A DNA stretch of 64,000 nucleotides from Selenomonas sp. oral taxon 920 (GTDB lineage Bacteria; Bacillota; Negativicutes; Selenomonadales; Selenomonadaceae), in assembly GCF_001717585.1 (NCBI RefSeq), contig NZ_CP017042.1, positions 1,201,001-1,265,000 of the forward strand, given 5' to 3'. Below the pieces are notes generated by a model that saw only the letters and a list, made by a program, of their open reading frames with translations, was not told where the DNA came from and ran no database searches. Each line of letters opens with the position of its first letter. Position 1 is the first letter of the stretch. A program made the position numbers and the translations under genes. This document shows positions 1-64,000 of the stretch, in pieces.

Positions 1-153
1 CTGACAAAGCTGAACGGCAAGCGGGATATCAGCCGGCTGGACACAGACCGAACAGCACTCCTGTCGTACCGCCTCCGTAATCGCCGCACGCACCTCATCG
101 GAGGTCATCGCAGGATTCAGAGGAGAAGAATCGATATATCTGCTGAGTTTCAT
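1..153 (-). CDS. deoC: Deoxyribose-phosphate aldolase, N-terminal part (runs off the window)
   Basis: Translating the minus strand from the ATG at 153 gives 51 residues that run off the left edge. They open MKLSRYIDSSPLNPAMTSDE and continue with a SVCVQP segment. This matches the start of DeoC aldolases (typically K-YIDHTLLKP, then SVCVNP). DeoC cleaves 2-deoxyribose 5-phosphate to acetaldehyde and glyceraldehyde 3-phosphate in nucleoside salvage. The catalytic Asp and Lys lie beyond the window, and the usual DHT after YI is replaced by DSS here. It starts 11 bp after the ligA stop and is probably the last visible gene of a pcrA-ligA-deoC unit. The family call rests on the N-terminus only. 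Confidence 0.72.
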   Translation of the reverse strand, partial: MKLSRYIDSSPLNPAMTSDEVRAAITEAVRQECCSVCVQPADIPLAVQLCQ

Positions 154-164
154 CGTTGATCCTT

Positions 165-4431
<4,267 letters not shown>

Positions 4432-4455
4432 GAAAACTCCCTTTTTTCAAATAAG

Positions 4456-4492
4456 AAAGGCGGGGCCGCCACAATGGCCAACTCCGCCCCTG
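4456..4492 (-). terminator. Terminator-like GC hairpin between the pyrophosphatase gene and pcrA
   Basis: On the minus strand a GC-rich inverted repeat (GGGCGG...GGCC, loop, GGC...CCGCC) is followed by TTTCTTATTT. It lies 16 bp past the pyrophosphatase stop codon. The stem is imperfect and the U tract is interrupted, so it may be leaky. Confidence 0.5.
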
Positions 4493-4507
4493 CCGTCAAA
4501 TAATACG

Positions 4508-6154
4508 TTACGTTTTAATTCGCTTGACCGCCTCTGAGAGCGGCGGGATGATCTGTTTCTTGCGTGACATGACTCCAGGCAGATAGAGATGCGTACCGCT
4601 CGTGTCCTTGCGGAATGCCTCGCCGATCAGTGTACGCGGCGATCCCGTGAAGAGAAGATAGGTTGCCTCCTCAAGGATGTCTGTAATCATGACGAGGCTC
4701 AGATCAAAGCCCTCTGTATCACAGATGGTCTTCATCGCGGCGAGCAGTTCGTCCTCCTTTGCCATGATTTCCTTCGTATCCATGACAGAGGTCTGGCTGA
4801 CGATGACACGGTATGCCCCGATTGTGAACTCCTTGAGGTCGTTGCGGACAATCTCCATCGGTGACATATTGCCGATGCTCGATCCCGCCTTGAGCATTTC
4901 AAGACCATAGGTGTTGAGGTCGACGTTTGCAATATCCGCCAGACGCTCTGCTGTCGCCTTATCCTTTGGTGTACAGGTTGGAGATTTGAAGAGTACCGTA
5001 TCTGAGATGATCGCCGAGAGCAGGAGTCCCGCAATCGACGGCGGAATGTCGATGTCATTTTGCCAATGCATATTGGACACAATTGTCGCCGTGCAGCCAA
5101 CCGGCTCCGCGTGTGTGTAGATCGGCTCACTCGTGCTGATTCCACCAAAGCGATGATGATCAATGATCTCGATGATCTTTGCTTCCTCAATGCCTTCAAC
5201 AGCCTGGTTTCGCTCGTTGTGATCCACGAGAATGACCTGCGCCGGCTCTGAGACAACGAGACGGTCACGGCTCACAAGTCCGACAATGCGCCCGTTCTCA
5301 AGAACTGGATAGTTACGGAAATTCGTCTCCTCCATCGTGCCTTTGATGTCCGAGAGGAGATCAAGCGGCTTGAAGCAGACGGGATTGTCATGCATAATCC
5401 GTCGCACCGGAACGCACTGATTGATGAGCCGTGCCACCGTGTAGGTATCATAGGGGGTGGACAATACAAAGATTCCGCGCGTCTCTGCCTCCTCAAGTGC
5501 TTCGGCGGGAATCCTGCCATCGCCCGTCACAATCAGACAGGCAATTCCCTGCCGGATGCAGGAGAGAATTGTCTCTGTACGTCGGTCACCAACAAGTACG
5601 ATGTCATTCTCCTTGATGAGTTTGTGAATGGTCTCCACACTGCCGGCTGCAATGCGAATCTGTCCCTTGATGGTCTCGCCCTCTTCTCCCGCCACGAGGA
5701 CATTGCTGTCCGTTGCACGTATGATATCGCGATATCGCACACGCATATCGGAGAGGTTCGTCATACCAAGTTCTTGAAAATAGCGTTTTGCCAAATCACT
5801 GACCGAGACAATGCCGACAAGGATTCCCTTGCTGTCTGTCACGGGAATCGAGCGCAGATCGTTTTCGCGCAGAACCTCGCCAAGATTGCGCAAGGTGTCG
5901 TGTTGACGAACAACGATCTTGCAGTCCATCGCAATATCCTTTACGCGCGGATAGAGATCCGGAATGAGAAGAGGCTGTTCTACATGGAAATACTCCAGGG
6001 CAAACTTTGTCTCCTTATTCACCTTACCGGCACGTGCCGCGACGGCATTGACACCCAGTGCCTGTTTCAGATGTGCATATCCGACCGCAGAGCAGATGGA
6101 ATCCGTATCCGGATTGCGGTGTCCGATGACATAGATCGGCTTTGCAACGTTCAA
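4508..6154 (-). CDS. ppaC: CBS/DRTGG-containing manganese-dependent (family II) inorganic pyrophosphatase
   Basis: The N-terminus has the DHH-family motif GHRNPDTDSICSAVGY (about 11-26). The DHH motif recurs as VDHNER and IIDHHRFGG (about 330-360), and a DHHA2 domain closes the 548-residue protein. Inserted between the catalytic motifs are two CBS domains (about 70-130 and 255-305) flanking a DRTGG domain (about 155-245). This is the architecture of regulated CBS-pyrophosphatases in clostridia and relatives. It hydrolyses pyrophosphate to phosphate. The CBS pair is known in this family to bind adenine nucleotides, and DRTGG-containing members also respond to diadenosine polyphosphates; regulation here is inferred. 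A strong promoter lies just upstream. Confidence 0.93.
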   Translation of the reverse strand: MNVAKPIYVIGHRNPDTDSICSAVGYAHLKQALGVNAVAARAGKVNKETKFALEYFHVEQPLLIPDLYPRVKDIAMDCKIVVRQHDTLRNLGEVLRENDLRSIPVTDSKGILVGIVSVSDLAKRYFQELGMTNLSDMRVRYRDIIRATDSNVLVAGEEGETIKGQIRIAAGSVETIHKLIKENDIVLVGDRRTETILSCIRQGIACLIVTGDGRIPAEALEEAETRGIFVLSTPYDTYTVARLINQCVPVRRIMHDNPVCFKPLDLLSDIKGTMEETNFRNYPVLENGRIVGLVSRDRLVVSEPAQVILVDHNERNQAVEGIEEAKIIEIIDHHRFGGISTSEPIYTHAEPVGCTATIVSNMHWQNDIDIPPSIAGLLLSAIISDTVLFKSPTCTPKDKATAERLADIANVDLNTYGLEMLKAGSSIGNMSPMEIVRNDLKEFTIGAYRVIVSQTSVMDTKEIMAKEDELLAAMKTICDTEGFDLSLVMITDILEEATYLLFTGSPRTLIGEAFRKDTSGTHLYLPGVMSRKKQIIPPLSEAVKRIKT

Positions 6155-6203
6155 GATGATACCTCCCTATCGCGGCTTCCACATGCCGCATACTTTGCCA
6201 TCC

Positions 6204-6232
6204 ATTATACCATACTCATAGATATGATTCAA
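6204..6232 (-). promoter_or_regulatory. Sigma-A type promoter for the pyrophosphatase gene
   Basis: The minus strand reads TTGAAT, 17 bp, TATAAT. The -10 box is at 6204-6209 and the -35 at 6227-6232. It lies about 50 bp upstream of the ATG at 6154. Confidence 0.8.
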
Positions 6233-6308
6233 TTTTTGCAAAAATAAAAAGACGTTGACGTGTTCCATTAGAATACGCCGACATCATAAAATCCTATCTA
6301 AATGGTGA

Positions 6309-6665
6309 CTATGCCTCAAAGGCGTTTTTTATCTGATTCACCTGCCATAGATCGCCAAAAGCATAGATTTCGAGTACATCGAAACGACAGTGAGCATTTT
6401 CTTTGTTTTGTTCACGCAAGTACCAGTGTGCCGTCTGGACAATCTTTTGCTGCTTTCGGTAATGCACCGCCTCGGCAGGTGTCCCATAGTGCATGCCGCG
6501 CCGTGTTTTCACCTCGATAAAGACCAGTGTTCCATGATCGTCTGCAACAATGTCGATTTCTCCGATCTTCGTCCGATAATTGCGTGTAAGAATGCGGCAG
6601 CCCTGCCGACGCAAATACTCTGCAGCATAGGTTTCACCCTGATTGCCAAGTGCCTTGTTGCTCAT
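6309..6665 (-). CDS. yraN: YraN family protein (UPF0102), endonuclease-like fold
   Basis: This 118-residue protein shows the YraN/UPF0102 signature. LGNQGETYAAEYLRRQG is followed by ILTRNYRTKIGEIDIVADD and LVFIEVKTR. The E-IDIV...FIEVK pattern is the (D/E)xK core of the restriction-endonuclease-like fold. The biochemical role is not established, although family members are often found near rnhB and dprA. The ATG overlaps the stop of the FlhB-like gene upstream (ATGA), so the two are translationally coupled. It closes the rbgA-rnhB-fliK-like-flhB-like run. Confidence 0.93.
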   Translation of the reverse strand: MSNKALGNQGETYAAEYLRRQGCRILTRNYRTKIGEIDIVADDHGTLVFIEVKTRRGMHYGTPAEAVHYRKQQKIVQTAHWYLREQNKENAHCRFDVLEIYAFGDLWQVNQIKNAFEA

Positions 6666-6991
6666 GTGCGTGGTCTCCGTTCACCCGCATGGCGATCAAT
6701 CCGGTAGACGTGGGCAAGGACCTCCGCGATTGTGCGATAGAGTTCCGGCGGAATCTCACGGTCAATCTCCAGAGCCATCAGCATATTGACAAGGGATTTG
6801 TTTTGGTAGACAGGAATGCCGTTTTTTTTCGCCTCTGCTAAAATGCGATCAGCAACAAGTGAACGTCCTTTTGCCGTAATGCGCGGGGCACGGTCATTCT
6901 TGACATCGTATTTGATTGCAACAGCACGCTGCTCCTGTTCTACAGGTATATCTTCGACAGGTGAAGTATCATTATCCCACTGTTCTGCCAT
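6662..6991 (-). CDS. Stand-alone FlhB C-terminal-domain-like protein (YlqH type)
   Basis: The 109-residue protein aligns with only the cytoplasmic C-terminal domain of FlhB, the type III export switch protein. It has AVAIKYD, then ITAKGRSLVADRI, GIPVYQNKSL and IPPELYRTIAEVLAHVYRID. The membrane domain is absent and the autocleavage motif NPTH at the domain start is not present (EQRAVAIKYD instead). B. subtilis has such a gene, ylqH, in the same place after rnhB and ylqG. The role is unknown; a regulatory partner of flagellar export is a guess. It overlaps yraN by 4 bp. A 92-bp gap separates it from the FliK-like gene. Confidence 0.85.
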   Translation of the reverse strand: MAEQWDNDTSPVEDIPVEQEQRAVAIKYDVKNDRAPRITAKGRSLVADRILAEAKKNGIPVYQNKSLVNMLMALEIDREIPPELYRTIAEVLAHVYRIDRHAGERRPRT

Positions 6992-7083
6992 ATCTCACCC
7001 ATCCTTGCAACTGATATATTTTGTCCATATTATGCAATTCCGGTTCTTTCTTCATCAGACAAGAACACAGAGGTCTGCCGACA

Positions 7084-9129
7084 TCAATTCGTAAAGAACC
7101 GCCGCTCGCCGATGGCACCGATTTGGATGCCCTCAATGATGAGCGCTGTGCCGTCTGCCGACTCACGTATACTGTCGAGCGCATTACGAAATTCCCACGC
7201 CGCGTCGGCATCCGAAAAATAGAGCCGCATATCGACGTGATTTTCTTCATAGATCCGGTTGATGAGTTCAACGGTACCAATGTTATCCGTGAGTACACAG
7301 ATACGAAGCCATGTTTCTTTCTTAAGACGATCCGTTTCCTCATCTGTGTGTGATTCATCATAGACGTGAATGTAGGCAGGATATTCAGAAGCTCCCATAA
7401 AGAGCGGCATAACAAAGTTCATGGAACGTTGTCCCGGCTGTGGTGTAGCGTTCTCCCCCTCCAGCGCGTTTCGCATAGTGAGGGCAAGTGCAGCAACATC
7501 TCTGCCCGCACGTTTATACTGCTCTGCTGTCATCCTGCGCGTCTTTACAATGTCCGCCATCTGCATGAACGCCCAGAGGCGCGGGAGATCCGGCAGCTGC
7601 TGTTCAAGTGCTGCCTGACGCACCGTTCCTGGAATATTTTGCTGGGTTAGTTGGATAAGCTGCTGCAGTTGTTTGGCATCTCCCTCGCTCATCGTCTGAC
7701 CACGCCCGTTCACAAAATTTTGCAGCAGAAGCACCTCACGTTGGCTGAGATTCTCGTTCTGTAAAAGAGCCTGTGCAAGATTTCGCAAAACATTCATTGT
7801 CTGCGGTGTATTCTCCATCGTCTGCGTAACAAATCGTGGAATCGTGTTCTGCATCTCAGGAGATCTGACCTGTGCAACATTCTGTGCCGACGTTTTTGCA
7901 GTATTTGCAAGTTCCGTGTCATGCCCCGCCTGCATATTGGATTTTGCAGATTGGCTCTGCGCCTCAGGACTTCCAGCGGGGCGTACATTCGATTCCAACG
8001 CAGACTTGTTTTCCACGATTGACTGAGACTCTTTACCAGACAGAGCATTTTGTGTATTCCCAGTTGGGGGTGCAGAATTTTGCCCCCGTTCCATGGAGTT
8101 TGTCCCCATCTGAGAAGGCTTGTTCGTCATGGACTTCTGTGTACTGTCCGGTTCTGCGGATGAGGAGGGTTGCCCCTGAGCAGGAGGCTCTGACATTTTT
8201 CCAACGATTTCCTGCGATACACTCCCTGTTTGTCGAGGTGTACCAGAAGGATTTTCTTTTGCCACTGCGTCTGTTCCCGGCATACTCGTCTGTTGACGAG
8301 GCATTTGTTGTTCCGGCGGCACGTCCTCTGACATCGTTGCACCTGTATTGTGTGCAAGGACAGACGATCCACCCATTGAATTTTGCGATGTTGACGATGT
8401 TTCTGCATTAGAGATATTTCCATTTGCAGGCATCTGTTGGGTGTTGTTTTCCGTACCGCGCGGCATCAGAAGCTGAACCAACTGATTCAAAAAGGTCAGC
8501 GATGACGAAGTCGTACCACTCGGTGAACCCGAAGCCACATTCAGTTGGGTTAGAAATTCCTGCAGCTCTTTCGGCAAAAGTTCGGCATTCCCTGTGTCAA
8601 GCAGCTGAAAGGCGGCCTTTGTCAGCATAATCGGCTCAAACGTACCGCCGTATTCTTTGGTAAGTGCTGTTTTGAGACCAGTCAAAAGTGCTGCTAGATC
8701 GTCACTGACCCGCGGGATACTGCCTTCTGTCTCTGCCATTGAGCCCAACTGATTCAACATACGTGCCAGCGTCGTCAACTGATCGGTCGAAAAACGCTGA
8801 CTGGCAGCGGTGCTTCCTAGTCCCTGTCCAAGCGTAGTCTCAATGGAGAAGGACTGCCGTATCATATTCTGAATGACTTCTTTGAGCTCCTGCGGCATTT
8901 GTTGAACATTTGTTTGCTGACGTCCGCTGACCTTTGAGAGAATATCTGCCATATGGTCGATGGCGGTATCAATCGTGACATTTGTTCTCTGACTGAATGC
9001 GGCAGACGAATTCCCCTGATCTCCGCGGCTCTGAACTCCTTCTGTTGTGCGCCCCGGTGTAATCCGCGGTGTAGAGGGAATTGCCGCAGATGCGGTTGTT
9101 GTATTTGCTTCCATCGACACGATATTCAC
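7084..9129 (-). CDS. FliK-like (hook-length control type) protein, YlqG type
   Basis: This 681-residue protein has a long low-complexity middle rich in Gln, Ser, Asn, Met and Pro (about 200-430). A structured C-terminus (about 560-681) resembles the FliK C-terminal domain, with LRICVLTDNIGTVELINRI followed by MRLYFSDADAAWEFRNAL. FliK proteins measure hook length and interact with FlhB, and here an FlhB-like gene follows directly. Both also occur as ylqG-ylqH beside rnhB in B. subtilis, away from the flagellar cluster, so flagellar function is not proven. The track start is a GTG at 9129; the ATG at 9114 is an alternative. Function is inferred from the C-terminus and neighbours. Confidence 0.72.
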   Translation of the reverse strand: MNIVSMEANTTTASAAIPSTPRITPGRTTEGVQSRGDQGNSSAAFSQRTNVTIDTAIDHMADILSKVSGRQQTNVQQMPQELKEVIQNMIRQSFSIETTLGQGLGSTAASQRFSTDQLTTLARMLNQLGSMAETEGSIPRVSDDLAALLTGLKTALTKEYGGTFEPIMLTKAAFQLLDTGNAELLPKELQEFLTQLNVASGSPSGTTSSSLTFLNQLVQLLMPRGTENNTQQMPANGNISNAETSSTSQNSMGGSSVLAHNTGATMSEDVPPEQQMPRQQTSMPGTDAVAKENPSGTPRQTGSVSQEIVGKMSEPPAQGQPSSSAEPDSTQKSMTNKPSQMGTNSMERGQNSAPPTGNTQNALSGKESQSIVENKSALESNVRPAGSPEAQSQSAKSNMQAGHDTELANTAKTSAQNVAQVRSPEMQNTIPRFVTQTMENTPQTMNVLRNLAQALLQNENLSQREVLLLQNFVNGRGQTMSEGDAKQLQQLIQLTQQNIPGTVRQAALEQQLPDLPRLWAFMQMADIVKTRRMTAEQYKRAGRDVAALALTMRNALEGENATPQPGQRSMNFVMPLFMGASEYPAYIHVYDESHTDEETDRLKKETWLRICVLTDNIGTVELINRIYEENHVDMRLYFSDADAAWEFRNALDSIRESADGTALIIEGIQIGAIGERRFFTN

Positions 9130-9140
9130 TGCCTTTTCTG

Positions 9141-9896
9141 TTACATTATATTTAACATAGATCGTATGGGTTCAAACGATTTGCGATGCAGAGAACATAT
9201 ACCGTATCTCTGAATTGCTTCAATATGTTCACGTGTTCCATACCCTTTGTGTTTTGCAAAACCATAGTTTGGATATCTTTCATCGTATGCTTCCATCAAG
9301 CGATCGCGCGTTACCTTTGCCAAGATGGAGGCAGCCGCAATTGATGCGGACTTCGCATCGCCCTTGATAATGGACTGTGATGGGATGGAAAGATTCGGGA
9401 GTTCGACGGCGTCGATCAGAACCTCCTGCGGCACAGGGGAAAGTGATGCAATTGCCTCATACATTCCCATGCGTGTTGCCTGCAGAATATTAATTCGATC
9501 TATTGTTTCCACATCAATCAGCGAAATATGATACGAAATTGCCTGCTCCGTAACCTGTGTGAAAAGCTCCTCGCGTACAGTATGCGAGAGCTTCTTGGAA
9601 TCGTTGAGACGCGCCAGGTAACACTCTTGCGGCAGAATGACAGCAGCGACAGCAACGGGGCCTGCCAGAGGACCACGCCCAGCCTCATCCACACCTGCAA
9701 CAAAAGCATGTCCCGCCGCTATGGCGGCGCGTTCATACACATACATCGTGCTCAGACGTGCGCGTTCGTTCTGTATGCGTTCATAGCGGCGGAGGATTGT
9801 CTGCATCGACTTGCGTGAGTCACTTCGACAGGCTTCGATAAAATCTTCCGTTACAGAGCCCTGCAAAAAGATACTCTCTATCTCTTTTATCGTCAT
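9141..9896 (-). CDS. rnhB: Ribonuclease HII
   Basis: RNase HII removes ribonucleotides and RNA primers from RNA/DNA hybrids. The diagnostic VAGVDEAGRGPLAGP block with catalytic Asp-Glu is near residue 70. Further conserved segments are LNDSKKLS, IKGDAKSASIAAASILAKVTRD and the C-terminal YGFAKHKGYGT. I place the start at ATG 9896 (251 residues, MTIKEIESIF), which has GAAGGAAAT about 8 bp upstream. An upstream in-frame TTG at 9929 overlaps the rbgA stop but has a poorer ribosome site. It is co-oriented and nearly contiguous with rbgA, as in Bacillus. Confidence 0.96.
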   Translation of the reverse strand: MTIKEIESIFLQGSVTEDFIEACRSDSRKSMQTILRRYERIQNERARLSTMYVYERAAIAAGHAFVAGVDEAGRGPLAGPVAVAAVILPQECYLARLNDSKKLSHTVREELFTQVTEQAISYHISLIDVETIDRINILQATRMGMYEAIASLSPVPQEVLIDAVELPNLSIPSQSIIKGDAKSASIAAASILAKVTRDRLMEAYDERYPNYGFAKHKGYGTREHIEAIQRYGICSLHRKSFEPIRSMLNIM

Positions 9897-9925
9897 TTTC
9901 AATATTTCCTTCACCACATATGCTG

Positions 9926-10807
9926 TCAAGGAATGGTTGGCAATTCATCCAACGTTACATATCCCAACCGTCCGCTGCGAAAGTCCGTCAGCACAATCTG
10001 CTCCGCCTTCTCGTAGTCGATCTTGCCGCCCGCACGCAGACAGCCGCGTTTGCGTCCGATTTCCTCAAGCAGCTCTACGCCGCTTGGAAGCTCCCCCTCC
10101 AGTCGATAGCGTTCTATGAGAGCGGATGGATATGATATGCGAAGCGTATCTAGAAGCAGGAGGACAACGCTCGCCACATCGTAGACATTGTCGTTGATTG
10201 CCCCCGTGAAGGCAAGGTGAAGTGCAGCCTGCTGATCCTCGAACTTCGGCCAGAGAATCCCCGGCATATCAAGAAGTTCAAGCTGTGCACCAAGACGAAT
10301 CCACTGCTTTGCGCGTGTGACGCCGGGACGATTCTCCACCTTCGTCTTTGCCCCACCCGACAGACGGTTGATAAGCGAGGACTTTCCGACATTCGGAATG
10401 CCGAGAATCATGCAGCGTGCAGCACGCGCCTTCGCCCCATGCTGAACGAGCTTGTCCGTTTTCGGCTTCGCACATTTTGTGATTGCCTGTACGAGTTCCT
10501 TGACACCGCGTCCTTTGACCGCATCCACTGGAACCGTCGCGATCCCTCCTGCAGCGAAGTATTTCACCCATGCACGTGTCGCCGCCTCATCCGCAAGATC
10601 CGCCTTGTTGAGCACGATAAGGCGCGGCTTATCACCGACAATTTCGCGCAGCACAGGATTCGCAGAGCTCAGCGGAATCCGTGCGTCCAGCAGTTCGACA
10701 ACTACATCTACCAGCTTCAGATTCTCCTTGACCAGCCGCTCTGCCTTCCGCATATGACCCGGGTACCACTGGAGGCTTGGGATGTCGATAATGTTGTTAT
10801 TTTCCAT
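9926..10807 (-). CDS. rbgA: Ribosome biogenesis GTPase RbgA (YlqF)
   Basis: RbgA is a circularly permuted GTPase needed for late 50S subunit assembly. The protein (293 residues from ATG 10807) begins with the typical WYPGHMRKAER segment. The permuted order is visible: G4 (VLNKADLAD), then G1 (GIPNVGKSSLINRL), then G2/G3 (RPGVTRAKQW and LLDMPGILWPK). An RNA-binding C-terminal ANTAR-like helical region follows. The chosen ATG has AAAGG 7 bp upstream; a start 21 bp further upstream adds only MIRRKVI. It lies upstream of rnhB, matching the Bacillus order. Confidence 0.96.
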   Translation of the reverse strand: MENNNIIDIPSLQWYPGHMRKAERLVKENLKLVDVVVELLDARIPLSSANPVLREIVGDKPRLIVLNKADLADEAATRAWVKYFAAGGIATVPVDAVKGRGVKELVQAITKCAKPKTDKLVQHGAKARAARCMILGIPNVGKSSLINRLSGGAKTKVENRPGVTRAKQWIRLGAQLELLDMPGILWPKFEDQQAALHLAFTGAINDNVYDVASVVLLLLDTLRISYPSALIERYRLEGELPSGVELLEEIGRKRGCLRAGGKIDYEKAEQIVLTDFRSGRLGYVTLDELPTIP

Positions 10808-10817
10808 TATGACCTTT

Positions 10818-11396
10818 CTACGTATCATATTCGCCCATGATGAGATTATTTAGTTTGTATATAACATCTGCTGCTATATCATTTATTTCGGACTGTGATA
10901 CATCCTCTCTACCGGAATTTGCCAGCTTAAATGCTTCTAAAGCACAAATACATTCTTTTAGATTATCAAACTTTTGGTCATACTGAAAGGAGTTATATTC
11001 TACAGGAGCAGTGGGTTGAATAAGATCAATACGTTCTACCCGTTTTCCATCGGTAAAGAAGAGTACTAAGCTCATACGTGAACACAGCTTTTTATCCGGC
11101 TTTGCTCCCATCCAATACCCAGCAATCGCTCCAACCGTGCCAAAGGCAAGCCCCCCTGCTGCAGCTGTCAACAGGCTTCCGTGTTGTCCCTTTAATATGT
11201 GATTATCTAAGATAATATCGTAATCTACAAAATTCTCGCGGCGATGCAGATGCTGGTCATCTTGATCATCATAATCCATACTCTCCTCAAACAAATCATT
11301 AGGTATATGGATAATCTCTTCGTCTGCATCCCATTCAATAAGAGCAGGCTCATATTCGTCGAATGGAACCTGATATCTTGGTCGAAATGTATCCAT
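10818..11396 (-). CDS. Hypothetical protein with a central Gly/Ala-rich hydrophobic segment
   Basis: I do not recognise this 192-residue protein. The N-terminal third is acidic (DADEEI, DYDDQDD). A Gly/Ala-rich hydrophobic stretch near residues 78-97 (LLTAAAGGLAFGTVGAIAGY) looks like a membrane-associated or glycine-zipper segment. Next comes a beta-rich stretch (MSLVLFFTDGKRVERIDLI) and a helical C-terminus. Its DNA is visibly more AT-rich than its neighbours and its codon use is less GC-biased. It interrupts an otherwise housekeeping run (rlmD, then rbgA-rnhB), which suggests recent insertion. It could be part of an envelope or phage-derived accessory gene; no function can be assigned. Confidence 0.75.
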   Translation of the reverse strand: MDTFRPRYQVPFDEYEPALIEWDADEEIIHIPNDLFEESMDYDDQDDQHLHRRENFVDYDIILDNHILKGQHGSLLTAAAGGLAFGTVGAIAGYWMGAKPDKKLCSRMSLVLFFTDGKRVERIDLIQPTAPVEYNSFQYDQKFDNLKECICALEAFKLANSGREDVSQSEINDIAADVIYKLNNLIMGEYDT

Positions 11397-11412
11397 GATT
11401 TGTCCCTTTCAT

Positions 11413-12810
11413 TTATTTTTGTTTTCTCAGCAGGCAAACGTTCTCAACGTGCGAAGTCTGTGGAAAGAGATCCACCGGCTGAACTTCCTGCGCAAGATAA
11501 CCGAGTTCTTTCAGGATGGCGAGGTCGCGTGCTAGTGTTGCAGGGTTGCAGGAGACGTAGACAATGCGCTGCGGCTTCATATTTGCGAAGGTGCGAAGGA
11601 CGGTTTCGGTGCAGCCGACACGCGGCGGATCGACGACGACGACATCGGGGCGAATCCCCTGCTTGTAGAGTGCAGGCATGACGGCGGTCGCATCGCCAAC
11701 GATGAACTCGGCATTCTTTACATTGTTGTCGCGTGCATTTTTTCGTGCATCGAGGATGGCGGGCTGTACGATTTCGATGCCGTAGATCTTTCGCGCTTTT
11801 TGAGCAAGAAACAGCGTAATTGTTCCTGTGCCGCAATAGGCGTCGATGACAGTCTCTGTCCCATGCAGGTCGGCATAGGCGAGTGCCTGCTCGTAAAGGC
11901 GTTCTGCCTGTCTTGTATTGACCTGAAAGAAGGAGCGCGGGGAGATGTGGAAGTTCAGCCGCCCCAAAGAATCGATAATCGTCGGTCGTCCCCAGAGCAG
12001 CTGTGTGTCGCGCCCCATGATGACGTTGTTGCGATAGGTCTGGATATTCTGATGGACACTGACGAGGTTTGGCAGACGCTCGCGCATCATGCGAACAAAG
12101 TCCTTTGCGCGTGGGAGCTGCTTTGTTGCAGTGACAATGATCGCCATGAGATCGTTGCTGCGTCCGACGCGCCCGACAATGTGGCGCAGAACGCCCTTGT
12201 GGGTGTCCTCGTTATAGACCGGAATGTGAAGCTGCTCTGCAATCTCGCGTGCAGCATTTGCAAGGTCGTTGTTCTCCGCACGCTGGATGTGGCAGTTTTC
12301 CGTATTGATAATCCTGTGACTGCCCTGTGCAAAGCAGCCAATCACGATCTTTCCGCTATTTCGTCCAATTGGAAACTGCATCTTGTTCCGATAGTTCCAC
12401 GGTTCTTCTGCACGCAGCGTTTCCATCACGGGAATTTGCGGAAGCTTACCGATATGGATCAGTGCGTCTGTGACCTGTGCACGTTTTGTACGCAGCTGAG
12501 CCTCATAGGAGAGGTGTTGGAGCTGACAGCCGCCGCATTCCTCGTAGAGTTCACAGAGGGGGGCAACGCGATCGACACTCTCATGCAGGATCTGCTTGAT
12601 GCGTCCGCGTGCATAGCTGTTCTTTACTTCTTCTATGATGACGGAGACAGTCTCGCCTGGGAGCGCATTCGGGACAAAGACAGTAAAGTTGTCATAGCGT
12701 CCGACTCCCTCCCCGCTTGTCCCGAGGCGGTCAATTTGAAGTTCATAGGTTCGCCCTTTGCAGACGGGAATCGTCTGCGCGGCTTGCTTTATCGCTTTTC
12801 TATGTTTCAT
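11413..12810 (-). CDS. rlmD: 23S rRNA (uracil-5-)-methyltransferase, RlmD/RlmCD (RumA) family
   Basis: This 465-residue SAM-dependent RNA methyltransferase has an N-terminal TRAM domain (about 15-75). A 4Fe-4S cysteine cluster follows (CELYEECGGCQ, about 86-96). The Rossmann methyltransferase domain carries VIDAYCGTGTITLFLA, VVDPPRVGC (the DPPR-G-C segment) and YVSCNPATLARDL. The family methylates C5 of uridine in 23S rRNA (U1939 and/or U747 in E. coli and Bacillus numbering), or in some paralogues tRNA U54. I cannot tell the exact target from sequence alone. It starts in an ATGA overlap with the HAD phosphatase stop, so the two genes are coupled. Confidence 0.93.
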   Translation of the reverse strand: MKHRKAIKQAAQTIPVCKGRTYELQIDRLGTSGEGVGRYDNFTVFVPNALPGETVSVIIEEVKNSYARGRIKQILHESVDRVAPLCELYEECGGCQLQHLSYEAQLRTKRAQVTDALIHIGKLPQIPVMETLRAEEPWNYRNKMQFPIGRNSGKIVIGCFAQGSHRIINTENCHIQRAENNDLANAAREIAEQLHIPVYNEDTHKGVLRHIVGRVGRSNDLMAIIVTATKQLPRAKDFVRMMRERLPNLVSVHQNIQTYRNNVIMGRDTQLLWGRPTIIDSLGRLNFHISPRSFFQVNTRQAERLYEQALAYADLHGTETVIDAYCGTGTITLFLAQKARKIYGIEIVQPAILDARKNARDNNVKNAEFIVGDATAVMPALYKQGIRPDVVVVDPPRVGCTETVLRTFANMKPQRIVYVSCNPATLARDLAILKELGYLAQEVQPVDLFPQTSHVENVCLLRKQK

Positions 12811-13475
12811 CGCTCTGCAAACGTCACCTTTTCAAATAGTTCCATCGGGTGTGTCAAGAGAATATCTGCCCCATGTGCCACGAGTTCCTCCTCTGGTCGG
12901 AATCCCCAGAGAACGCCGACCGCAAACGCTCGTGCATTGCGTGCTGTGTCCATATCCACGTCTGTATCGCCAAAATATGCGGTCTGCTCTCCCGTAACCC
13001 CAAAATTTCTCATGATGTGAAGCACCTTTTGCGGGTCGGGCTTACGCGGCAGTCCTTCCTGATCGCCGATGATTTCCTGAAAAATACCGTGCGGGAAAAG
13101 CGTCTTCACAATCATCTCTGCCGCAGACTGATGTTTGTTCGTGCAAACTGCCATCGGAATACCGCGTCGTCGTAGTTCCTCAAGCATCTCCATAATGCCG
13201 TCGTATGGCTTCGTCTTTTGGAGCAGATTTCGCGCGTAGCAGTCCTTGTACTCAGACATAAATTGCTCCACAAAGATCGTATCCGCAGCGTTCTCCTGCG
13301 GGAGAATGCGTTCCATCAGCTTTCGTGTGCCGTCTCCGACAAAATAGCGATACGCCTCCACCTCATGCACGGGAAAGCTGTGTGCGCGAAGAGTGGCGTT
13401 GGCACTGTCCGCCAGATCGTCCAGTGAGTTGACAAGTGTTCCGTCCAAATCAAATACAGCGGCTTTATAGTTCAT
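12807..13475 (-). CDS. HAD-superfamily phosphatase, phosphoglycolate phosphatase-like
   Basis: A 222-residue HAD hydrolase. Motif I is FDLDGTLVNS at residues 8-17 with the nucleophilic Asp and its +2 Asp. Motif II is the Thr in VCTNKHQ, motif III the Lys around LPRKPDPQ, and motif IV the acidic pair in YFGDTDVDMDTA. A helical C1 cap between motifs I and II places it with Gph/PpaX-type phosphatases acting on phosphoglycolate or pyrophosphate. Substrate is not resolvable by eye. The ATG has AAAGGGGG upstream, and a strong terminator lies between this gene and gatB, so it likely starts a new unit with rlmD. Confidence 0.9.
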   Translation of the reverse strand: MNYKAAVFDLDGTLVNSLDDLADSANATLRAHSFPVHEVEAYRYFVGDGTRKLMERILPQENAADTIFVEQFMSEYKDCYARNLLQKTKPYDGIMEMLEELRRRGIPMAVCTNKHQSAAEMIVKTLFPHGIFQEIIGDQEGLPRKPDPQKVLHIMRNFGVTGEQTAYFGDTDVDMDTARNARAFAVGVLWGFRPEEELVAHGADILLTHPMELFEKVTFAER

Positions 13476-13493
13476 GGAAATGCCCCCTTTGAC

Positions 13494-13529
13494 AAAAACA
13501 GCCTTTCCCTTTCGGAAAAGGCTGTTTGT
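13494..13529 (-). terminator. Intrinsic terminator after gatB
   Basis: The minus strand carries AACAGCCTTTTCC, a GAAA loop, GGGAAAGGCTGTT and then a short T run. It sits 2 bp after the gatB stop codon and 18 bp before the HAD phosphatase ATG. Confidence 0.9.
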
Positions 13530-13530
13530 C

Positions 13531-14970
13531 TCAGCCGAGTTTTTTTGCCAAGAGTTCGTTGACCATCTGTGGGTTCGCCTTACCCTTGGACTGCTTCATC
13601 ACCTGTCCGACAAGTGCACCGATTGCCTTCTTATTGCCGCCCTTATAGTCCTCAACGGCTTTTGTGTTCGCTGCGATGACCTGATCGACAATATCCTCGA
13701 TCTCCTTTGTGTCGGTGATCTGGACAAGCCCCTTGTCCGCAACGATCTTTTCCGGTGCATTGGGCGATATCCACATCTCCTTGAATACGGTTTTGCCGAT
13801 CTTCGAGGAAATCGTGCCCTTCGAGATGAGCAGGATCATCTCACCGAGACGCTTTGCATCAACGGGTGAATCCTCGATCGTCTTGCCCTCTGCATTGAGG
13901 TTCTTTGCGAGATCGCCCATCAGCCAGTTTGCCGCGAGTTTCGCGTCCGCGCCCGTCGCCGTAATGGCATCGTAGTATTCCGCCATCGCACGTGAGCTTG
14001 TAATGATGCCCGCATCGTAAGCGGAAAGCCCCGCTTCATCCATCAGACGAGCACGGCGAGCGTCTGGCAACTCGGGAAGCTCCTTGCGGATCGCCTCGAT
14101 CTCCTCCGCGCTCGTCACAATCGGCGGCAGGTCAGGCTCCGGCATATAGCGGTAGTCATGTGCCTCCTCCTTGCTGCGCATGGAGAGGGTGATGCCGCGC
14201 TCTGGATCCCATGTGCGCGTTTCCTGAATGATATGACCGCCGTCCTCGAGCACCTCGGTCTGACGCTCGATTTCGTAGTTGATGGCATCCTCAAGTGCCT
14301 TGAAGGAGTTGATGTTCTTCATCTCCGTGCGTGTGCCCAGTTTGTCCGAGCCGACGGGACGCAGAGAAACGTTGATGTCTGCGCGGAGATTCCCCTCCTC
14401 CATGCGGCAGTTGGAGACATCGATGTACTCCATGATCGTCTTGATCTTCTCCATGTAGGCACGCGCTTCTTCCGCCGAGGACATATCCGGCTCGGAGACG
14501 ATTTCAAGCAGGGGCACGCCCGTACGGTTGTAATCCACGTTGGACGAGGAGGAATCCTTGATCGTCGTGCCGGAGTGCACGAGCTTCCCTGCATCCTCCT
14601 CCATGTGGATGCGGGTCAGACGGATGCGTTTCTTGCCCGCCTCCGTGTCAATATCCACCCAGCCGTGCTCAGCAATCGGGAGGTCGAACTGTGAGGTCTG
14701 GAAGTTCTTCGGAAGGTCGGGATAGTAATAGTTCTTGCGGTCGAACTTGCTGTACCCGTTGATTTCACAGTTGGTTGCAAGCCCTGCCTTGATGGCGTAG
14801 TTTACGACCTGACGATTGACGACGGGCAGGACACCGGGAAGCCCAAGGCAGACGGGACAGACATGCGTATTCTGATCTGCGCCGAAGCCCGTCGCACAGC
14901 CGCAGAAAATCTTGGTCTTTGTCTTAAGTTCACAGTGAATCTCAAGACCGATGACGGTTTCGTATTTCAT
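13531..14970 (-). CDS. gatB: Aspartyl/glutamyl-tRNA amidotransferase subunit B
   Basis: GatB (479 residues, normal length) binds mischarged Glu-tRNA(Gln) and Asp-tRNA(Asn), phosphorylates the acyl group and receives ammonia from GatA. The N-terminus [23 protein letters not shown] and the cysteine pair in [12 protein letters not shown] are diagnostic. Other family blocks are [19 protein letters not shown] and [18 protein letters not shown]. The C-terminal YqeY-like tail ends [19 protein letters not shown]. The ATG overlaps the gatA stop as ATGA. It is the last gene of gatC-gatA-gatB, with a terminator right behind it. Confidence 0.98.
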
Positions 14971-16433
14971 GCCTTTCCTCCAATCGGTGCCATTTTTGTA
15001 TGGAAATCATGTGTCTGCTCATAGGCATATGCCGCACGCAGGATCGTCTCCTCCGCGAGCGGACGTCCGATGATCTGCAGTCCGATGGGAAGTCCCGCTG
15101 CGGTAAAGCCACAGGGAACGGAGATACCGGGCAGCCCCGCAAGGTTGAGAGGCACGGTCGAGATATCCTGCAGGTACATCTGCAGGGGGCTCGTCATCTC
15201 ACCAATCTTATAGGCGGGGGTCGGTGCGGTCGGTGTCATGATGACATCGACCTCCTCAAAGGCACGCATGAAGTCCTGCTGAATGAGCGTCCGCACCTTG
15301 AGTGCCTTGAGATAGTATGCATCGTAGTAGCCCGCAGAAAGAGCATAGTTGCCGATAAGGATGCGGCGTTTGACCTCCGCACCGAATTTTTCCGTGCGCG
15401 TGCGCGTCATCATGTCGACGAGATCTTCCCCATCGACGCGTACACCGTAGCTGACACCATCATAACGCTCGAGGTTGGTCGCCGCCTCTGCGGGTGCAAT
15501 CAGATAGTAGGTCGAGACGGCATAGTCCGTGTGCGGGAGTGAAATCTCGCGCACTTCCGCTCCCATCGCTTCAACATCCGCAATCGCCTTGCGGACAGAG
15601 GCTTCGACATCGCTGTCCATTCCCGAGATGAAGTATTCTTTGGGCAGACCGATCTTGAGTCCCTTTACGTCATTCTGCAATGCCTTCGTATAGTCCGGAA
15701 CATCTGCCCTGCTTGCCGTCGAGTCCATGACATCGTGCCCTGCAATGACATTCATGAGATGTGCGGCATCCGTGACATCGCGTGTGAGGGGACCGATCTG
15801 ATCAAGGGAGGAAGCATACGCCATAAGTCCGTAGCGGGAGACGCGCCCATAGGTCGGCTTCAGACCGACAATGCCGCAGAACGATGCGGGCTGACGAATC
15901 GAGCCGCCCGTATCGCTGCCAAGCGCCCAGATCGCCGTCCCCGATGCAACCGCCGCCGCACTGCCGCCCGACGATCCGCCGGGGACTCGCTCCGTGTCCC
16001 ACGGATTATAGGTCGGGTGATAGGCAGAGTTCTCCGTCGAGCCGCCCATTGCAAACTCGTCGAGGTTTGCCTTGCCAAGGATGACAGCGTCCGCATCATG
16101 CAGTTTTGTCATAACCGTTGCATCATAGGGCGGAACAAAGCTCTCCAAAATCTTTGATCCTGCTGTCGTGCGCACGCCCTTCGTACAGATATTATCCTTA
16201 ATTGCGCCCGGAATGCCCGCGAGGAAAGGAATCTCCTCCCCCGCTGCGATCTTCGCGTCCACGCGGTCTGACACAGCAAGTGCATCCTCGCGGTTTTCCA
16301 AAAGATACGCGCCGACTTCGTTTTCGACTGCGTCCATGCGCGAAAGTACGTTTTCGGTCAGTTCGCGTGCGCTAATCTCCTTGCGCGTAAGCATATCATG
16401 CAGGATATGCGCCGGTTTTTCATATAGACTCAA
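14967..16433 (-). CDS. gatA: Aspartyl/glutamyl-tRNA amidotransferase subunit A
   Basis: GatA is the amidase-signature subunit that releases ammonia from glutamine. At 488 residues it is full length. The catalytic Lys is in [12 protein letters not shown] (about 77). The Gly/Ser-rich block [16 protein letters not shown] holds the cis-Ser, and [16 protein letters not shown] holds the nucleophilic Ser. The start is TTG at 16433 (TTG AGT CTA TAT), with GGAGGGG about 7 bp upstream and no closer ATG. It lies 12 bp after gatC and overlaps gatB by 4 bp. Confidence 0.98.
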
Positions 16434-16445
16434 AACAGCCCCTCC

Positions 16446-16736
16446 TTACCCTTCGAGTACTTTCGGTACTTTGAAATAGCCGTCCTCTGCAAGAGGGGCA
16501 TTCGAGAGTGCCGCCTCATTGGAAAGGGACGGGCGCACCTCGTCGGCACGGAAGACATTCTCGATGGGCAGTGCATACGTCGTCGGATGCACATGCTCTG
16601 TATCGACATTGGAAAGGTTATCCACATACGTTAGAAAATCCCCCAATGTTTTGAGTGCTTCTTCTTTTTCCTCTACAGGAATCGTAAGGCGCGAGAGATG
16701 CGCCGTTGTCGTGAGATCCTGTTCCGTTACCTTCAT
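16446..16736 (-). CDS. gatC: Aspartyl/glutamyl-tRNA amidotransferase subunit C
   Basis: GatC is the small belt-like subunit that stabilises GatAB. The 96-residue product has the family pattern: a helical N-terminus (VTEQDLTTTAHLSRLTIPVEE), the FLTYVDNLSNVDTEHVHPT block, and the C-terminal NAPLAEDGYFKVPKVLEG. I start it at ATG 16736 because GGAGG sits 5 bp upstream. The longer frame to 16811 adds 25 unsupported residues that overlap the agmatinase stop region. Only about 70 bp separate it from speB and I see no terminator there, so gatCAB may be co-transcribed with the polyamine genes. Confidence 0.96.
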   Translation of the reverse strand: MKVTEQDLTTTAHLSRLTIPVEEKEEALKTLGDFLTYVDNLSNVDTEHVHPTTYALPIENVFRADEVRPSLSNEAALSNAPLAEDGYFKVPKVLEG

Positions 16737-16807
16737 GCCTCCACCGTCTTTCTTTGTCATATCCGAATCATTATAACAAATCGTTCCGCAGGTATCAAAC
16801 GAAATCC

Positions 16808-17689
16808 TCATACTGTTTGCGGGCGGATAAAATCTGCCTCAAGTGCAAGGATCATCTCCCGCAGGAGCTTGAGTGCCGTCGCCGTCGATGTACCGCTCGG
16901 ATCGAGCGGCGGCGAGAGTTCGACCATATCACAGGCAACGATATGACATCCGCGAATCACGGAAAGGGCTGCCTTCATGAGTTCGACAAAGGTCACACCG
17001 CCCGCCTCGGGGGTTCCCGTCCCCGGAAATGCCGATGGGTCGAGCACATCGAGGTCTATGGTGAGATATACGGGACGATCCTTGACCTCTGCGATTGCTT
17101 CGGAGAGCCCTGCAAATGTAAAAGGGCGAAGATTCGTATGACCCTCGCGTGCCCACTGCCACTCCGCACGCTCACCGCTGCGAATGCCGAACTGATGAAT
17201 GCGTCCGTCGCCGAGGAAATCCCAAACACGGCGGATAACCGTCGCATGGGAGAGGTGATTGCCGAGATATTCGTCTCTGAGATCCGTATGCGCGTCGAAA
17301 TGAATCACGACAAGATCGGGGTGTTTTTCCGCCGCCGCCTTGATCGCGGGCAGGCTCACAAGATGTTCGCCGCCAATCAGAAATGGCAGCCGTCCGTCTG
17401 TCAAAATATTCTTCGTAAATGTATGGATCATATCCAGCGCACGCTTTGTATCTCCGAATGGGAGCTCCAAATCGCCGCCGTCAAATGCGTGTGCATCCTC
17501 AAGATCAAGATCCTGATAGGGGCTGTACGTCTCCAGTCCGTAGGACTCTGCCCGCATGGTACGCGCAGCAAAGCGTGTTCCAGGGCGATAGGATGTCGTC
17601 GAGTCAAACGGTGCGCCGAAGATCACGATATGGCTGTCCTCATACGTCCCGTCACATCCGAGAAACGTTTCAATGTTGCGGTTCCACAT
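16808..17689 (-). CDS. speB: Agmatinase (agmatine ureohydrolase)
   Basis: Agmatinase converts agmatine to putrescine and urea. The ureohydrolase metal-binding motifs are present in order: GGEHLVSLPAI (about 110), HFDAHTDLRDEY (about 134) and TIDLDVLDPSAFPGTGTPEAGG (about 213). These contain the His and Asp ligands for two Mn ions. From ATG 17689 the protein has 293 residues; GTGGAGGAG lies about 10 bp upstream. The start lies inside the speE coding end (about 20 bp overlap), indicating translational coupling. With speA upstream it forms the arginine-agmatine-putrescine route. Confidence 0.95.
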   Translation of the reverse strand: MWNRNIETFLGCDGTYEDSHIVIFGAPFDSTTSYRPGTRFAARTMRAESYGLETYSPYQDLDLEDAHAFDGGDLELPFGDTKRALDMIHTFTKNILTDGRLPFLIGGEHLVSLPAIKAAAEKHPDLVVIHFDAHTDLRDEYLGNHLSHATVIRRVWDFLGDGRIHQFGIRSGERAEWQWAREGHTNLRPFTFAGLSEAIAEVKDRPVYLTIDLDVLDPSAFPGTGTPEAGGVTFVELMKAALSVIRGCHIVACDMVELSPPLDPSGTSTATALKLLREMILALEADFIRPQTV

Positions 17690-18530
17690 CTTCGAGTATC
17701 TCCTCCACATAGTTCGGCAAGGCAAATGCAGCTGCGTGCAGCTGTGTGTTGTAATAGCGTGTCTTTATGCTGAGCGACTTCCAACGTGCAAAGTCCACGC
17801 CCTCGACAGGCCGACGGTTCTTGGACGAGAATCCGAAGAGCCAATGTCCCGATGGATAGGTCGGTATATGTACTTGGTAGACACGGCTGAATGGAAATGA
17901 GTGGACAATGCGCTGGTGCATACGCTGCATTGCATAGGCATCCTGCTCGTAAAACGGGCTCTCATGCTGATTGATCATGATGCCGTCCTCTTTGAGTGCC
18001 TTGAAGCAGTTTCCATAGAACTCCTTCGTGAAAAGGCCCTCCCCCGGTCCGAATGGATCCGTCGAGTCCACAATAATGAGGTCGTATGTATCGATGGGTT
18101 TGCGCACGAAACGCAGTCCGTCCTCGTAGTGGATGTGAACGCGCTCATCCGAGAGACATGATGCAGTCGATGGCAGGTATTCACGGCAGACATCGACCAC
18201 CATCTCATCGATTTCCACGAGGTCGATATGGCGTATGGAAGGATAGCGCAGAAGTTCACGCACGGTTCCCCCATCGCCGCCGCCAATCACGAGGATGTTC
18301 TCTGCCTCCGGATGTACGCACATGGGAACGTGCGTAATCATCTCGTGATAGATGAACTCATCCTTCTCCGTCAGCATCATATAGCCGTCGAGCGTCAAAA
18401 ATCGCCCAAACTCGGGCGACTCGAACACATCGATGCGCTGAAACTCGCTCTGTCCGCTGTAAAGCTGACGATTCACGCGAATCGAAAAGCGCACATCGGG
18501 CGTATGTTGTTCTGTGTACCAAAATTCCAT
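17670..18530 (-). CDS. speE: Spermidine synthase (polyamine aminopropyltransferase)
   Basis: SpeE transfers an aminopropyl group from decarboxylated SAM to putrescine. From ATG 18530 it has 286 residues, the normal size. It starts MEFWYTEQHTPDVRFSI. It carries the dcSAM-binding motif VIGGGDGGTVRELLRYPS (about 83-100), YDLIIVDSTDPFGPGEGLF with the catalytic Asp region, and NQHESPFY. GGAGAGATAG precedes the start, only 2 bp after the speA stop. The longer reading frame to 18686 runs into speA and is rejected. The dcSAM donor would come from speD at 50881-51675. Confidence 0.96.
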   Translation of the reverse strand: MEFWYTEQHTPDVRFSIRVNRQLYSGQSEFQRIDVFESPEFGRFLTLDGYMMLTEKDEFIYHEMITHVPMCVHPEAENILVIGGGDGGTVRELLRYPSIRHIDLVEIDEMVVDVCREYLPSTASCLSDERVHIHYEDGLRFVRKPIDTYDLIIVDSTDPFGPGEGLFTKEFYGNCFKALKEDGIMINQHESPFYEQDAYAMQRMHQRIVHSFPFSRVYQVHIPTYPSGHWLFGFSSKNRRPVEGVDFARWKSLSIKTRYYNTQLHAAAFALPNYVEEILEDVEPQH

Positions 18531-18532
18531 AT

Positions 18533-19987
18533 CTATCTCTCCGTCATCACATTGAGATACTGTATGCTCATATCTTCTGGACCCGTGATCTGGCAGCCCT
18601 TTTTCTTTGCATAGCGAATGTAGGTCAGAATCTCCTCCGTGATCTGTTCTCCCGGCGCAAGAATGGGAATGCCGGGCGGGTAGCACATGACAAATTCACT
18701 GCATATGCGTCCGCAGGACTTTGCAATCGGAAGGGACTCTTTCTCTGCATAGAACGCATCCTGTGGCCCACAGACGACGACGGGGTCGATGTACTCCATC
18801 TTTAACGTCTTGGATGGATCCTTGCGGTAGTTGCGCCGAATCTCCGCGAGTGCCGCGACAAGGCGTTCGATGTCCTTCGGACGATCCCCGACCGACACAT
18901 AGGCGAGCAGGTTCGCAATATCTCCAAACTCCGTCTGGATATCATAGTCATCGCGCAGGATGTCGTAGACCTCAATGCCGGCAAGACCTGTCGGACGCGT
19001 GAAAATGGACAGCTTTGTCGTGTCGAAGTCAAAAACTGCGGCACCGTCGATCAGCTCACGCCCATAGGCATAGTAGTCGCCAATCGTATTGATTTCGTCG
19101 CGCGCATAGGCAACAAGGTCGATAATTTTGTCGATGACCTCCCGCCCACGCAGGGCAAGATTCCGTCGACTGATGTCGAGGCTTGCAAGGAGCAGATAAG
19201 ACGCACTTGTTGTTTGTGTAATATTGATGATCTGGTGCACATAGCCGAGAGGCATAGTGTCTGAGCATAGCAAAAGGGAACTCTGCGTCAGCGAGCCGCC
19301 GGATTTATGCATACTGATTGCCGCCATGTCTGCGCCCGCATCCATCGCCGCAATGGGCAGACGGTCACTGAAATACAGATGTGTTCCGTGTGCCTCGTCC
19401 ACAAGCACTTTCATGCTATGCACGTGTGCGAGTTCTGTAATCGCACGAAGATCGGAGCAGATTCCATAATACGTCGGATTGTTGACAAAGACCGCCTTTG
19501 CATCCGGATGACGCGCAATTGCTGCGGCGACATCCTCCACTCGCATTCCGAGTGCAATGCCGAGGATATCGTCGATCCCGGGATTCACATAGATCGGAAT
19601 CGCACCGCAGAGAATGAGGGCGTTGATTGCGCTCCGATGGACATTGCGCGGCATGATGATCTTATCACCGCGCCCCACCGCCGAGAGCACCATCGCCTGT
19701 ACCGAGCCGGTTGTACCGCTCACCATAAAGAATGCGTGCGCAGCGCGAAACGCCTCTGCTGCCAAAATCTCCGCATCCCGAATCACTGAGACTGGATGAC
19801 AGAGATTGTCGAGCATCTTCATGGAGTTCACGTCGACATCGAGACAGGGGGAACCGAGGAATGCTGCAAGCTCTGGGTTCCCGCGCCCGCGCTTATGTCC
19901 CGGTACATCAAAGGGAACAAGACGAGCGCGCTTCATCCGCTCAAGAGCCTCCTGGATGGGCGCACTCGTCTGCAAGAGGTACGGCAT
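18533..19987 (-). CDS. speA: Arginine decarboxylase, fold type I (Orn/Lys/Arg decarboxylase family)
   Basis: This 484-residue PLP enzyme matches the short Bacillus SpeA/YaaO type of the Orn/Lys/Arg decarboxylases. It has PFDVPGHKRGRGNPE near the N-terminus, then SGTTGSVQAMVLSAVGRGDKIIMPRNVHRS. The PLP-binding DEAHGTHLYF is followed by the Schiff-base lysine in SMHKSGG (about 230). The C-terminal subdomain ends with the family pattern YPPGIPILAPGEQI. Sequence alone does not separate Arg from Lys specificity. The adjacent agmatinase makes arginine decarboxylation to agmatine much the best reading. The start overlaps the upstream lipoprotein stop by one base (TAATG). Confidence 0.9.
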   Translation of the reverse strand: MPYLLQTSAPIQEALERMKRARLVPFDVPGHKRGRGNPELAAFLGSPCLDVDVNSMKMLDNLCHPVSVIRDAEILAAEAFRAAHAFFMVSGTTGSVQAMVLSAVGRGDKIIMPRNVHRSAINALILCGAIPIYVNPGIDDILGIALGMRVEDVAAAIARHPDAKAVFVNNPTYYGICSDLRAITELAHVHSMKVLVDEAHGTHLYFSDRLPIAAMDAGADMAAISMHKSGGSLTQSSLLLCSDTMPLGYVHQIINITQTTSASYLLLASLDISRRNLALRGREVIDKIIDLVAYARDEINTIGDYYAYGRELIDGAAVFDFDTTKLSIFTRPTGLAGIEVYDILRDDYDIQTEFGDIANLLAYVSVGDRPKDIERLVAALAEIRRNYRKDPSKTLKMEYIDPVVVCGPQDAFYAEKESLPIAKSCGRICSEFVMCYPPGIPILAPGEQITEEILTYIRYAKKKGCQITGPEDMSIQYLNVMTER

Positions 19988-20931
19988 TACTTCTCCTCCG
20001 TGAGTACCTTGGATACGAGATCGTCATAGCGATAATCCCCACCTAAGTCCTTACTCTTTACCCAGTGTACTGCCTCTTCAACATCCTTTTCTGCTGGGAG
20101 TCCGGCAGGACGATAGGGTTTCAATTCAAGTGCATCACGTGCGGGCTCAGGGAAACCGCTCTTTTCCATCACAAGATCAATATATTCTGCATGCGGCGTA
20201 TCATTGAGATATTTGACTGCCTTATTATAGGAACGGTACATTGCTCGAATGGACTGCGCCTTGTCCTTGATGGAGGAGTCCGTAAACACGATCACCCCCG
20301 GATTGATCCCGAGATCCCCCGAGCCGGTAATATAGCGACTTCCCGATGCCACAGCAACGCTCGCCATCGGTTCCGGCAGCACTGCCGCCGCAAGATTCCC
20401 GCTCTGCAGCATCTCAAGTCGTACGGGAATCTGCGGAATGACCACCTTGGAGACATTCTGCTCCTCCATACCATTGACGGCAAGTATTTCATCCGTCACA
20501 TACTCGATAATGGTATTACGGGAGATGGCAATTTCCTTTCCCCGCAGATCTGCTGCAGAAGATATGGGGGCACTTCCGGAAGCAACGAGATTGTAGTTTC
20601 CGTCTGTATAAGAGGTCGCACGCACGGAGAAGCCGCCTGACCGCGCAAAAATGACGGCAAGCAGGTCGGAGACAGCACCGTCGAGATTGCCGCTCTGCAG
20701 AGCGGCGTCACGCTCCATTGCACTCTTAAATTGGACGAGCTCGACCTCGATGCCTTCCTCCACAAAATATCCGCGCTCTGCAGCAATGATGAATGGAATG
20801 GAATCCGTATCCGGCATCAGACCAATGGTTAACTTTGCGAGCTTCGACTCTTTTTCCTGCGTTGCTCCTCCACATCCTGCAGAAAAGAGGAGTACGAGGG
20901 ACAGCGCCATGGAAAGAAGTTTCTTCATCAT
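19987..20931 (-). CDS. ABC-transporter substrate-binding lipoprotein, NMT1/SsuA/TauA-like
   Basis: The 314-residue protein begins with a lipoprotein signal (MMKKLLSMALSLVLLFSAGC; lipobox Cys about residue 20). The mature part resembles periplasmic-binding proteins of the NMT1/THI5/SsuA class: KLTIGLMPDTDSIPFIIAAERGYFVEEGIEVELV, then SGNLDGAVSDLLA. Such proteins bring small organic ligands (sulfonates, pyrimidine precursors, nitrate) to ABC permeases. No permease or ATPase gene is adjacent, so the ligand is unknown. Its place directly before speA might hint at an amine or amino acid, but this is speculation. The start overlaps the DUF3783 gene stop (ATGA). Confidence 0.85.
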   Translation of the reverse strand: MMKKLLSMALSLVLLFSAGCGGATQEKESKLAKLTIGLMPDTDSIPFIIAAERGYFVEEGIEVELVQFKSAMERDAALQSGNLDGAVSDLLAVIFARSGGFSVRATSYTDGNYNLVASGSAPISSAADLRGKEIAISRNTIIEYVTDEILAVNGMEEQNVSKVVIPQIPVRLEMLQSGNLAAAVLPEPMASVAVASGSRYITGSGDLGINPGVIVFTDSSIKDKAQSIRAMYRSYNKAVKYLNDTPHAEYIDLVMEKSGFPEPARDALELKPYRPAGLPAEKDVEEAVHWVKSKDLGGDYRYDDLVSKVLTEEK

Positions 20932-21338
20932 TCATTTCCCTCCCGATCTGCCCTTTCGGCAGATGCCGCGTGTTCCTTTGCCATATGCTCGCATAGATAG
21001 CGCAGCGTCCAGAGCGTATTGTACGGTGTAATTGCAGATTTATAGGAGATACGGGGAACTCCTGCGTCCTGCAGAGCTTCCAGAACTTTCGTCAAACGTT
21101 TGCCCTGAATATGCTCCAGAAGCAAAAGCCGATGCGAAAAGGAGAAATGTTCGTCCGTCTGCCGCAGAGCTTTCTTGTATCCCTTGATTCCAAGCAGAAA
21201 GCCGATCTTTTCGCGCCACGCATCTGCCGGAAGCACCAGCAAACGAATTCCAAGCGTACGGAATACATTCTGTACCGCCGCAATCTGCTCTTCGGGAAAT
21301 TGATAGAGCAGTGCACGCTCTTCTTTTTTCATCGCCAT
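20928..21338 (-). CDS. DUF3783-type small protein
   Basis: The 136-residue protein is soluble and has no signal peptide. The second half (HIQGKRLTKVLEALQDAGV, then YKSAITPYNTLWTLRYLCEHMAKEH) matches my memory of the DUF3783 pattern, in which a Lys is followed by a T-P-N-x-W-T-L stretch. An N-terminal half resembling a short alpha/beta domain (EEQIAAVQNVFRTLGIRLLVLP) precedes it. Function is unknown. It is tightly packed between the NYN-domain gene (9-bp gap) and the binding-protein gene (4-bp overlap). Confidence 0.78.
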   Translation of the reverse strand: MAMKKEERALLYQFPEEQIAAVQNVFRTLGIRLLVLPADAWREKIGFLLGIKGYKKALRQTDEHFSFSHRLLLLEHIQGKRLTKVLEALQDAGVPRISYKSAITPYNTLWTLRYLCEHMAKEHAASAERADREGNE

Positions 21339-21346
21339 TGAATCCG

Positions 21347-22198
21347 TTATTTTGCCGCGAGTCCGCGCATCAGTAGATAGGTCACGAGTTCGTCCAGAGA
21401 GACCTCTTCCTCAAGCATCTTCTGCTCCAACGAACTGCGCAGGGTCTTCGGAAGCCGTACCGTCAGAAAACCAGCCATCGTAGGGGCAGATGTATTTTCA
21501 ACGGGAGAAGCAGCTTTCTGCGACTGCTTTTTCTTTGCTTTGGCAGCAGTTTTCGTTGACTCCTCTGTAGGCTTCTCAGGTATGGGTGTCTTCTTCGAAG
21601 AATTGCCCGTGTTTTTTTTCTGCTCTGCCGTTTTTGCCGCCTGTTCCACAATGGGCTTCTGCTTTGTCCCCTTATCCTCTGACGATTTCTTCTTTGCCAC
21701 GGTCTTCACCTCTGTATTCTGCTCTGTTTTCTTGGTCTTCCTCCCGCTCCTGTTGGATTTTGGCTCCGGCGGATAGACAAAGAACTCATTGTATGCGTTG
21801 CGCAGATCCTCACTCGCCTGTTTCGTTCCGACGCCGATGATATAGGAAGGATCCTCCGCATTCAGAGATTCTGCAATGCGGACGAAATCCGAATCTGTTG
21901 TAATGATGAAATACTTGCGGACCCCTTCTTGATAGAGGATCTGCGCCGAATCATAGAGCGCGGAATCCAGAGAATTTTTTCCAAAGAACGTCCGGCTGAT
22001 CTGCCGAAAGGTGAAATCTGGATATTCCATGAGCCGATCCCAACGTTTCTGCTCCGGATGTGCCTCCCAATCGGAAACTACAATTATGCGGCAGGGCTGA
22101 TAACGCTGCGCCTTGTCAATTGTATATTGAAGCATCTCAATCGGTGCGTTCTCAATATCATAGAGAATTGCTACCGTATCATTGCTCGAGTCGAGCAT
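21347..22198 (-). CDS. NYN-domain (PIN-like) protein with Lys/Ala-rich linker and ribbon-helix-helix-like C-terminus
   Basis: Residues about 8-145 form a NYN domain: VAILYDIENAP with the first catalytic-type Asp, then DSALYDSAQILYQ, KYFIITTDSDFVRIAE and YIIGVGTKQASEDLRNA. NYN domains share the PIN nuclease fold and are predicted or shown to act on RNA. A long basic, Lys/Glu/Ala/Thr-rich linker (about 155-240) follows. The last 40 residues (FLTVRLPKTLRSSLEQKM, then VSLDELVTYLLMRGL) look like a ribbon-helix-helix/HicB-type tail. Substrate is unknown. Start ATG 22198 has AGGAGAG upstream. It sits in the mnmA-to-gat run. Confidence 0.85.
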   Translation of the reverse strand: MLDSSNDTVAILYDIENAPIEMLQYTIDKAQRYQPCRIIVVSDWEAHPEQKRWDRLMEYPDFTFRQISRTFFGKNSLDSALYDSAQILYQEGVRKYFIITTDSDFVRIAESLNAEDPSYIIGVGTKQASEDLRNAYNEFFVYPPEPKSNRSGRKTKKTEQNTEVKTVAKKKSSEDKGTKQKPIVEQAAKTAEQKKNTGNSSKKTPIPEKPTEESTKTAAKAKKKQSQKAASPVENTSAPTMAGFLTVRLPKTLRSSLEQKMLEEEVSLDELVTYLLMRGLAAK

Positions 22199-22209
22199 CG
22201 TCTCTCTCC

Positions 22210-23259
22210 TTATTCCGTCTTGTCAACAAAGGAACGCTTTGCGCGCTGTACGAGGAACGATGCCTCTGCTTCAAGCACCTCAGCTTGGTGCAGACTGCTC
22301 TCCGCACTGCGAATAGTCGCTGCATTCTTGTCTGTCATCCATGCAGCATAGCCCTGTCCGTAGGCAATGTGCAGATCGCAGATTTTAAGACGCAGTTGAT
22401 GCAGGCTCTGGACACTTCGCGGTGCAGACACTGCACTCAGCTCATCTTTACGTTCCTGCCAGTCGGCAAGAATGTCCTGCTCCATGATCTGCCGTGCCAT
22501 ATCACGCGTTGCCTGACTGCCAAGTGCACCCGCCCCGAGTACGGTGTAGAGCCGAAGCTGCGCCGACTTTGCCGCCTGATCATGACGCGCCATAATCGCA
22601 TCTGTTTCTTTCAGATAGGACTCTACGCGCAACCGGCGTGCCTGTTCCAGCAGTGCGGCATATTCATGCAGATTTTGGATGGATACGACCTGCCAATCCC
22701 CTTCGTCAGATGGACTAAGCAGGATTTTAAAGGTAAAATCGGTGTCCACCTCTTCCTGATGTGCAACGATATCCGCCTCTGCTGTTCGGGTATCCTCGTG
22801 CAGCGTCAGATTGGATATTTCACGAAACATGAGATCGCGCACACCGATACGGGAAAGAATATTTTCAGTATCCGTTCCCTCCTCAGCCGGATCTGCAGAG
22901 GGCCATTCCCCCGTTGTCAGACGCGTGTGTACAGCGTCCTTTAGCATCACTATGAACGCAGGCTTGAGCATTTTGGAGAAATCCTCGAGTGCCGCAGATG
23001 CCTCCTTTGAGTGACCAAACTCGGCATCCATTGTCCCTTGCATGAAATCATCATATCCTGTATTCAGGACTGTGTCCAGTTGGACATGACGCAGAAAAAG
23101 CGCCTCGTCCTGCTTCTCAAGTGCGGACTCAATGGAATGAAGTGCATATTCCGGTGTCTTTGTATATACACGGAAATACCAAAAGGCCCCCATCAGCAAT
23201 ACAGTCACGCTGAGAATTGCAGCACAGACAATCTTTACTTTCATTGTGCGGCTCATCAT
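22210..23259 (-). CDS. Membrane-anchored DUF2939-like protein
   Basis: From ATG 23259 (349 residues; GGAGGG 6 bp upstream) the protein has one N-terminal membrane segment (VKIVCAAILSVTVLLMGAFWYFRVY). This is followed by TPEYALHSIESALEKQDEALFLRHVQLDTVL, a pattern seen in DUF2939 proteins. A DUF2939-like duplication continues to about residue 185 (FKILLSPSDEGDWQVVSI). The C-terminal half is helical and charged (about 190-349) and may form a coiled coil on the outer face of the membrane. No catalytic motif is visible. It follows mnmA by about 30 bp and precedes the NYN gene by 11 bp. Function is unknown. Confidence 0.72.
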   Translation of the reverse strand: MMSRTMKVKIVCAAILSVTVLLMGAFWYFRVYTKTPEYALHSIESALEKQDEALFLRHVQLDTVLNTGYDDFMQGTMDAEFGHSKEASAALEDFSKMLKPAFIVMLKDAVHTRLTTGEWPSADPAEEGTDTENILSRIGVRDLMFREISNLTLHEDTRTAEADIVAHQEEVDTDFTFKILLSPSDEGDWQVVSIQNLHEYAALLEQARRLRVESYLKETDAIMARHDQAAKSAQLRLYTVLGAGALGSQATRDMARQIMEQDILADWQERKDELSAVSAPRSVQSLHQLRLKICDLHIAYGQGYAAWMTDKNAATIRSAESSLHQAEVLEAEASFLVQRAKRSFVDKTE

Positions 23260-23290
23260 TGTCATCCCTCCCTATCAAGTGCATTCTGAT

Positions 23291-24376
23291 TCAGGCAGTC
23301 ACCTCGTCGATGACCCCACCGCCCAGCACAATATCATTTTCATAAAATACAACAGACTGTCCCTTAGTTACAGCACGCTGTGGTTCTGAAAAGTGTACCT
23401 GTACACACTCTGTACCACATGGGGTAATTACAGCTTCAGCTTCCCGTTTCCCATAACGGATCTTCGCCTGTACCGTACGTGCTTTTTGGAGTACGTTCCA
23501 CATCGTCCAGTTCAGATCCGATGCTGTAAGTTCCTGTGCGTAAACATCGTCTGCTGTCCCGACAATGACACGGTTCTCCTTTGCGTCCAGAGCTGTGACA
23601 TACAGCGGCTGCGGCGCGGCAATGCCGAGCCCCTTGCGCTGACCGATGGTGTAAAAGGCAATACCATCATGCCTGCCGAGTACATTTCCTGCCAGATCCA
23701 CGATCTCACCGCTGCACACAGAAAGCGGACGTTTGTCACGCAGATATGCCTTGTAGTCGTCGTGCGGCACAAAGCAGATTTCCTGACTCTCCGCCTTATG
23801 CGCCACAGGCAGATGATATGCCTCCGCCATGCGACGCGTTTCGCCCTTACTGAAACTGCCAAGGGGAAGCAGGACGTGTCTCAATGTTTTCTGATTGAGA
23901 TGATAGAGCACATAGGACTGATCCTTCTCAGCATCCTGTCCTTTGCGCAGACGGTATATTCCATCTCTGCAGCAGTCAATTCGCGCATAATGCCCCGTTG
24001 CAATGCTGGATGCACCGAGTTCCTCGGCTTTATTGAGAAGTCCCTCGAATTTAATATAGCGGTTGCAGACAATACACGGATTCGGCGTTCGTCCGCGCAG
24101 ATACTCGTCAAAAAAATAATCGATGACCGTATGCTCAAACATTGCCGTAAAATCCATAACATAATGTGGGATCCCGAGTACATCCGCCACGCGACGTGCA
24201 TCATCAACACTGCTCAGAGAACAGCAGCTGCGGTCGTCCGGAGATGCATCGCGATTCTCATTCGAAAGACGCATGGTAACGCCTACGACTTCGTATCCCT
24301 GCTCCATGAGCAGCGCCGCAGCCAACGAACTGTCGACCCCGCCGCTCATTGCGACCACAACACGCTCCTGTTTCAT
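23291..24376 (-). CDS. mnmA: tRNA-specific 2-thiouridylase MnmA
   Basis: MnmA thiolates U34 of tRNA-Lys, Glu and Gln. The N-terminal PP-loop VVVAMSGGVDSSLAAALL is at residues 5-22. The first catalytic Cys is in GRTPNPCIVCNRYIKF (about 105) and the second in SQEICFVPHDDYKAYL (about 205), followed by GQRKGLG. From ATG 24376 the length is 361. GTGGAG lies 7 bp upstream; a second ATG lies directly before it. The frame extending to 24478 reaches beyond the promoter and is rejected. It is divergent from tmcAL, another tRNA-modification gene. Confidence 0.96.
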   Translation of the reverse strand: MKQERVVVAMSGGVDSSLAAALLMEQGYEVVGVTMRLSNENRDASPDDRSCCSLSSVDDARRVADVLGIPHYVMDFTAMFEHTVIDYFFDEYLRGRTPNPCIVCNRYIKFEGLLNKAEELGASSIATGHYARIDCCRDGIYRLRKGQDAEKDQSYVLYHLNQKTLRHVLLPLGSFSKGETRRMAEAYHLPVAHKAESQEICFVPHDDYKAYLRDKRPLSVCSGEIVDLAGNVLGRHDGIAFYTIGQRKGLGIAAPQPLYVTALDAKENRVIVGTADDVYAQELTASDLNWTMWNVLQKARTVQAKIRYGKREAEAVITPCGTECVQVHFSEPQRAVTKGQSVVFYENDIVLGGGVIDEVTA

Positions 24377-24418
24377 CATTTGCTCCACTGATCTGTCTAT
24401 TTCCTCAAATGTTCGTTT

Positions 24419-24447
24419 AGTATAGCATTCACGCCTTGAAAATACAA
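24419..24447 (-). promoter_or_regulatory. Sigma-A type promoter for mnmA and downstream genes
   Basis: The minus strand reads TTGTAT, 17 bp, TATACT. The -10 box is at 24419-24424, about 43 bp upstream of the mnmA ATG. No comparably clear promoter is seen for the divergent tmcAL; a TAAAAT near 24494 is a weak candidate -10. Confidence 0.75.
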
Positions 24448-24529
24448 GAAATTGTATTTGTTCCAGAGGCCTACACAAATGCTGTTTTTTTTGTTAAAAT
24501 ATGCAGAGATTATCTGTGGGAGGGGCGTT

Positions 24530-25771
24530 ATGCAAGTCATTGGCATTGTTGCCGAATATAACCCGTTCCACCACGGACATCGTTACCATATTGCGGCTGT
24601 GCGGCAGCGATATCCTGCCGCACATGTCGTCGCCGTCATGAGCGGCAGCTTTACCCAGCGGGGAGCACCATCGATCCTTGACAAATGGACACGGGCGGCA
24701 CACGCTGTAGAGGGCGGTGCGGATCTCATTTTAGAGCTCCCATTTGCCTTTGCCTGCCGCAGTGCACAGGACTTTGCACGCGGCAGTATCTCCCTGCTCT
24801 CACATCTCGGTATCGTCACACATCTTGCATTTGGCATGGAGGCGGAGGAGCTCCTCCCGCTTGCTGAGGCTGCAGCAATGATTGATTCGGACCCCATCCA
24901 GATACGGCTGCATGAAAAACTTGGTGAGGGGCTTTCCTATGCGGCTGCACTCACGTCTGTACTGATAGATTGTGCAGATGTATCTGAGGAGGTGCTCCGT
25001 GCACCGAACAATATTCTAGCCATAGAGTATCTCCGTGCACTTCGAACCCTTGCACCGCAGATCACCCCAATCGCGATCCAACGGACGGCAGTGCGGCATA
25101 ACGATATAAGGCTGCATACGGGGGTTACAAGTTCCTCGTCCATCCGCACGTCACTCAACAAAACGGTGCCTCCGTGGGATGAACTGCGGAAAAGCGTCAT
25201 GCCGTCTGTGTTGGATGACCTGCAGAGGACGCATCATGCGGGCGTTCCGAGTTTGGATACACTTCTTGAGCTTTTGCGCTATCTCCTGCTCATGACGGAT
25301 TTCTCCATACTGTCGGAGATCTACGGCATTACAGAAGGTATCGAAAACCGACTGATCCGCTCTCTGGAATCGGCTCGAAATTATGAGGAATTTCTCCTAA
25401 AAGTCTCAACAAAACGCTATGCACAGAGCCGGATTGCCCGTCTCATGATTTATTTGCTCCTGCACTTAAAAAAAATACAGGCAGCACGCTTTGATGCGGA
25501 CGGCGCATCCTATATCCGACCTCTCGCATTCAATCCACAGGGGCGAAAGCTCCTACGTGCAATCAAAGGTGATACGACGCTGCCGATCATCACACGTGTG
25601 GCAGAATTCCTCTCATCAGACACGCGAAGAGATACGGCACCGCTTTCACAGCTACAGCAAATGCTGTCGTTTGACACTCGCGCGACGGAATTGCGGCTGC
25701 TCACCAGAGGCAGAGCAGCCGATGACCGACGACGCACAGACTTCATCACAGCCCCCACATATATTCCATAA
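24530..25771 (+). CDS. tmcAL: tRNA(Met) cytidine acetate ligase TmcAL (YlbM)
   Basis: TmcAL acetylates C34 of elongator tRNA-Met using acetate and ATP. The N-terminal nucleotidyltransferase motif GIVAEYNPFHHGHRYHI (residues 4-20, containing HxGH) is diagnostic. It continues with VVAVMSGSFTQRGAPSILDKW and RAAHAVEGGADLILELPFAFACRSAQDFA. The usual length is about 400; this one is 413 from ATG 24530, with GGGAGGGG upstream. A longer frame from 24452 has no support. It is the first of only two plus-strand protein genes, divergent from mnmA and 16 bp upstream of the DUF815 ATPase. Confidence 0.95.
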   Translation: MQVIGIVAEYNPFHHGHRYHIAAVRQRYPAAHVVAVMSGSFTQRGAPSILDKWTRAAHAVEGGADLILELPFAFACRSAQDFARGSISLLSHLGIVTHLAFGMEAEELLPLAEAAAMIDSDPIQIRLHEKLGEGLSYAAALTSVLIDCADVSEEVLRAPNNILAIEYLRALRTLAPQITPIAIQRTAVRHNDIRLHTGVTSSSSIRTSLNKTVPPWDELRKSVMPSVLDDLQRTHHAGVPSLDTLLELLRYLLLMTDFSILSEIYGITEGIENRLIRSLESARNYEEFLLKVSTKRYAQSRIARLMIYLLLHLKKIQAARFDADGASYIRPLAFNPQGRKLLRAIKGDTTLPIITRVAEFLSSDTRRDTAPLSQLQQMLSFDTRATELRLLTRGRAADDRRRTDFITAPTYIP

Positions 25772-25787
25772 AAGAAAGGACAGACTT

Positions 25788-27008
25788 ATGAGCCAGAATT
25801 TGAAGCTCTCAACTCTCTTTGTACTGAACTCTCTGGATTGCGATCCGATTCTCAGCTTCCTTGAATGGGATGCAGACGATGCAGAGATTCGAGCAGAGTG
25901 TGTCGGACATCTCATCCGCGCGGCGGAGAATCTCGGACTCAGTGGGAATTTACTGCCCCGCTACCTTCTTCATGTGCTCACACATCAGGGCAACCTCGTC
26001 TCAGAGACAATGGAGCGGACAGGACTGCCGCCTGGAAGCAGTCTGCGGCAGGCATTCTATCAGGACATTGAGCTCCTCTATCCGATTCTCACCAAGCCAA
26101 CGAGCACATTTCTCGGGGAACGGCTACTGGACAATTACGAGCCAACCGAGAATCGATATGACAAGACAGAGGACTTCCTTCTCCCGTGGATCGAAGCGGC
26201 ACAAACACCGCGGGACTATGCTGAGGCGCTGCTCACCTTCTATGCGCGCTACGGTTACGGGGATATTGCGGCGCATGTCGTTTTCCGTTGGGATGATGAT
26301 GCAAACCGAATCCGCGGCATATCGTATTTTGAGCGCCCACAGATGAAGAATCTTATTGGGTACCAGCGTCAGAAAGAGCAACTGCTCCAAAATACGCGCG
26401 CATTCGTTGACGGAAAGCCTGCGAACCACGTTCTTCTCGTCGGCGCACGCGGGACGGGAAAGTCCTCTGGGGTCAAGGCTCTCGTCAGTGAGTATGAGGA
26501 GAGTGGTCTCCGCCTCGTGCAGGTCACAAAGGAACAGCTGCGCAAGCTGCCAGAGATCATGACCGCCCTGCGAAATTATGCTGGACGAAAATTCATTCTC
26601 TTCCTCGACGATATTTCATTTGAGGACTCCGATGCCGAGTTCAAGGCGGTCAAGTCTGCCATTGAGGGGGGTGTTTCCTCCTGTCCCCCGAACGTATGCC
26701 TCTACGCAACCTCCAACCGCCGTCACCTTGTGCGTGAGACGTGGCGCGATCGTGAGGACGAGCTCTATCGCGATGACACGGTCAATGAAACGATCTCACT
26801 CTCGGATCGCTTCGGACTCATCATCCACTACCATACACCAGATCAGGATGAATATCTGGCGATCATCGACCACATGCTGTCTCAGAGAGGCATCCATCTC
26901 TCACCGGAAGAGCTTCGCATTGCGGGGCTGCGATGGGAGATGACCCACAGCGGACGCAGCGGGCGCACAGCACAGCAATTCGTTGCCCACTATCTTGGGA
27001 TCCACTGA
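25788..27008 (+). CDS. DUF815 family AAA-type ATPase
   Basis: The 406-residue protein has a helical N-terminal region (1-190). A P-loop NTPase domain follows with Walker A VGARGTGKSSGVKAL (about 225) and Walker B ILFLDDISFED (about 270). It contains a sensor-like YATSNRRHLVRE and the closing blocks SLSDRFGLIIHYHTPDQDEYL and GRSGRTAQQFVAHYLG, all typical of DUF815 (DUF815 is an AAA-like ATPase family of unknown role). I start at ATG 25788 behind GAAAGGAC, 16 bp after the tmcAL stop. The longer frame from 25491 overlaps tmcAL and is rejected. It ends 6 bp before the convergent lipid kinase gene. Confidence 0.92.
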   Translation: MSQNLKLSTLFVLNSLDCDPILSFLEWDADDAEIRAECVGHLIRAAENLGLSGNLLPRYLLHVLTHQGNLVSETMERTGLPPGSSLRQAFYQDIELLYPILTKPTSTFLGERLLDNYEPTENRYDKTEDFLLPWIEAAQTPRDYAEALLTFYARYGYGDIAAHVVFRWDDDANRIRGISYFERPQMKNLIGYQRQKEQLLQNTRAFVDGKPANHVLLVGARGTGKSSGVKALVSEYEESGLRLVQVTKEQLRKLPEIMTALRNYAGRKFILFLDDISFEDSDAEFKAVKSAIEGGVSSCPPNVCLYATSNRRHLVRETWRDREDELYRDDTVNETISLSDRFGLIIHYHTPDQDEYLAIIDHMLSQRGIHLSPEELRIAGLRWEMTHSGRSGRTAQQFVAHYLGIH

Positions 27009-27014
27009 ATACAC

Positions 27015-27899
27015 TCAGCAGTAGACGGAGAGTGAGAGCGGCAGTGTCCGCACACGCAGGGGAAGCATGGGCCCACATTCTCCGTCGATATCGCTGTGGA
27101 GCACTTCTTCCGCGTGAATCTCAAAGTTTTTTGCACGAACGTGCAGGATGTTCTCACGTTCCGTCACAGGTTTTCCCGAAAACAGGTCTGCCGCAACAGA
27201 CATAAATTGCGGCAGACCTGTTTTTTTGACGGCGAGAAGATCAAGCATCCCGTCATCAATTGCGATGTCCTGCCCAATCTTCTTCATTCCCGCGACCACA
27301 GGACTGTTTGCGATGACGAAAAGGAATATCTCCTCTTCGTAACGGACATGATCTGCCGTAATCTGTACGGAGAAGGATCTCAGACGCGGAATCTCGCCAA
27401 TCCCCTTCAGATAGTAGGCAAGTTTTCCCAACGCATTCTTATAGGTGGATTTTACCTCGTGGGCAATGCCCGTGAGTACGCCTGCACTGACGACATTGAC
27501 GAAGTACTGCCCTGTCTCCTCAATCTGCCCCAAATCCACGCGGCGGGATTCATCTGCTGCAATCCGTTCGATATAGGCCTCCCAATCCCCGTGGATACCG
27601 AGGTGCGTTGCAAAGTCATTGGATGTACCGCTGCCGAGGATGCCGAGGGGTACATCGATATCGGATTCCAGTATGGCATTTACCACGGCATGCACCGTTC
27701 CGTCTCCGCCGGCAGCAAGTACACCATCGGGACACATCTCGCGAAGAAAGCGTCCGAGGTCATCCTGTCCTCCTCCGCGTGTGCGATAGGGACAGAGCAC
27801 AATCCCATGCCGCTGGAACATATCGATCAGTGAGTCGAGTTTCCCCTTGAAGAGTGCATGACCCGAAACGGGGTTGTAGATCAGCCCAAGTTTTTTCAT
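27015..27899 (-). CDS. YegS/DagK-like lipid kinase
   Basis: This 294-residue diacylglycerol-kinase-family protein begins KKLGLIYNPVSGHALF. It carries AAGGDGTVHAVVNAI (nucleotide-binding GGDGT, about 62-76) and LGILGSGTSNDFATHLG (about 86-102), then a C-terminal beta-sandwich ending in DGECGP...PLRVRTLPL. Such enzymes phosphorylate diacylglycerol or related lipids with ATP. Exact substrate is not determined. The ATG overlaps the flippase stop (ATGA), suggesting coupling in envelope lipid metabolism. Its coding sequence contains an 18-bp perfect hairpin that looks like a terminator for the opposing transcript (see 27179-27227). Confidence 0.92.
   Translation of the reverse strand: MKKLGLIYNPVSGHALFKGKLDSLIDMFQRHGIVLCPYRTRGGGQDDLGRFLREMCPDGVLAAGGDGTVHAVVNAILESDIDVPLGILGSGTSNDFATHLGIHGDWEAYIERIAADESRRVDLGQIEETGQYFVNVVSAGVLTGIAHEVKSTYKNALGKLAYYLKGIGEIPRLRSFSVQITADHVRYEEEIFLFVIANSPVVAGMKKIGQDIAIDDGMLDLLAVKKTGLPQFMSVAADLFSGKPVTERENILHVRAKNFEIHAEEVLHSDIDGECGPMLPLRVRTLPLSLSVYC
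27179..27227 (+). terminator. Strong intrinsic terminator for tmcAL-DUF815, located inside the convergent lipid-kinase gene
   Basis: A perfect 18-bp stem (left arm 27179-27196, right arm 27207-27224) encloses a 10-base loop. The right arm merges into a T run that ends at 27227 on the plus strand. It is 170 bp past the DUF815 stop. It also encodes residues of the opposing kinase (KKTGLPQF...VAADLF), so coding and terminator functions overlap. Confidence 0.88.
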
Positions 27900-29551
27900 G
27901 CTTTAAAAACTCCAATCCGCTGTAAGAAGCGAATCCCGACCGCACCGATCATCGGCAGACGACGAAGGTCGTCTTCAATCAGTGCACGCAGGAGAATCAT
28001 CGCCGCAACATAGACTGCACAGCCAAAGAATACCGCACCAAACGTCGAGATCGCGGCAATCCCCCACCATGTAATCGTCCATGTGTAGAACAGATAGACT
28101 GCTCCTGCCATGATCGCAGCGGCACAGATTGTCTTGATGAGCTGCAGCAGTTCAATTCGATAGCCGATAAAGCGGTATATAAAATACAGATTGATGAGCG
28201 CCGCCACCCCCATATCTGCCGCCGTCGCCCATGCCGCACCCATGATGCCGAGCCACGGGATCGCAGTGAGGTGCCAGTTCAGAAAGACCTTTGCCGCAGC
28301 AGCGAGCAGCATATTCACCATTGGAATGGTCGGATGTCCTAGCCCCTGCAAGATCCCTGTTGATACCTGATGAAGCCCCAGAAGGATGATGCTCACCGCC
28401 GAGATCATCACGGCAGGCCCCGCTCCCGGTGCATTGTAGATGAGCGACGAAATCGGTGTGGCCAGCATAAAGACAATGACAAATGCAGGAAAACAAACGA
28501 AATTGGAAATGCGTACCGATGCTGCTGTCTGATCGTAGACACGCGCCTGATCGCCGAGTACGCGAGACTCTGAGATCGCGGGCACAATGCTCATTGCCAT
28601 CGACGCAGTCAGGATGGTCGCAAGATTGACAAGCGGCACTGCCATGCCGTTAAGGTAGCCGAAGAGCTCCGTAGCCTCACTGATGCTGTATCCTGCAGCC
28701 TCGAGTCGCTGCGGCACGATCATGAGATCGAGGTTCGACACTACGGGCAGCATGATGCTTGCCGCCGATACAGGCAGGGACAACTTGAAGATCCGCTTGA
28801 TGATGGAACGCCGCGATTCATAGGCTGCACCCGGCAGGGGAGTTAGATCCGTACCGTAGTCGCGGGCAATATCCCGTTCGAGCTTGATGTGAAAGTAGAC
28901 GAGCACAATGAGTCCCGTGACTGCTCCAGCAAAGGCACCGAGTGAGGCTCCTGCCGCCGCATAGTCGAGTCCCCAGGGCATGAGGAGGCTAGCGAGCACG
29001 ATCATCGTCACCACGCGGAAGATCTGCTCCACGATCTGCGACACCGCCGTCGGCGTCATGCGCTGCCAGCCCTGCAAATAGCCGCGGGAACTGGCGAGCA
29101 GAGTCACGAAAAAGACCGTCGGTGCAAGCACAACCACAGCCTTGTAGGCACGCGCATCGCGGATCAGATGCCAATCGATCAGCCAGTCCGCAGCCAAATA
29201 GGTCAGAATCGAGAAGAGCAGCCCTGTGAGGAGCATCAACATCATCGAAATACGAAAGACACGCTTTGCGCCGTATATATCATTCAGAGCCACACGCTCC
29301 GCCGTAATGATAGAGATAGCAACAGGCACGCCCGCCTGTGAAACCGTCATAGCAAAAAAATAAATGGGAAAAGCCATCTGATAGAGACCAATTCCCTCAC
29401 CGCCGAGAATGCGGGAAACAAAGATCCAGTTGAGCGAACCGATGACCTTGACGACAAATCCCGCGATCGTCAGGACAAAGGTTCCCTTGAGGAAGGATTC
29501 TCCCTTGCTGCTTTTCCCCTCAGCAATATCTATCTCATGAATGAGAAACAC
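27896..29551 (-). CDS. Polysaccharide/lipid flippase of the MATE/PST (SpoVB/MurJ-like) superfamily
   Basis: The 551-residue protein is highly hydrophobic, with about 12-14 predicted membrane helices, and matches the oligosaccharidyl-lipid/polysaccharide flippase family. It starts with FLKGTFVLTIAGFVVKVIGSLNWIFVSRILGGEGIGLYQMAFPIYF, typical of SpoVB/YtgP proteins. It probably flips a lipid-linked sugar or peptidoglycan precursor across the membrane. The track start is GTG 29551; SD spacing is poor there, so a start a few codons later is possible. A clear promoter at 29593-29621 lies upstream, and the downstream lipid kinase is coupled. Confidence 0.88.
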   Translation of the reverse strand: MFLIHEIDIAEGKSSKGESFLKGTFVLTIAGFVVKVIGSLNWIFVSRILGGEGIGLYQMAFPIYFFAMTVSQAGVPVAISIITAERVALNDIYGAKRVFRISMMLMLLTGLLFSILTYLAADWLIDWHLIRDARAYKAVVVLAPTVFFVTLLASSRGYLQGWQRMTPTAVSQIVEQIFRVVTMIVLASLLMPWGLDYAAAGASLGAFAGAVTGLIVLVYFHIKLERDIARDYGTDLTPLPGAAYESRRSIIKRIFKLSLPVSAASIMLPVVSNLDLMIVPQRLEAAGYSISEATELFGYLNGMAVPLVNLATILTASMAMSIVPAISESRVLGDQARVYDQTAASVRISNFVCFPAFVIVFMLATPISSLIYNAPGAGPAVMISAVSIILLGLHQVSTGILQGLGHPTIPMVNMLLAAAAKVFLNWHLTAIPWLGIMGAAWATAADMGVAALINLYFIYRFIGYRIELLQLIKTICAAAIMAGAVYLFYTWTITWWGIAAISTFGAVFFGCAVYVAAMILLRALIEDDLRRLPMIGAVGIRFLQRIGVFKA

Positions 29552-29592
29552 CGCCTCAATACGATATTTTGAACATAAACTACTTCACTTGA

Positions 29593-29621
29593 ATTATAGC
29601 ATATGCCACCCCTTCGAGCAA
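29593..29621 (-). promoter_or_regulatory. Sigma-A type promoter for the flippase-lipid kinase pair
   Basis: The minus strand reads TTGCTC, 17 bp, then TGC-TATAAT (extended -10). The -10 box is 29593-29598 and lies about 40 bp upstream of the flippase start. Confidence 0.75.
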
Positions 29622-29633
29622 TCGCACTTTTCT

Positions 29634-29675
29634 CAAAACAAAACCTCCTGCAGGCAGGCTTTGCTTACAGGAGGT
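29634..29675 (-). terminator. Intrinsic terminator after hemL
   Basis: The minus strand has ACCTCCTG, a 17-base loop and CAGGAGGT followed by TTTGTTTTG. It is about 13 bp after the hemL stop and closes the tetrapyrrole operon. Confidence 0.75.
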
Positions 29676-29688
29676 GCGCTGATGAAAT

Positions 29689-31008
29689 TCATCTGCGTGT
29701 TGTTTTTACGGCTGCAAAGCCTTTCTTGGCAGCGACAATTGTACGCTCAATATCCTCTGCCGTATGTGCACCCGAGAGGAAGAGCGTCTCGAACTGCGAC
29801 GGTGCAAGATAGATGCCCTCATCGAGCATCGTCTCGAACCAGATACGGAACGCTTCCTGATCGGCTGCCTCTGCATCCGCATAGTCATAGACCTCACGGT
29901 CGATGAAGAAGATGCCGAACATTGAGCCCGCCTGATGCGCACAGATCGAAACACCGACATCCTTTGCGGCACTCTGCCAGCCAAGCAGCAGATTCTTCGT
30001 TTGGATTGTCAGCTCGCGGCTGTAGTCCGCTTTTCCATCCTCTGGTTCTGCCGTGAGGATCTTCAGCGTCTCGATCCCCGCCGTCATCGCAAGCGGATTT
30101 CCTGAGAGCGTGCCCGCCTGATAGACGGGACCCGCCGGTGAAACGCGTTCCATGATCTCGCGCCGTCCGCCGTATGCGGCAACGGGAAGCCCGCCGCCAA
30201 TGATCTTGCCGAGACAGGTGAGGTCAGGACGAATGCCGTACGCTGCCTGTGCACCGCCGAGCGAGGCGCGGAATCCGCACATGACCTCGTCAAAGATGAG
30301 AAGTGTTCCATGCTTTTGGGTGAGTTCACGCAGCAGGGAGAGATAACCCTGACGCGGCAGGACAAGCCCCATATTGCCCGCGACCGGCTCTACAATAACC
30401 GCTGCGATCTGGTCGCCATCACGCTCCATGACAGAGCGAATGGCATCCTCATCGTTGTACGGCACAGCGATTGTATCCGCCGCTGTCCCCTTCGTCACAC
30501 CTGGAGAGCTTGGCACGCCGAACGTAGCCAGTCCCGATCCTGCACTGACAAGCAGACTGTCACTGTGCCCGTGATAGCAGCCGATAAATTTTACAATTTT
30601 GTCACGCCCCGTATAGCCGCGAGCCAGACGAAGTGCACTCATTGTCGCCTCTGTCCCTGAGTTCACCATGCGAATGACTTCGATGGACGGATAGACCGAC
30701 TGCACAAGTTTTGCTAGTTCCGTTTCGAGAAGGGTCGGTGCACCATAGCTTGTGCCGCGCGTCACCGCTTCCTGCAGAGCCTTGACTACCTGCGGATGTG
30801 CATGCCCGACAACCATCGGTCCCCATGAGCCGACATAGTCAATATATTCGTTCCCGTCGATATCGTAGATCTTAGAACCTTCGGCACGCCCAATAAAGGG
30901 CGGATTCCCGCCCACATTGGCAAAGGAACGAACGGGGCTGTTCACGCCGCCCGGCATATGCTGCTTCGCCTCGGAAAAGGCGGCCTTCGATTTTTCTGTA
31001 CTCCGCAT
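29689..31008 (-). CDS. hemL: Glutamate-1-semialdehyde 2,1-aminomutase
   Basis: HemL converts glutamate-1-semialdehyde to 5-aminolevulinate in the C5 pathway. It is a class III PLP aminotransferase. The family signatures are FSEAKQHMPGGVNSPVRSF near the start, [37 protein letters not shown], and the PLP lysine in LGKIIGGGLPVAAYGGR (about 262). From ATG 31008 the protein has 439 residues, with AAGGAGG 6 bp upstream. It is the last gene of the sirC-hemA-hemC-cobA/hemD-hemB-hemL operon, 11 bp after hemB. Confidence 0.98.
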   Translation of the reverse strand: MRSTEKSKAAFSEAKQHMPGGVNSPVRSFANVGGNPPFIGRAEGSKIYDIDGNEYIDYVGSWGPMVVGHAHPQVVKALQEAVTRGTSYGAPTLLETELAKLVQSVYPSIEVIRMVNSGTEATMSALRLARGYTGRDKIVKFIGCYHGHSDSLLVSAGSGLATFGVPSSPGVTKGTAADTIAVPYNDEDAIRSVMERDGDQIAAVIVEPVAGNMGLVLPRQGYLSLLRELTQKHGTLLIFDEVMCGFRASLGGAQAAYGIRPDLTCLGKIIGGGLPVAAYGGRREIMERVSPAGPVYQAGTLSGNPLAMTAGIETLKILTAEPEDGKADYSRELTIQTKNLLLGWQSAAKDVGVSICAHQAGSMFGIFFIDREVYDYADAEAADQEAFRIWFETMLDEGIYLAPSQFETLFLSGAHTAEDIERTIVAAKKGFAAVKTTRR

Positions 31009-31019
31009 AGCAAACCTCC

Positions 31020-31991
31020 TTATGCACTGAGCCAATCAGCGGCATCCATCGCATGGTAGGAAATGATGATCTTTGCGCCGGCACGCTTCATGCTCGTGAG
31101 AGTTTCCAGGACGATGCGCTGCTCATCAATCCAACCGTTTGCAGCGGCGGCTTTTACCATCGCATATTCGCCGCTGACATTGTAGACGGCGATTGGGCGA
31201 TCTGTCACCTCGTAGACCTGTCGCACGACATCCAGATAGGCGAGCGCAGGCTTCACCATGATGATGTCCGCTCCCTCCTGCACGTCAAGTGCCGCTTCTT
31301 TCAGAGCCTCGCGTACATTAGCGGGATCCATCTGATACTGGCGGCGGTCACCGAAGGATGGCGCACTGTCCGCCGCATCGCGGAATGGACCGTAGTAGCC
31401 CGAGGCATACTTTACCGCATAGCTCATGATGCTCGTATTGACAAAACCCTCCGCATCGAGCCCCGTGCGAATGGCGGCAATGCGGCCGTCCATCATATCA
31501 GACGGCGCAACGATGTCCGCGCCCGCACGCGCCTGACTGACTGCAGTCTGAACGAGGTGTGGCAGTGTCGCGTCGTTGTCCACATAGTGATCGTGCAGCT
31601 CACCGCAATGTCCGTGACTCGTATACTGGCAAAGGCAGACATCACCGACCACAAGCAGCTGCGGAACAGCCTCCTTAATCGCCGCGATTGCACGCTGCAC
31701 AGGGCTCGTCATATCCCACGCACTCGAACCGATCTCGTCCTTGTAAGCAGGAAGACCAAAGACCTCGACCGCAGGAATCCCGCGCGCTGCAATCTCGCGT
31801 GCAAGATCAGCGACCTGATCCACGGAGTAGTGATAGCAGCCGGGCATACTTGGAATCTCTTCCTTGACATGCTCTCCCGGCACGACGAAGATCGGATAGA
31901 CAAAATCACGCGGCGAGAGCTCTGTCTCGCGTACGAGATCGCGCATCCCTGAGGAAATACGTAAACGGCGCGGACGCTGTATCAGATTCAT
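31020..31991 (-). CDS. hemB: Porphobilinogen synthase (delta-aminolevulinic acid dehydratase)
   Basis: HemB condenses two 5-aminolevulinates to porphobilinogen. At 323 residues it is normal. The catalytic-site Zn cysteines are in GDVCLCQYTSHGHCG (about 117-131), marking a zinc-dependent form. The two Schiff-base lysines lie in VKYASGYYGPFRDA (about 190) and in ADIIMVKPALAYLD (about 243). Start ATG 31991 overlaps the cobA/hemD stop as ATGA, with AAAGGAG upstream. Confidence 0.98.
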   Translation of the reverse strand: MNLIQRPRRLRISSGMRDLVRETELSPRDFVYPIFVVPGEHVKEEIPSMPGCYHYSVDQVADLAREIAARGIPAVEVFGLPAYKDEIGSSAWDMTSPVQRAIAAIKEAVPQLLVVGDVCLCQYTSHGHCGELHDHYVDNDATLPHLVQTAVSQARAGADIVAPSDMMDGRIAAIRTGLDAEGFVNTSIMSYAVKYASGYYGPFRDAADSAPSFGDRRQYQMDPANVREALKEAALDVQEGADIIMVKPALAYLDVVRQVYEVTDRPIAVYNVSGEYAMVKAAAANGWIDEQRIVLETLTSMKRAGAKIIISYHAMDAADWLSA

Positions 31992-33505
31992 TGCACATGC
32001 TCCTTTATCGCATTCACCAAGCCATCAATCGTATAATTCTCTGCCACAATGTCAGGTTCGAGCGCATAATTCCGCGCTGTATCTGCTGTAACAGGTCCGA
32101 TGCAGGCAATTTTTGTCTGCTGCAGCGGCGTGATGTTCCCCAACTGCTGTACGAGATTCTTGACCGTGGAGGAACTGGTAAAGGTGACAACGTCAATCTC
32201 GCCGCGCAGCAGTCGCTCAGCGAGTTCCGAACCACCGTCCAGTTCAGGCACTGTCTCATAGGCAGAGGCGACATCGACTGTCGCCCCATGCGCACGCAGG
32301 GACTCGGGCAGCACGTCACGCGCCTCCTGTGCGCGTGCCAGCAGGATACGCGCACGCGGCGGCAAAATGGGAGTCAGTGCATCGACAAGAGCCTCGGCAC
32401 GGAACTCCTCGGGGACAATGTCCGCGTGAATGCCGAACGAACGGAGTCTTTTCGCCGTTGCAGAGCCGATCGCTGCAATCTTCGCATAGCCGAGTGCACG
32501 CGTGTCCTTTCCTGCATGGTGAAGGCGAGCAAAGAAATGTTCCACCCCGTTCACGCTCGTAAAGATCAGCCATTGATAGACATGAATGCCTTCGATGGCG
32601 TGATCCAGTGCTGCATAGCCATCTGCCGGCGGAGCAATGCGGATCACGGGTGTCTCGATGCAGGACGCACCAAGTGCCGCCAGCTGTTCCGTCAGTGCAG
32701 ATGCCTGTGCGCGTGCGCGCGTCACGAGAATACGCTTGCCGTGCAGCGGGCGGATATCCGCACGATCGAACCAGCGCAGCTGCTCGCGCAGCTTTACTAC
32801 CTCACCGACGATGAAGATCGCGGGCGGACGAATGCCGTCGCGCTGTACCATCTCCGCCGCCTCGCCCACGGTCGTGACGTAGGTCTCCTGATTGGCACGC
32901 GTCCCCCAGCGGATGATTGCCGCAGGAGTATCGGCAGGGCGGCCGTTTTCGATCAAATTCTTTGTTATGACAGGGAGATTTGCGACCCCCATCAAGAATA
33001 CCAGCGTATCGACACCCGTCGCGAGATGCTTCCATTGTATATGGGATTCTGCTTTTGTCGGATCTTCGTGTCCCGTGATAACGGCAAAGGAGACTGCGAC
33101 ACCGCGATGTGTCACGGGGATGCCCGCATAGGCGGGAACACTGATCGCCGAGGTCACGCCCGGCAATACCTCAAATGGAATATTGCGTTCGAGAAGCACA
33201 AGTGCTTCCTCTCCACCACGTCCGAAAACGAATGGGTCACCGCCCTTGAGCCGAACGACAATCTTGCCCTCGTCCGCCTTGTCCGCCAACAGGACGTTGA
33301 TATCCTCCTGCCGCATCGTATGCTTGCAGGACTGCTTTCCGACATAGATGCACTCTGCGTTGGAGGGTACATAGGAGAGAATACTCTCGTCCGCGAGGTG
33401 GTCATAGACGACGACATCCGCCTGCTTCAGGCAGTTCATTGCGCCAACCGTCAAAAGGCGCGGATCGCCCGGACCCGCGCCGACAAGAAATACTTTTCCG
33501 CTCAT
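31988..33505 (-). CDS. cobA-hemD: Bifunctional uroporphyrinogen-III C-methyltransferase / uroporphyrinogen-III synthase
   Basis: This is a 505-residue two-domain fusion. Residues 1-245 are a SAM-dependent uroporphyrinogen III methyltransferase: FLVGAGPGDPRLLTVGA, VVRLKGGDPFVFGRGGEE, PGVTSAISVPAYAGIPVTHR. It makes precorrin-2. Residues 255-505 are uroporphyrinogen III synthase (HemD): GKRILVTRARAQASALTEQLAALGA, WLIFTSVNGVEHFF, ATAKRLRSFGI and VVTFTSSSTVKNL. Fusion of these steps is seen in several Firmicutes. It commits tetrapyrrole flux to siroheme and cobalamin. Both ends are ATGA overlaps with hemC and hemB. Confidence 0.96.
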   Translation of the reverse strand: MSGKVFLVGAGPGDPRLLTVGAMNCLKQADVVVYDHLADESILSYVPSNAECIYVGKQSCKHTMRQEDINVLLADKADEGKIVVRLKGGDPFVFGRGGEEALVLLERNIPFEVLPGVTSAISVPAYAGIPVTHRGVAVSFAVITGHEDPTKAESHIQWKHLATGVDTLVFLMGVANLPVITKNLIENGRPADTPAAIIRWGTRANQETYVTTVGEAAEMVQRDGIRPPAIFIVGEVVKLREQLRWFDRADIRPLHGKRILVTRARAQASALTEQLAALGASCIETPVIRIAPPADGYAALDHAIEGIHVYQWLIFTSVNGVEHFFARLHHAGKDTRALGYAKIAAIGSATAKRLRSFGIHADIVPEEFRAEALVDALTPILPPRARILLARAQEARDVLPESLRAHGATVDVASAYETVPELDGGSELAERLLRGEIDVVTFTSSSTVKNLVQQLGNITPLQQTKIACIGPVTADTARNYALEPDIVAENYTIDGLVNAIKEHVQ

Positions 33506-34437
33506 ACTGCAATTCCTATCTCTTTCAAAATATCCCGACCGCCTGCATCCAGCAGCTCCTCTGCCAGAGCAATTCCGATCTTCTCCGCCGCATCCACAGC
33601 CCCCATGGAACGCGACCGACAGACACGCATCCCGTCGACGGAGGCGATCATCGCCTCGACATGGAGCACATTCCCCTCGCCGACCTCAGCATAGACACCG
33701 ACGGGGATCTGACAGCCCCCCTCGACGCGCCGCAGAAATGCACGCTCCGCCGCTGCTGCTGCCGTCATCTGCGGATCACGCAGGAAGTCGATCAACTCCA
33801 GAATCCGCATATCGTCCGCACGACACTCAATCGCGAGTGCCCCCTGTCCGACGGCGGGAAGAATCATGGCTCGCGGGAGAATCGTACGAATACGATTACC
33901 AAGCCCAAGGCGTTTCAGCCCGGCTGCCGCAAGGACGATTGCATCGAACTCCCCTGCATCGAGCTTCGCAAGGCGTGTATTGACATTGCCGCGCAGGTCA
34001 AGGATCGTAAGATCGGGGCGCACGGCAAGCAGCTGGGCGCGCCGCCGAAGACTCGATGTGCCGACCCTCGCGCCTTGTGGGAGCTCCTCCATCGACCGAT
34101 AGCGAGCGCTGACAAATGCATCGCCTGCATCCAAGCGCTCTGTAATTGCCCCAATGACGAGCCCTGCAGGGACTTCCGTCGGCATATCCTTCAGGCTGTG
34201 TACGGCAAGATCGATCTCCCCCCCCAGCATCGCCTGCTCAAGCTCCTTTGTAAAGAGCCCCTTGCCCCCGATCTTTGCGAGCGGGGCATCGAGGATGCGG
34301 TCGCCCTTTGTCGTCATTTTCCTGAGCTCCACACGCACAGCGGGATGATGTTTTTCAATCTCTGCAGCAACGTATTCCGCCTGCCACAGAGCCAGCTTAC
34401 TTGCCCGCGTACCGATAGTGATTGTGTCGCTGTTCAC
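33502..34437 (-). CDS. hemC: Hydroxymethylbilane synthase (porphobilinogen deaminase)
   Basis: HemC polymerises four porphobilinogens to hydroxymethylbilane. It begins TITIGTRASKLALWQAEYVA. It has LFTKELEQAMLGGEIDLAVHSLKDMP and the dipyrromethane-cofactor Cys in RVEGGCQIPVGVYAEV (about 241). The protein has 311 residues. The start is GTG at 34437, within the hemA coding end (41-bp overlap). The stop overlaps the next ATG. Confidence 0.97.
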   Translation of the reverse strand: MNSDTITIGTRASKLALWQAEYVAAEIEKHHPAVRVELRKMTTKGDRILDAPLAKIGGKGLFTKELEQAMLGGEIDLAVHSLKDMPTEVPAGLVIGAITERLDAGDAFVSARYRSMEELPQGARVGTSSLRRRAQLLAVRPDLTILDLRGNVNTRLAKLDAGEFDAIVLAAAGLKRLGLGNRIRTILPRAMILPAVGQGALAIECRADDMRILELIDFLRDPQMTAAAAAERAFLRRVEGGCQIPVGVYAEVGEGNVLHVEAMIASVDGMRVCRSRSMGAVDAAEKIGIALAEELLDAGGRDILKEIGIAV

Positions 34438-35716
34438 TTGTCCCTGTCTCTCCTATCGCATCCAACTTAAAGAGGGCACGCATCGCCTCAATGTAGAATG
34501 CCTCGTCCTTTGTACCCGCCGAGGCGCGGATCTTCATCATGGGCGTTCGCAAAATCTTTCGTACGATCATGCGGCTCATATGCTCCACCTGCCGCCGTTC
34601 CTCCTCCGAGAGATCCGGAAGCTTTGCGCTCACGCGCTTGAGCTCACGCTCGCGGATCCGCTCACAGCGTCCCGAGAGAAGAGCCATGAGCGGCTGAAAG
34701 GACAGATATTTGAAACGTTCGAGAAGGGATGCCACCTCCTCGTTCACGATCTTCTCCGCCTTGACCGCCTCTGCCTGACGCTCACTGAGATGCTCGTCCA
34801 CAACAGCCTCGAGGGCATCGATGTTATAGAGTTCAATCCCCTTGATGGCCGCGACATCGGGATCGACATCACGCGGAACAGCAATGTCGATGAGGAAGAG
34901 CTTGCGCCCCTGCCGCCGCGCCATGACACGGCGCGCCTCCCATGCCTTGATGACATAGTGCGGTGCTCCTGTCGAGGTAACGACCACATCGACACAGGTC
35001 ATATAGTCCAGTGCGCGGTCAAAGGGAATTGCCTCGCCTCCGATGCGTTCGGCAAGACGTTCAGCACGCTCAATATGGCGATTGGCGACAAAGATTGTTT
35101 CAATCCCATGGGAACGCAGGTGCTCTGCCGTCAGCTCCGCCATCTTGCCCGCGCCAAAGATCAGACCGCTGCATCCGCCCAGTCCGCCGAGCGAGGCTGC
35201 CGCAAGCTCCACCGCAGCGTAGCTCACAGATACCGAGCGATACGCGATGCGCGTCTCCGTCCGTACACGCTTGCCCGTCGCAATCGCACGGTGAAAGAGC
35301 AAGTTGAGCACTGTACTCGTCGCTCCTGCCTCGCGTGCAATCGCATAGGCTTCCTTCACCTGCGAGAGTATCTGCCCCTCACCGAGCACCAGGGAATCAA
35401 GACTGGAGGCAACGCGGAAGAGGTGACGAATCGCCTCATCATCGACGTAGGTATAAAGATATTCGTCAAGGTCGTCTCCGCCCTGCGCAAGATCGTTCAA
35501 AAACTGCCGCAGTGCCTGTGCGCCGCATTCGTGATCATCCACGGATGCATAGAGCTCTGTGCGGTTGCAGGTGGACAGAACCACCAGACCGCTCAGACCA
35601 TCATATTCTCCAAGACTCATCAGTCCTGAACGCAGTTCCTCGCGGGAAAATGATACCCGCTCACGCACATCAATCGGAGCCGTCCGATGATTTAGCCCCA
35701 ATGTCAAGAGCTGCAT
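34397..35716 (-). CDS. hemA: Glutamyl-tRNA reductase
   Basis: HemA reduces glutamyl-tRNA to glutamate-1-semialdehyde with NADPH, the first committed step of C5 tetrapyrrole synthesis. GLNHRTAPIDVRERVSF is at the N-terminus. The catalytic Cys is in VVLSTCNRTELYA (about 50). The NADPH-binding GLIFGAGKMAELTAEHL is near residue 180 and the C-terminal dimerisation helices follow. From ATG 35716 it has 439 residues; four extra codons to 35728 are possible. The start lies within the sirC coding end (47-bp overlap). Confidence 0.97.
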   Translation of the reverse strand: MQLLTLGLNHRTAPIDVRERVSFSREELRSGLMSLGEYDGLSGLVVLSTCNRTELYASVDDHECGAQALRQFLNDLAQGGDDLDEYLYTYVDDEAIRHLFRVASSLDSLVLGEGQILSQVKEAYAIAREAGATSTVLNLLFHRAIATGKRVRTETRIAYRSVSVSYAAVELAAASLGGLGGCSGLIFGAGKMAELTAEHLRSHGIETIFVANRHIERAERLAERIGGEAIPFDRALDYMTCVDVVVTSTGAPHYVIKAWEARRVMARRQGRKLFLIDIAVPRDVDPDVAAIKGIELYNIDALEAVVDEHLSERQAEAVKAEKIVNEEVASLLERFKYLSFQPLMALLSGRCERIRERELKRVSAKLPDLSEEERRQVEHMSRMIVRKILRTPMMKIRASAGTKDEAFYIEAMRALFKLDAIGETGTSEQRHNHYRYAGK

Positions 35717-36332
35717 TGCGTAACTCAACCTCCGCTTTCTCTAACTCTCCATCGTGAACCATGTTCAAAATATAAGGGCGCAGTGCCATGCGCCAAAACG
35801 CCGTTCGCTCTCTGCTCGTTGACAGCATCGCCCGCATCTCGCGGCGCAGATGTGCAACGCGTTCGAGCCATTGACCAAAAGCCTCCGGATAGAGTTGCTC
35901 AAGCTCCATCCGTATCGCGCGCGAAAGCGCGGGGCTTTCCCCACCCGTTGAGACAGTCAGCAGGAAATCACCGCGCCGAACGCTCGATGGAATCTGAAAG
36001 GAGGACGCAGACGGATCGTCGATGACGTTGACAAGAATGTCACGCTCCTCTGCTTCCGCTGCAACCTCGGCATTGACCGCAGGGCAGTCCGTCGCAGCAT
36101 AGACCAAAAACGCTCCTGCGAGCATACCGTGTGCATAGCGCACCGAATGCCAATCAATACGACCACTGTCCGCAAGCGCGCGAAGCTGCGTCGTCACCGC
36201 AGGCGCAATCACTCGCACCAGTGACCTTTCCCCCGCTGCAAGAATCCCGACAACCTTGCGCTCTGCCACAATGCCGCCGCCGACGACAACGATCAGACGT
36301 CCCGTGAGATCAACATTGAGCGGATACAGCAC
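35670..36332 (-). CDS. Precorrin-2 dehydrogenase / sirohydrochlorin ferrochelatase (SirC/Met8p, CysG N-terminal type)
   Basis: The protein starts YPLNVDLTGRLIVVVGGGIVAERKVVGIL, the NAD-binding fold of the CysG/Met8p family. It continues with DCPAVNAEVAAEAEERDILVNVIDDP and FQIPSSVRRGDFLLTVSTGGESPALSRAIR, all diagnostic. It oxidises precorrin-2 to sirohydrochlorin and, in Met8p-type members, may insert iron. I favour a GTG start at 36332 (220 residues) because GGGGG lies 6 bp upstream; an ATG 24 bp earlier at 36356 is the alternative. It is the first gene of the tetrapyrrole operon. Confidence 0.9.
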   Translation of the reverse strand: MLYPLNVDLTGRLIVVVGGGIVAERKVVGILAAGERSLVRVIAPAVTTQLRALADSGRIDWHSVRYAHGMLAGAFLVYAATDCPAVNAEVAAEAEERDILVNVIDDPSASSFQIPSSVRRGDFLLTVSTGGESPALSRAIRMELEQLYPEAFGQWLERVAHLRREMRAMLSTSRERTAFWRMALRPYILNMVHDGELEKAEVELRNAALDIGAKSSDGSD

Positions 36333-36375
36333 GCAGATCCCCCTAACCAAAAACATGAATCCTATTCACGTTCGT

Positions 36376-36381
36376 ATTATA
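36376..36381 (-). promoter_or_regulatory. -10 box of the probable tetrapyrrole operon promoter
   Basis: The minus strand reads GCGG-TATAAT-ACG about 44 bp upstream of the sirC GTG. No good -35 hexamer is seen at 16-18 bp, so the promoter may need an activator or be weak. Confidence 0.5.
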
Positions 36382-36430
36382 CCGCAAATAGGCAGAAAAT
36401 AAAAGAGGAGAAGCAGCAATCCCCTCTCTT

Positions 36431-36449
36431 TATAGTGATTATCAATGAG
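36431..36449. promoter_or_regulatory. Possible Fur-box-like sequence upstream of the tetrapyrrole operon
   Basis: TATAGTGATTATCAATGAG matches the classical 19-base Fur consensus at 12 of 19 positions, including the central GAT-ATCA core. It lies about 50 bp upstream of the sirC -10 box. This is a by-eye match to a site known for iron-responsive repressors, not a demonstrated site. Confidence 0.25.
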
Positions 36450-36467
36450 TATATTAGTCAGGTACAA

Positions 36468-36633
36468 CTAGGCAGCCGCTGATAAAATAGCCCCTCAGAT
36501 TGGCCCAGATTTTTCGTCCGAACGAGGAAGAAAACCGGGCGCATAGCCAACGCTGTGTAGAGGATTTTTCGTCGAAGTGCGGACAAAAAGATGCGTCAAG
36601 ATGGCGGTACTGAATTTATCAGTGCTTCCCTAG
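36468..36633. repeat. Small repeat-like element with imperfect terminal inverted repeats, overlapping the surE stop codon
   Basis: The ends are related inverted repeats of about 20 bases: left 36468-36487 (CTAGGCAGCCGCTGATAAAA) and right 36614-36633 (CTAGGGAAGCACTGATAAAT on the minus strand). The interior holds two copies of GATTTTTCGTC (36508-36518 and 36563-36573), the first of which is also partly inverted by GTGCGGACAAAAAGAT. The 166-bp unit has no ORF of its own. It looks like a miniature mobile or REP-like element. The right end encodes the last codons and stop of surE (LGKH-stop). Confidence 0.55.
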
Positions 36634-37377
36634 TCTGCCGAATTCCTCCAGCAGTGGATAATCCGTCATATCTACGCCGACCGGCGTCACAGAGATCAGA
36701 CCGTGCTCTACGGCATAGATATCCGTGCCTGCGCCCTTGTCCGTATCGGACACCTCGCCCGCGACCTTGTAGTGCACGCGCCCGTTCTCCTCGATGCGCT
36801 CGAACGCATTGATGTAGTCGCGCCCGCCCTGTCGGCAGAAGACAAACTGCGGGGCATCTCCTGCAAGAGCTTTTGGAAAGTTAATGTTGAGCAGAAACGG
36901 CTGAGCCATTGTCGCCAATACATTATCCATAAATGGCTCGAAATACGCCGCTGCCGCTGCGTACGAGATTTCACTGCCTTCGATCAGAGAGAGCGCAAAC
37001 GACGGAATCCCGTGAAAGAACCCCTCAAAAGCTGCACCGACCGTCCCCGAGTAAATCACATCCGTCCCGAGATTCGAGCCGTGATTGATCCCTGAAAGAA
37101 CAACATCCGGCCGCTCCTCGGCGATCGCATCGAGGTAAAGCTTGCCGCAGTCCGTCGGTGTCCCATCAATTGCCCATGCCCGAATCTCATATTCTGCATC
37201 AAAATTTTCATCGGCACGCACCTCAATCGCGCGACCAATCGTCAGCGCGTGCGATGTACCGCTCTGCTGGTGCATGGGAGCTGCGACAGTGACGGCATGA
37301 CGCTGTGCCAGATGACGTGCGAGCGTTCGGATTCCCTCTGCCGCAATGCCGTCATCATTCAGAATCAGGATATTCAA
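36619..37377 (-). CDS. surE: 5'/3'-nucleotidase SurE
   Basis: SurE is a survival-protein phosphatase that removes phosphate from nucleoside monophosphates. The N-terminus NILILNDDGIAAEGIRTLARHL contains the metal-binding DD. VAAPMHQQSGTSHALT, GTPTDCGKLYL and the LSGINHGSNLGTDVIYSGTVGAA block complete the signature. I place the start at TTG 37377 (252 residues, normal) because GGAGGG lies 6 bp upstream. An ATG at 37398 is possible but sits just after a terminator and lacks an SD. The stop codon lies inside the repeat element at 36468-36633. Confidence 0.93.
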   Translation of the reverse strand: MNILILNDDGIAAEGIRTLARHLAQRHAVTVAAPMHQQSGTSHALTIGRAIEVRADENFDAEYEIRAWAIDGTPTDCGKLYLDAIAEERPDVVLSGINHGSNLGTDVIYSGTVGAAFEGFFHGIPSFALSLIEGSEISYAAAAAYFEPFMDNVLATMAQPFLLNINFPKALAGDAPQFVFCRQGGRDYINAFERIEENGRVHYKVAGEVSDTDKGAGTDIYAVEHGLISVTPVGVDMTDYPLLEEFGRLGKH

Positions 37378-37402
37378 AATGCGCCCTCCTATTCTCATAT
37401 AC

Positions 37403-37429
37403 AAAAAACAGGTTGGGCATACCAACCTG
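37403..37429 (-). terminator. Intrinsic terminator after tRNA-Lys
   Basis: The minus strand reads CAGGTTGG, TATGC, CCAACCTG, then TTTTTTG. It lies 34 bp downstream of the tRNA and 26 bp upstream of the surE start, separating the two. Confidence 0.9.
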
Positions 37430-37462
37430 CTTTCCAGAACCGTCATGCGGATAAAATGCACA

Positions 37463-37538
<76 letters not shown>

Positions 37539-37563
37539 ATATACGCTCCCCGAGCGCATAGCT

Positions 37564-37593
37564 ATTATAGTGGAAATACAGAGGGAATGTCAA
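37564..37593 (-). promoter_or_regulatory. Strong promoter for tRNA-Lys
   Basis: The minus strand reads TTGACA, 18 bp, TATAAT. The -10 is 37564-37569, about 25 bp upstream of the tRNA 5' end. Both hexamers match consensus exactly. Confidence 0.9.
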
Positions 37594-37635
37594 GGGGCAA
37601 TGTTCCTTCGCACAGAAAAAGCCCCCCCATATCAT

Positions 37636-37674
37636 AGAAAAAGGCCTTTACAGACCTGCTGCAAAGACCTTTTG
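37636..37674 (-). terminator. Intrinsic terminator after mdh
   Basis: The minus strand has AAAGGTCTTTGCAG, a 5-base loop and CTGTAAAGGCCTTT (stem with G-U pairs) followed by TTCT. It lies about 20 bp after the mdh stop. Confidence 0.8.
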
Positions 37675-37694
37675 AGTTTTGCTAAGGAAATAGA

Positions 37695-38645
37695 TTACTT
37701 CAGCGCATCGCCAAGCTGTGCGTTGACTTCACGAGCTGCCTGAACGCTCTCATCAAACTTTGCCTTCTCCTCGCCCTCGAGCTTCACATCGACAACCTTC
37801 TCAAAGCCGCCCTTGCCGAGCACGATAGGAACACCGACGCAGAGTTCCTTCTCGCCGTACTCGCCCTCAAGATAGACGCAGCACGGAATAACCTTCTTTG
37901 CATCGAGGGCAATCGCCTCAACGAGCGTTGCCGCGGATGCGCCTGGTGCATACCATGCGGACGTGCCAAGCAGACCCGTCAGCGTCGCGCCGCCGACCTT
38001 CGTCTTCTGAACGACATCTGCGAGCACTTCCTTCGAGAGGAGCTGCGTGACAGGAATACCGCGAAGCGTTGCAATGCTGACGAGAGGAACCATCGTCTTG
38101 TCATTGTGTCCGCCGATAACCATTCCATCCACATCAGACGGCGTTGCAGGATGTCCTGCTGCATTGAGTGCCTCGGAGAGATAATAACGGAAACGGCTGC
38201 TGTCGAGCATGCCGCCCATGCCGATGACGCGATTGCGCGGCAGTCCTGTGGACTTCAGTGCCAGATAGGTCATTGCATCCATCGGATTGGAGATAATGAT
38301 GAAGATTGCGTTCGGGGAGTGCTTGAGCGCCTGCTCCACCACGCTCTTGACAATCTTAGCGTTGACGCCGACGAGCTCCTCGCGCGTCATGCCCGGCTTG
38401 CGCGGCAGACCGGAGGTAACGACCACGACATCGGAGTTTGCCGTAGCAGCATAGTCGTTCGTAACCCCCTTGACCGTCGTGTCAAAGTTGAGCGCGTGCG
38501 AACACTGCATCATGTCCATCGCCTTACCCTCGGAGACACCCTCTTTGATGTCAATGAGGACAACTTCCTGCGCGAACTTCTTGAGCGCGACGACATTTGC
38601 TACGGTTGCGCCTACGTTACCTGCACCAACAACAGTTACCTTCAT
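37695..38645 (-). CDS. mdh: Malate dehydrogenase (LDH-like fold)
   Basis: Malate dehydrogenase interconverts malate and oxaloacetate with NAD. The nucleotide-binding start is VTVVGAGNVGATVANVVALKK. The substrate loop GLPRKPGMTREELV (about 81-94) has the Arg that favours a dicarboxylate over lactate. The catalytic region IGGHNDKTMVPLVS resembles the family GGHGDTMVPL with an Asn-Asp-Lys variation. From ATG 38645 it has 316 residues; AAGGAGG lies 8 bp upstream. It is monocistronic, with its own promoter and terminator. Confidence 0.95.
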   Translation of the reverse strand: MKVTVVGAGNVGATVANVVALKKFAQEVVLIDIKEGVSEGKAMDMMQCSHALNFDTTVKGVTNDYAATANSDVVVVTSGLPRKPGMTREELVGVNAKIVKSVVEQALKHSPNAIFIIISNPMDAMTYLALKSTGLPRNRVIGMGGMLDSSRFRYYLSEALNAAGHPATPSDVDGMVIGGHNDKTMVPLVSIATLRGIPVTQLLSKEVLADVVQKTKVGGATLTGLLGTSAWYAPGASAATLVEAIALDAKKVIPCCVYLEGEYGEKELCVGVPIVLGKGGFEKVVDVKLEGEEKAKFDESVQAAREVNAQLGDALK

Positions 38646-38742
38646 AAGTACTTCCTCCTTAAAAACTCTCCTGTCACCCATCCCTAGCAATAAGTGACAT
38701 CATTTGGAACAGGGTATACCAATAGTTCTTAACTATGGAATC

Positions 38743-38771
38743 ATTATAGCATTCTCATTCAGAAAAATCAA
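38743..38771 (-). promoter_or_regulatory. Sigma-A type promoter for mdh
   Basis: The minus strand reads TTGATT, 17 bp ending TGC, TATAAT. The -10 box is 38743-38748. It leaves a leader of about 90 nt before the mdh ATG. The leader contains a small hairpin (CCATAGTT...ACTATTGG) but no riboswitch I recognise. Confidence 0.82.
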
Positions 38772-38860
38772 TTAGATTTTGGAGAATTGTTCAAACCTTC
38801 GTGGAAAAATATATTCTTTTTATCTGATAAAGATTTTGTACAGAATTTTTCCTAGACACG

Positions 38861-38895
38861 AAAAAACTCAGCCGATTTCTTTTATCGACTGAGTT
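38861..38895 (-). terminator. Intrinsic terminator after the tRNA-Tyr/tRNA-Met pair
   Basis: The minus strand has AACTCAG-TCGAT, a short loop, ATCGG-CTGAGTT and then TTTTT. It lies 12 bp after the tRNA-Met 3' end. Confidence 0.88.
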
Positions 38896-38906
38896 CGATT
38901 ATCATA

Positions 38907-38983
38907 TGGTGGCGGCACAGAGATTTGAACTCCGGACACTGCGGGTATGAACCGCATGCTCTAGCCAACTGAGCTATGCCGCC
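38907..38983 (-). tRNA. tRNA-Met (anticodon CAT), elongator-like
   Basis: A 77-nt cloverleaf: acceptor GGCGGCA/TGCCGCC, D-arm GCTC...GAGC, anticodon arm TGCGG-TTCATAC-CCGCA, T-arm CGGAG-TTCAAAT-CTCTG, encoded CCA. A normal first base pair and no GGG/CCC anticodon stem argue against an initiator. A tRNA-Ile2 with modified C34 cannot be excluded by eye. Confidence 0.95.
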
Positions 38984-38985
38984 GG

Positions 38986-39071
38986 TGGTGGGCAGGGATG
39001 GATTCGAACCATCGTAATCCGAAGATGACAGATTTACAGTCTGTTGCCTTTAACCACTCGGCCACCTACCC
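38986..39071 (-). tRNA. tRNA-Tyr (anticodon GTA)
   Basis: An 86-nt class II tRNA with a long variable arm (CATCTTCGGATTACG). The acceptor stem is GGGTAGG/CCTGCCC, the anticodon arm ACAGA-CTGTAAA-TCTGT, and the CCA end is encoded. Only 2 bp separate it from tRNA-Met, so the two are one transcript. Confidence 0.97.
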
Positions 39072-39084
39072 ATGGACCGTGACA

Positions 39085-39114
39085 AGTATATGCGATAACG
39101 CGCGCTCTTGTCAA
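39085..39114 (-). promoter_or_regulatory. Promoter for the tRNA-Tyr/tRNA-Met transcript
   Basis: The minus strand reads TTGACA, 18 bp, TATACT. The -10 box is 39085-39090, 14 bp upstream of the tRNA-Tyr 5' end. It begins within 30 bp of the lysS stop codon. Confidence 0.88.
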
Positions 39115-39139
39115 GGCGTTTCTCAAATTCTTTGTCCCC

Positions 39140-40651
39140 TTACTCTGCTAAGGGCTTCATTGTCGGGAACAAAAGTACATCACGGATGGAGGCACTGTCG
39201 GTCAGCAGCATGACGAGCCGATCCACACCAATGCCAAGACCGCCTGTCGGCGGAAGCCCGTACTCGAGTGCCGTAATGAAGTCATGATCCATGACATGCG
39301 CCTCTGCATCCCCCGCCTCTCTCTGCGCGAGCTGCTCCAAGAATCGCTGCTCCTGATCGATTGGGTCGTTCAACTCCGTAAAGCCGTTCGCGAGCTCGCG
39401 TCCATAGATGAAGAACTCGAAGCGATCCGTGATGCGCGGATCGTCCGCATTACGCTTGGCGAGGGGGGAAATCTCCGTCGGATGTCCCGTGATAAAGGTC
39501 GGCTGAAGTAAGGATTCCTCGACCTTCTCCTCGAATGCTGCATTCAGAATGCCGCCGATGCCATGACGCGCCTCAAAGGGAACACTGATCTCACGTGCCA
39601 TCGTACGCGCCTCATCAACGGTCTGACAGGAGAGGAAGTCCTTCCCTGTTTCTTCACGCACAGCGTCATTCATGCTGATCGTACGAACATTGTTCAAGTC
39701 GATCTCGATGCCCTGATACGTAATCTTCGTCGTGCCGAGGACGTCCTCTGCCGCCTGACGGACAATCCCCTCCGTGATTTCCATAAGATCACGATGGTCA
39801 GCAAATGCCTGATAGATTTCGATAGAGGTAAACTCAGGATTGTGCCGTACATCCATGCCCTCATTACGGAAGATACGTCCCATCTCATAGACGCGATCCA
39901 GTCCCCCGACGATGAGACGCTTGAGGCTGAGCTCCGTCGCAATACGGAGATAGAGATCGATGTCGAGTGCGTTGTGATGTGTGATAAAGGGGCGTGCGGC
40001 AGCGCCGCCCGCAAGCGTCGAGAGTACAGGTGTCTCGACTTCGAGGAAGTCACGCTCGTCCAGATAGCGGCGGATGGACTGAATAATCTTTGTCCGCTTG
40101 CGGAAGGTCTCGCGCACCTCATGGTTGACCATGAGATCAAGATAACGCTGACGATAGCGCGTGTCCACATCCTTCAGACCATGGAACTTCTCGGGCAGCG
40201 GACGCAGCGACTTCGAAAGCAGGTCGAAATCCTCCACGCGCACAGTAATCTCTCCGCGCCGCGTCTTGAATACAACGCCGCGAATCCCAATGATATCGCC
40301 GATGTCGAGCCGCTTGAATTCTTCCCTATATTTTTGCTCGCCGAGAACATCCATCTTGAAATAGATCTGTATATTTCCTGTGCGATCGTTCAGCGTAGAA
40401 AAGGATGCCTTGCCGTGTCCACGTATTGCCATCAAACGACCTGCGATACGCACCTCTGTTCCTTCTTGATCTTCGGCAAGATAGTCATATTTTTCCTTGA
40501 GATCCGCCGCATAATCCGTGACTTCAAAGCGATGTCCAAACGGAGCAACGCCCATCGCACGAAATGCGTCCATCTTTTCGCGGCGGACACGCATCATCTC
40601 ATTTATATCCTGCTCCGGCGCATTCGCCGTATTTTCTCTTTCGTCAGCCAT
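39140..40651 (-). CDS. lysS: Lysyl-tRNA synthetase, class II
   Basis: A class II LysRS of 503 residues. The N-terminal OB-fold anticodon-binding domain spans about 60-160 ([29 protein letters not shown]). The catalytic core has motif 1 around [22 protein letters not shown], motif 2 [21 protein letters not shown] (about 265) and motif 3 [17 protein letters not shown] (about 470-486). It charges tRNA-Lys; a tRNA-Lys gene lies 1.6 kb downstream. It is the last gene of the dtd-to-lysS run, 11 bp after greA, with GAGGGG before the ATG. Confidence 0.98.
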
Positions 40652-40662
40652 CCTTGCCCCTC

Positions 40663-41133
40663 TTACTTCTTAATATCCATAATCTTGTACTGTATTACAC
40701 CTGCTGGCGCATTGACATTGACCGTATGATTAATTTTCTGTCCGAGCAGTGCCATGCCAAGCGGAGACTCATTTGAGATCTTTCCCTCATCAGGGTCCGC
40801 CTCTGTAGAACCGACAATGAGGAAGGTTTCCTCCTCGTCGAACTCCAGATCCTTTACCGTCACACGGCTGCCCATGGTGACGGTCTTGCCGTCGCCTGCC
40901 TTGATGATGTCGGAATTTCGGATCTTCGTTTCGAGCTCCTGAATCTCGCCCTCGAGGAATGCCTGCTCATTCTTTGCATCGTCGTATTCGGAGTTCTCAG
41001 AGAGATCACCGAGCGCAATCGCGGCTTTCAGCCGTTCGGCAACCTCGATGCGGCGGACACTCTTGAGATAGTTGAGTTTTTCGACGAGCTTGTTGTAGCC
41101 GTCCTCGGTCAGCATGACCTTCTTCTCTGTCAT
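40663..41133 (-). CDS. greA: Transcription elongation factor GreA
   Basis: GreA rescues backtracked RNA polymerase by stimulating transcript cleavage. The 156-residue protein has the N-terminal coiled coil ([50 protein letters not shown]) with the tip acidic residues [12 protein letters not shown]. The C-terminal FKBP-like domain ([19 protein letters not shown]) follows. It is 13 bp after the GIY-YIG gene and just upstream of lysS, a greA-lysS linkage common in Firmicutes. Confidence 0.97.
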
Positions 41134-41146
41134 GAAATAATCCCCT

Positions 41147-41446
41147 TTATTGTATTTTCACTGTATTGATGCTTTCTACCAATGCAGTAATCTCTGCATC
41201 TTCCTGGCCTGCATGAATGAGCGAAAGCCGCTGTGGGCGGCGCAGCTTCTTGAATTGATATTCTCGTTTCTGCGCTTCTTCTTTCGTTTCAAATGCCTCT
41301 GCATATACGAGGCGAACAGGCCTGCGGCTGCGCGTATATTTTGCCCCGCGTCCTTCATTATGTGCATGGAGCCGGCGCTGCAGGTCATTTGTCCAGCCGG
41401 CATAAAGGCTCCCATCCGCACACAATAAAAGATATGCATAGTTCAT
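41147..41446 (-). CDS. GIY-YIG nuclease-domain protein (YhbQ/UPF0213-like)
   Basis: The 99-residue protein is a single GIY-YIG domain: [66 protein letters not shown]. The GIY motif is YLL here and YIG is YAG. The family Arg (RL) and Glu (KREYQ) are present. These small proteins resemble the UPF0213/YhbQ group; a DNA-repair or nuclease role is assumed but untested. It overlaps the cyclophilin stop codon by 4 bp. Confidence 0.92.
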
Positions 41447-42054
41447 TTTTCTGCATCTTTGATGGTGATTCTCTCGATCACAACATCATGTACGGGGCGA
41501 TCACCATAACCCGTTTGTGTATGACCAATGTCGCGGACAACATCCATCCCCTCGACAACCTTGCCAAAGACCGCATGATGGTTATCGAGCCACGGTGTCG
41601 CAGCGAGTGTAATGAAGAACTGGCTGCCGCCCGTATTGGGACCCGCATTTGCCATCGAAAGAATGCCCTCATCATCATGTCTCAGCGATGGATCGAACTC
41701 ATCCGGAATAGTATAACCTGGACCGCCCGTTCCGTTTCCGTTCGGATCACCGCCCTGAATCATAAAACCATCGATGACGCGGTGAAAGATCAGTCCGTCA
41801 TAGAAGCCCTTTTCAATGAGATCAATAAAATTCTTCGTCGTAACGGGTGCTTTGTCTTCAAAGAGTTCCACCTCAAACGTACCCTTCTTGGTCGTAAATA
41901 CTGCAATGCGATTTGTCACAGTGCTGTTCTCTCCTTTGTTGTGATCCAAAAGCATGTTGAATGACATCCCTGCACTCCCGCTGTGTGCCGCGAATAATAC
42001 GGCGGCAGCAGCAACAGCGATTCCGAGCGCTAGGAGATAAAATTTCTTCCCCAT
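41443..42054 (-). CDS. Cyclophilin-type peptidyl-prolyl cis-trans isomerase with N-terminal membrane/signal segment
   Basis: From ATG 42054 the protein has 203 residues. It opens with a hydrophobic signal or anchor ([24 protein letters not shown]), so it acts outside the cytoplasm. The cyclophilin domain follows: [95 protein letters not shown]. The catalytic Arg-Phe-Gln-Trp/His pattern is recognisable. It catalyses proline isomerisation in exported proteins. The track start at 42093 would be TTG; the ATG is better placed. Confidence 0.93.
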
Positions 42055-42089
42055 TCTACCGAAAGCCTTCCTATATTTCAACCTATATT

Positions 42090-42794
42090 TCAAAAACTAT
42101 GCCGCTCGCCCGCCTTTGTTGGTGCCCATACGGGAATCTCATGTCCTGCAGCAAAGAATCCCGCAGATGGCTGCCATGCGGGATATCCGACCGAGTGCAT
42201 CGCTACAAATGCCTTCGGATGGGTCTCGGCACAGAACACCTTTGCGCCTCGCTCCATCGAGGGGCCGAGACGTCCATCCACCGGGAAAAATACGAGATCA
42301 AAACTGCGTCCTGCAAGGTGCTTCATCTGCTTGCGAAAGGCATTCTCTGCGAGTTTTCGATTCTCTGCCGTATCTCCCGTCCAATCCCACCAGTTGAAAT
42401 CTCCGGCATGGAAAATCTGCTTTCCGTTTACCTCGACCAGGAACGATGTCCCCTCATCGGTCGAGGAAAATGATGTGACGGAAACTACGTCGTCCTGCCA
42501 GCTGTCATATGTCCCAATCCAGCTTGTCTGTTCCTTTGGCATGCGGTTGGCACCCCCGTTGGAACGAATATCCTCGCTCAGCAAATAGCGCCTAGTCTTT
42601 GTGGAAAATTTGGCAATCTCCGGATTAAAGTGATCAAAATGTGCATGAGAAGCAAAGAAATACAACCACTCATAACGCCCCTTCTCCAACTCCTGCGGAA
42701 TTACCCCCGCAGGATCGTCAAATGCATCGAATACGAGCAATACATCATCCACGTGAACCAAAAAACCGCTGTTTAGCAGATAGATTACTTCCAT
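42090..42794 (-). CDS. MBL-fold metallohydrolase (UlaG-like)
   Basis: A 234-residue metallo-beta-lactamase-fold protein. The zinc motif [18 protein letters not shown] (about 47-64) supplies HxHxDH. Later ligands are probably [12 protein letters not shown] (about 126) and the His in [11 protein letters not shown] (about 204). The short form with a [11 protein letters not shown] insert resembles uncharacterised UlaG-type hydrolases. Substrate unknown. It is tightly packed between the YitT and cyclophilin genes. Confidence 0.85.
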
Positions 42795-42803
42795 TATAGG
42801 AAC

Positions 42804-43724
42804 TCATCTCCTTTCTCTCTCCTCCTCAAAACTTTCATCCGATGCCGAGGCATCATTTTGATTGATGCGGCCAAATCCACGCCCCATGACCTCGTTTGCC
42901 GACATAATGATCACAAACGCATGGGGGTCGACATTGTGAACAATGAATTTCAGCTTCCCTACCTGCGTTGTACCGACGGCAACAAAGACAACATTGCGTT
43001 CACGGCGTGTGTATGCCCCTTGCCCATGCAGGAAAGTGACTCCTCTGTGCATTTCATCAATAATGCTCGCGGCAATCTCCTTGTGCCTATCCGAGATGAT
43101 AAGAACCGCCTTGCGATGATTAAATCCTGCAACAATTTTATCCATCACCGTTGCATTGATGAACATATAGATGAGAGTGAACATCGCAGGGGCCATACCG
43201 AACAAGAATGCCGCAATGAGCATGATCAGGCAGTTCATCGAAAAGAGAACACCGCCCATATGCAGATCGTAATATTTCCGAACAATCGCGGCGAGAATGT
43301 CAAACCCGCCTGTACTGCCGTTCATACGAAAGACAAGTCCATAGCCGAGTCCCGCAAATACACCGCCGTATACAGTAGTCAGCATCATGTCACTCACAGG
43401 CGCATAGGCATTGAGTGGGCGTGTCAGATCAAGGAGGAATGAGAAAATCGTCGTACCGATGATGATATCGACGGTGTAGGTCTTCCCCATCAATTTCCAC
43501 GCCATAAAGAGCAGCGGAATATTATAGACGAAGGTCTGGAGACCGATCGGCAGCCCGAAGAGATAGTACACAATCATTGCAATGCCGGTTGCACCTCCTG
43601 TAAGGAGATGCGCCGGAATCAAGAAGAGATTGATCGCAGAGCTGGCAATTAGGCAACCGAGGGTGATTCCGGCATAGCGCATGACTTGATGTCCCAGTAC
43701 GCGCATATGCAGATCGTGCGTCAT
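42804..43724 (-). CDS. YitT family membrane protein (DUF161 with C-terminal DUF2179)
   Basis: The 306-residue protein has five to six membrane helices (about 20-190) in the DUF161/YitT pattern: IASSAINLFLIPAHLLTGGATGIAMIVYYLFGLPIG and GLVFRMNGSTGGFDILAAIVRKYY. A cytoplasmic DUF2179-type domain with a ferredoxin-like fold follows (RKAVLIISDRHKEIAASIIDEMHRGVTFLHGQGAYTRRERNVVFVAVG). The family is thought to be a transporter or membrane regulator; substrate is unknown. The ATG overlaps the stop of the upstream secreted protein (ATGA). Confidence 0.93.
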   Translation of the reverse strand: MTHDLHMRVLGHQVMRYAGITLGCLIASSAINLFLIPAHLLTGGATGIAMIVYYLFGLPIGLQTFVYNIPLLFMAWKLMGKTYTVDIIIGTTIFSFLLDLTRPLNAYAPVSDMMLTTVYGGVFAGLGYGLVFRMNGSTGGFDILAAIVRKYYDLHMGGVLFSMNCLIMLIAAFLFGMAPAMFTLIYMFINATVMDKIVAGFNHRKAVLIISDRHKEIAASIIDEMHRGVTFLHGQGAYTRRERNVVFVAVGTTQVGKLKFIVHNVDPHAFVIIMSANEVMGRGFGRINQNDASASDESFEEERERR

Positions 43725-44371
43725 GGAACATATCCTCCCAACTGCACGTGCTCATTTTTCGGAAGGTCAGACACATCGATTTCCTTGGATGCAATAAAGC
43801 CGCTCTTTAGATCGAGCTCGACAAAGGTCTCATCATCGGACAGCGCCATCTCATCAGCCTCCTCGTCGCTGAGCGGGAGCATGGTAATGCGCGCCGACTG
43901 CAATGCCCCGTTCTCTGCATCCAGGTTCAGGATAAGGCGTTCACGCGGATGTTCCGGATGCGAGAACACATAACATGCATTTCCGTCTAGAAATTGACGC
44001 TGTGCCTTGCCGTATACCTTTAGGAGATAGCTGCTCGTCGATCCGTAGTGAACATCCTTACGCAAGCGATATTTCTCACCGATGAGGTTAATGTCTACAA
44101 TTTTTCCACTTGCAACAGAAGATGATACGACAATATCCCCATAGGTAAACGTCTTAAGATGGATCCCCCAGATGACCTGCTCATTCTGAACATCGGGCTC
44201 ACCCCATTTCGCGCGAAGTGTCTCCTCAGAGTCTCCTAAAGAAATGTTTTGATAGGAAAAATCCTCGGCCTTGATCTTGCCTGCCGCCTCTCCATTTCCA
44301 GCGAACAGCAAGAAAATAAAGCATAGGATCATCAGCGTACTGTAACGAAAATATCTCTGCATATTCTCCAC
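43721..44371 (-). CDS. Secreted protein of unknown function with a BamE/SmpA-like start
   Basis: I do not recognise the exact family. A signal peptide (MILCFIFLLFAGNGEAAGK, about 14-32) precedes the 216-residue protein. The segment YQNISLGDSEETLRAKWGEPD resembles the repeated motif of BamE/SmpA-like lipoprotein domains (G-s-r-vk..lG-P). A second partial copy is LRKDVHYGSTSSYLLKVYGKAQ. The C-terminus is acidic. It lies 9 bp after the M29 peptidase and overlaps the YitT gene. Confidence 0.7.
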   Translation of the reverse strand: MENMQRYFRYSTLMILCFIFLLFAGNGEAAGKIKAEDFSYQNISLGDSEETLRAKWGEPDVQNEQVIWGIHLKTFTYGDIVVSSSVASGKIVDINLIGEKYRLRKDVHYGSTSSYLLKVYGKAQRQFLDGNACYVFSHPEHPRERLILNLDAENGALQSARITMLPLSDEEADEMALSDDETFVELDLKSGFIASKEIDVSDLPKNEHVQLGGYVP

Positions 44372-44380
44372 CCCATTTCA

Positions 44381-45613
44381 TTAAAAGGTAAAGTTTCCGT
44401 TCTCCATAATGACAACCAACTCACCAGACGGCTTTTGCCCGATAACCCTAAGGTCTGCTGTACCAATCATAAAATCCTCATGAACGAGCGAATGATTGAC
44501 GCCGTGCTGACGCAGTTCATCCTCTGTCATGTTTTCGCCATTCTCTATGCAGGTTGGATACGCCTTTCCAAAGGCAAGATGACAAGAGGCATTCTCATCG
44601 AAGAGCGTGTTGTAAAAGAGGATACCGCTGCGTGAGATCGGCGAGTCGTATGGTACGAGTGCCGCCTCGCCGAGAAAGGAGGCGCCCTCATCCATATGGA
44701 GCAGTTCCCTCAAATGCTCCTCCCCCTGCTTTGCCTTGTACTCCACAACCTTTCCCGCATCAAAGCGAAGTGTGAATCCGCTGATCAGATTGCCGTTGTA
44801 ATGGAGAGGCTTCGAGGCGACAACCGTACCGTTCACGCCGTCTCGCTTCGGCAGGGTATATACCTCCTCCGTCGGGAGATTTGCAGCAAATACCGTTCCC
44901 GCCGCCGATATCTCCGCACCGCCCATCCAGATATGTCCCTTTGGCAGTTCGATGCGAAGATCCGTGCCCAATCCATTTTGATAGTGCAGTTCCGAAAACG
45001 CGTGCACATTGAGAACTTCCGTAATCTTCTGCAGGCGTGCAATATGCCTCTGCCATGCTGCGATCGGGTCCCCCTCGGCGGTAACGCGAACCGCGCTCAG
45101 AATCTGCGCCCAGAGGTGCTCCACGGCCTCCCTTTCCGTATAATCCGGAAACACTTTGCGAGCCCATGCATTTGTAGGTACGGAAACAACACACCATGTA
45201 TTCTTGTTGCTCATCAAGCGTGCACGATAGTCCATGAGGGCTTTTCCAGCTGTCTGGCTTGCCTCCGTGAGACGCTTCAGATCGATGTCCGAATAGAGAT
45301 CGGGATCCGAGGCTGCAATCGAGATAAATGCGGCCCCCTGTTCCGCGTGATCGTCATAGAAGAGCTTACGCCATGCAGGGAACTCGCGAAATCGTTCCGC
45401 ATGGGCCTTTTGAAAGCGAATGTGTGCAAACTCCTCGTCATTCCAATTGACAGCAACGTCATAGGCGCCGGCATCATATGCCTCCGATGCAAGCGCATGC
45501 ACAAAGTCTGCGCAGGTGATTGGCGCATGGATAACGAGCGGCTGATTCTTCTGCAGGTTGACGCCCACACGAATCACGAGAGCGGCATATTTTCTGAGTA
45601 AATCCATATTCAT
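44381..45613 (-). CDS. M29 family aminopeptidase (AmpS/PepS-like)
   Basis: The 410-residue protein (ATG 45613, just inside the dtd end) is a leucyl-type thermophilic-aminopeptidase family member. It begins DLLRKYAALVIRVGVNLQKNQPLVI and has YDVAVNWNDEE, then GHIWMGGAEISAAGTVFAANLPTEEVYTLPKRDGVNGTVVASKPL. LGEAALVPYDSPISRSGILFYNTLFDENASCHLAFGKAYP and HEDFMIGT supply the Glu, His and Asp ligands of the two-metal site. It removes N-terminal residues from peptides. The dtd gene is 2 bp upstream. An upstream reading of the frame to 45634 overlaps dtd. Confidence 0.93.
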   Translation of the reverse strand: MNMDLLRKYAALVIRVGVNLQKNQPLVIHAPITCADFVHALASEAYDAGAYDVAVNWNDEEFAHIRFQKAHAERFREFPAWRKLFYDDHAEQGAAFISIAASDPDLYSDIDLKRLTEASQTAGKALMDYRARLMSNKNTWCVVSVPTNAWARKVFPDYTEREAVEHLWAQILSAVRVTAEGDPIAAWQRHIARLQKITEVLNVHAFSELHYQNGLGTDLRIELPKGHIWMGGAEISAAGTVFAANLPTEEVYTLPKRDGVNGTVVASKPLHYNGNLISGFTLRFDAGKVVEYKAKQGEEHLRELLHMDEGASFLGEAALVPYDSPISRSGILFYNTLFDENASCHLAFGKAYPTCIENGENMTEDELRQHGVNHSLVHEDFMIGTADLRVIGQKPSGELVVIMENGNFTF

Positions 45614-45614
45614 C

Positions 45615-46058
45615 CTATACCTCGGTCGTATCAAAGATCAGAGTCACGGGGCCGTCATTGACGGAAAAGACCTGCATATCTGCCCCAAATTCCCCTCGCT
45701 CAACGTGTACATGACGCATTTCGAGCTGTGCCATAAATTCCTCATACAGAGGAATGGCGTGCTCCGGCTTAGCGGCTTTCGAAACCCCCGGTCTCCTCTT
45801 TTTGAGGTCGGCAAAGAGCGTAAACTGTGAGATCACAAGGACTTCGCCCCCCACCTCGGCAAGCGCACGGTTCATCTTGCCGGCATCATCCGAGAAGACG
45901 CGCAGATGGATAATTTTCTCTGCCATATGTACAGCATCTTCTGTCGTGTCCGCGGGAGCAATCCCAAGCAATATAAGATAGCCTGTCTGTATTTGACCGT
46001 GTAGTCGTCCTTCGATCTGAACGGATGCTTCTCTGACTCGTGTGACAACAGCGCGCAA
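45615..46058 (-). CDS. dtd: D-aminoacyl-tRNA deacylase (D-Tyr-tRNA deacylase)
   Basis: DTD hydrolyses D-aminoacyl-tRNA. The 147-residue protein has the family order: MRAVVTRVREASVQIEG, ILLGIAPADTTEDAVHMAEKIIHLRVF, the SQFTLFAD motif (about 78-85) and C-terminal VNDGPVTLIFDT (the NxGPVT motif). The start is TTG at 46058 with GAGGGG 6 bp upstream. It is the first gene of the run down to lysS, behind an extended -10 promoter. Confidence 0.96.
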   Translation of the reverse strand: MRAVVTRVREASVQIEGRLHGQIQTGYLILLGIAPADTTEDAVHMAEKIIHLRVFSDDAGKMNRALAEVGGEVLVISQFTLFADLKKRRPGVSKAAKPEHAIPLYEEFMAQLEMRHVHVERGEFGADMQVFSVNDGPVTLIFDTTEV

Positions 46059-46087
46059 GAAATCCCCTCTTTCTGTCCAATTGCATT

Positions 46088-46096
46088 ATTATAGCA
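46088..46096 (-). promoter_or_regulatory. Extended -10 promoter element for the dtd-lysS run
   Basis: TGC-TATAAT lies on the minus strand 30 bp upstream of dtd. The -35 region at 17 bp (GAGACA) is poor, so the extended TGn probably compensates. Confidence 0.55.
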
Positions 46097-46116
46097 TGCT
46101 TCTGCGTGAATGTCTC

Positions 46117-47397
46117 TCAGACGGAGAAAAAAGACGTAAGCAGCTGCGTCAGTGAAAACTGGTCACATGTTCCCATTGTCTCACGCGCAGAGTGCATTCC
46201 CAAAAGAGGCACACCAATATCCATTGTACGCATGGGAATCTGTGTGGAGAGGATGGATCCGAGCGTTGCCCCACCCGCAGCATCCGAATGATTTGTAAAG
46301 ACCTGATAGGGAATGCCCTTCTCCTCACAAAGCCCTGCAATGACGGCAAAGGATTCCGGATCACCGGCGTAGGATTGATTCGCGGCAACCTTCAGGACAG
46401 TACCGCCGCCGAGGACGGGCTGATTTGTCGGGTCTGCCTTTTCTGGCGAATTCGGATGCAGGGCATGAGCGACATCCACCGAAAGACAGAAACCATCAAG
46501 AACCTTCGCAAGGTATTCCTCTCGATCAAAGCCGAGCGCAGAATAAACGCGCTCAAGTATCAGGGAGAGCGCCGTCGAACCCGCTCCCTGCTTTGTACGG
46601 CTTCCAACCTCCTCATTGTCAAAGAGCGCGACCACGCGGATGCCGTCGTCACCATCCCAGTTATGAATTGCGTCAAGGCATGCCTTTACCGACGAGAGAT
46701 TATCGAGGCGCGGCGCTGAGAGGAAAACATCACCGCAGCCCAGCAGGCATCCACGCTCACATGGATAGGCGTTCAAATCGTAAGAGAGGATGTCCTCCGC
46801 CCGAACATTCAGTTCCTCAGAGAGCAGCATGAGCAATTTCTTCGTATCATCAGTATCACCGCCATCGCTTTGGAAAAAGAGCGGCAAGAGATCCTTCTGC
46901 GGTTTCAGTTCGACTCCTTCATTCACCTTGCGGTTCATGTGAATGGCGAGATTTGGGACAATCATGAGCGGACGTTGAAAATCCACGAGACAGAGCTTTG
47001 GGGCAAGCACATCATCACTGCGCAGAGCAACTGCTCCCGCAAGCGACAGCGGGCGATCCATCCACGTGTTCCGGATCATCCCGCCATAGACCTCGGCGTT
47101 CAGCTTCCCGTACCCATGTTCTGTGAGCACAGGATTGGGCTTCACGCGCAAACAAGGAAAGTCTGTATGAGCACACGCCATACGAAGTGCGCCACGCGGA
47201 TTTTTTCCAATCGAAACGATAACAGCTCCCGTGTTGAAGAGAGATACATAGTAATCCTGACCCGCTCGGATTCCATCCTCGAACGTACGATAGCCGCACA
47301 GTATGTCATGCTCCCGCCCAGCCGCATGATAAGGTGATGTCGTTCGTTCTATGAATGCAATCAAATCCTCTGCACAGCGCTTTTCTTCAGATATCAT
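46117..47397 (-). CDS. M18 family aminopeptidase
   Basis: A zinc aminopeptidase of 426 residues from ATG 47397 (GAGGA upstream). The metal-ligand segments are ACAHTDFPCLRVKPNPV (about 81-97), VALFDNEEVGSRTKQGAGSTAL (about 257-278) and DVAHALHPNSPEKADP (about 312-327), with a C-terminal FTNHSDAAGGATLGSI. Members such as aspartyl aminopeptidases remove N-terminal acidic residues. The product ends just before a dtd promoter, and it starts directly after the tRNA-Pro terminator. Confidence 0.93.
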   Translation of the reverse strand: MISEEKRCAEDLIAFIERTTSPYHAAGREHDILCGYRTFEDGIRAGQDYYVSLFNTGAVIVSIGKNPRGALRMACAHTDFPCLRVKPNPVLTEHGYGKLNAEVYGGMIRNTWMDRPLSLAGAVALRSDDVLAPKLCLVDFQRPLMIVPNLAIHMNRKVNEGVELKPQKDLLPLFFQSDGGDTDDTKKLLMLLSEELNVRAEDILSYDLNAYPCERGCLLGCGDVFLSAPRLDNLSSVKACLDAIHNWDGDDGIRVVALFDNEEVGSRTKQGAGSTALSLILERVYSALGFDREEYLAKVLDGFCLSVDVAHALHPNSPEKADPTNQPVLGGGTVLKVAANQSYAGDPESFAVIAGLCEEKGIPYQVFTNHSDAAGGATLGSILSTQIPMRTMDIGVPLLGMHSARETMGTCDQFSLTQLLTSFFSV

Positions 47398-47423
47398 AGA
47401 ATTCCTCACAATCGTTCAAAAAC

Positions 47424-47453
47424 AGAAAAAGACCCGCCCATCGGCTGGTCTTT
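47424..47453 (-). terminator. Intrinsic terminator after tRNA-Pro
   Basis: The minus strand has AAAGACC-A-GCC, GAT, GGC-GGGTCTTT and a T-rich tail (TTTCTGTTTTT). It lies 15 bp after the tRNA. Confidence 0.78.
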
Positions 47454-47467
47454 ATGCGTCGAATAAA

Positions 47468-47544
47468 TGGTCGGGATGACAGGATTCGAACCTGCGGCCT
47501 CATCGTCCCGAACGATGCGCGCTACCAAACTGTGCCACATCCCG
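47468..47544 (-). tRNA. tRNA-Pro (anticodon CGG)
   Basis: A 77-nt cloverleaf: acceptor CGGGATG/CATCCCG, D-arm GCAC...GCGC with AGTTTGGTA, anticodon arm CATCG-TTCGGGA-CGATG (anticodon CGG), T-arm GCAGG-TTCGAAT-CCTGT, encoded CCA. Promoter and terminator both present. Confidence 0.97.
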
Positions 47545-47556
47545 ACAACGATATGT

Positions 47557-47585
47557 ATTCTATCAATTTTTTTTGCAAAAAGCAA
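47557..47585 (-). promoter_or_regulatory. Promoter for tRNA-Pro
   Basis: The minus strand reads TTGCTT, 17 bp with an A tract, TAGAAT. The -10 box is 47557-47562, 12 bp upstream of the tRNA. Confidence 0.75.
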
Positions 47586-47589
47586 GTAT

Positions 47590-47850
47590 TTATTTTTTCG
47601 TATATATCGTGGTTCGGCACGAAGTTCTTCTTTGGAATATACTTCGGCGCTGGGACGACACACAGCGCCCTCAGCCACTTGGCGCTGACGATGATTGAAC
47701 CAGATGGAACAGGCCTGCTGCCGATGCTCCATCGATATCCAGACCAAAGGCATCCCCGACATAGATCAGCTGCTCCGACACAAGTTCTAGACGGCGCTCC
47801 ATCTCACGAAATATCCGCACATCCAGCTTGCGGAGTACAATCAGTTCCAT
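47590..47850 (-). pseudogene. Truncated, frameshifted remnant of a HAD-superfamily hydrolase (C-terminal third)
   Basis: The minus strand from 47850 reads RKLDVRIFREMERRLELV, then QLIYVGDAFGLDIDGASAAG. This is the C-terminal half of a YjjG-like HAD hydrolase around motif IV (VGD...D). The frame then hits a stop after SAPSG. A shift of one base at the GGCC near 47707-47710 restores CSIWFNHRQRQVAEGAV and PSAEVYSKEEL, which are the expected continuation (WFN-R...P...I..L). The N-terminal catalytic DxD part is missing; the remnant starts at the comEC stop, which it overlaps. The remnant therefore looks decayed. Right of 47590 no family match remains, and the tRNA-Pro promoter lies there. Confidence 0.75.
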
Positions 47851-50276
47851 AAAAATTTCCCCTCGGCAAAGGTGCTGACCGACAGGTGTTCCCCGTCCGT
47901 ACGAAATACAATGGCACCATCTATATCCGTTCGCAGAGTTTTTGCGCCGATCCGCTCGTATCGTTCGACAACGGCGGGGCGCGGATGCCCAAAGGTGTTA
48001 TCCGCGCCCACACAGTAAACGGCGTAGAGCGGTCTTATTTCTCGCGCGAAGGCCTCACAGCTGGATGTATCCGAACCGTGATGCGGAACCTTGAGCACAG
48101 TCGTATGGAGCTCCGTTTTTTGGGAAAGTATTTTTTCCTCGTGTTCCTTCACAAGATCTCCCGTAAAGAGAAAGCTGGCATTTCCATAACGTACGCGATA
48201 GACGTTTGAGACCTCATTTCCCGTTGTATGATCCACGCTGTCATAGGAGGGCGCATAGAGAATATCCACTGTCACCCCGTCCAGTATAATGGACTGTCCT
48301 GCCTCCGCTCTGCTCATTTTCCTCAGTAGAGGGCTGCCGTCACCGAGCCGCATGCTTCTCGCGTAGGCGGCAGTTCCCTCATCGGCGGTATAGACATGCT
48401 TGACAGGCATATGTGAGAGGATCGCACCCGCACCCGCCGCGTGATCCTCGTGAGCATGTGAGAGAAAGATATAGTCCACTTCGTGAATTCCATAGTGGCG
48501 CAGATACGGCAAATCGACGCGTGCCCCAACATCGAAGTCTCCGTCCCGCGTTCCCCCCGTATCAAAGAGCATGGCATGGCCGTGCGGCGTTACAACGAGG
48601 GCTGCATCCCCCTGCCCGACATCAATAAAATGCACCTCCATTTCATCTGTGCGCAGCACCTGCCAAGAAAATAGAGCAATAAATAAAAAAGAAGAAATAA
48701 TTATGATATTAAAGCGAAAACGATAAATAAATATTCCTACTTTTTTGCGATATACTTTCGGCAAAAACAGAATAGAAAGAACAATATAGTAGAAAAGTCC
48801 TGATAAAATTCCAAGGGAGGGCAGCCAGATCTGAGAGAGCGGGAGCGCTGCCATCGCACGTGTCATCTCAAATGTGACTCCAAGCAGGAGACTGTCAACG
48901 GAAAAGATAATGTTCCCGAACACGGGAACAAGAAACGCCGCAATGCCGCCTGCAAGACCTAGGATGATAATGAGATCGACGAGAGGTACAACAAGGAGAT
49001 TGGAGAGCAGGGACGAGAGTGAAATCTGATTGAAATGCCATGCAAGAACCGGCAATGTTGCCAGCTGTGCCCCCATGGTAATAGAGAAACTCGCTGCAAT
49101 GACACGCGGCAGGCGCTCCATCCATTCACGCAGAATGGGGGCCAGAAAGAGAAGCCCCGCCGTTGCAAGAAAGGAGAGCTGAAAACTGATATGGAAGAGG
49201 AGGAGCGGCGAGACGAGCAGCATCAGAAGCCCTGTCAGTACGAGCAAATATTGGGCATCTCGCTCTCGCCCAAGAATCAGCCCCAGAAAGGCAACGCCCC
49301 CCATGATGCCTGAGCGTATAGCAGGGGCTACGAGCCCCGCGAGGATGACATAGACAACAATCGCAAAAATGACCGCCGTGGCCGACAGCCAACGCGGCAA
49401 GTGCAGAAAGAGGGCAACCCATGCAATGACCGCTGCCAGGAGACTGATGTGAGAGCCGGAAACCGAGAGAATATGTACAATTCCTGTAATCGTAAACGCC
49501 TCAAGAAGCTCTGGGCGTATCCCCTCGTAGCCGCCGAAGAGCATGGCAAAGATAGCTGCAGCATCACTGCGCGGCATGACTTCTGCCATCCCCTCAAAAT
49601 AATGTGCGCGCACATTTGCAGCCCAATCCATAAATGCTTGTACAAGAGATATCTCTGTATTTTTTTCGATGTGGATGTCATCTTTTTTTGCAAAGAGTGC
49701 TGCCGTAATCCCATCTGCACGCAGCAGAAATCGCGTATCCAGCTGTCCCGGGTTTTGATAGCTCTGCGGGCGGCGTATTTTCCCCTCTGCCGTAAGCATA
49801 TCGCCGATCTTTCCGACAGAATTCTCCTCCATGTCTTTATACTTCGTATAGACATAGAATTTCCCACGCGCCGTGCGTTCCTCATGCCCCTGTATTAATT
49901 CACGCGCATGCACTGTATAACGGATATGCCGTGTGCCATCTACATCCGTTCGGATTCTCGGTGCATCTGCAATCGTTCCCACAACACGAACGTGCTCTCC
50001 CACCGAACGTGAAATATCCTGCACGGGAATTTCATATGCTGCGGCAAAACGAAGCATTCCCAACATGAAAAAAAGCCCTACAAAAGGAATCCATGTTCTC
50101 TCATTGTGTTTCAGAAGCAGAATGCCGGAGGCAAGGAGAAATAGAAGCAGGAATAAAATCAAATATGGGAGAGACTCCGTAAACGAGATGTGCATCCACA
50201 CACTGCATGTACAACCTAGCGCAAACGAAAAAAGGAGACCGCTGAGAAATGAGAGCTGATACTGCCCCGTTTTCAT
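47841..50276 (-). CDS. comEC: DNA internalisation protein ComEC/Rec2
   Basis: ComEC is the membrane channel that passes single-stranded DNA during transformation. The 811-residue protein has N-terminal helices and an OB-like DUF4131 region (1-190). A Competence domain with multiple membrane helices (about 225-500) has VHILSVSGSHISLLAAV and GLVAPAIRSGIMGGVAFLG. A C-terminal MBL-type nuclease-like domain (about 545-811) has IDVGQGDAALVV, LSHAHEDHAAGAGAIL, FTGDLVKEHEEKIL and VPHHGSDTSSC. The start overlaps the comEA stop by 4 bp. No truncation is seen. Confidence 0.95.
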   Translation of the reverse strand: MKTGQYQLSFLSGLLFSFALGCTCSVWMHISFTESLPYLILFLLLFLLASGILLLKHNERTWIPFVGLFFMLGMLRFAAAYEIPVQDISRSVGEHVRVVGTIADAPRIRTDVDGTRHIRYTVHARELIQGHEERTARGKFYVYTKYKDMEENSVGKIGDMLTAEGKIRRPQSYQNPGQLDTRFLLRADGITAALFAKKDDIHIEKNTEISLVQAFMDWAANVRAHYFEGMAEVMPRSDAAAIFAMLFGGYEGIRPELLEAFTITGIVHILSVSGSHISLLAAVIAWVALFLHLPRWLSATAVIFAIVVYVILAGLVAPAIRSGIMGGVAFLGLILGRERDAQYLLVLTGLLMLLVSPLLLFHISFQLSFLATAGLLFLAPILREWMERLPRVIAASFSITMGAQLATLPVLAWHFNQISLSSLLSNLLVVPLVDLIIILGLAGGIAAFLVPVFGNIIFSVDSLLLGVTFEMTRAMAALPLSQIWLPSLGILSGLFYYIVLSILFLPKVYRKKVGIFIYRFRFNIIIISSFLFIALFSWQVLRTDEMEVHFIDVGQGDAALVVTPHGHAMLFDTGGTRDGDFDVGARVDLPYLRHYGIHEVDYIFLSHAHEDHAAGAGAILSHMPVKHVYTADEGTAAYARSMRLGDGSPLLRKMSRAEAGQSIILDGVTVDILYAPSYDSVDHTTGNEVSNVYRVRYGNASFLFTGDLVKEHEEKILSQKTELHTTVLKVPHHGSDTSSCEAFAREIRPLYAVYCVGADNTFGHPRPAVVERYERIGAKTLRTDIDGAIVFRTDGEHLSVSTFAEGKFLWN

Positions 50277-50839
50277 ATGGTCACCTTATCTTTCAGTTTT
50301 TCAAATTTGGCATTGCCAATGCCGCGCACCTTTTTGATGTCCTCAATATTTTGGAAATCGCCATTTGCCTCACGATATTCGATGATGCGGGCGGACATGG
50401 CAGGCCCGATACCTGGCAGTTCCTGAAGTTCCTTTTCACTCGCTGTATTGAGATTGATCAGCCCCTCTGCATTTTTCCCGGATACCGCTGGTTTTGAGCC
50501 TTCGGAAAATCCTCCCACGCGCTCCGGTACACGAACCTGCATCCCATCCTCTAGGAATGCTGCCATATTGATGCGGTCAACGTCTGCTGTTTCGATCACA
50601 CCGCCTACGGCATTCACAGCATCGGCAACGCGCTGCCCCTCCGTCAGAGTGACGAGCCCTGGCTTCTTTACCTCCCCCGTCACATATACGGTAATGACGC
50701 GCTTCGTTTCGGCAAGGTCGTTTGTTCCAGCGTCGAGAGAGATTGTGCTCTGCTCCGTGTAGTAACCGTACATTGTGCCGCCGAGGGCAGAAAGGGCAAG
50801 AACAAGCAGAATGAGGAGGGATTTTTTGAACATGGGCAT
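50273..50839 (-). CDS. comEA: Competence protein ComEA (helix-hairpin-helix DNA receptor)
   Basis: ComEA binds incoming double-stranded DNA at the cell surface. This 188-residue protein has an N-terminal membrane anchor (KKSLLILLVLALSALGGTMYGYY). An SLBB-like domain (RVITVYVTGEVKKPGLVTLTEGQRVADAVNAVGG, about 47-105) follows. Two helix-hairpin-helix motifs (LINLNTASEKELQELPGIGPAMSARIIEYR and NIEDIKKVRGIGNAKFEKLK, about 127-186) close it. Start ATG 50839 has GGGAG upstream; a second ATG lies 6 bp later. It is 41 bp downstream of speD and coupled to comEC. Confidence 0.95.
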   Translation of the reverse strand: MPMFKKSLLILLVLALSALGGTMYGYYTEQSTISLDAGTNDLAETKRVITVYVTGEVKKPGLVTLTEGQRVADAVNAVGGVIETADVDRINMAAFLEDGMQVRVPERVGGFSEGSKPAVSGKNAEGLINLNTASEKELQELPGIGPAMSARIIEYREANGDFQNIEDIKKVRGIGNAKFEKLKDKVTI

Positions 50840-50880
50840 AGAACCACTCCCTCAAAATACTGTCGTGATTAGCAGATACG

Positions 50881-51675
50881 CTAATACACATTCCTTCCGC
50901 TGAAGATCTCGATCATCTCACGGCGCAGACTCGTGCTGATGAGAAGCCGTGTCTTTGGCGGAATCTCATCGACATCCGTGTTGAAGAGATAATTTTGCAG
51001 CTGCGGTTCCTTGATCAGCATACGCGTATGGAAGAGACTTGCCTGATAGAGGTTGATGTCTACAGCATCGTACTCGTCAAGCGTTTCCTGTTTGATAAAC
51101 TCCTGAATGGATGTCATCTTGCTGTCTACAAAGAGCTTGCGCCCCTGTAAATCGCGCGTAAACCCTCGTACGCGGTAATCCATCGTGATAATATCCGAGT
51201 CAAACTGACTGATGAGGTAGTCAAGGGTCTGCAGCGGCGTGATCTCACCACAGGTCGCCACGTCAATATCTACGCGGAAGGTTGCAATGCTTGTATCAGG
51301 ATGGTACTCCGGATAGGTGTGCACAGTCACATGACTCTTGTCAAGATGTGCGAGGATGGTCTCCGGCATCGGCTCTTTTGCATATACGGGGGTCTTGCTG
51401 CCGGATACAACCGCCGCCTCCTCCGCGATCAGCATGGTAACGCTTGCTCCCTGCGGATCGTAGTCCTGCTTGGCAATGTTGAGAATCCGTGCGCCAATCA
51501 TATCCGTCACCTGCGAGAGAATCTTCGTGAGTCGATCGGAATTGTATTGTTCATCAATGTACTTAATATAATCCCTCTGTTCACGTGCCGATTTCGCATA
51601 GCAAATATCATAGATATTGAAGCTCAACGCCTTAGTGAGGTTATTAAACCCGTATAATTTCAGCTTCCCATCCAA
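50881..51675 (-). CDS. speD: S-adenosylmethionine decarboxylase, E. coli (class 1A) type
   Basis: SpeD is a pyruvoyl enzyme making decarboxylated SAM for spermidine synthase. The 264-residue protein has the same length as E. coli SpeD and matches it from end to end by memory ([54 protein letters not shown]). The cleavage site is in [15 protein letters not shown]; Ser114 would become the pyruvoyl group. The start is TTG at 51675 with AAAGGAAGGA upstream. It lies away from speA/speE/speB. A class 1A form rather than the short Bacillus SpeH type is notable. Confidence 0.96.
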
Positions 51676-51775
51676 TGCCGGAGTTCCTTCCTTTCTCTTT
51701 GTGACGAAAAATATTCGTCAGATGTACTATTCTTTATTATTTATCTGATATTTTTAGTTATTTTTATTTATTTAT

Positions 51776-53107
51776 CTAAATTGTTTCCGAGGGATGGTTT
51801 TTCTTCCATTCCTTAATCCAGTCCAGTCGTTCCCGAAAGCGTCCTTCCATCCCCTGTTCGGTCGGATGATAATATGTTTTACCGACGAGATTGTCCGGCA
51901 TGCACTGCATATTCGTAATATGATCCTCCGCGTCATGTGCGTATTGGTAGCCCTTCCCGTAGTCGAGATCCTTCATGAGTTTCGTCGGGGCATTCCGAAT
52001 GACGAGCGGCACCGGTTCTGCGAGCATCATGCGGGCGTCTGCTGCTGCGGCGAGGTATGCAGTTTCCATCGCATTCGATTTAGGCGCAAGAGATAGGTAG
52101 ACTACAGCCTCAGTCAGATGGACGTTGCACTCCGGAAAGCCAATGTAGTGGCATGCTTGATAGGCCGCAACTGCGAGTTCGAGTGCCCGCGGGTCGGCAA
52201 GCCCCACATCTTCCGCCGCAAAGCGTGTCACGCGCCGCGCAACGTAGAGGGGATCCTCGCCCGCCTCGAGCATGCGGGCAAGCCAGTAGACCGCCGCATC
52301 GGGATCAGAATTGCGCATGGACTTATGGAGAGCGGAGATGAGATTGAAGTGCTCCTCCCCGCTCTTATCGTAGAGCAGCGATTTGCGTGAGATGCACTGC
52401 GCCAGATCTTCCTCCGTCACATAGATCTCACCTGCGCGTTCCTCCGCATTCAGAACGAGCATTTCGAGCGTGGAGAGTGCACTCCGTGCATCCCCGTTTG
52501 CAAAGGCGGCAAGAGCCGTCAGCGCCTCGTCGGAGATGTGGACGTGCATATCGCGGAGCCCTCGTTCCGAAGCAAGAGCATGCTGAAGCAGACATTTAAT
52601 GTCCTCCGCGTTCAATCCCTGAAGCACAAAGACACGGCATCGTGACAGAAGAGCACTGTTGATCTCAAAGGACGGATTCTCCGTCGTTGCCCCAATCAAC
52701 ACAATACTCCCCTTTTCGACAAACGGCAGAAAGGCATCCTGCTGTGCCTTGTTGAATCGGTGAATTTCATCGACAAAGACAATGATCCGCTCGCCGTATA
52801 TGCGGCGGCATTCCGCCTCGTGCATGACCGTTCGGATGTCCTTGATCCCGCTCGTCACCGCAGAGAAATTGATAAATCTCGCCTGTGTCCGTGCGGCGAT
52901 GATCTGTGCAAGCGTTGTCTTGCCGACTCCAGGCGGTCCCCAGAAAATCATCGAGGTGATATGGTCACTCTCGATCAAGCGGCGCAGCACCTTGCCCTTA
53001 CCGAGGAGATGCTCCTGCCCGACAAAGTCTTCGAGTGAATGCGGGCGAACACGCTCTGCGAGCGGCTGATATGCAGTACGTTCAAAGAGACCGCCCTGTT
53101 CATCCAT
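51776..53107 (-). CDS. rarA: Replication-associated recombination protein RarA (MgsA/YcaJ-like AAA ATPase)
   Basis: RarA is a clamp-loader-like ATPase acting at stalled forks. From ATG 53107 the protein has 443 residues (GGAGGTGAG 10 bp upstream; a GTG at 53137 is the alternative). It begins [21 protein letters not shown]. It has Walker [16 protein letters not shown], Walker [21 protein letters not shown], and [22 protein letters not shown]. The C-terminal tetramerisation domain has [18 protein letters not shown] and [20 protein letters not shown]. It has its own promoter and stands alone. Confidence 0.96.
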
Positions 53108-53142
53108 TGTACCGCTCACCTCCGCAAATTCTCTCACAATGA

Positions 53143-53171
53143 ATTATCGCATAAAAGTGAAACTTAGGCAA
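53143..53171 (-). promoter_or_regulatory. Promoter for rarA
   Basis: The minus strand reads TTGCCT, 17 bp ending TGC, GATAAT. The -10 box is 53143-53148, about 36 bp upstream of the rarA ATG. Confidence 0.7.
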
Positions 53172-53353
53172 TAGAAAAACATCGAGGAATCTATTCAAAG
53201 GGATTCTATTGCAATACCAAAATTTTCGCGCGTAGCAATTCACTCGATTTCTCTATCACGTCAATCTTTATATTTTATTGCTTTTCGATTTACACAAGAA
53301 AAATGGGGCTAGACAAATGTGCGTGCAAAAGAATAGGTATGTAAATACGACAG

Positions 53354-53445
53354 GGCTGTTGCATGAAGCTAGAAATGACCTGACCCCCAAAAGTTAGACT
53401 TAGGAAAACTAACTTTTGGGGGTCACTACACTTCGTACAACAGCC
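53354..53445. repeat. Nested palindromic relic, outer GGCTGTTG ends and inner IS3-end-like arms
   Basis: Outer arms are GGCTGTTGCATGAAG (53354-53368) and CTTCGTACAACAGCC (53431-53445). Inner arms form a perfect 16-bp stem, GACCCCCAAAAGTTAG (53382-53397) and its complement (53409-53424), with an 11-base loop. TGACCCCCAAAAGTTAG resembles the terminal repeats of many IS3-family (IS150-group) elements as I remember them; two such ends facing each other with nothing between look like a deletion relic or a miniature element. No transposase is present. A T run follows on the plus strand. Confidence 0.65.
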
Positions 53446-53458
53446 TTTTTTATGCTTT

Positions 53459-54853
53459 TTACAGAATAAAGCGCGAGACATCGTGGTCTCCCGCAATATC
53501 CGCGAGACAGCGATCCACATAAGTACGATCAATGACGATATCCTTTTCCTCGAGATCCGGCGCATCAAAAGAGAGCTCTTCGAGAAGTTTTTCAAGAAGT
53601 GTGTAGAGACGACGCGCCCCGATGTCCTCCGTCTGCTCGTTGACGGTCTCTGCAAGTTCAGCGAGACGCCCAATGGAATCGTCCGCAAAGCGGAGGGTGA
53701 TTCCCTCCACGCCGAGGAGTGCGCTGTACTGCTTGATAAGTGCATTCTTTGGCTCTGTAAGGATACGCTCAAAGTCTTCCTTGACGAGCGATTTGAGTTC
53801 AACACGGATTGGGAAACGGCCCTGCAGCTCGGGAATAAGATCGGAGGGCTTCGCTGTATGGAATGCACCTGCTGCAATGAAGAGGATGTGATCTGTCTTG
53901 ACCGGCCCGTATTTCGTCATAACAGTAGAGCCCTCGACAATCGGCAGGATGTCGCGCTGAACGCCCTCACGCGATATGTCTGCGCCTGCACTGCGCCCAT
54001 TGCTGACCGCTACCTTGTCAATCTCATCGAGGAATACAATGCCGCTGTACTCGGCAGTATACACTGCCTCCTCTGCAACCACATCCATATCGACGAGCTT
54101 GTCCGCCTCCTCTGCCGTAAAGATCTTGCGTGCCTGATCGACCGTAACTTTACGCTTCTTATGATGCTTCGGTACAAGTTTTCCGATCATGGATTGGAGA
54201 TTGTCGCTCATTCCCTCGAGAGACGATCCCGCAAACATATTGCCCGCAGGGCGCGCAGACTCCTCGACTTCGATCTCGATCACATCGTTTTCGAGCTCCC
54301 CCTTGTGCAGGCGTTTTCGTACCCACTCGCGCCCCGCCTGATACTTCGGTGGGTCTTCAGTCTCCTGCTTTTCCTCTGTATTCGAGGAGAAAATACTGCT
54401 GAGGGGATTGGATGTTTTCTTTGCAGGAGGGACAAACACATCAATCAGACGTTCCTCTGCATTCTCCTTCGCCTTTTCCTGTACCTCATCGATCTTCTGC
54501 TGACGCACCATGCGCACGGAGGTCTCGACAAGATCACGTACGATGGACTCCACGTCTCGTCCGACATAACCGACCTCCGTGAACTTTGTCGCCTCGACTT
54601 TGAGGAACGGGGCACGGACAAGACGCGCAAGACGGCGTGCAATCTCAGTCTTGCCGACACCAGTTGAACCGATCATCAAGATATTCTTTGGTACGACATC
54701 CTCGCGCATCTCGTCATCCAACTGACGGCTGCGCCAACGGTTGCGGAGTGCGATTGCGACGGAACGCTTTGCCTCGCGCTGACCTACAATGTATTTGTCG
54801 AGCTCGGCAACGATCTCACGAGGCGTCTGTTCGTTGACTCCGATCTGACTCAT
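53459..54853 (-). CDS. hslU: ATP-dependent HslUV protease ATPase subunit HslU (ClpY)
   Basis: HslU is the AAA+ unfoldase of HslUV. The 464-residue protein has the N-terminal [26 protein letters not shown]. Walker A is [18 protein letters not shown] (about 57-74), followed by [23 protein letters not shown]. An intermediate (I) domain spans about 110-245. Walker B is [11 protein letters not shown] (about 262), and the C-terminus ends in a helical sensor region. It starts in an ATGA overlap with hslV. In Bacillus codY follows; here a palindromic relic and rarA do. Confidence 0.97.
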
Positions 54854-55389
54854 GATTCCAGTACCTCCACCGTAATATTATGATTCGTATAGACGCAGAT
54901 GTCCGCCGCAATCGACAGCGACTCCCTTGCGATTTCCGGCGCATCCATCGTGCTGTGTGCAGTGAGGGCACGCGCTGCGGCGAGTGCAAAGAAACCGCCC
55001 GAGCCGATGGCGGTGCAGTCTCCGTCCGGCTCAATGACCTCGCCGTTGCCTGAGATCATGAGAATGCCGTCCTTATCTGCGACGAGCAGGAGCGCCTCAA
55101 GCTTACGGAGCACCTTGTCCGTGCGCCAATCCTTCGCAAGTTCGACAGCTGCACGCTGGAGGTTTCCGCTGTAGGATTCGAGCTTGACCTCGAATTTCTC
55201 AAACAAGGTAAATGCATCTGCAACCGATCCCGCAAATCCCGCGAGAATTTTTCCGTGATAGAGGCGCCTGACCTTGCGTGCATTCGCTTTCATAATGGCA
55301 CGCTCGCCAAAGGTTACCTGCCCGTCTCCCGCAATTGCAACCTTATTTCCTTTTTTGACAGCGACAATGGTAGTTGCATGAAATGTCAT
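54850..55389 (-). CDS. hslV: ATP-dependent HslUV protease peptidase subunit HslV (ClpQ)
   Basis: HslV is a proteasome-like threonine peptidase. From ATG 55389 the product is 179 residues and starts [30 protein letters not shown]. By alignment to E. coli (MTTIVSV) the nucleophile is the first Thr of TTIV (residue 6), giving a five-residue leader. B. subtilis ClpQ has a similar SSFHATTI start and uses its N-terminal Ser, so Thr2 is an alternative. The longer frame to 55422 adds 11 residues and is rejected. It is coupled to hslU (ATGA) and 16 bp after trmFO. Confidence 0.95.
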
Positions 55390-55405
55390 ACGTTGTATTG
55401 TCCTT

Positions 55406-56722
55406 TCATATGCTTCGACCAAAACAATCCAACTCTTCTAAGGCCCGTTGTGCGAGTAAGCGCTTCTTCTCCGGCTTTCGCGTACGACGAGGCAAATGCG
55501 CAAGCGGCGGAAGCAGTCCGAAGTTGATATTCATCGGCTGAAAATGCATCGGATCGCAGGAGGTGATGTAGTGCGCGAGTGCCCCATGACAGGTCTTGGA
55601 TGGAAAGACAAGCGGTTCTCCATTGCCCGCAAGGCGTGCCGCATTCACGCCTGCCATCAGGCCGGATGCGGCAGACTCAACATAGCCCTCCACCCCCGTC
55701 ATCTGCCCTGCAAAGAAGAGGCGTTCATTGATGCGCAGCTGAAAGGTCGAGCGCAGATGACGCGGTGCATTGATGAAGCTGTTGCGGTGCATTACGCCAT
55801 AGCGGAGGAACTCTGCATTCGTTAGCCCCGGAATCATCCGAAACACGCGCTGCTGCTCCGGCCATTTGAGCCGCGTCTGGAAACCGACCATATTATAGAT
55901 TGTTCCCTCCGCATTGTCTTGCCGCAGCTGAACGACGGCATAAGGGCGCACGCCCGTCTCCGGATGTTCGAGTCCGACAGGTTTGAGCGGACCGTAGAGA
56001 AGGGTATCCTTGCCGCGTGCCGCCATGACCTCGACGGGCATACAGCCTTCGAAGAATATCTCCTTTTCAAAATCATGTGCCTGTGCCGTCTCTGCCGTGG
56101 TGAGTGCCGCATAAAACGCCTCATACTGTTCCTCGTTCATTGGACAGTTGATGTATGCCGCATCCCCCTTCCCATAACGAGAGGCACGATATGCGTGCAT
56201 CATGTCAATGCTTGAAGCAGTTACAAGAGGAGCGGCGGCATCGTAGAAATAGAAGGAGTCATTGCCAAGCAATGCGGCAATCTCAGCAGAGAGCGCTCCA
56301 TCCGTCAGCGGGCCCGAGGCGATGATGACGATCGCCTCATCCGTGGAGGGAATCTGTGTAATTTCTTCATGCTGTACCGTGATATTCGAATGCTGCTTGA
56401 TACGCGCCGTAACATAGTCGCTGAATTTGGTACGGTCAACAGCGAGAGCACCGCCCGCAGGAACAGCAGTTGCGTCGGCTGCCTGCATGATGAGTGAGCG
56501 CATGCGGCGCATCTCCTCTTTGAGTACGCCTACAGCATTTTCAAGGCCTGCACCGCGCAGGGAATTGCTGCACACAAGTTCGGCGAAGCCGTCTGTCTTA
56601 TGTGCGGGAGTGCTGCGCAGGGGGCGCATTTCAAAAAGCGTCACCTGCGCGCCGTGTTCCGCCGCCTGCCATGCCGCTTCACTTCCGGCAAGACCCGCAC
56701 CAATAACGATGACCTTCTTCAT
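55406..56722 (-). CDS. trmFO: Methylenetetrahydrofolate-tRNA-(uracil-5-)-methyltransferase TrmFO
   Basis: TrmFO uses FAD and 5,10-methylene-THF to make m5U54 in tRNA. The 438-residue protein starts [32 protein letters not shown] (FAD-binding). It has [68 protein letters not shown] and [37 protein letters not shown], the catalytic-Cys and folate regions. The start overlaps the topA stop as ATGA. It fits the Bacillus order topA-trmFO-hslVU, but xerC is missing after it. Confidence 0.97.
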
Positions 56723-58998
56723 GCACGCGTTCCCTTGCGGCGCGTTGTTTTCTTCACCGATCTCCCCTTCTCCACTGTATTTTCCGCGCCGGACTCTTTC
56801 GCCTGAGCACGCTCCTTCTGCCGTGCAAGCTCCTTTTCAATGGGACTGCCAATACGCGAACTGCAGGCCTCGTTGCTGCAGTAGAGGATGCTGCGCCCCG
56901 TGCGGTAGCGATGTTTCTGCATGAAGGAGCCGCATACCTTGCAGTTTTCCTTCTGCGGCTCATCCCATGTTGTATAGTCACAGTCCGGATAGCGATCGCA
57001 GCCAAAGAATGCACGCCCGCGCCGACTCTTGCGTTCGACGATCTTGCCGCCGCATTTCGGACAGGCAACCCCCGTGTCACGCAGAAGAGGCTTTGCGTTT
57101 CGGCAGTCCGGAAAACCGGGGCACGCGAGGAATTTTCCGAAACGCCCCTGCTTGACGACCATCATGCGTCCACATTTATCGCATGGGATGTCTGTGACCT
57201 CGTCGGGCACCTCCACTTCACCGATCACATCCTCTGCCTTTTTCAGTGTCTCCTCGAACGGATCATAGAATTTTCGGAGCAGATCGTTCTTATCGAGCGT
57301 GCCGTCTGCGACCTCGTCAAGTTCCCCTTCCAGATTTGCCGTAAATTTTACATCCACAATGTCCTTGAAGTATTCCTCCAGAAGATCCGTGACGATGAAG
57401 CCGAGTTCAGTCGGACGAAACTGCTTTTCTCGGCGCTCGACATAGCCACGCTTCTGTATCGTCTCGATGATGGGCGCATAGGTGCTCGGACGGCCAATTC
57501 CCATCTCCTCCAGTGTCTTTACAATCGACGCGTCGTTGTAGCGCGGCGGCGGCTCCGTAAAATGCTGCTCCGGCTTCAGCTCAGCGAGTGCAAGTGTGTC
57601 ACCCGTCTCGAGTTCCGGCAGAAGTGTGTCCTTCTCCTTCTTCGAAATCTCTGCGCCGACATAGACGGCGGTATAGCCCTTGAACCTCAGCTTTGACCCG
57701 TGTGCGCGCAGCTGATAGTCTCCCGCTGCAATCTGTGCAGCAATCGTGTCATAGACAGCGGCCGCCATCTGACTCGCCGCAAAGCGCTGCCAGATGAGCG
57801 TATAAAGGCGCAGCTGATCGCGGTTCAGATAGGATTCCAACTCCGCAGGTATCCGCAGAATGCTCGTCGGTCGAATTGCCTCGTGTGCGTCCTGTGCTTT
57901 CTTTCCCATTGCATAGATATTCGGACGCGGCGGGATATATTCTTTGCCGTACTCCTCACTAAGATAGCTTCTCGCCTCATCGACGGCAAGATTCGAAATG
58001 CGCGTAGAGTCCGTTCTCATGTAGGTGATGAGACCGGTTGCACCGTGCCGTCCCAGTACAACCCCCTCGTAGAGCTGCTGGGCAATCATCATTGTGCGGC
58101 CGGAGGTAAAGCCAAGCTTGCGGGCGGCATCCTGCTGAAGCGAGCTGGTCGTAAAAGGCGGCGCTGCCTTCTTGCGTCGTTCGCTGCGCCTTACCTCCTT
58201 GACCGTAAAGTTTTGCCGTACGAGATCATCGGTCAGTATCTTTGTCTGTGCCTCACTGTGCAGTGCAATTTTCTTTCCGTGGGCATGTGTGACATCCGCC
58301 GTAAAGGTGTTCTTTCCCTTTTTCAGCTTTGCCTCAACTGTCCAGTACTCCTCGGACTGGAATGCGTCGATCTCACGCTCTCGATCGCAGATGAGGCGCA
58401 CCGTCACCGACTGTACACGTCCAGCAGACAGCCCCTTGCGCACCTTTCGCCAGAGCAGCGGCGACAACTTGTACCCCACAATGCGATCCAGCATACGACG
58501 CGCCTGCTGTGCGTCGACCTGCTCCATATAAATGGGACGCGGATGCTGTACCGCCTCCTCAATTGCGGGCTTCGTGATCTCATGAAAGACGATCCGGCAA
58601 TCCTTTTCCGGATCAATGCCTAGGATGAACGCGAGATGCCATGCAATCGCCTCTCCCTCACGATCTGGATCGCTTGCGAGATAGATCTTATCCACGTTCT
58701 TGGCATCCTTTTTGAGTGCACGGATCAGATCGCCCTTGCCGCGTACATTGATGTATTTTGGAGAAAATTCATTTTCGACATCAATGCCGAACTGACTCTT
58801 CGGCAAGTCGCGCAGATGCCCCATCGAAGCTCTTACAATGTAGTTATTCCCAAGATGGCGCTCAATAGTCTTTGCCTTTGCAGGAGACTCAACGATGACA
58901 AGAATTTTAGGTGATGATTTCTTTTCCGAGGTTTTGGCATTTTTGGAGCTCTTCGCTTTAGAGGTTTTCGTTTTCGGTGCAGATGTCAGCGTAGCCAA
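56719..58998 (-). CDS. topA: DNA topoisomerase I (type IA)
   Basis: TopA relaxes negatively supercoiled DNA. From TTG 58998 (AAAGGA 8 bp upstream) the product is 759 residues. A short Lys/Ser/Thr-rich leader (about 1-30) precedes the TOPRIM domain ([37 protein letters not shown]). The catalytic Tyr is in [18 protein letters not shown]-terminal zinc ribbons number three: [13 protein letters not shown] with its pair, [10 protein letters not shown] with its pair, and [12 protein letters not shown] with CSNEAC. It starts 4 bp after the dprA stop; the ATG and frame reaching 59151 overlap dprA and are rejected. Confidence 0.96.
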
Positions 58999-59002
58999 TC
59001 CA

Positions 59003-60094
59003 TCAGTTCCTTTCAGCACGGCGATAGGCGTGCATTTCATTTTCTGTAATAATTCCCTTGAGCTGCATTTGAAGCAGGAGCAGCGGGATATTTGCCGTAA
59101 TATGCTCCGGCACACTGTCCACGATCTCATCCATGCTGAGCGCATGGTCAAAGGACAATACCTGATAAATACGAGTTTCTTCCGGTGTCAGCTGTTCGTG
59201 TACAGGACGGCGTGGAGGCTCGGCGAGACGCATTTCCTCCAAGATTTCCTGCGGGGACTCCACCAAGCGCGCTCCCATGCGAATCAAATTATGGCAGCCG
59301 CTGCTCTGCGGTGAGTATATGCTGCCGGGAATCGCATAGACATCCCGTCCCTCACTCAGCGACATCTCTGCCGTAATCAGTGAACCGCTGCGCCGTGCCG
59401 CCTCAACGACCAACGTCCCCTCAGAGAGTCCGCTGATGATGCGGTTGCGTGCAGGGAAAAATGCGGGCAGCGGCTGTGTTCCCGGGGCATACTCCGAAAT
59501 GACGGCACCGCCGGTCTCGATGATCTGCACGAGCAATCGGCGGTTCTCGGGCGGGTAGGCAATGTCCACACCGCAGCCGAGTACCGCGACCGTCCTGCCG
59601 CTGCGCAGCGCTCCGCGGTGTGCACGTGTATCAATACCACGCGCCGCTCCACTGACGACGGTGACACCTGTCGCCGCCAGCCGTTCGGCAAACTCCATCG
59701 CTGCGGCTTCTCCATAGGCGGTAAATTTACGTGCACCGACGATCCCGATCCGGCGTGCATCCGAAACGAGCATGCCACGGTAATAGAGAACGAGCGGTGG
59801 GTCAAAGATTTCACGCAGCACAATCGGGTAAAGTGCTTCATCGATCGTGACAACGGCGACATCCTGCCGCGCGCAGTCCGCCTCAATTCGTTCGGGCAAA
59901 TCGGGATGTGCAGCAATATGCCGTACAAGCTCCTCTACAAGCGCATCAGAAAGAATCCCCGTGGCTCGAAGCGCTCCTGCAGACATCGACCAGATCTCCT
60001 GTGCCCGTGGAACGGCAGCACAAAGACGGCGCATACGAACACTGCCGATATGGCGACACTGCAAGAGCGCCGCTAAATACCATTGATCATCCAT
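59003..60094 (-). CDS. dprA: DNA processing protein DprA (Smf)
   Basis: DprA loads RecA onto incoming single-stranded DNA in transformation. The 363-residue protein has an N-terminal helical region with two helix-hairpin-helix-like blocks (1-80). The Rossmann-fold core (about 85-285) has RIGIVGARKFTAYGEAAAMEFA, VTVVSGAARGIDTRAHRGAL, NRIISGLSEGTLVVEAARRSGSLITAEMSLSEGRDVYAIPG and GCHNLIRMGARLV. A C-terminal winged-helix (DML1-like) domain (TRIYQVLSFDHALSMDEIVD) closes it. It heads the dprA-topA-trmFO-hslV-hslU run behind possible promoters. Confidence 0.97.
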   Translation of the reverse strand: MDDQWYLAALLQCRHIGSVRMRRLCAAVPRAQEIWSMSAGALRATGILSDALVEELVRHIAAHPDLPERIEADCARQDVAVVTIDEALYPIVLREIFDPPLVLYYRGMLVSDARRIGIVGARKFTAYGEAAAMEFAERLAATGVTVVSGAARGIDTRAHRGALRSGRTVAVLGCGVDIAYPPENRRLLVQIIETGGAVISEYAPGTQPLPAFFPARNRIISGLSEGTLVVEAARRSGSLITAEMSLSEGRDVYAIPGSIYSPQSSGCHNLIRMGARLVESPQEILEEMRLAEPPRRPVHEQLTPEETRIYQVLSFDHALSMDEIVDSVPEHITANIPLLLLQMQLKGIITENEMHAYRRAERN

Positions 60095-60162
60095 GGCGAT
60101 ACGCTCCCCATATTACATAAATTCATATAAGATTGCAACCCGAAGCAATCATTTGCTTCTTA

Positions 60163-60236
60163 ATTATATAGATCGTTATCGCGGAAACAATTTATCACCG
60201 AATACATAGTATAGCATGAGAAAAATGAGAAGGCAA
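60163..60236 (-). promoter_or_regulatory. Candidate tandem promoters for the dprA run
   Basis: Two sigma-A-like promoters lie in tandem on the minus strand: TTGCCT, 17 bp, TATACT (-10 at 60208-60213), and TTGTTT, 16 bp, TATAAT (-10 at 60163-60168). Both precede dprA by 70-120 bp. A third TTGCAA-TAATAT pair (60110-60138) is too close to the start to be used. Confidence 0.55.
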
Positions 60237-60265
60237 AGGAACAGATCGGACATGACACACTCCTA

Positions 60266-60290
60266 TAAAAAAAGAGGGGCTATGCCCCTC
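60266..60290 (-). terminator. Intrinsic terminator after the NlpC/P60 gene
   Basis: The minus strand reads GAGGGGC-ATA-GCCCCTC followed by eight bases that are nearly all T. It lies 15 bp after the stop codon. Confidence 0.92.
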
Positions 60291-60304
60291 CCAGATTTTG
60301 CATA

Positions 60305-60967
60305 TCACATAATGCGACGCGCTCCAATATAGCACGCACCCCAGTAGCCGCCGTACAGGTTGTCAATTGCGACGCCACGACTGGACGAGGCATTGATAAA
60401 ATTGCCGTCGCCGAGATAGATGCCCACATGCGACGGTCCGTATTCATACGTAGAGAAGAACACAAGATCGCCCGGTACCATCTCCGAGGAGGAGACTGGA
60501 TAGCCGACATCGTACTGTGCATCAGCCGTACGCGGGAGATAGATGCCCGCATTGGCAAAGACATAGCGCACAAATCCCGAGCAGTCAAAGCCAGACGGTG
60601 TCGTACCGCCGAAGGAGTACGGAACCCCGATGTACTGCATCGAGTCAGAGATGACGCGGCGTACAATGTAGTTGGAACCGCGGCTGACCTGCGGCATCGA
60701 TTTTCCAAGAAGTGCCTGATACGTCGATGGACCTACCATCCCATCGACTGCGAGCCCCTGCGCCGCCTGGAATTCCTTCACTGCCTCCGCCGTCGCAGGG
60801 CCAAAATCGCCGTCTGCAACAACGTCATAACCAAAGCTGGAGAGCTGTCCTTGGATCTCAGCCACATCCGTTCCCTGGTCACCTAGCTGGAACGACTCTG
60901 CACTCGCAACAGCTGCGGAGCAGAGAAGCATTGCGGATAATGCAAGAATCTTGATTTTCTTTCGCAA
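60305..60967 (-). CDS. Secreted NlpC/P60 endopeptidase with peptidoglycan-binding domain
   Basis: From TTG 60967 (GGAAGG 10 bp upstream) the 220-residue protein has a signal peptide (KIKILALSAMLLCSAAVASA). A PG_binding_1 repeat follows (QLGDQGTDVAEIQGQLSSFGYDVVADGDFGPATAEAVKEFQAAQG, about 28-90). The NlpC/P60 catalytic domain has GVPYSFGGTTPSGFDCSGFVRYVF with the catalytic Cys (about 138-160), SHVGIYLGDGNFINA with the His (about 190) and the third polar residue after it. It cleaves peptidoglycan stem peptides outside the cell. Upstream of it is rnpB; downstream is a terminator and dprA. Confidence 0.92.
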   Translation of the reverse strand: MRKKIKILALSAMLLCSAAVASAESFQLGDQGTDVAEIQGQLSSFGYDVVADGDFGPATAEAVKEFQAAQGLAVDGMVGPSTYQALLGKSMPQVSRGSNYIVRRVISDSMQYIGVPYSFGGTTPSGFDCSGFVRYVFANAGIYLPRTADAQYDVGYPVSSSEMVPGDLVFFSTYEYGPSHVGIYLGDGNFINASSSRGVAIDNLYGGYWGACYIGARRIM

Positions 60968-61037
60968 GCAAACACTTCCTTCCAACGATACCGGAGGATT
61001 CCGCCGGTATATCAAAATGCTTCGAAAACATTGGCTG

Positions 61038-61392
61038 TGAGAAACCAATAAGCCGAGTTCTGTTCCGTCATTGTGACGGCGACAATCATTTATCTGGGAC
61101 GCCTGTTGCCAGACGCCTCGAGCGACACTACCCGGAAGGTCGACGGGCCGCCTTAGCCCTTCCCTATTTGGTCTTGCTCCATGTGGGGTTTACCCAAGCC
61201 GACCGGTCACCCGGCCGCTGGTGCGCTCTTACCGCACCTTTCCACCCTTACCGATCAGATCGGCGGTTTAAATTTCTATGGCACTGTCCCTGAGGTCACC
61301 CTCGCTGGACGTTATCCAGCACACTGCCCTGTGGAGCTCGGACTTTCCTCGCCCAGTCAAAATAGAATGGACGCGATTGTCTCGGTTTCTCA
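61038..61392 (-). ncRNA. rnpB: RNase P RNA (class A-like)
   Basis: The minus strand holds an RNase P RNA of about 355 nt. The 5' P1 strand GAGAAACC pairs with the 3' GGTTTCTC. Signature cores are present: GGGCGAGGAAAGTCCGAGCTCC, then GGTAAGGGTGGAAAGGTGCGGTAAGAGCGCACC, GGGTAAACCCCAC, and the 3' end ACAGAACTCGGCTTAT. It matures tRNA 5' ends. Class A rather than the Bacillus class B is suggested by the overall core order; that assignment is by memory. A consensus promoter lies directly upstream. Confidence 0.95.
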
Positions 61393-61405
61393 TACCAACG
61401 CGAAG

Positions 61406-61435
61406 ATTATACCACATATGGGGCACAGGTGTCAA
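61406..61435 (-). promoter_or_regulatory. Consensus promoter for rnpB
   Basis: The minus strand reads TTGACA, 18 bp, TATAAT. The -10 is 61406-61411, 14 bp upstream of the RNA 5' end. Confidence 0.9.
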
Positions 61436-61521
61436 AATCCACCCAAGGCCTTGTGCCACATGGGGTGAACGGAATACCTACGAACAGGAAATCCCTTTTA
61501 TGAGAAATTCTTTTATAAATT

Positions 61522-62466
61522 TTAATTGTTTTCCCACGCCTTCGCAATAATCTCCTCGATGCTGCAAAGCTTATTCTCATGCAAATAGCGTCCCAATCCG
61601 TCACAGATCTTCATGGTAACGGAGGGATCGACGAAGTTCGCCGTGCCGACCGCAATCGCAGATGCACCCGCAAGGAAGAATTCAACCGCATCCTCCCACG
61701 AGGAAATCCCGCCCATCCCGATGACGGGAACGTGAACAACGTGTGCCACGTCCCAAACCATGCGCACGGCAACCGGCTTCACAGCAGGACCCGAGAGCCC
61801 TCCCGTGCGGTTGCCAAGGACGGGACGGCGGCAATGGATGTCGATCTGCATTCCGATGAGCGTGTTGATGAGCGAGATTGCATCTGCCCCCGCCTCCTCG
61901 ACGGCAAGTGCCATCTCCGTAATGCTCGTGACATTAGGCGAGAGCTTTGCAATGACGGGCTTTTCGGACGCCGACACCACCGCACGTACGACGTCTGCCG
62001 CCGCACGCGGGTCTGTGCCAAAGACGATGCCGCCCTCCCTGACGTTCGGGCAGGAGATGTTAATCTCGAGCGCGGCAACGCCGTCGACATTGAGCCGTCG
62101 TGCAATTTCCGCATAGTCCTCGACGGAGCTTCCCGATATGTTGACGATGACATTCATGCCGTACGGTCGGATGCGCGGCAGGATTTCCGTCAGGAAGTGC
62201 TCCACGCCGGGATTTTCGAGCCCGATGCAGTTGAGCATCCCCTGTGGTGTCTCTGCGATGCGTACGCCCTCGTTCCCACGCCGTGGAGTGAGTGTCGTTC
62301 CCTTCACCATGACGCCGCCGAGACGCGCGAGGTCGACAAAATCCGCAAACTCCTCGCCGAAGCCGAACGTCCCCGATGCCGTTAGGACTGGGGTTCTCAT
62401 CTCAATGCCGGCGATATTCGTGCGCAGGAGATCATCATACGGATAGTTTACTGTACTAGGAGGCAT
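61522..62466 (-). CDS. pyrD: Dihydroorotate dehydrogenase B, catalytic subunit
   Basis: A class 1B dihydroorotate dehydrogenase, which oxidises dihydroorotate to orotate with NAD via PyrK. From ATG 62466 it has 314 residues. It has [27 protein letters not shown], the catalytic Cys in [14 protein letters not shown] (about 127), [19 protein letters not shown] and GTANFVDP at the phosphate site. The start overlaps the pyrK stop. The frame that continues to 62619 runs into pyrK and is rejected. Confidence 0.96.
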
Positions 62467-63223
62467 AGTACACCTCCCCCGCCGGGAAAACAGGGCCGTC
62501 CTTGCAGACCTTACGTCGGCCGCTTTTCGTGTCCACAGCGCATGACAGGCACGCGCCAAGTCCGCATGCCATGCGCTTTTCAAGCGAAACCTCGCAGGGA
62601 ATCCCGTATTCGCTCGCAATCCCGGCGACGCGCTCCATCATAACGGGAGGTCCGCAGACCGCAACGCCGTCATACGTTCCGCCTTTCAATAATTCCGGCA
62701 GGAGCGTTGTCACAAAGCCCTGCGTGCCATATGAACCATCGTCCGTCGTGATGAAGCATTCACGCACATGGGGGCGATAAATGTCCGCCCAGAAAACTTC
62801 TTCCTTTGTGCGCCCCCCCATCAGAACGGAGACATTTGGATGCTCTGCCGCAAAAAATAGGAGTGGGGTGAGTCCCATGCCTCCGCCGACGAGGAGCGGG
62901 TGGTCCAGCGCGGTATCGAAGCCGCGTCCCAGAGGCCCGAGGACGGAGACATCTGACCCCGCCGCCGCTCCTGCAAGAGTCTCCGTACCACGCCCCACCT
63001 GACGGTAGATGAGGCGAATCCACTCATCCGTGCGCGAAACCTCCGCAATGCCGAGCGGACGGCGCAGAAATCCGCCGTCCGCCGGTACGGAGATCTGCAC
63101 GAACTGCCCCGGCAGGGCCGTTTGTGCAATTTGCGGAGCGGCGAGCGTCAGTATATCGACACCCGCAATCGGTGCTTCGTGGGAAAGAATCCGTGCCTCC
63201 TCGATTACCTTAGGCAAGATCAT
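62456..63223 (-). CDS. pyrK: Dihydroorotate dehydrogenase electron-transfer subunit PyrK
   Basis: PyrK carries FAD and a 2Fe-2S cluster and passes electrons from PyrD to NAD. From ATG 63223 it has 255 residues (GGAGGGG just upstream, inside the carB end). The FAD-binding part has [33 protein letters not shown] and [14 protein letters not shown]. The cluster Cys pattern is [11 protein letters not shown] followed by KVCKDGP. The frame to 63379 overlaps carB and is rejected. It is coupled to carB and pyrD. Confidence 0.95.
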
Positions 63224-64000
63224 CCCCTCCGCCGACATAATCCTGAATCGCGAGTGTATAGACCAGACGGCGATTGCGCATAAACTCAAGCACGCGCAGC
63301 ACCTCCCATGCCGTATCAAGTGAGGTGAGACAGGCAATGCCGTGCTCCACCGTGGCGCGGCGGATCTTGAAGCCGTCACGGGCGGAGTGCTTGCCCTGTG
63401 TCAGTGTATTGATGACCATGTTGATCCTGCCGCTCTTAATCATCTCAATGATGTCCGAGCTGCGCTCATGCACCTTGCCGACCACCTCCACATCAATTCC
63501 GAGCGAGGCAATCGCCTTTGCCGTTCCCTCCGTCGCCACAATATCGAAGTTGAATTCGGAGAATGCCTTGGCGAGCTGTTTAAGCTCCTCCTTGTCCTTG
63601 TTCGCTACTGTAAAGAGGAGGCAGCCCCTCGTTGGGATGTTGAGACCAGAGCCGACAATTGCCTTGTAAAGTGCCCGTGCATAGTGGTAGTCCACGCCCA
63701 TGACCTCGCCCGTTGACTTCATCTCAGGTCCAAGAGAAATGTCGACATCCGTCATCTTTGCGAACGAGAAAACGGGAGCCTTGACCGCAACATAGGGACG
63801 CGGCGGAATCAGCCCCGAATGGAAGCCGAGTTCCTTTAGGGTCGCCCCCATTGCGACCTGTGTCGCGAGACCGACCATGTTGACGTTCGTGATCTTGGAC
63901 AGGAACGGCACGGTACGGCTCGAGCGCGGGTTGACCTCGATGATAAAGACCTCATCGCGTGCGACAACAAACTGGATGTTGAGCAGCCCCTTGACATGGA
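63210..64000 (-). CDS. carB: Carbamoyl-phosphate synthase large subunit, C-terminal part (runs off the window)
   Basis: The window holds the last 263 codons. Reading leftward on the minus strand it goes HVKGLLNIQFVVARDEVFII, then EVNPRSSRTVPFLSKITNVN, VAMGATLKELGF, and DISLGPEMKSTGEVMGVD, the end of the second ATP-grasp half. It then enters the C-terminal MGS regulatory domain (ATEGTAKAIASLGI; VINTLTQGKHSARDGFKIRRATVEHGIACLTSLDTAWEVLRVL). CarB makes carbamoyl phosphate for pyrimidines and arginine. It is co-transcribed with pyrK and pyrD. Confidence 0.95.
   Translation of the reverse strand, partial: HVKGLLNIQFVVARDEVFIIEVNPRSSRTVPFLSKITNVNMVGLATQVAMGATLKELGFHSGLIPPRPYVAVKAPVFSFAKMTDVDISLGPEMKSTGEVMGVDYHYARALYKAIVGSGLNIPTRGCLLFTVANKDKEELKQLAKAFSEFNFDIVATEGTAKAIASLGIDVEVVGKVHERSSDIIEMIKSGRINMVINTLTQGKHSARDGFKIRRATVEHGIACLTSLDTAWEVLRVLEFMRNRRLVYTLAIQDYVGGGDDLA

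Follow-up and report, generated by a model that had tools for sequence, protein, structure and literature searches.

QMITE1 and QMITE2 of Coxiella, which are short non-autonomous repeats reported in about 50 copies (PMC5896051), and bcr1 of the Bacillus cereus group are among the described systems closest to the element reported here; the excerpts of the bcr1 literature used here describe a group-restricted mobile repeat of ~150 bp with a conserved stem-loop that is present in tens to over a hundred copies (PMC6542083, PMC2267715), and our element resembles it in these respects. With regard to insertion, IS5 has been reported, again as excerpted, to duplicate YTAR (PMC10359306). In the 64,000-bp stretch of Selenomonas sp. 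oral taxon 920 DNA analysed here (the window), a 166-bp segment at the 3' end of surE had been singled out, from its letters alone, as a candidate miniature element. Very probably, this segment belongs to a MITE family resident in the Selenomonas/Centipeda group; an IS5-family transposase acting in trans most likely moved it into a CTAG target, giving SurE a Gly-Lys-His (GKH) end. The kind of element, a MITE with IS5-like ends, is well known and the family itself is new; no description of it was found in the openly licensed PubMed Central papers searched.

A repeat family of Selenomonas and Centipeda

Alignment with other copies resolved the reported span, 36468-36633, exactly into CTAG, a 158-bp element and CTAG. 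The element occupies 36472..36629 and is given here on the plus strand, the orientation in which its RNA is predicted to fold as a near full-length hairpin, with the A end first and the B end last. Comparison with other copies likewise defined the two CTAG copies of the target-site duplication, left at 36468..36471 and right at 36630..36633, which fit the YTAR target given for IS5 in the excerpted source (PMC10359306). The A-end terminal inverted repeat (36472..36487, plus strand) is degenerate at surE, where it reads GCAGCCGCTGATAAAA, the family consensus being GGAATCGCTGATAAAA; the B-end terminal inverted repeat (36610..36629) reads GGAAGCACTGATAAATTCAG on the minus strand. The related ends noticed in the sequence-only reading correspond to inverted-repeat arms of 20 nt that are 80% complementary (36467-36486 / 36615-36634), and the GTCCG/CGGAC pair noticed inside the segment is present and falls in a stem of the family's predicted hairpin. 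Two internal copies of GATTTTTCGTC had also been pointed out; both exist in the surE element, but we rejected the double GATTTTTCGTC as a family feature because, in an alignment of 47 diverse copies, the surE element alone reads so at the second place and most others are GGATTTGCCGAC-like. Except for this internal direct repeat, the main points of that reading were right, the rewriting of surE included. No transposase frame was found in the surE element, for which 158 bp is too short, and just two frames of at least 60 aa extend into it, surE and 36591-36812 (+).

A second copy in the same genome had been named as the observation to look for, and many were found: at least 45 matches at E≤10 and at least 43 at E≤0.001, counts that include the query itself and some pieces of single copies and that are lower bounds, as 40 of 61 candidates were scored. 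Among 31 genomes, the family was matched in 13, comprising 13 of the 14 genomes of the genus and none of the 17 of other genera; here, too, the match counts per genome are lower bounds, with at most 27 candidates scored in each. G013 was the genus genome with no family match, and G003 had a single match (1.4e-9). Counts of the exact end pattern in the genus genomes ranged from 0 to 276, with no occurrence of the pattern read backwards, while a longer exact pattern was found in 107 stretches of a species-level collection, all 80 of the 80 listed being Selenomonas or Centipeda records; Centipeda belongs to the Selenomonadaceae. Among the 31 genomes and the listed matches of the species-level collection, the family was seen only in Selenomonas-type bacteria. 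A 59-bp short form with both MITE ends and little else was also observed in G003 (L093:3708-3766).

For further comparison, 162 oriented copies were assembled; each had a length within 140-175 bp, at least 25 bases of flanking sequence on both sides and an orientation score without a tie, and copies with identical flanks were entered once. Lengths ranged from 149 to 163 bp, with 161 or 162 bp in 114 of the 162. Identity to the nearest copy with unrelated flanks had a median of 97.5% (flank-related pairs excluded; the median is the same without that exclusion), and 18 of the 162 had an identical counterpart of this kind, which argues for recent spread somewhere in the genus. The surE copy is at most 86% identical to any other copy and, judged by sequence, is older than those that spread recently.

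Perfect 4-bp duplications flank 99 of the 162 copies, as compared with a mean of 14.9 and a maximum of 27 in 1000 shuffles of the pairing, and 63 copies have no perfect duplication; 3- and 5-bp duplications stayed inside the shuffle range. YTAR accounts for 55 of the 99 perfect duplications (TTAA 28, CTAA 12, TTAG 8, CTAG 7), and the other 44 include TATA (11), TAAA (7) and others. Exact empty sites with one 4-bp copy kept were found for four distinct insertions (L010/L217, L107, L172/L165 and L180/L224), the empty site of L107 being matched in seven loci from five places; only sites with an exact junction of the flanks and a 4-base overlap were counted, and a looser rule (<30 extra bases), which labelled 67 rows, many of them redundant or poor, was not used. 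Two individual copies may be mentioned here. At L107:949-2199 (G012), a MITE with a TTAA duplication lies inside a decayed copy of the probable partner insertion sequence described below, and at L064:1504-1664, as compared by eye with L203, a MITE seems to interrupt a frame, which now ends in YLRKH but continues uninterrupted through the empty site of the relative. The idea that the surE segment is a mobile or repeat unit is borne out by the interspersed family, the 4-bp duplications, the exact empty sites and presence/absence at surE. Short, with inverted ends, a fixed-length duplication, interspersed copies, empty sites, no transposase and ends like those of an insertion sequence, the segment can be classed on sequence grounds as a MITE.

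The SurE C-terminus with and without the element

The minus-strand frame at 36619..37476, which the open reading frame listing begins at the furthest upstream start (GTG), is presumably surE, a name carried over from the earlier reading. Its true start probably lies near 37380; in the other 13 genomes of the genus, surE orthologues align with the query interval 36640-37380 from residue 2 on, and each of the 14 genus genomes has a SurE match. A tRNA-Lys (ctt) gene lies just upstream of surE at 37463-37538 (-), and the frame taken from its furthest start overlaps it by 14 bases. The surE TGA is at 36621-36619, within the right end of the element, and the frame thus closes eleven bases into it; the last codons, Gly-Lys-His-stop (36619..36630, minus strand), are read from the last base of the duplicated CTAG, which supplies the first G, and from the element. 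It had accordingly been correct to assign the final surE residues and the TGA to the right end. Joining the window flanks with one CTAG kept yields ...EEFGRLVVPD*, versus ...EEFGRLGKH* with the insert, and joining the flanks of G005 gives the same GRLVVPD* tail as in the window genome (G000). The insertion therefore did rewrite the SurE C-terminus, as had been supposed, but the change, from VVPD (four residues) to GKH (three), is tiny.

The element is absent at surE in 11 of the 14 genus genomes. When SurE C-termini were compared, as the sequence-only reading had advised, these 11 genomes were found to have short, species-variable tails unlike the one in the window, and to carry a conserved ACTATAAA before the terminator, 5 to 28 bases past the surE stop. 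A scan of the window placed a terminator-like hairpin downstream of surE at 36401..36430 (minus strand), displaced by the insertion by 162 bp, and alignment showed a similar sequence after surE in all 14 genus genomes. Beyond the hairpin, the minus strand carries the frames 36356-35670, 35728-34397 and 34437-33502, which are, from their sequence, probably siroheme/heme genes. The insertion is present at the same surE site in G005, where the middle of the element has been lost (score 66 versus a shuffle maximum of 22). G007 (L079) has a separate, internally deleted remnant near the surE end in the opposite orientation (score 50 versus a shuffle maximum of 23); its surE stop comes from a CTGATAA that lies mostly before the aligned remnant stretch and that is, by eye, presumed to be the other end of that remnant. 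Because the SurE tail varies across the genus, the effect of the new GKH tail on SurE is probably slight.

Gene ends elsewhere are also affected. By raw count, and with genes called by a simple codon-usage model rather than taken from annotation, 21 of the 162 copies provide an adjacent gene with its stop codon, and in 2 of 162 a called reading frame extends across the copy. The stop falls at base 11 of the element in 12 of the 21 cases (GKH, RKH and RNR tails), at base 19 in 5 (ESLIK) and elsewhere in 4; the protein tails of L014 and L217 are alike, as are those of L142 and L213, and each pair may represent the same insertion. On these numbers, roughly one copy in eight would terminate the reading frame of an adjacent gene.

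A candidate transposase source and rival readings

An IS5-family insertion sequence (IS) of ~1.24 kb with ends similar to those of the MITE was found in G003. Its transposase, of 332 aa, matches NF033581 (transpos_IS5_4) at 4.1e-91, and also PF01609 with PF05598. Matches to the transposase occur in 8 of the 14 genus genomes, at full length and with no internal stops in G003, G006, G007 and G008; in the window genome a single 53-residue piece containing a stop was found, and a profile search of this genome returned no match to PF01609 or PF05598. The consensus ends of the MITE share 15/18 and 17/18 bases with the IS ends at L097, while the ends of other IS copies vary from copy to copy, and inspection by eye saw no likeness of IS and MITE beyond the ends. 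Seven IS copies have both ends, with a perfect 4-bp duplication in one, 3/4 matching bases in five and 2/4 in one. Several IS copies in G003 run into contig ends of that draft assembly (L086, L087, L089-L092), and the IS copy number in G003 is therefore probably under-counted. Other PF01609 transposases of the genus were considered as partner and found no support, as none of 15 loci, nor L099, has an end pair at IS distance; among the loci checked, L235 has only a MITE pair, L251 a single IS-type end and L240 a weak single end. By comparison of end sequences, the ~1.24-kb IS is the probable autonomous partner of the MITE family.

The family could be a MITE mobilised by a different transposase, unseen or lost, the IS5-family IS merely having similar ends. 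In favour of this reading, some genomes rich in the MITE show no match to the transposase of the IS, and MITE number does not track that transposase: G002, G005, G010 and G011 have 81 to 178 exact ends and no transposase match (E≤1e-5), and G003 has the IS at several sites, yet 9 MITE ends and one weak MITE match. The ends also differ slightly (GGAAGC/GGAATC in the MITE, often GGAAAC/GGAATC in the IS), and the IS duplications are mostly imperfect. We nevertheless consider a different mover rather improbable, given that the 15 other PF01609 loci lack a matching end pair at IS distance, that a 4-bp duplication with YTAR in 55 of 99 cases fits the IS5 type, and that spread as recent as the median identity of 97.5% indicates should have left the mobilising transposase visible in some genome. 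We assign practically no probability to the view that a short inverted repeat arose by chance where the SurE C-terminus varies anyway, with no mobile element at all; SurE C-termini do vary across the genus, but the interspersed family, with its at least 43 matches in the window genome, the duplications, the exact empty sites, and presence/absence at the very surE site argue against chance.

A further possibility is that the element is retained because it works as a structured RNA or as a module of mRNA 3' ends, selection acting on one strand to fold, as has been proposed for NEMIS, in which stem-loops are RNase III targets. The surE copy is predicted to fold at -55.4 kcal/mol on the plus strand (z -4.0) and at -43.5 kcal/mol on the surE-sense strand (z -1.4), and this strand gives the more stable fold in 161 of the 162 copies (mean -73.3 versus -46.6 kcal/mol); RNAalifold predicted 39 pairs, 12 with two-sided changes, on the folding strand versus 19 and 5 on the other. 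As a fold favours G-U on the strand that is folded, a strand-symmetric pair set was used, with which a lean to G-U was counted in 18 pair columns and a lean to A-C in 6 across the 162 copies, and in 19 and 6, respectively, across the 47 diverse copies (p = 0.015); the columns counted are not independent, and the thresholds were of our own choosing. Against selection for such an RNA, single-copy variants have no lean (10 changes from Watson-Crick to G-U, 10 to A-C), and variants in up to five copies number 37 to G-U versus 49 to A-C. Base composition by itself accounts for about -7 of the -21 kcal/mol strand difference, the most extreme of 150 shuffles reaching -21.3. A preference of the hairpin strand for sense orientation was unsupported, with 59 copies sense and 49 antisense to tandem flanking genes and hence no clear bias; the surE mRNA carries the complement of the folding strand, and 36300-36750 gave no Rfam match, and so no known RNA family, up to E = 1. 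We thus regard an RNA kept for its function as doubtful. The family-level lean to G-U, with no lean in single-copy variants, makes an RNA-hairpin constraint plausible for source elements during spread rather than for resident copies, on evidence that is moderate and mixed. It is conceivable, if unlikely, that the family is a selfish MITE that combines such selection of one strand to fold as hairpin RNA during spread with the use of its CTGATAA end motif as a portable stop codon, which would leave stereotyped tails (GKH/RKH, RNR, ESLIK) on unrelated proteins across the genus; insertions at gene ends would then be tolerated because both ends close the frame within 11 or 19 bp.

Proposed course of events and comparison with known systems

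In the reading that we favour, an IS5-family transposase, supplied in trans, would have moved the MITE into CTAG at the 3' end of surE, duplicating that CTAG on insertion; since the MITE ends closely resemble the ends of the IS5-family IS of the genus, its transposase is most likely the mover. The surE frame now takes in 11 bp of the element and closes at the TGA within the CTGATAA end motif, so that the VVPD tail of SurE has been exchanged for GKH and the terminator-like hairpin is left in place downstream. Judging from the common site and flanks, the insertion probably predates the split from G005, whose copy has since lost its middle. The surE copy is probably a fixed, decaying relic, as the search of its own genome brought up no intact transposase of this type.

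The analysis brings to light a mobile repeat that is abundant in the Selenomonas/Centipeda group, with up to 276 exact ends per genome, along with its probable autonomous partner, and at surE the states before and after insertion show cleanly how a mobile element has altered the terminus of a conserved protein. For work on these genomes, it matters that MITE copies can blur gene ends in the genus and that IS copies coincide with contig ends in one draft assembly (G003).

The family is linked to the IS5 family (the NCBIfam NF033581 group, with E. coli IS5) by ends that resemble those of the genus IS of that family, and, as far as the excerpted source describes IS5, by a 4-bp duplication (PMC10359306), which is YTAR in 55 of the 99 perfect MITE cases but not in the other 44. 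Unlike the IS, which is ~1.24 kb long and has a transposase gene, the MITE of 158 bp has no transposase and no likeness to the IS that was seen beyond the ends. From the excerpts of the respective sources, QMITE1 and QMITE2 share with our family the overlap, by a few bp, of some gene C-terminal ends, to which they give a stop codon or a short tail, and QMITE2 also shares a very stable predicted stem; they differ in host and sequence, and in duplications of 2-3 nt or 7-11 nt as opposed to the 4 bp of the Selenomonas MITE (PMC5896051). The enterobacterial repeats RU-1, RU-2 and RU-3 (PMC2759123) and the Correia/NEMIS repeats (PMC2229807) are described, in the passages at hand, as similarly MITE-like, with stem-loops, and as fused to reading frames, C-terminal ends among them. 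The RU repeats are set apart by TA duplications in place of the 4-bp duplication of the Selenomonas MITE and, in the case of RU-1, by the addition of up to tens of residues (PMC2759123), whereas the Selenomonas MITE stops the frame at base 11 or 19 in 17 of 21 cases.
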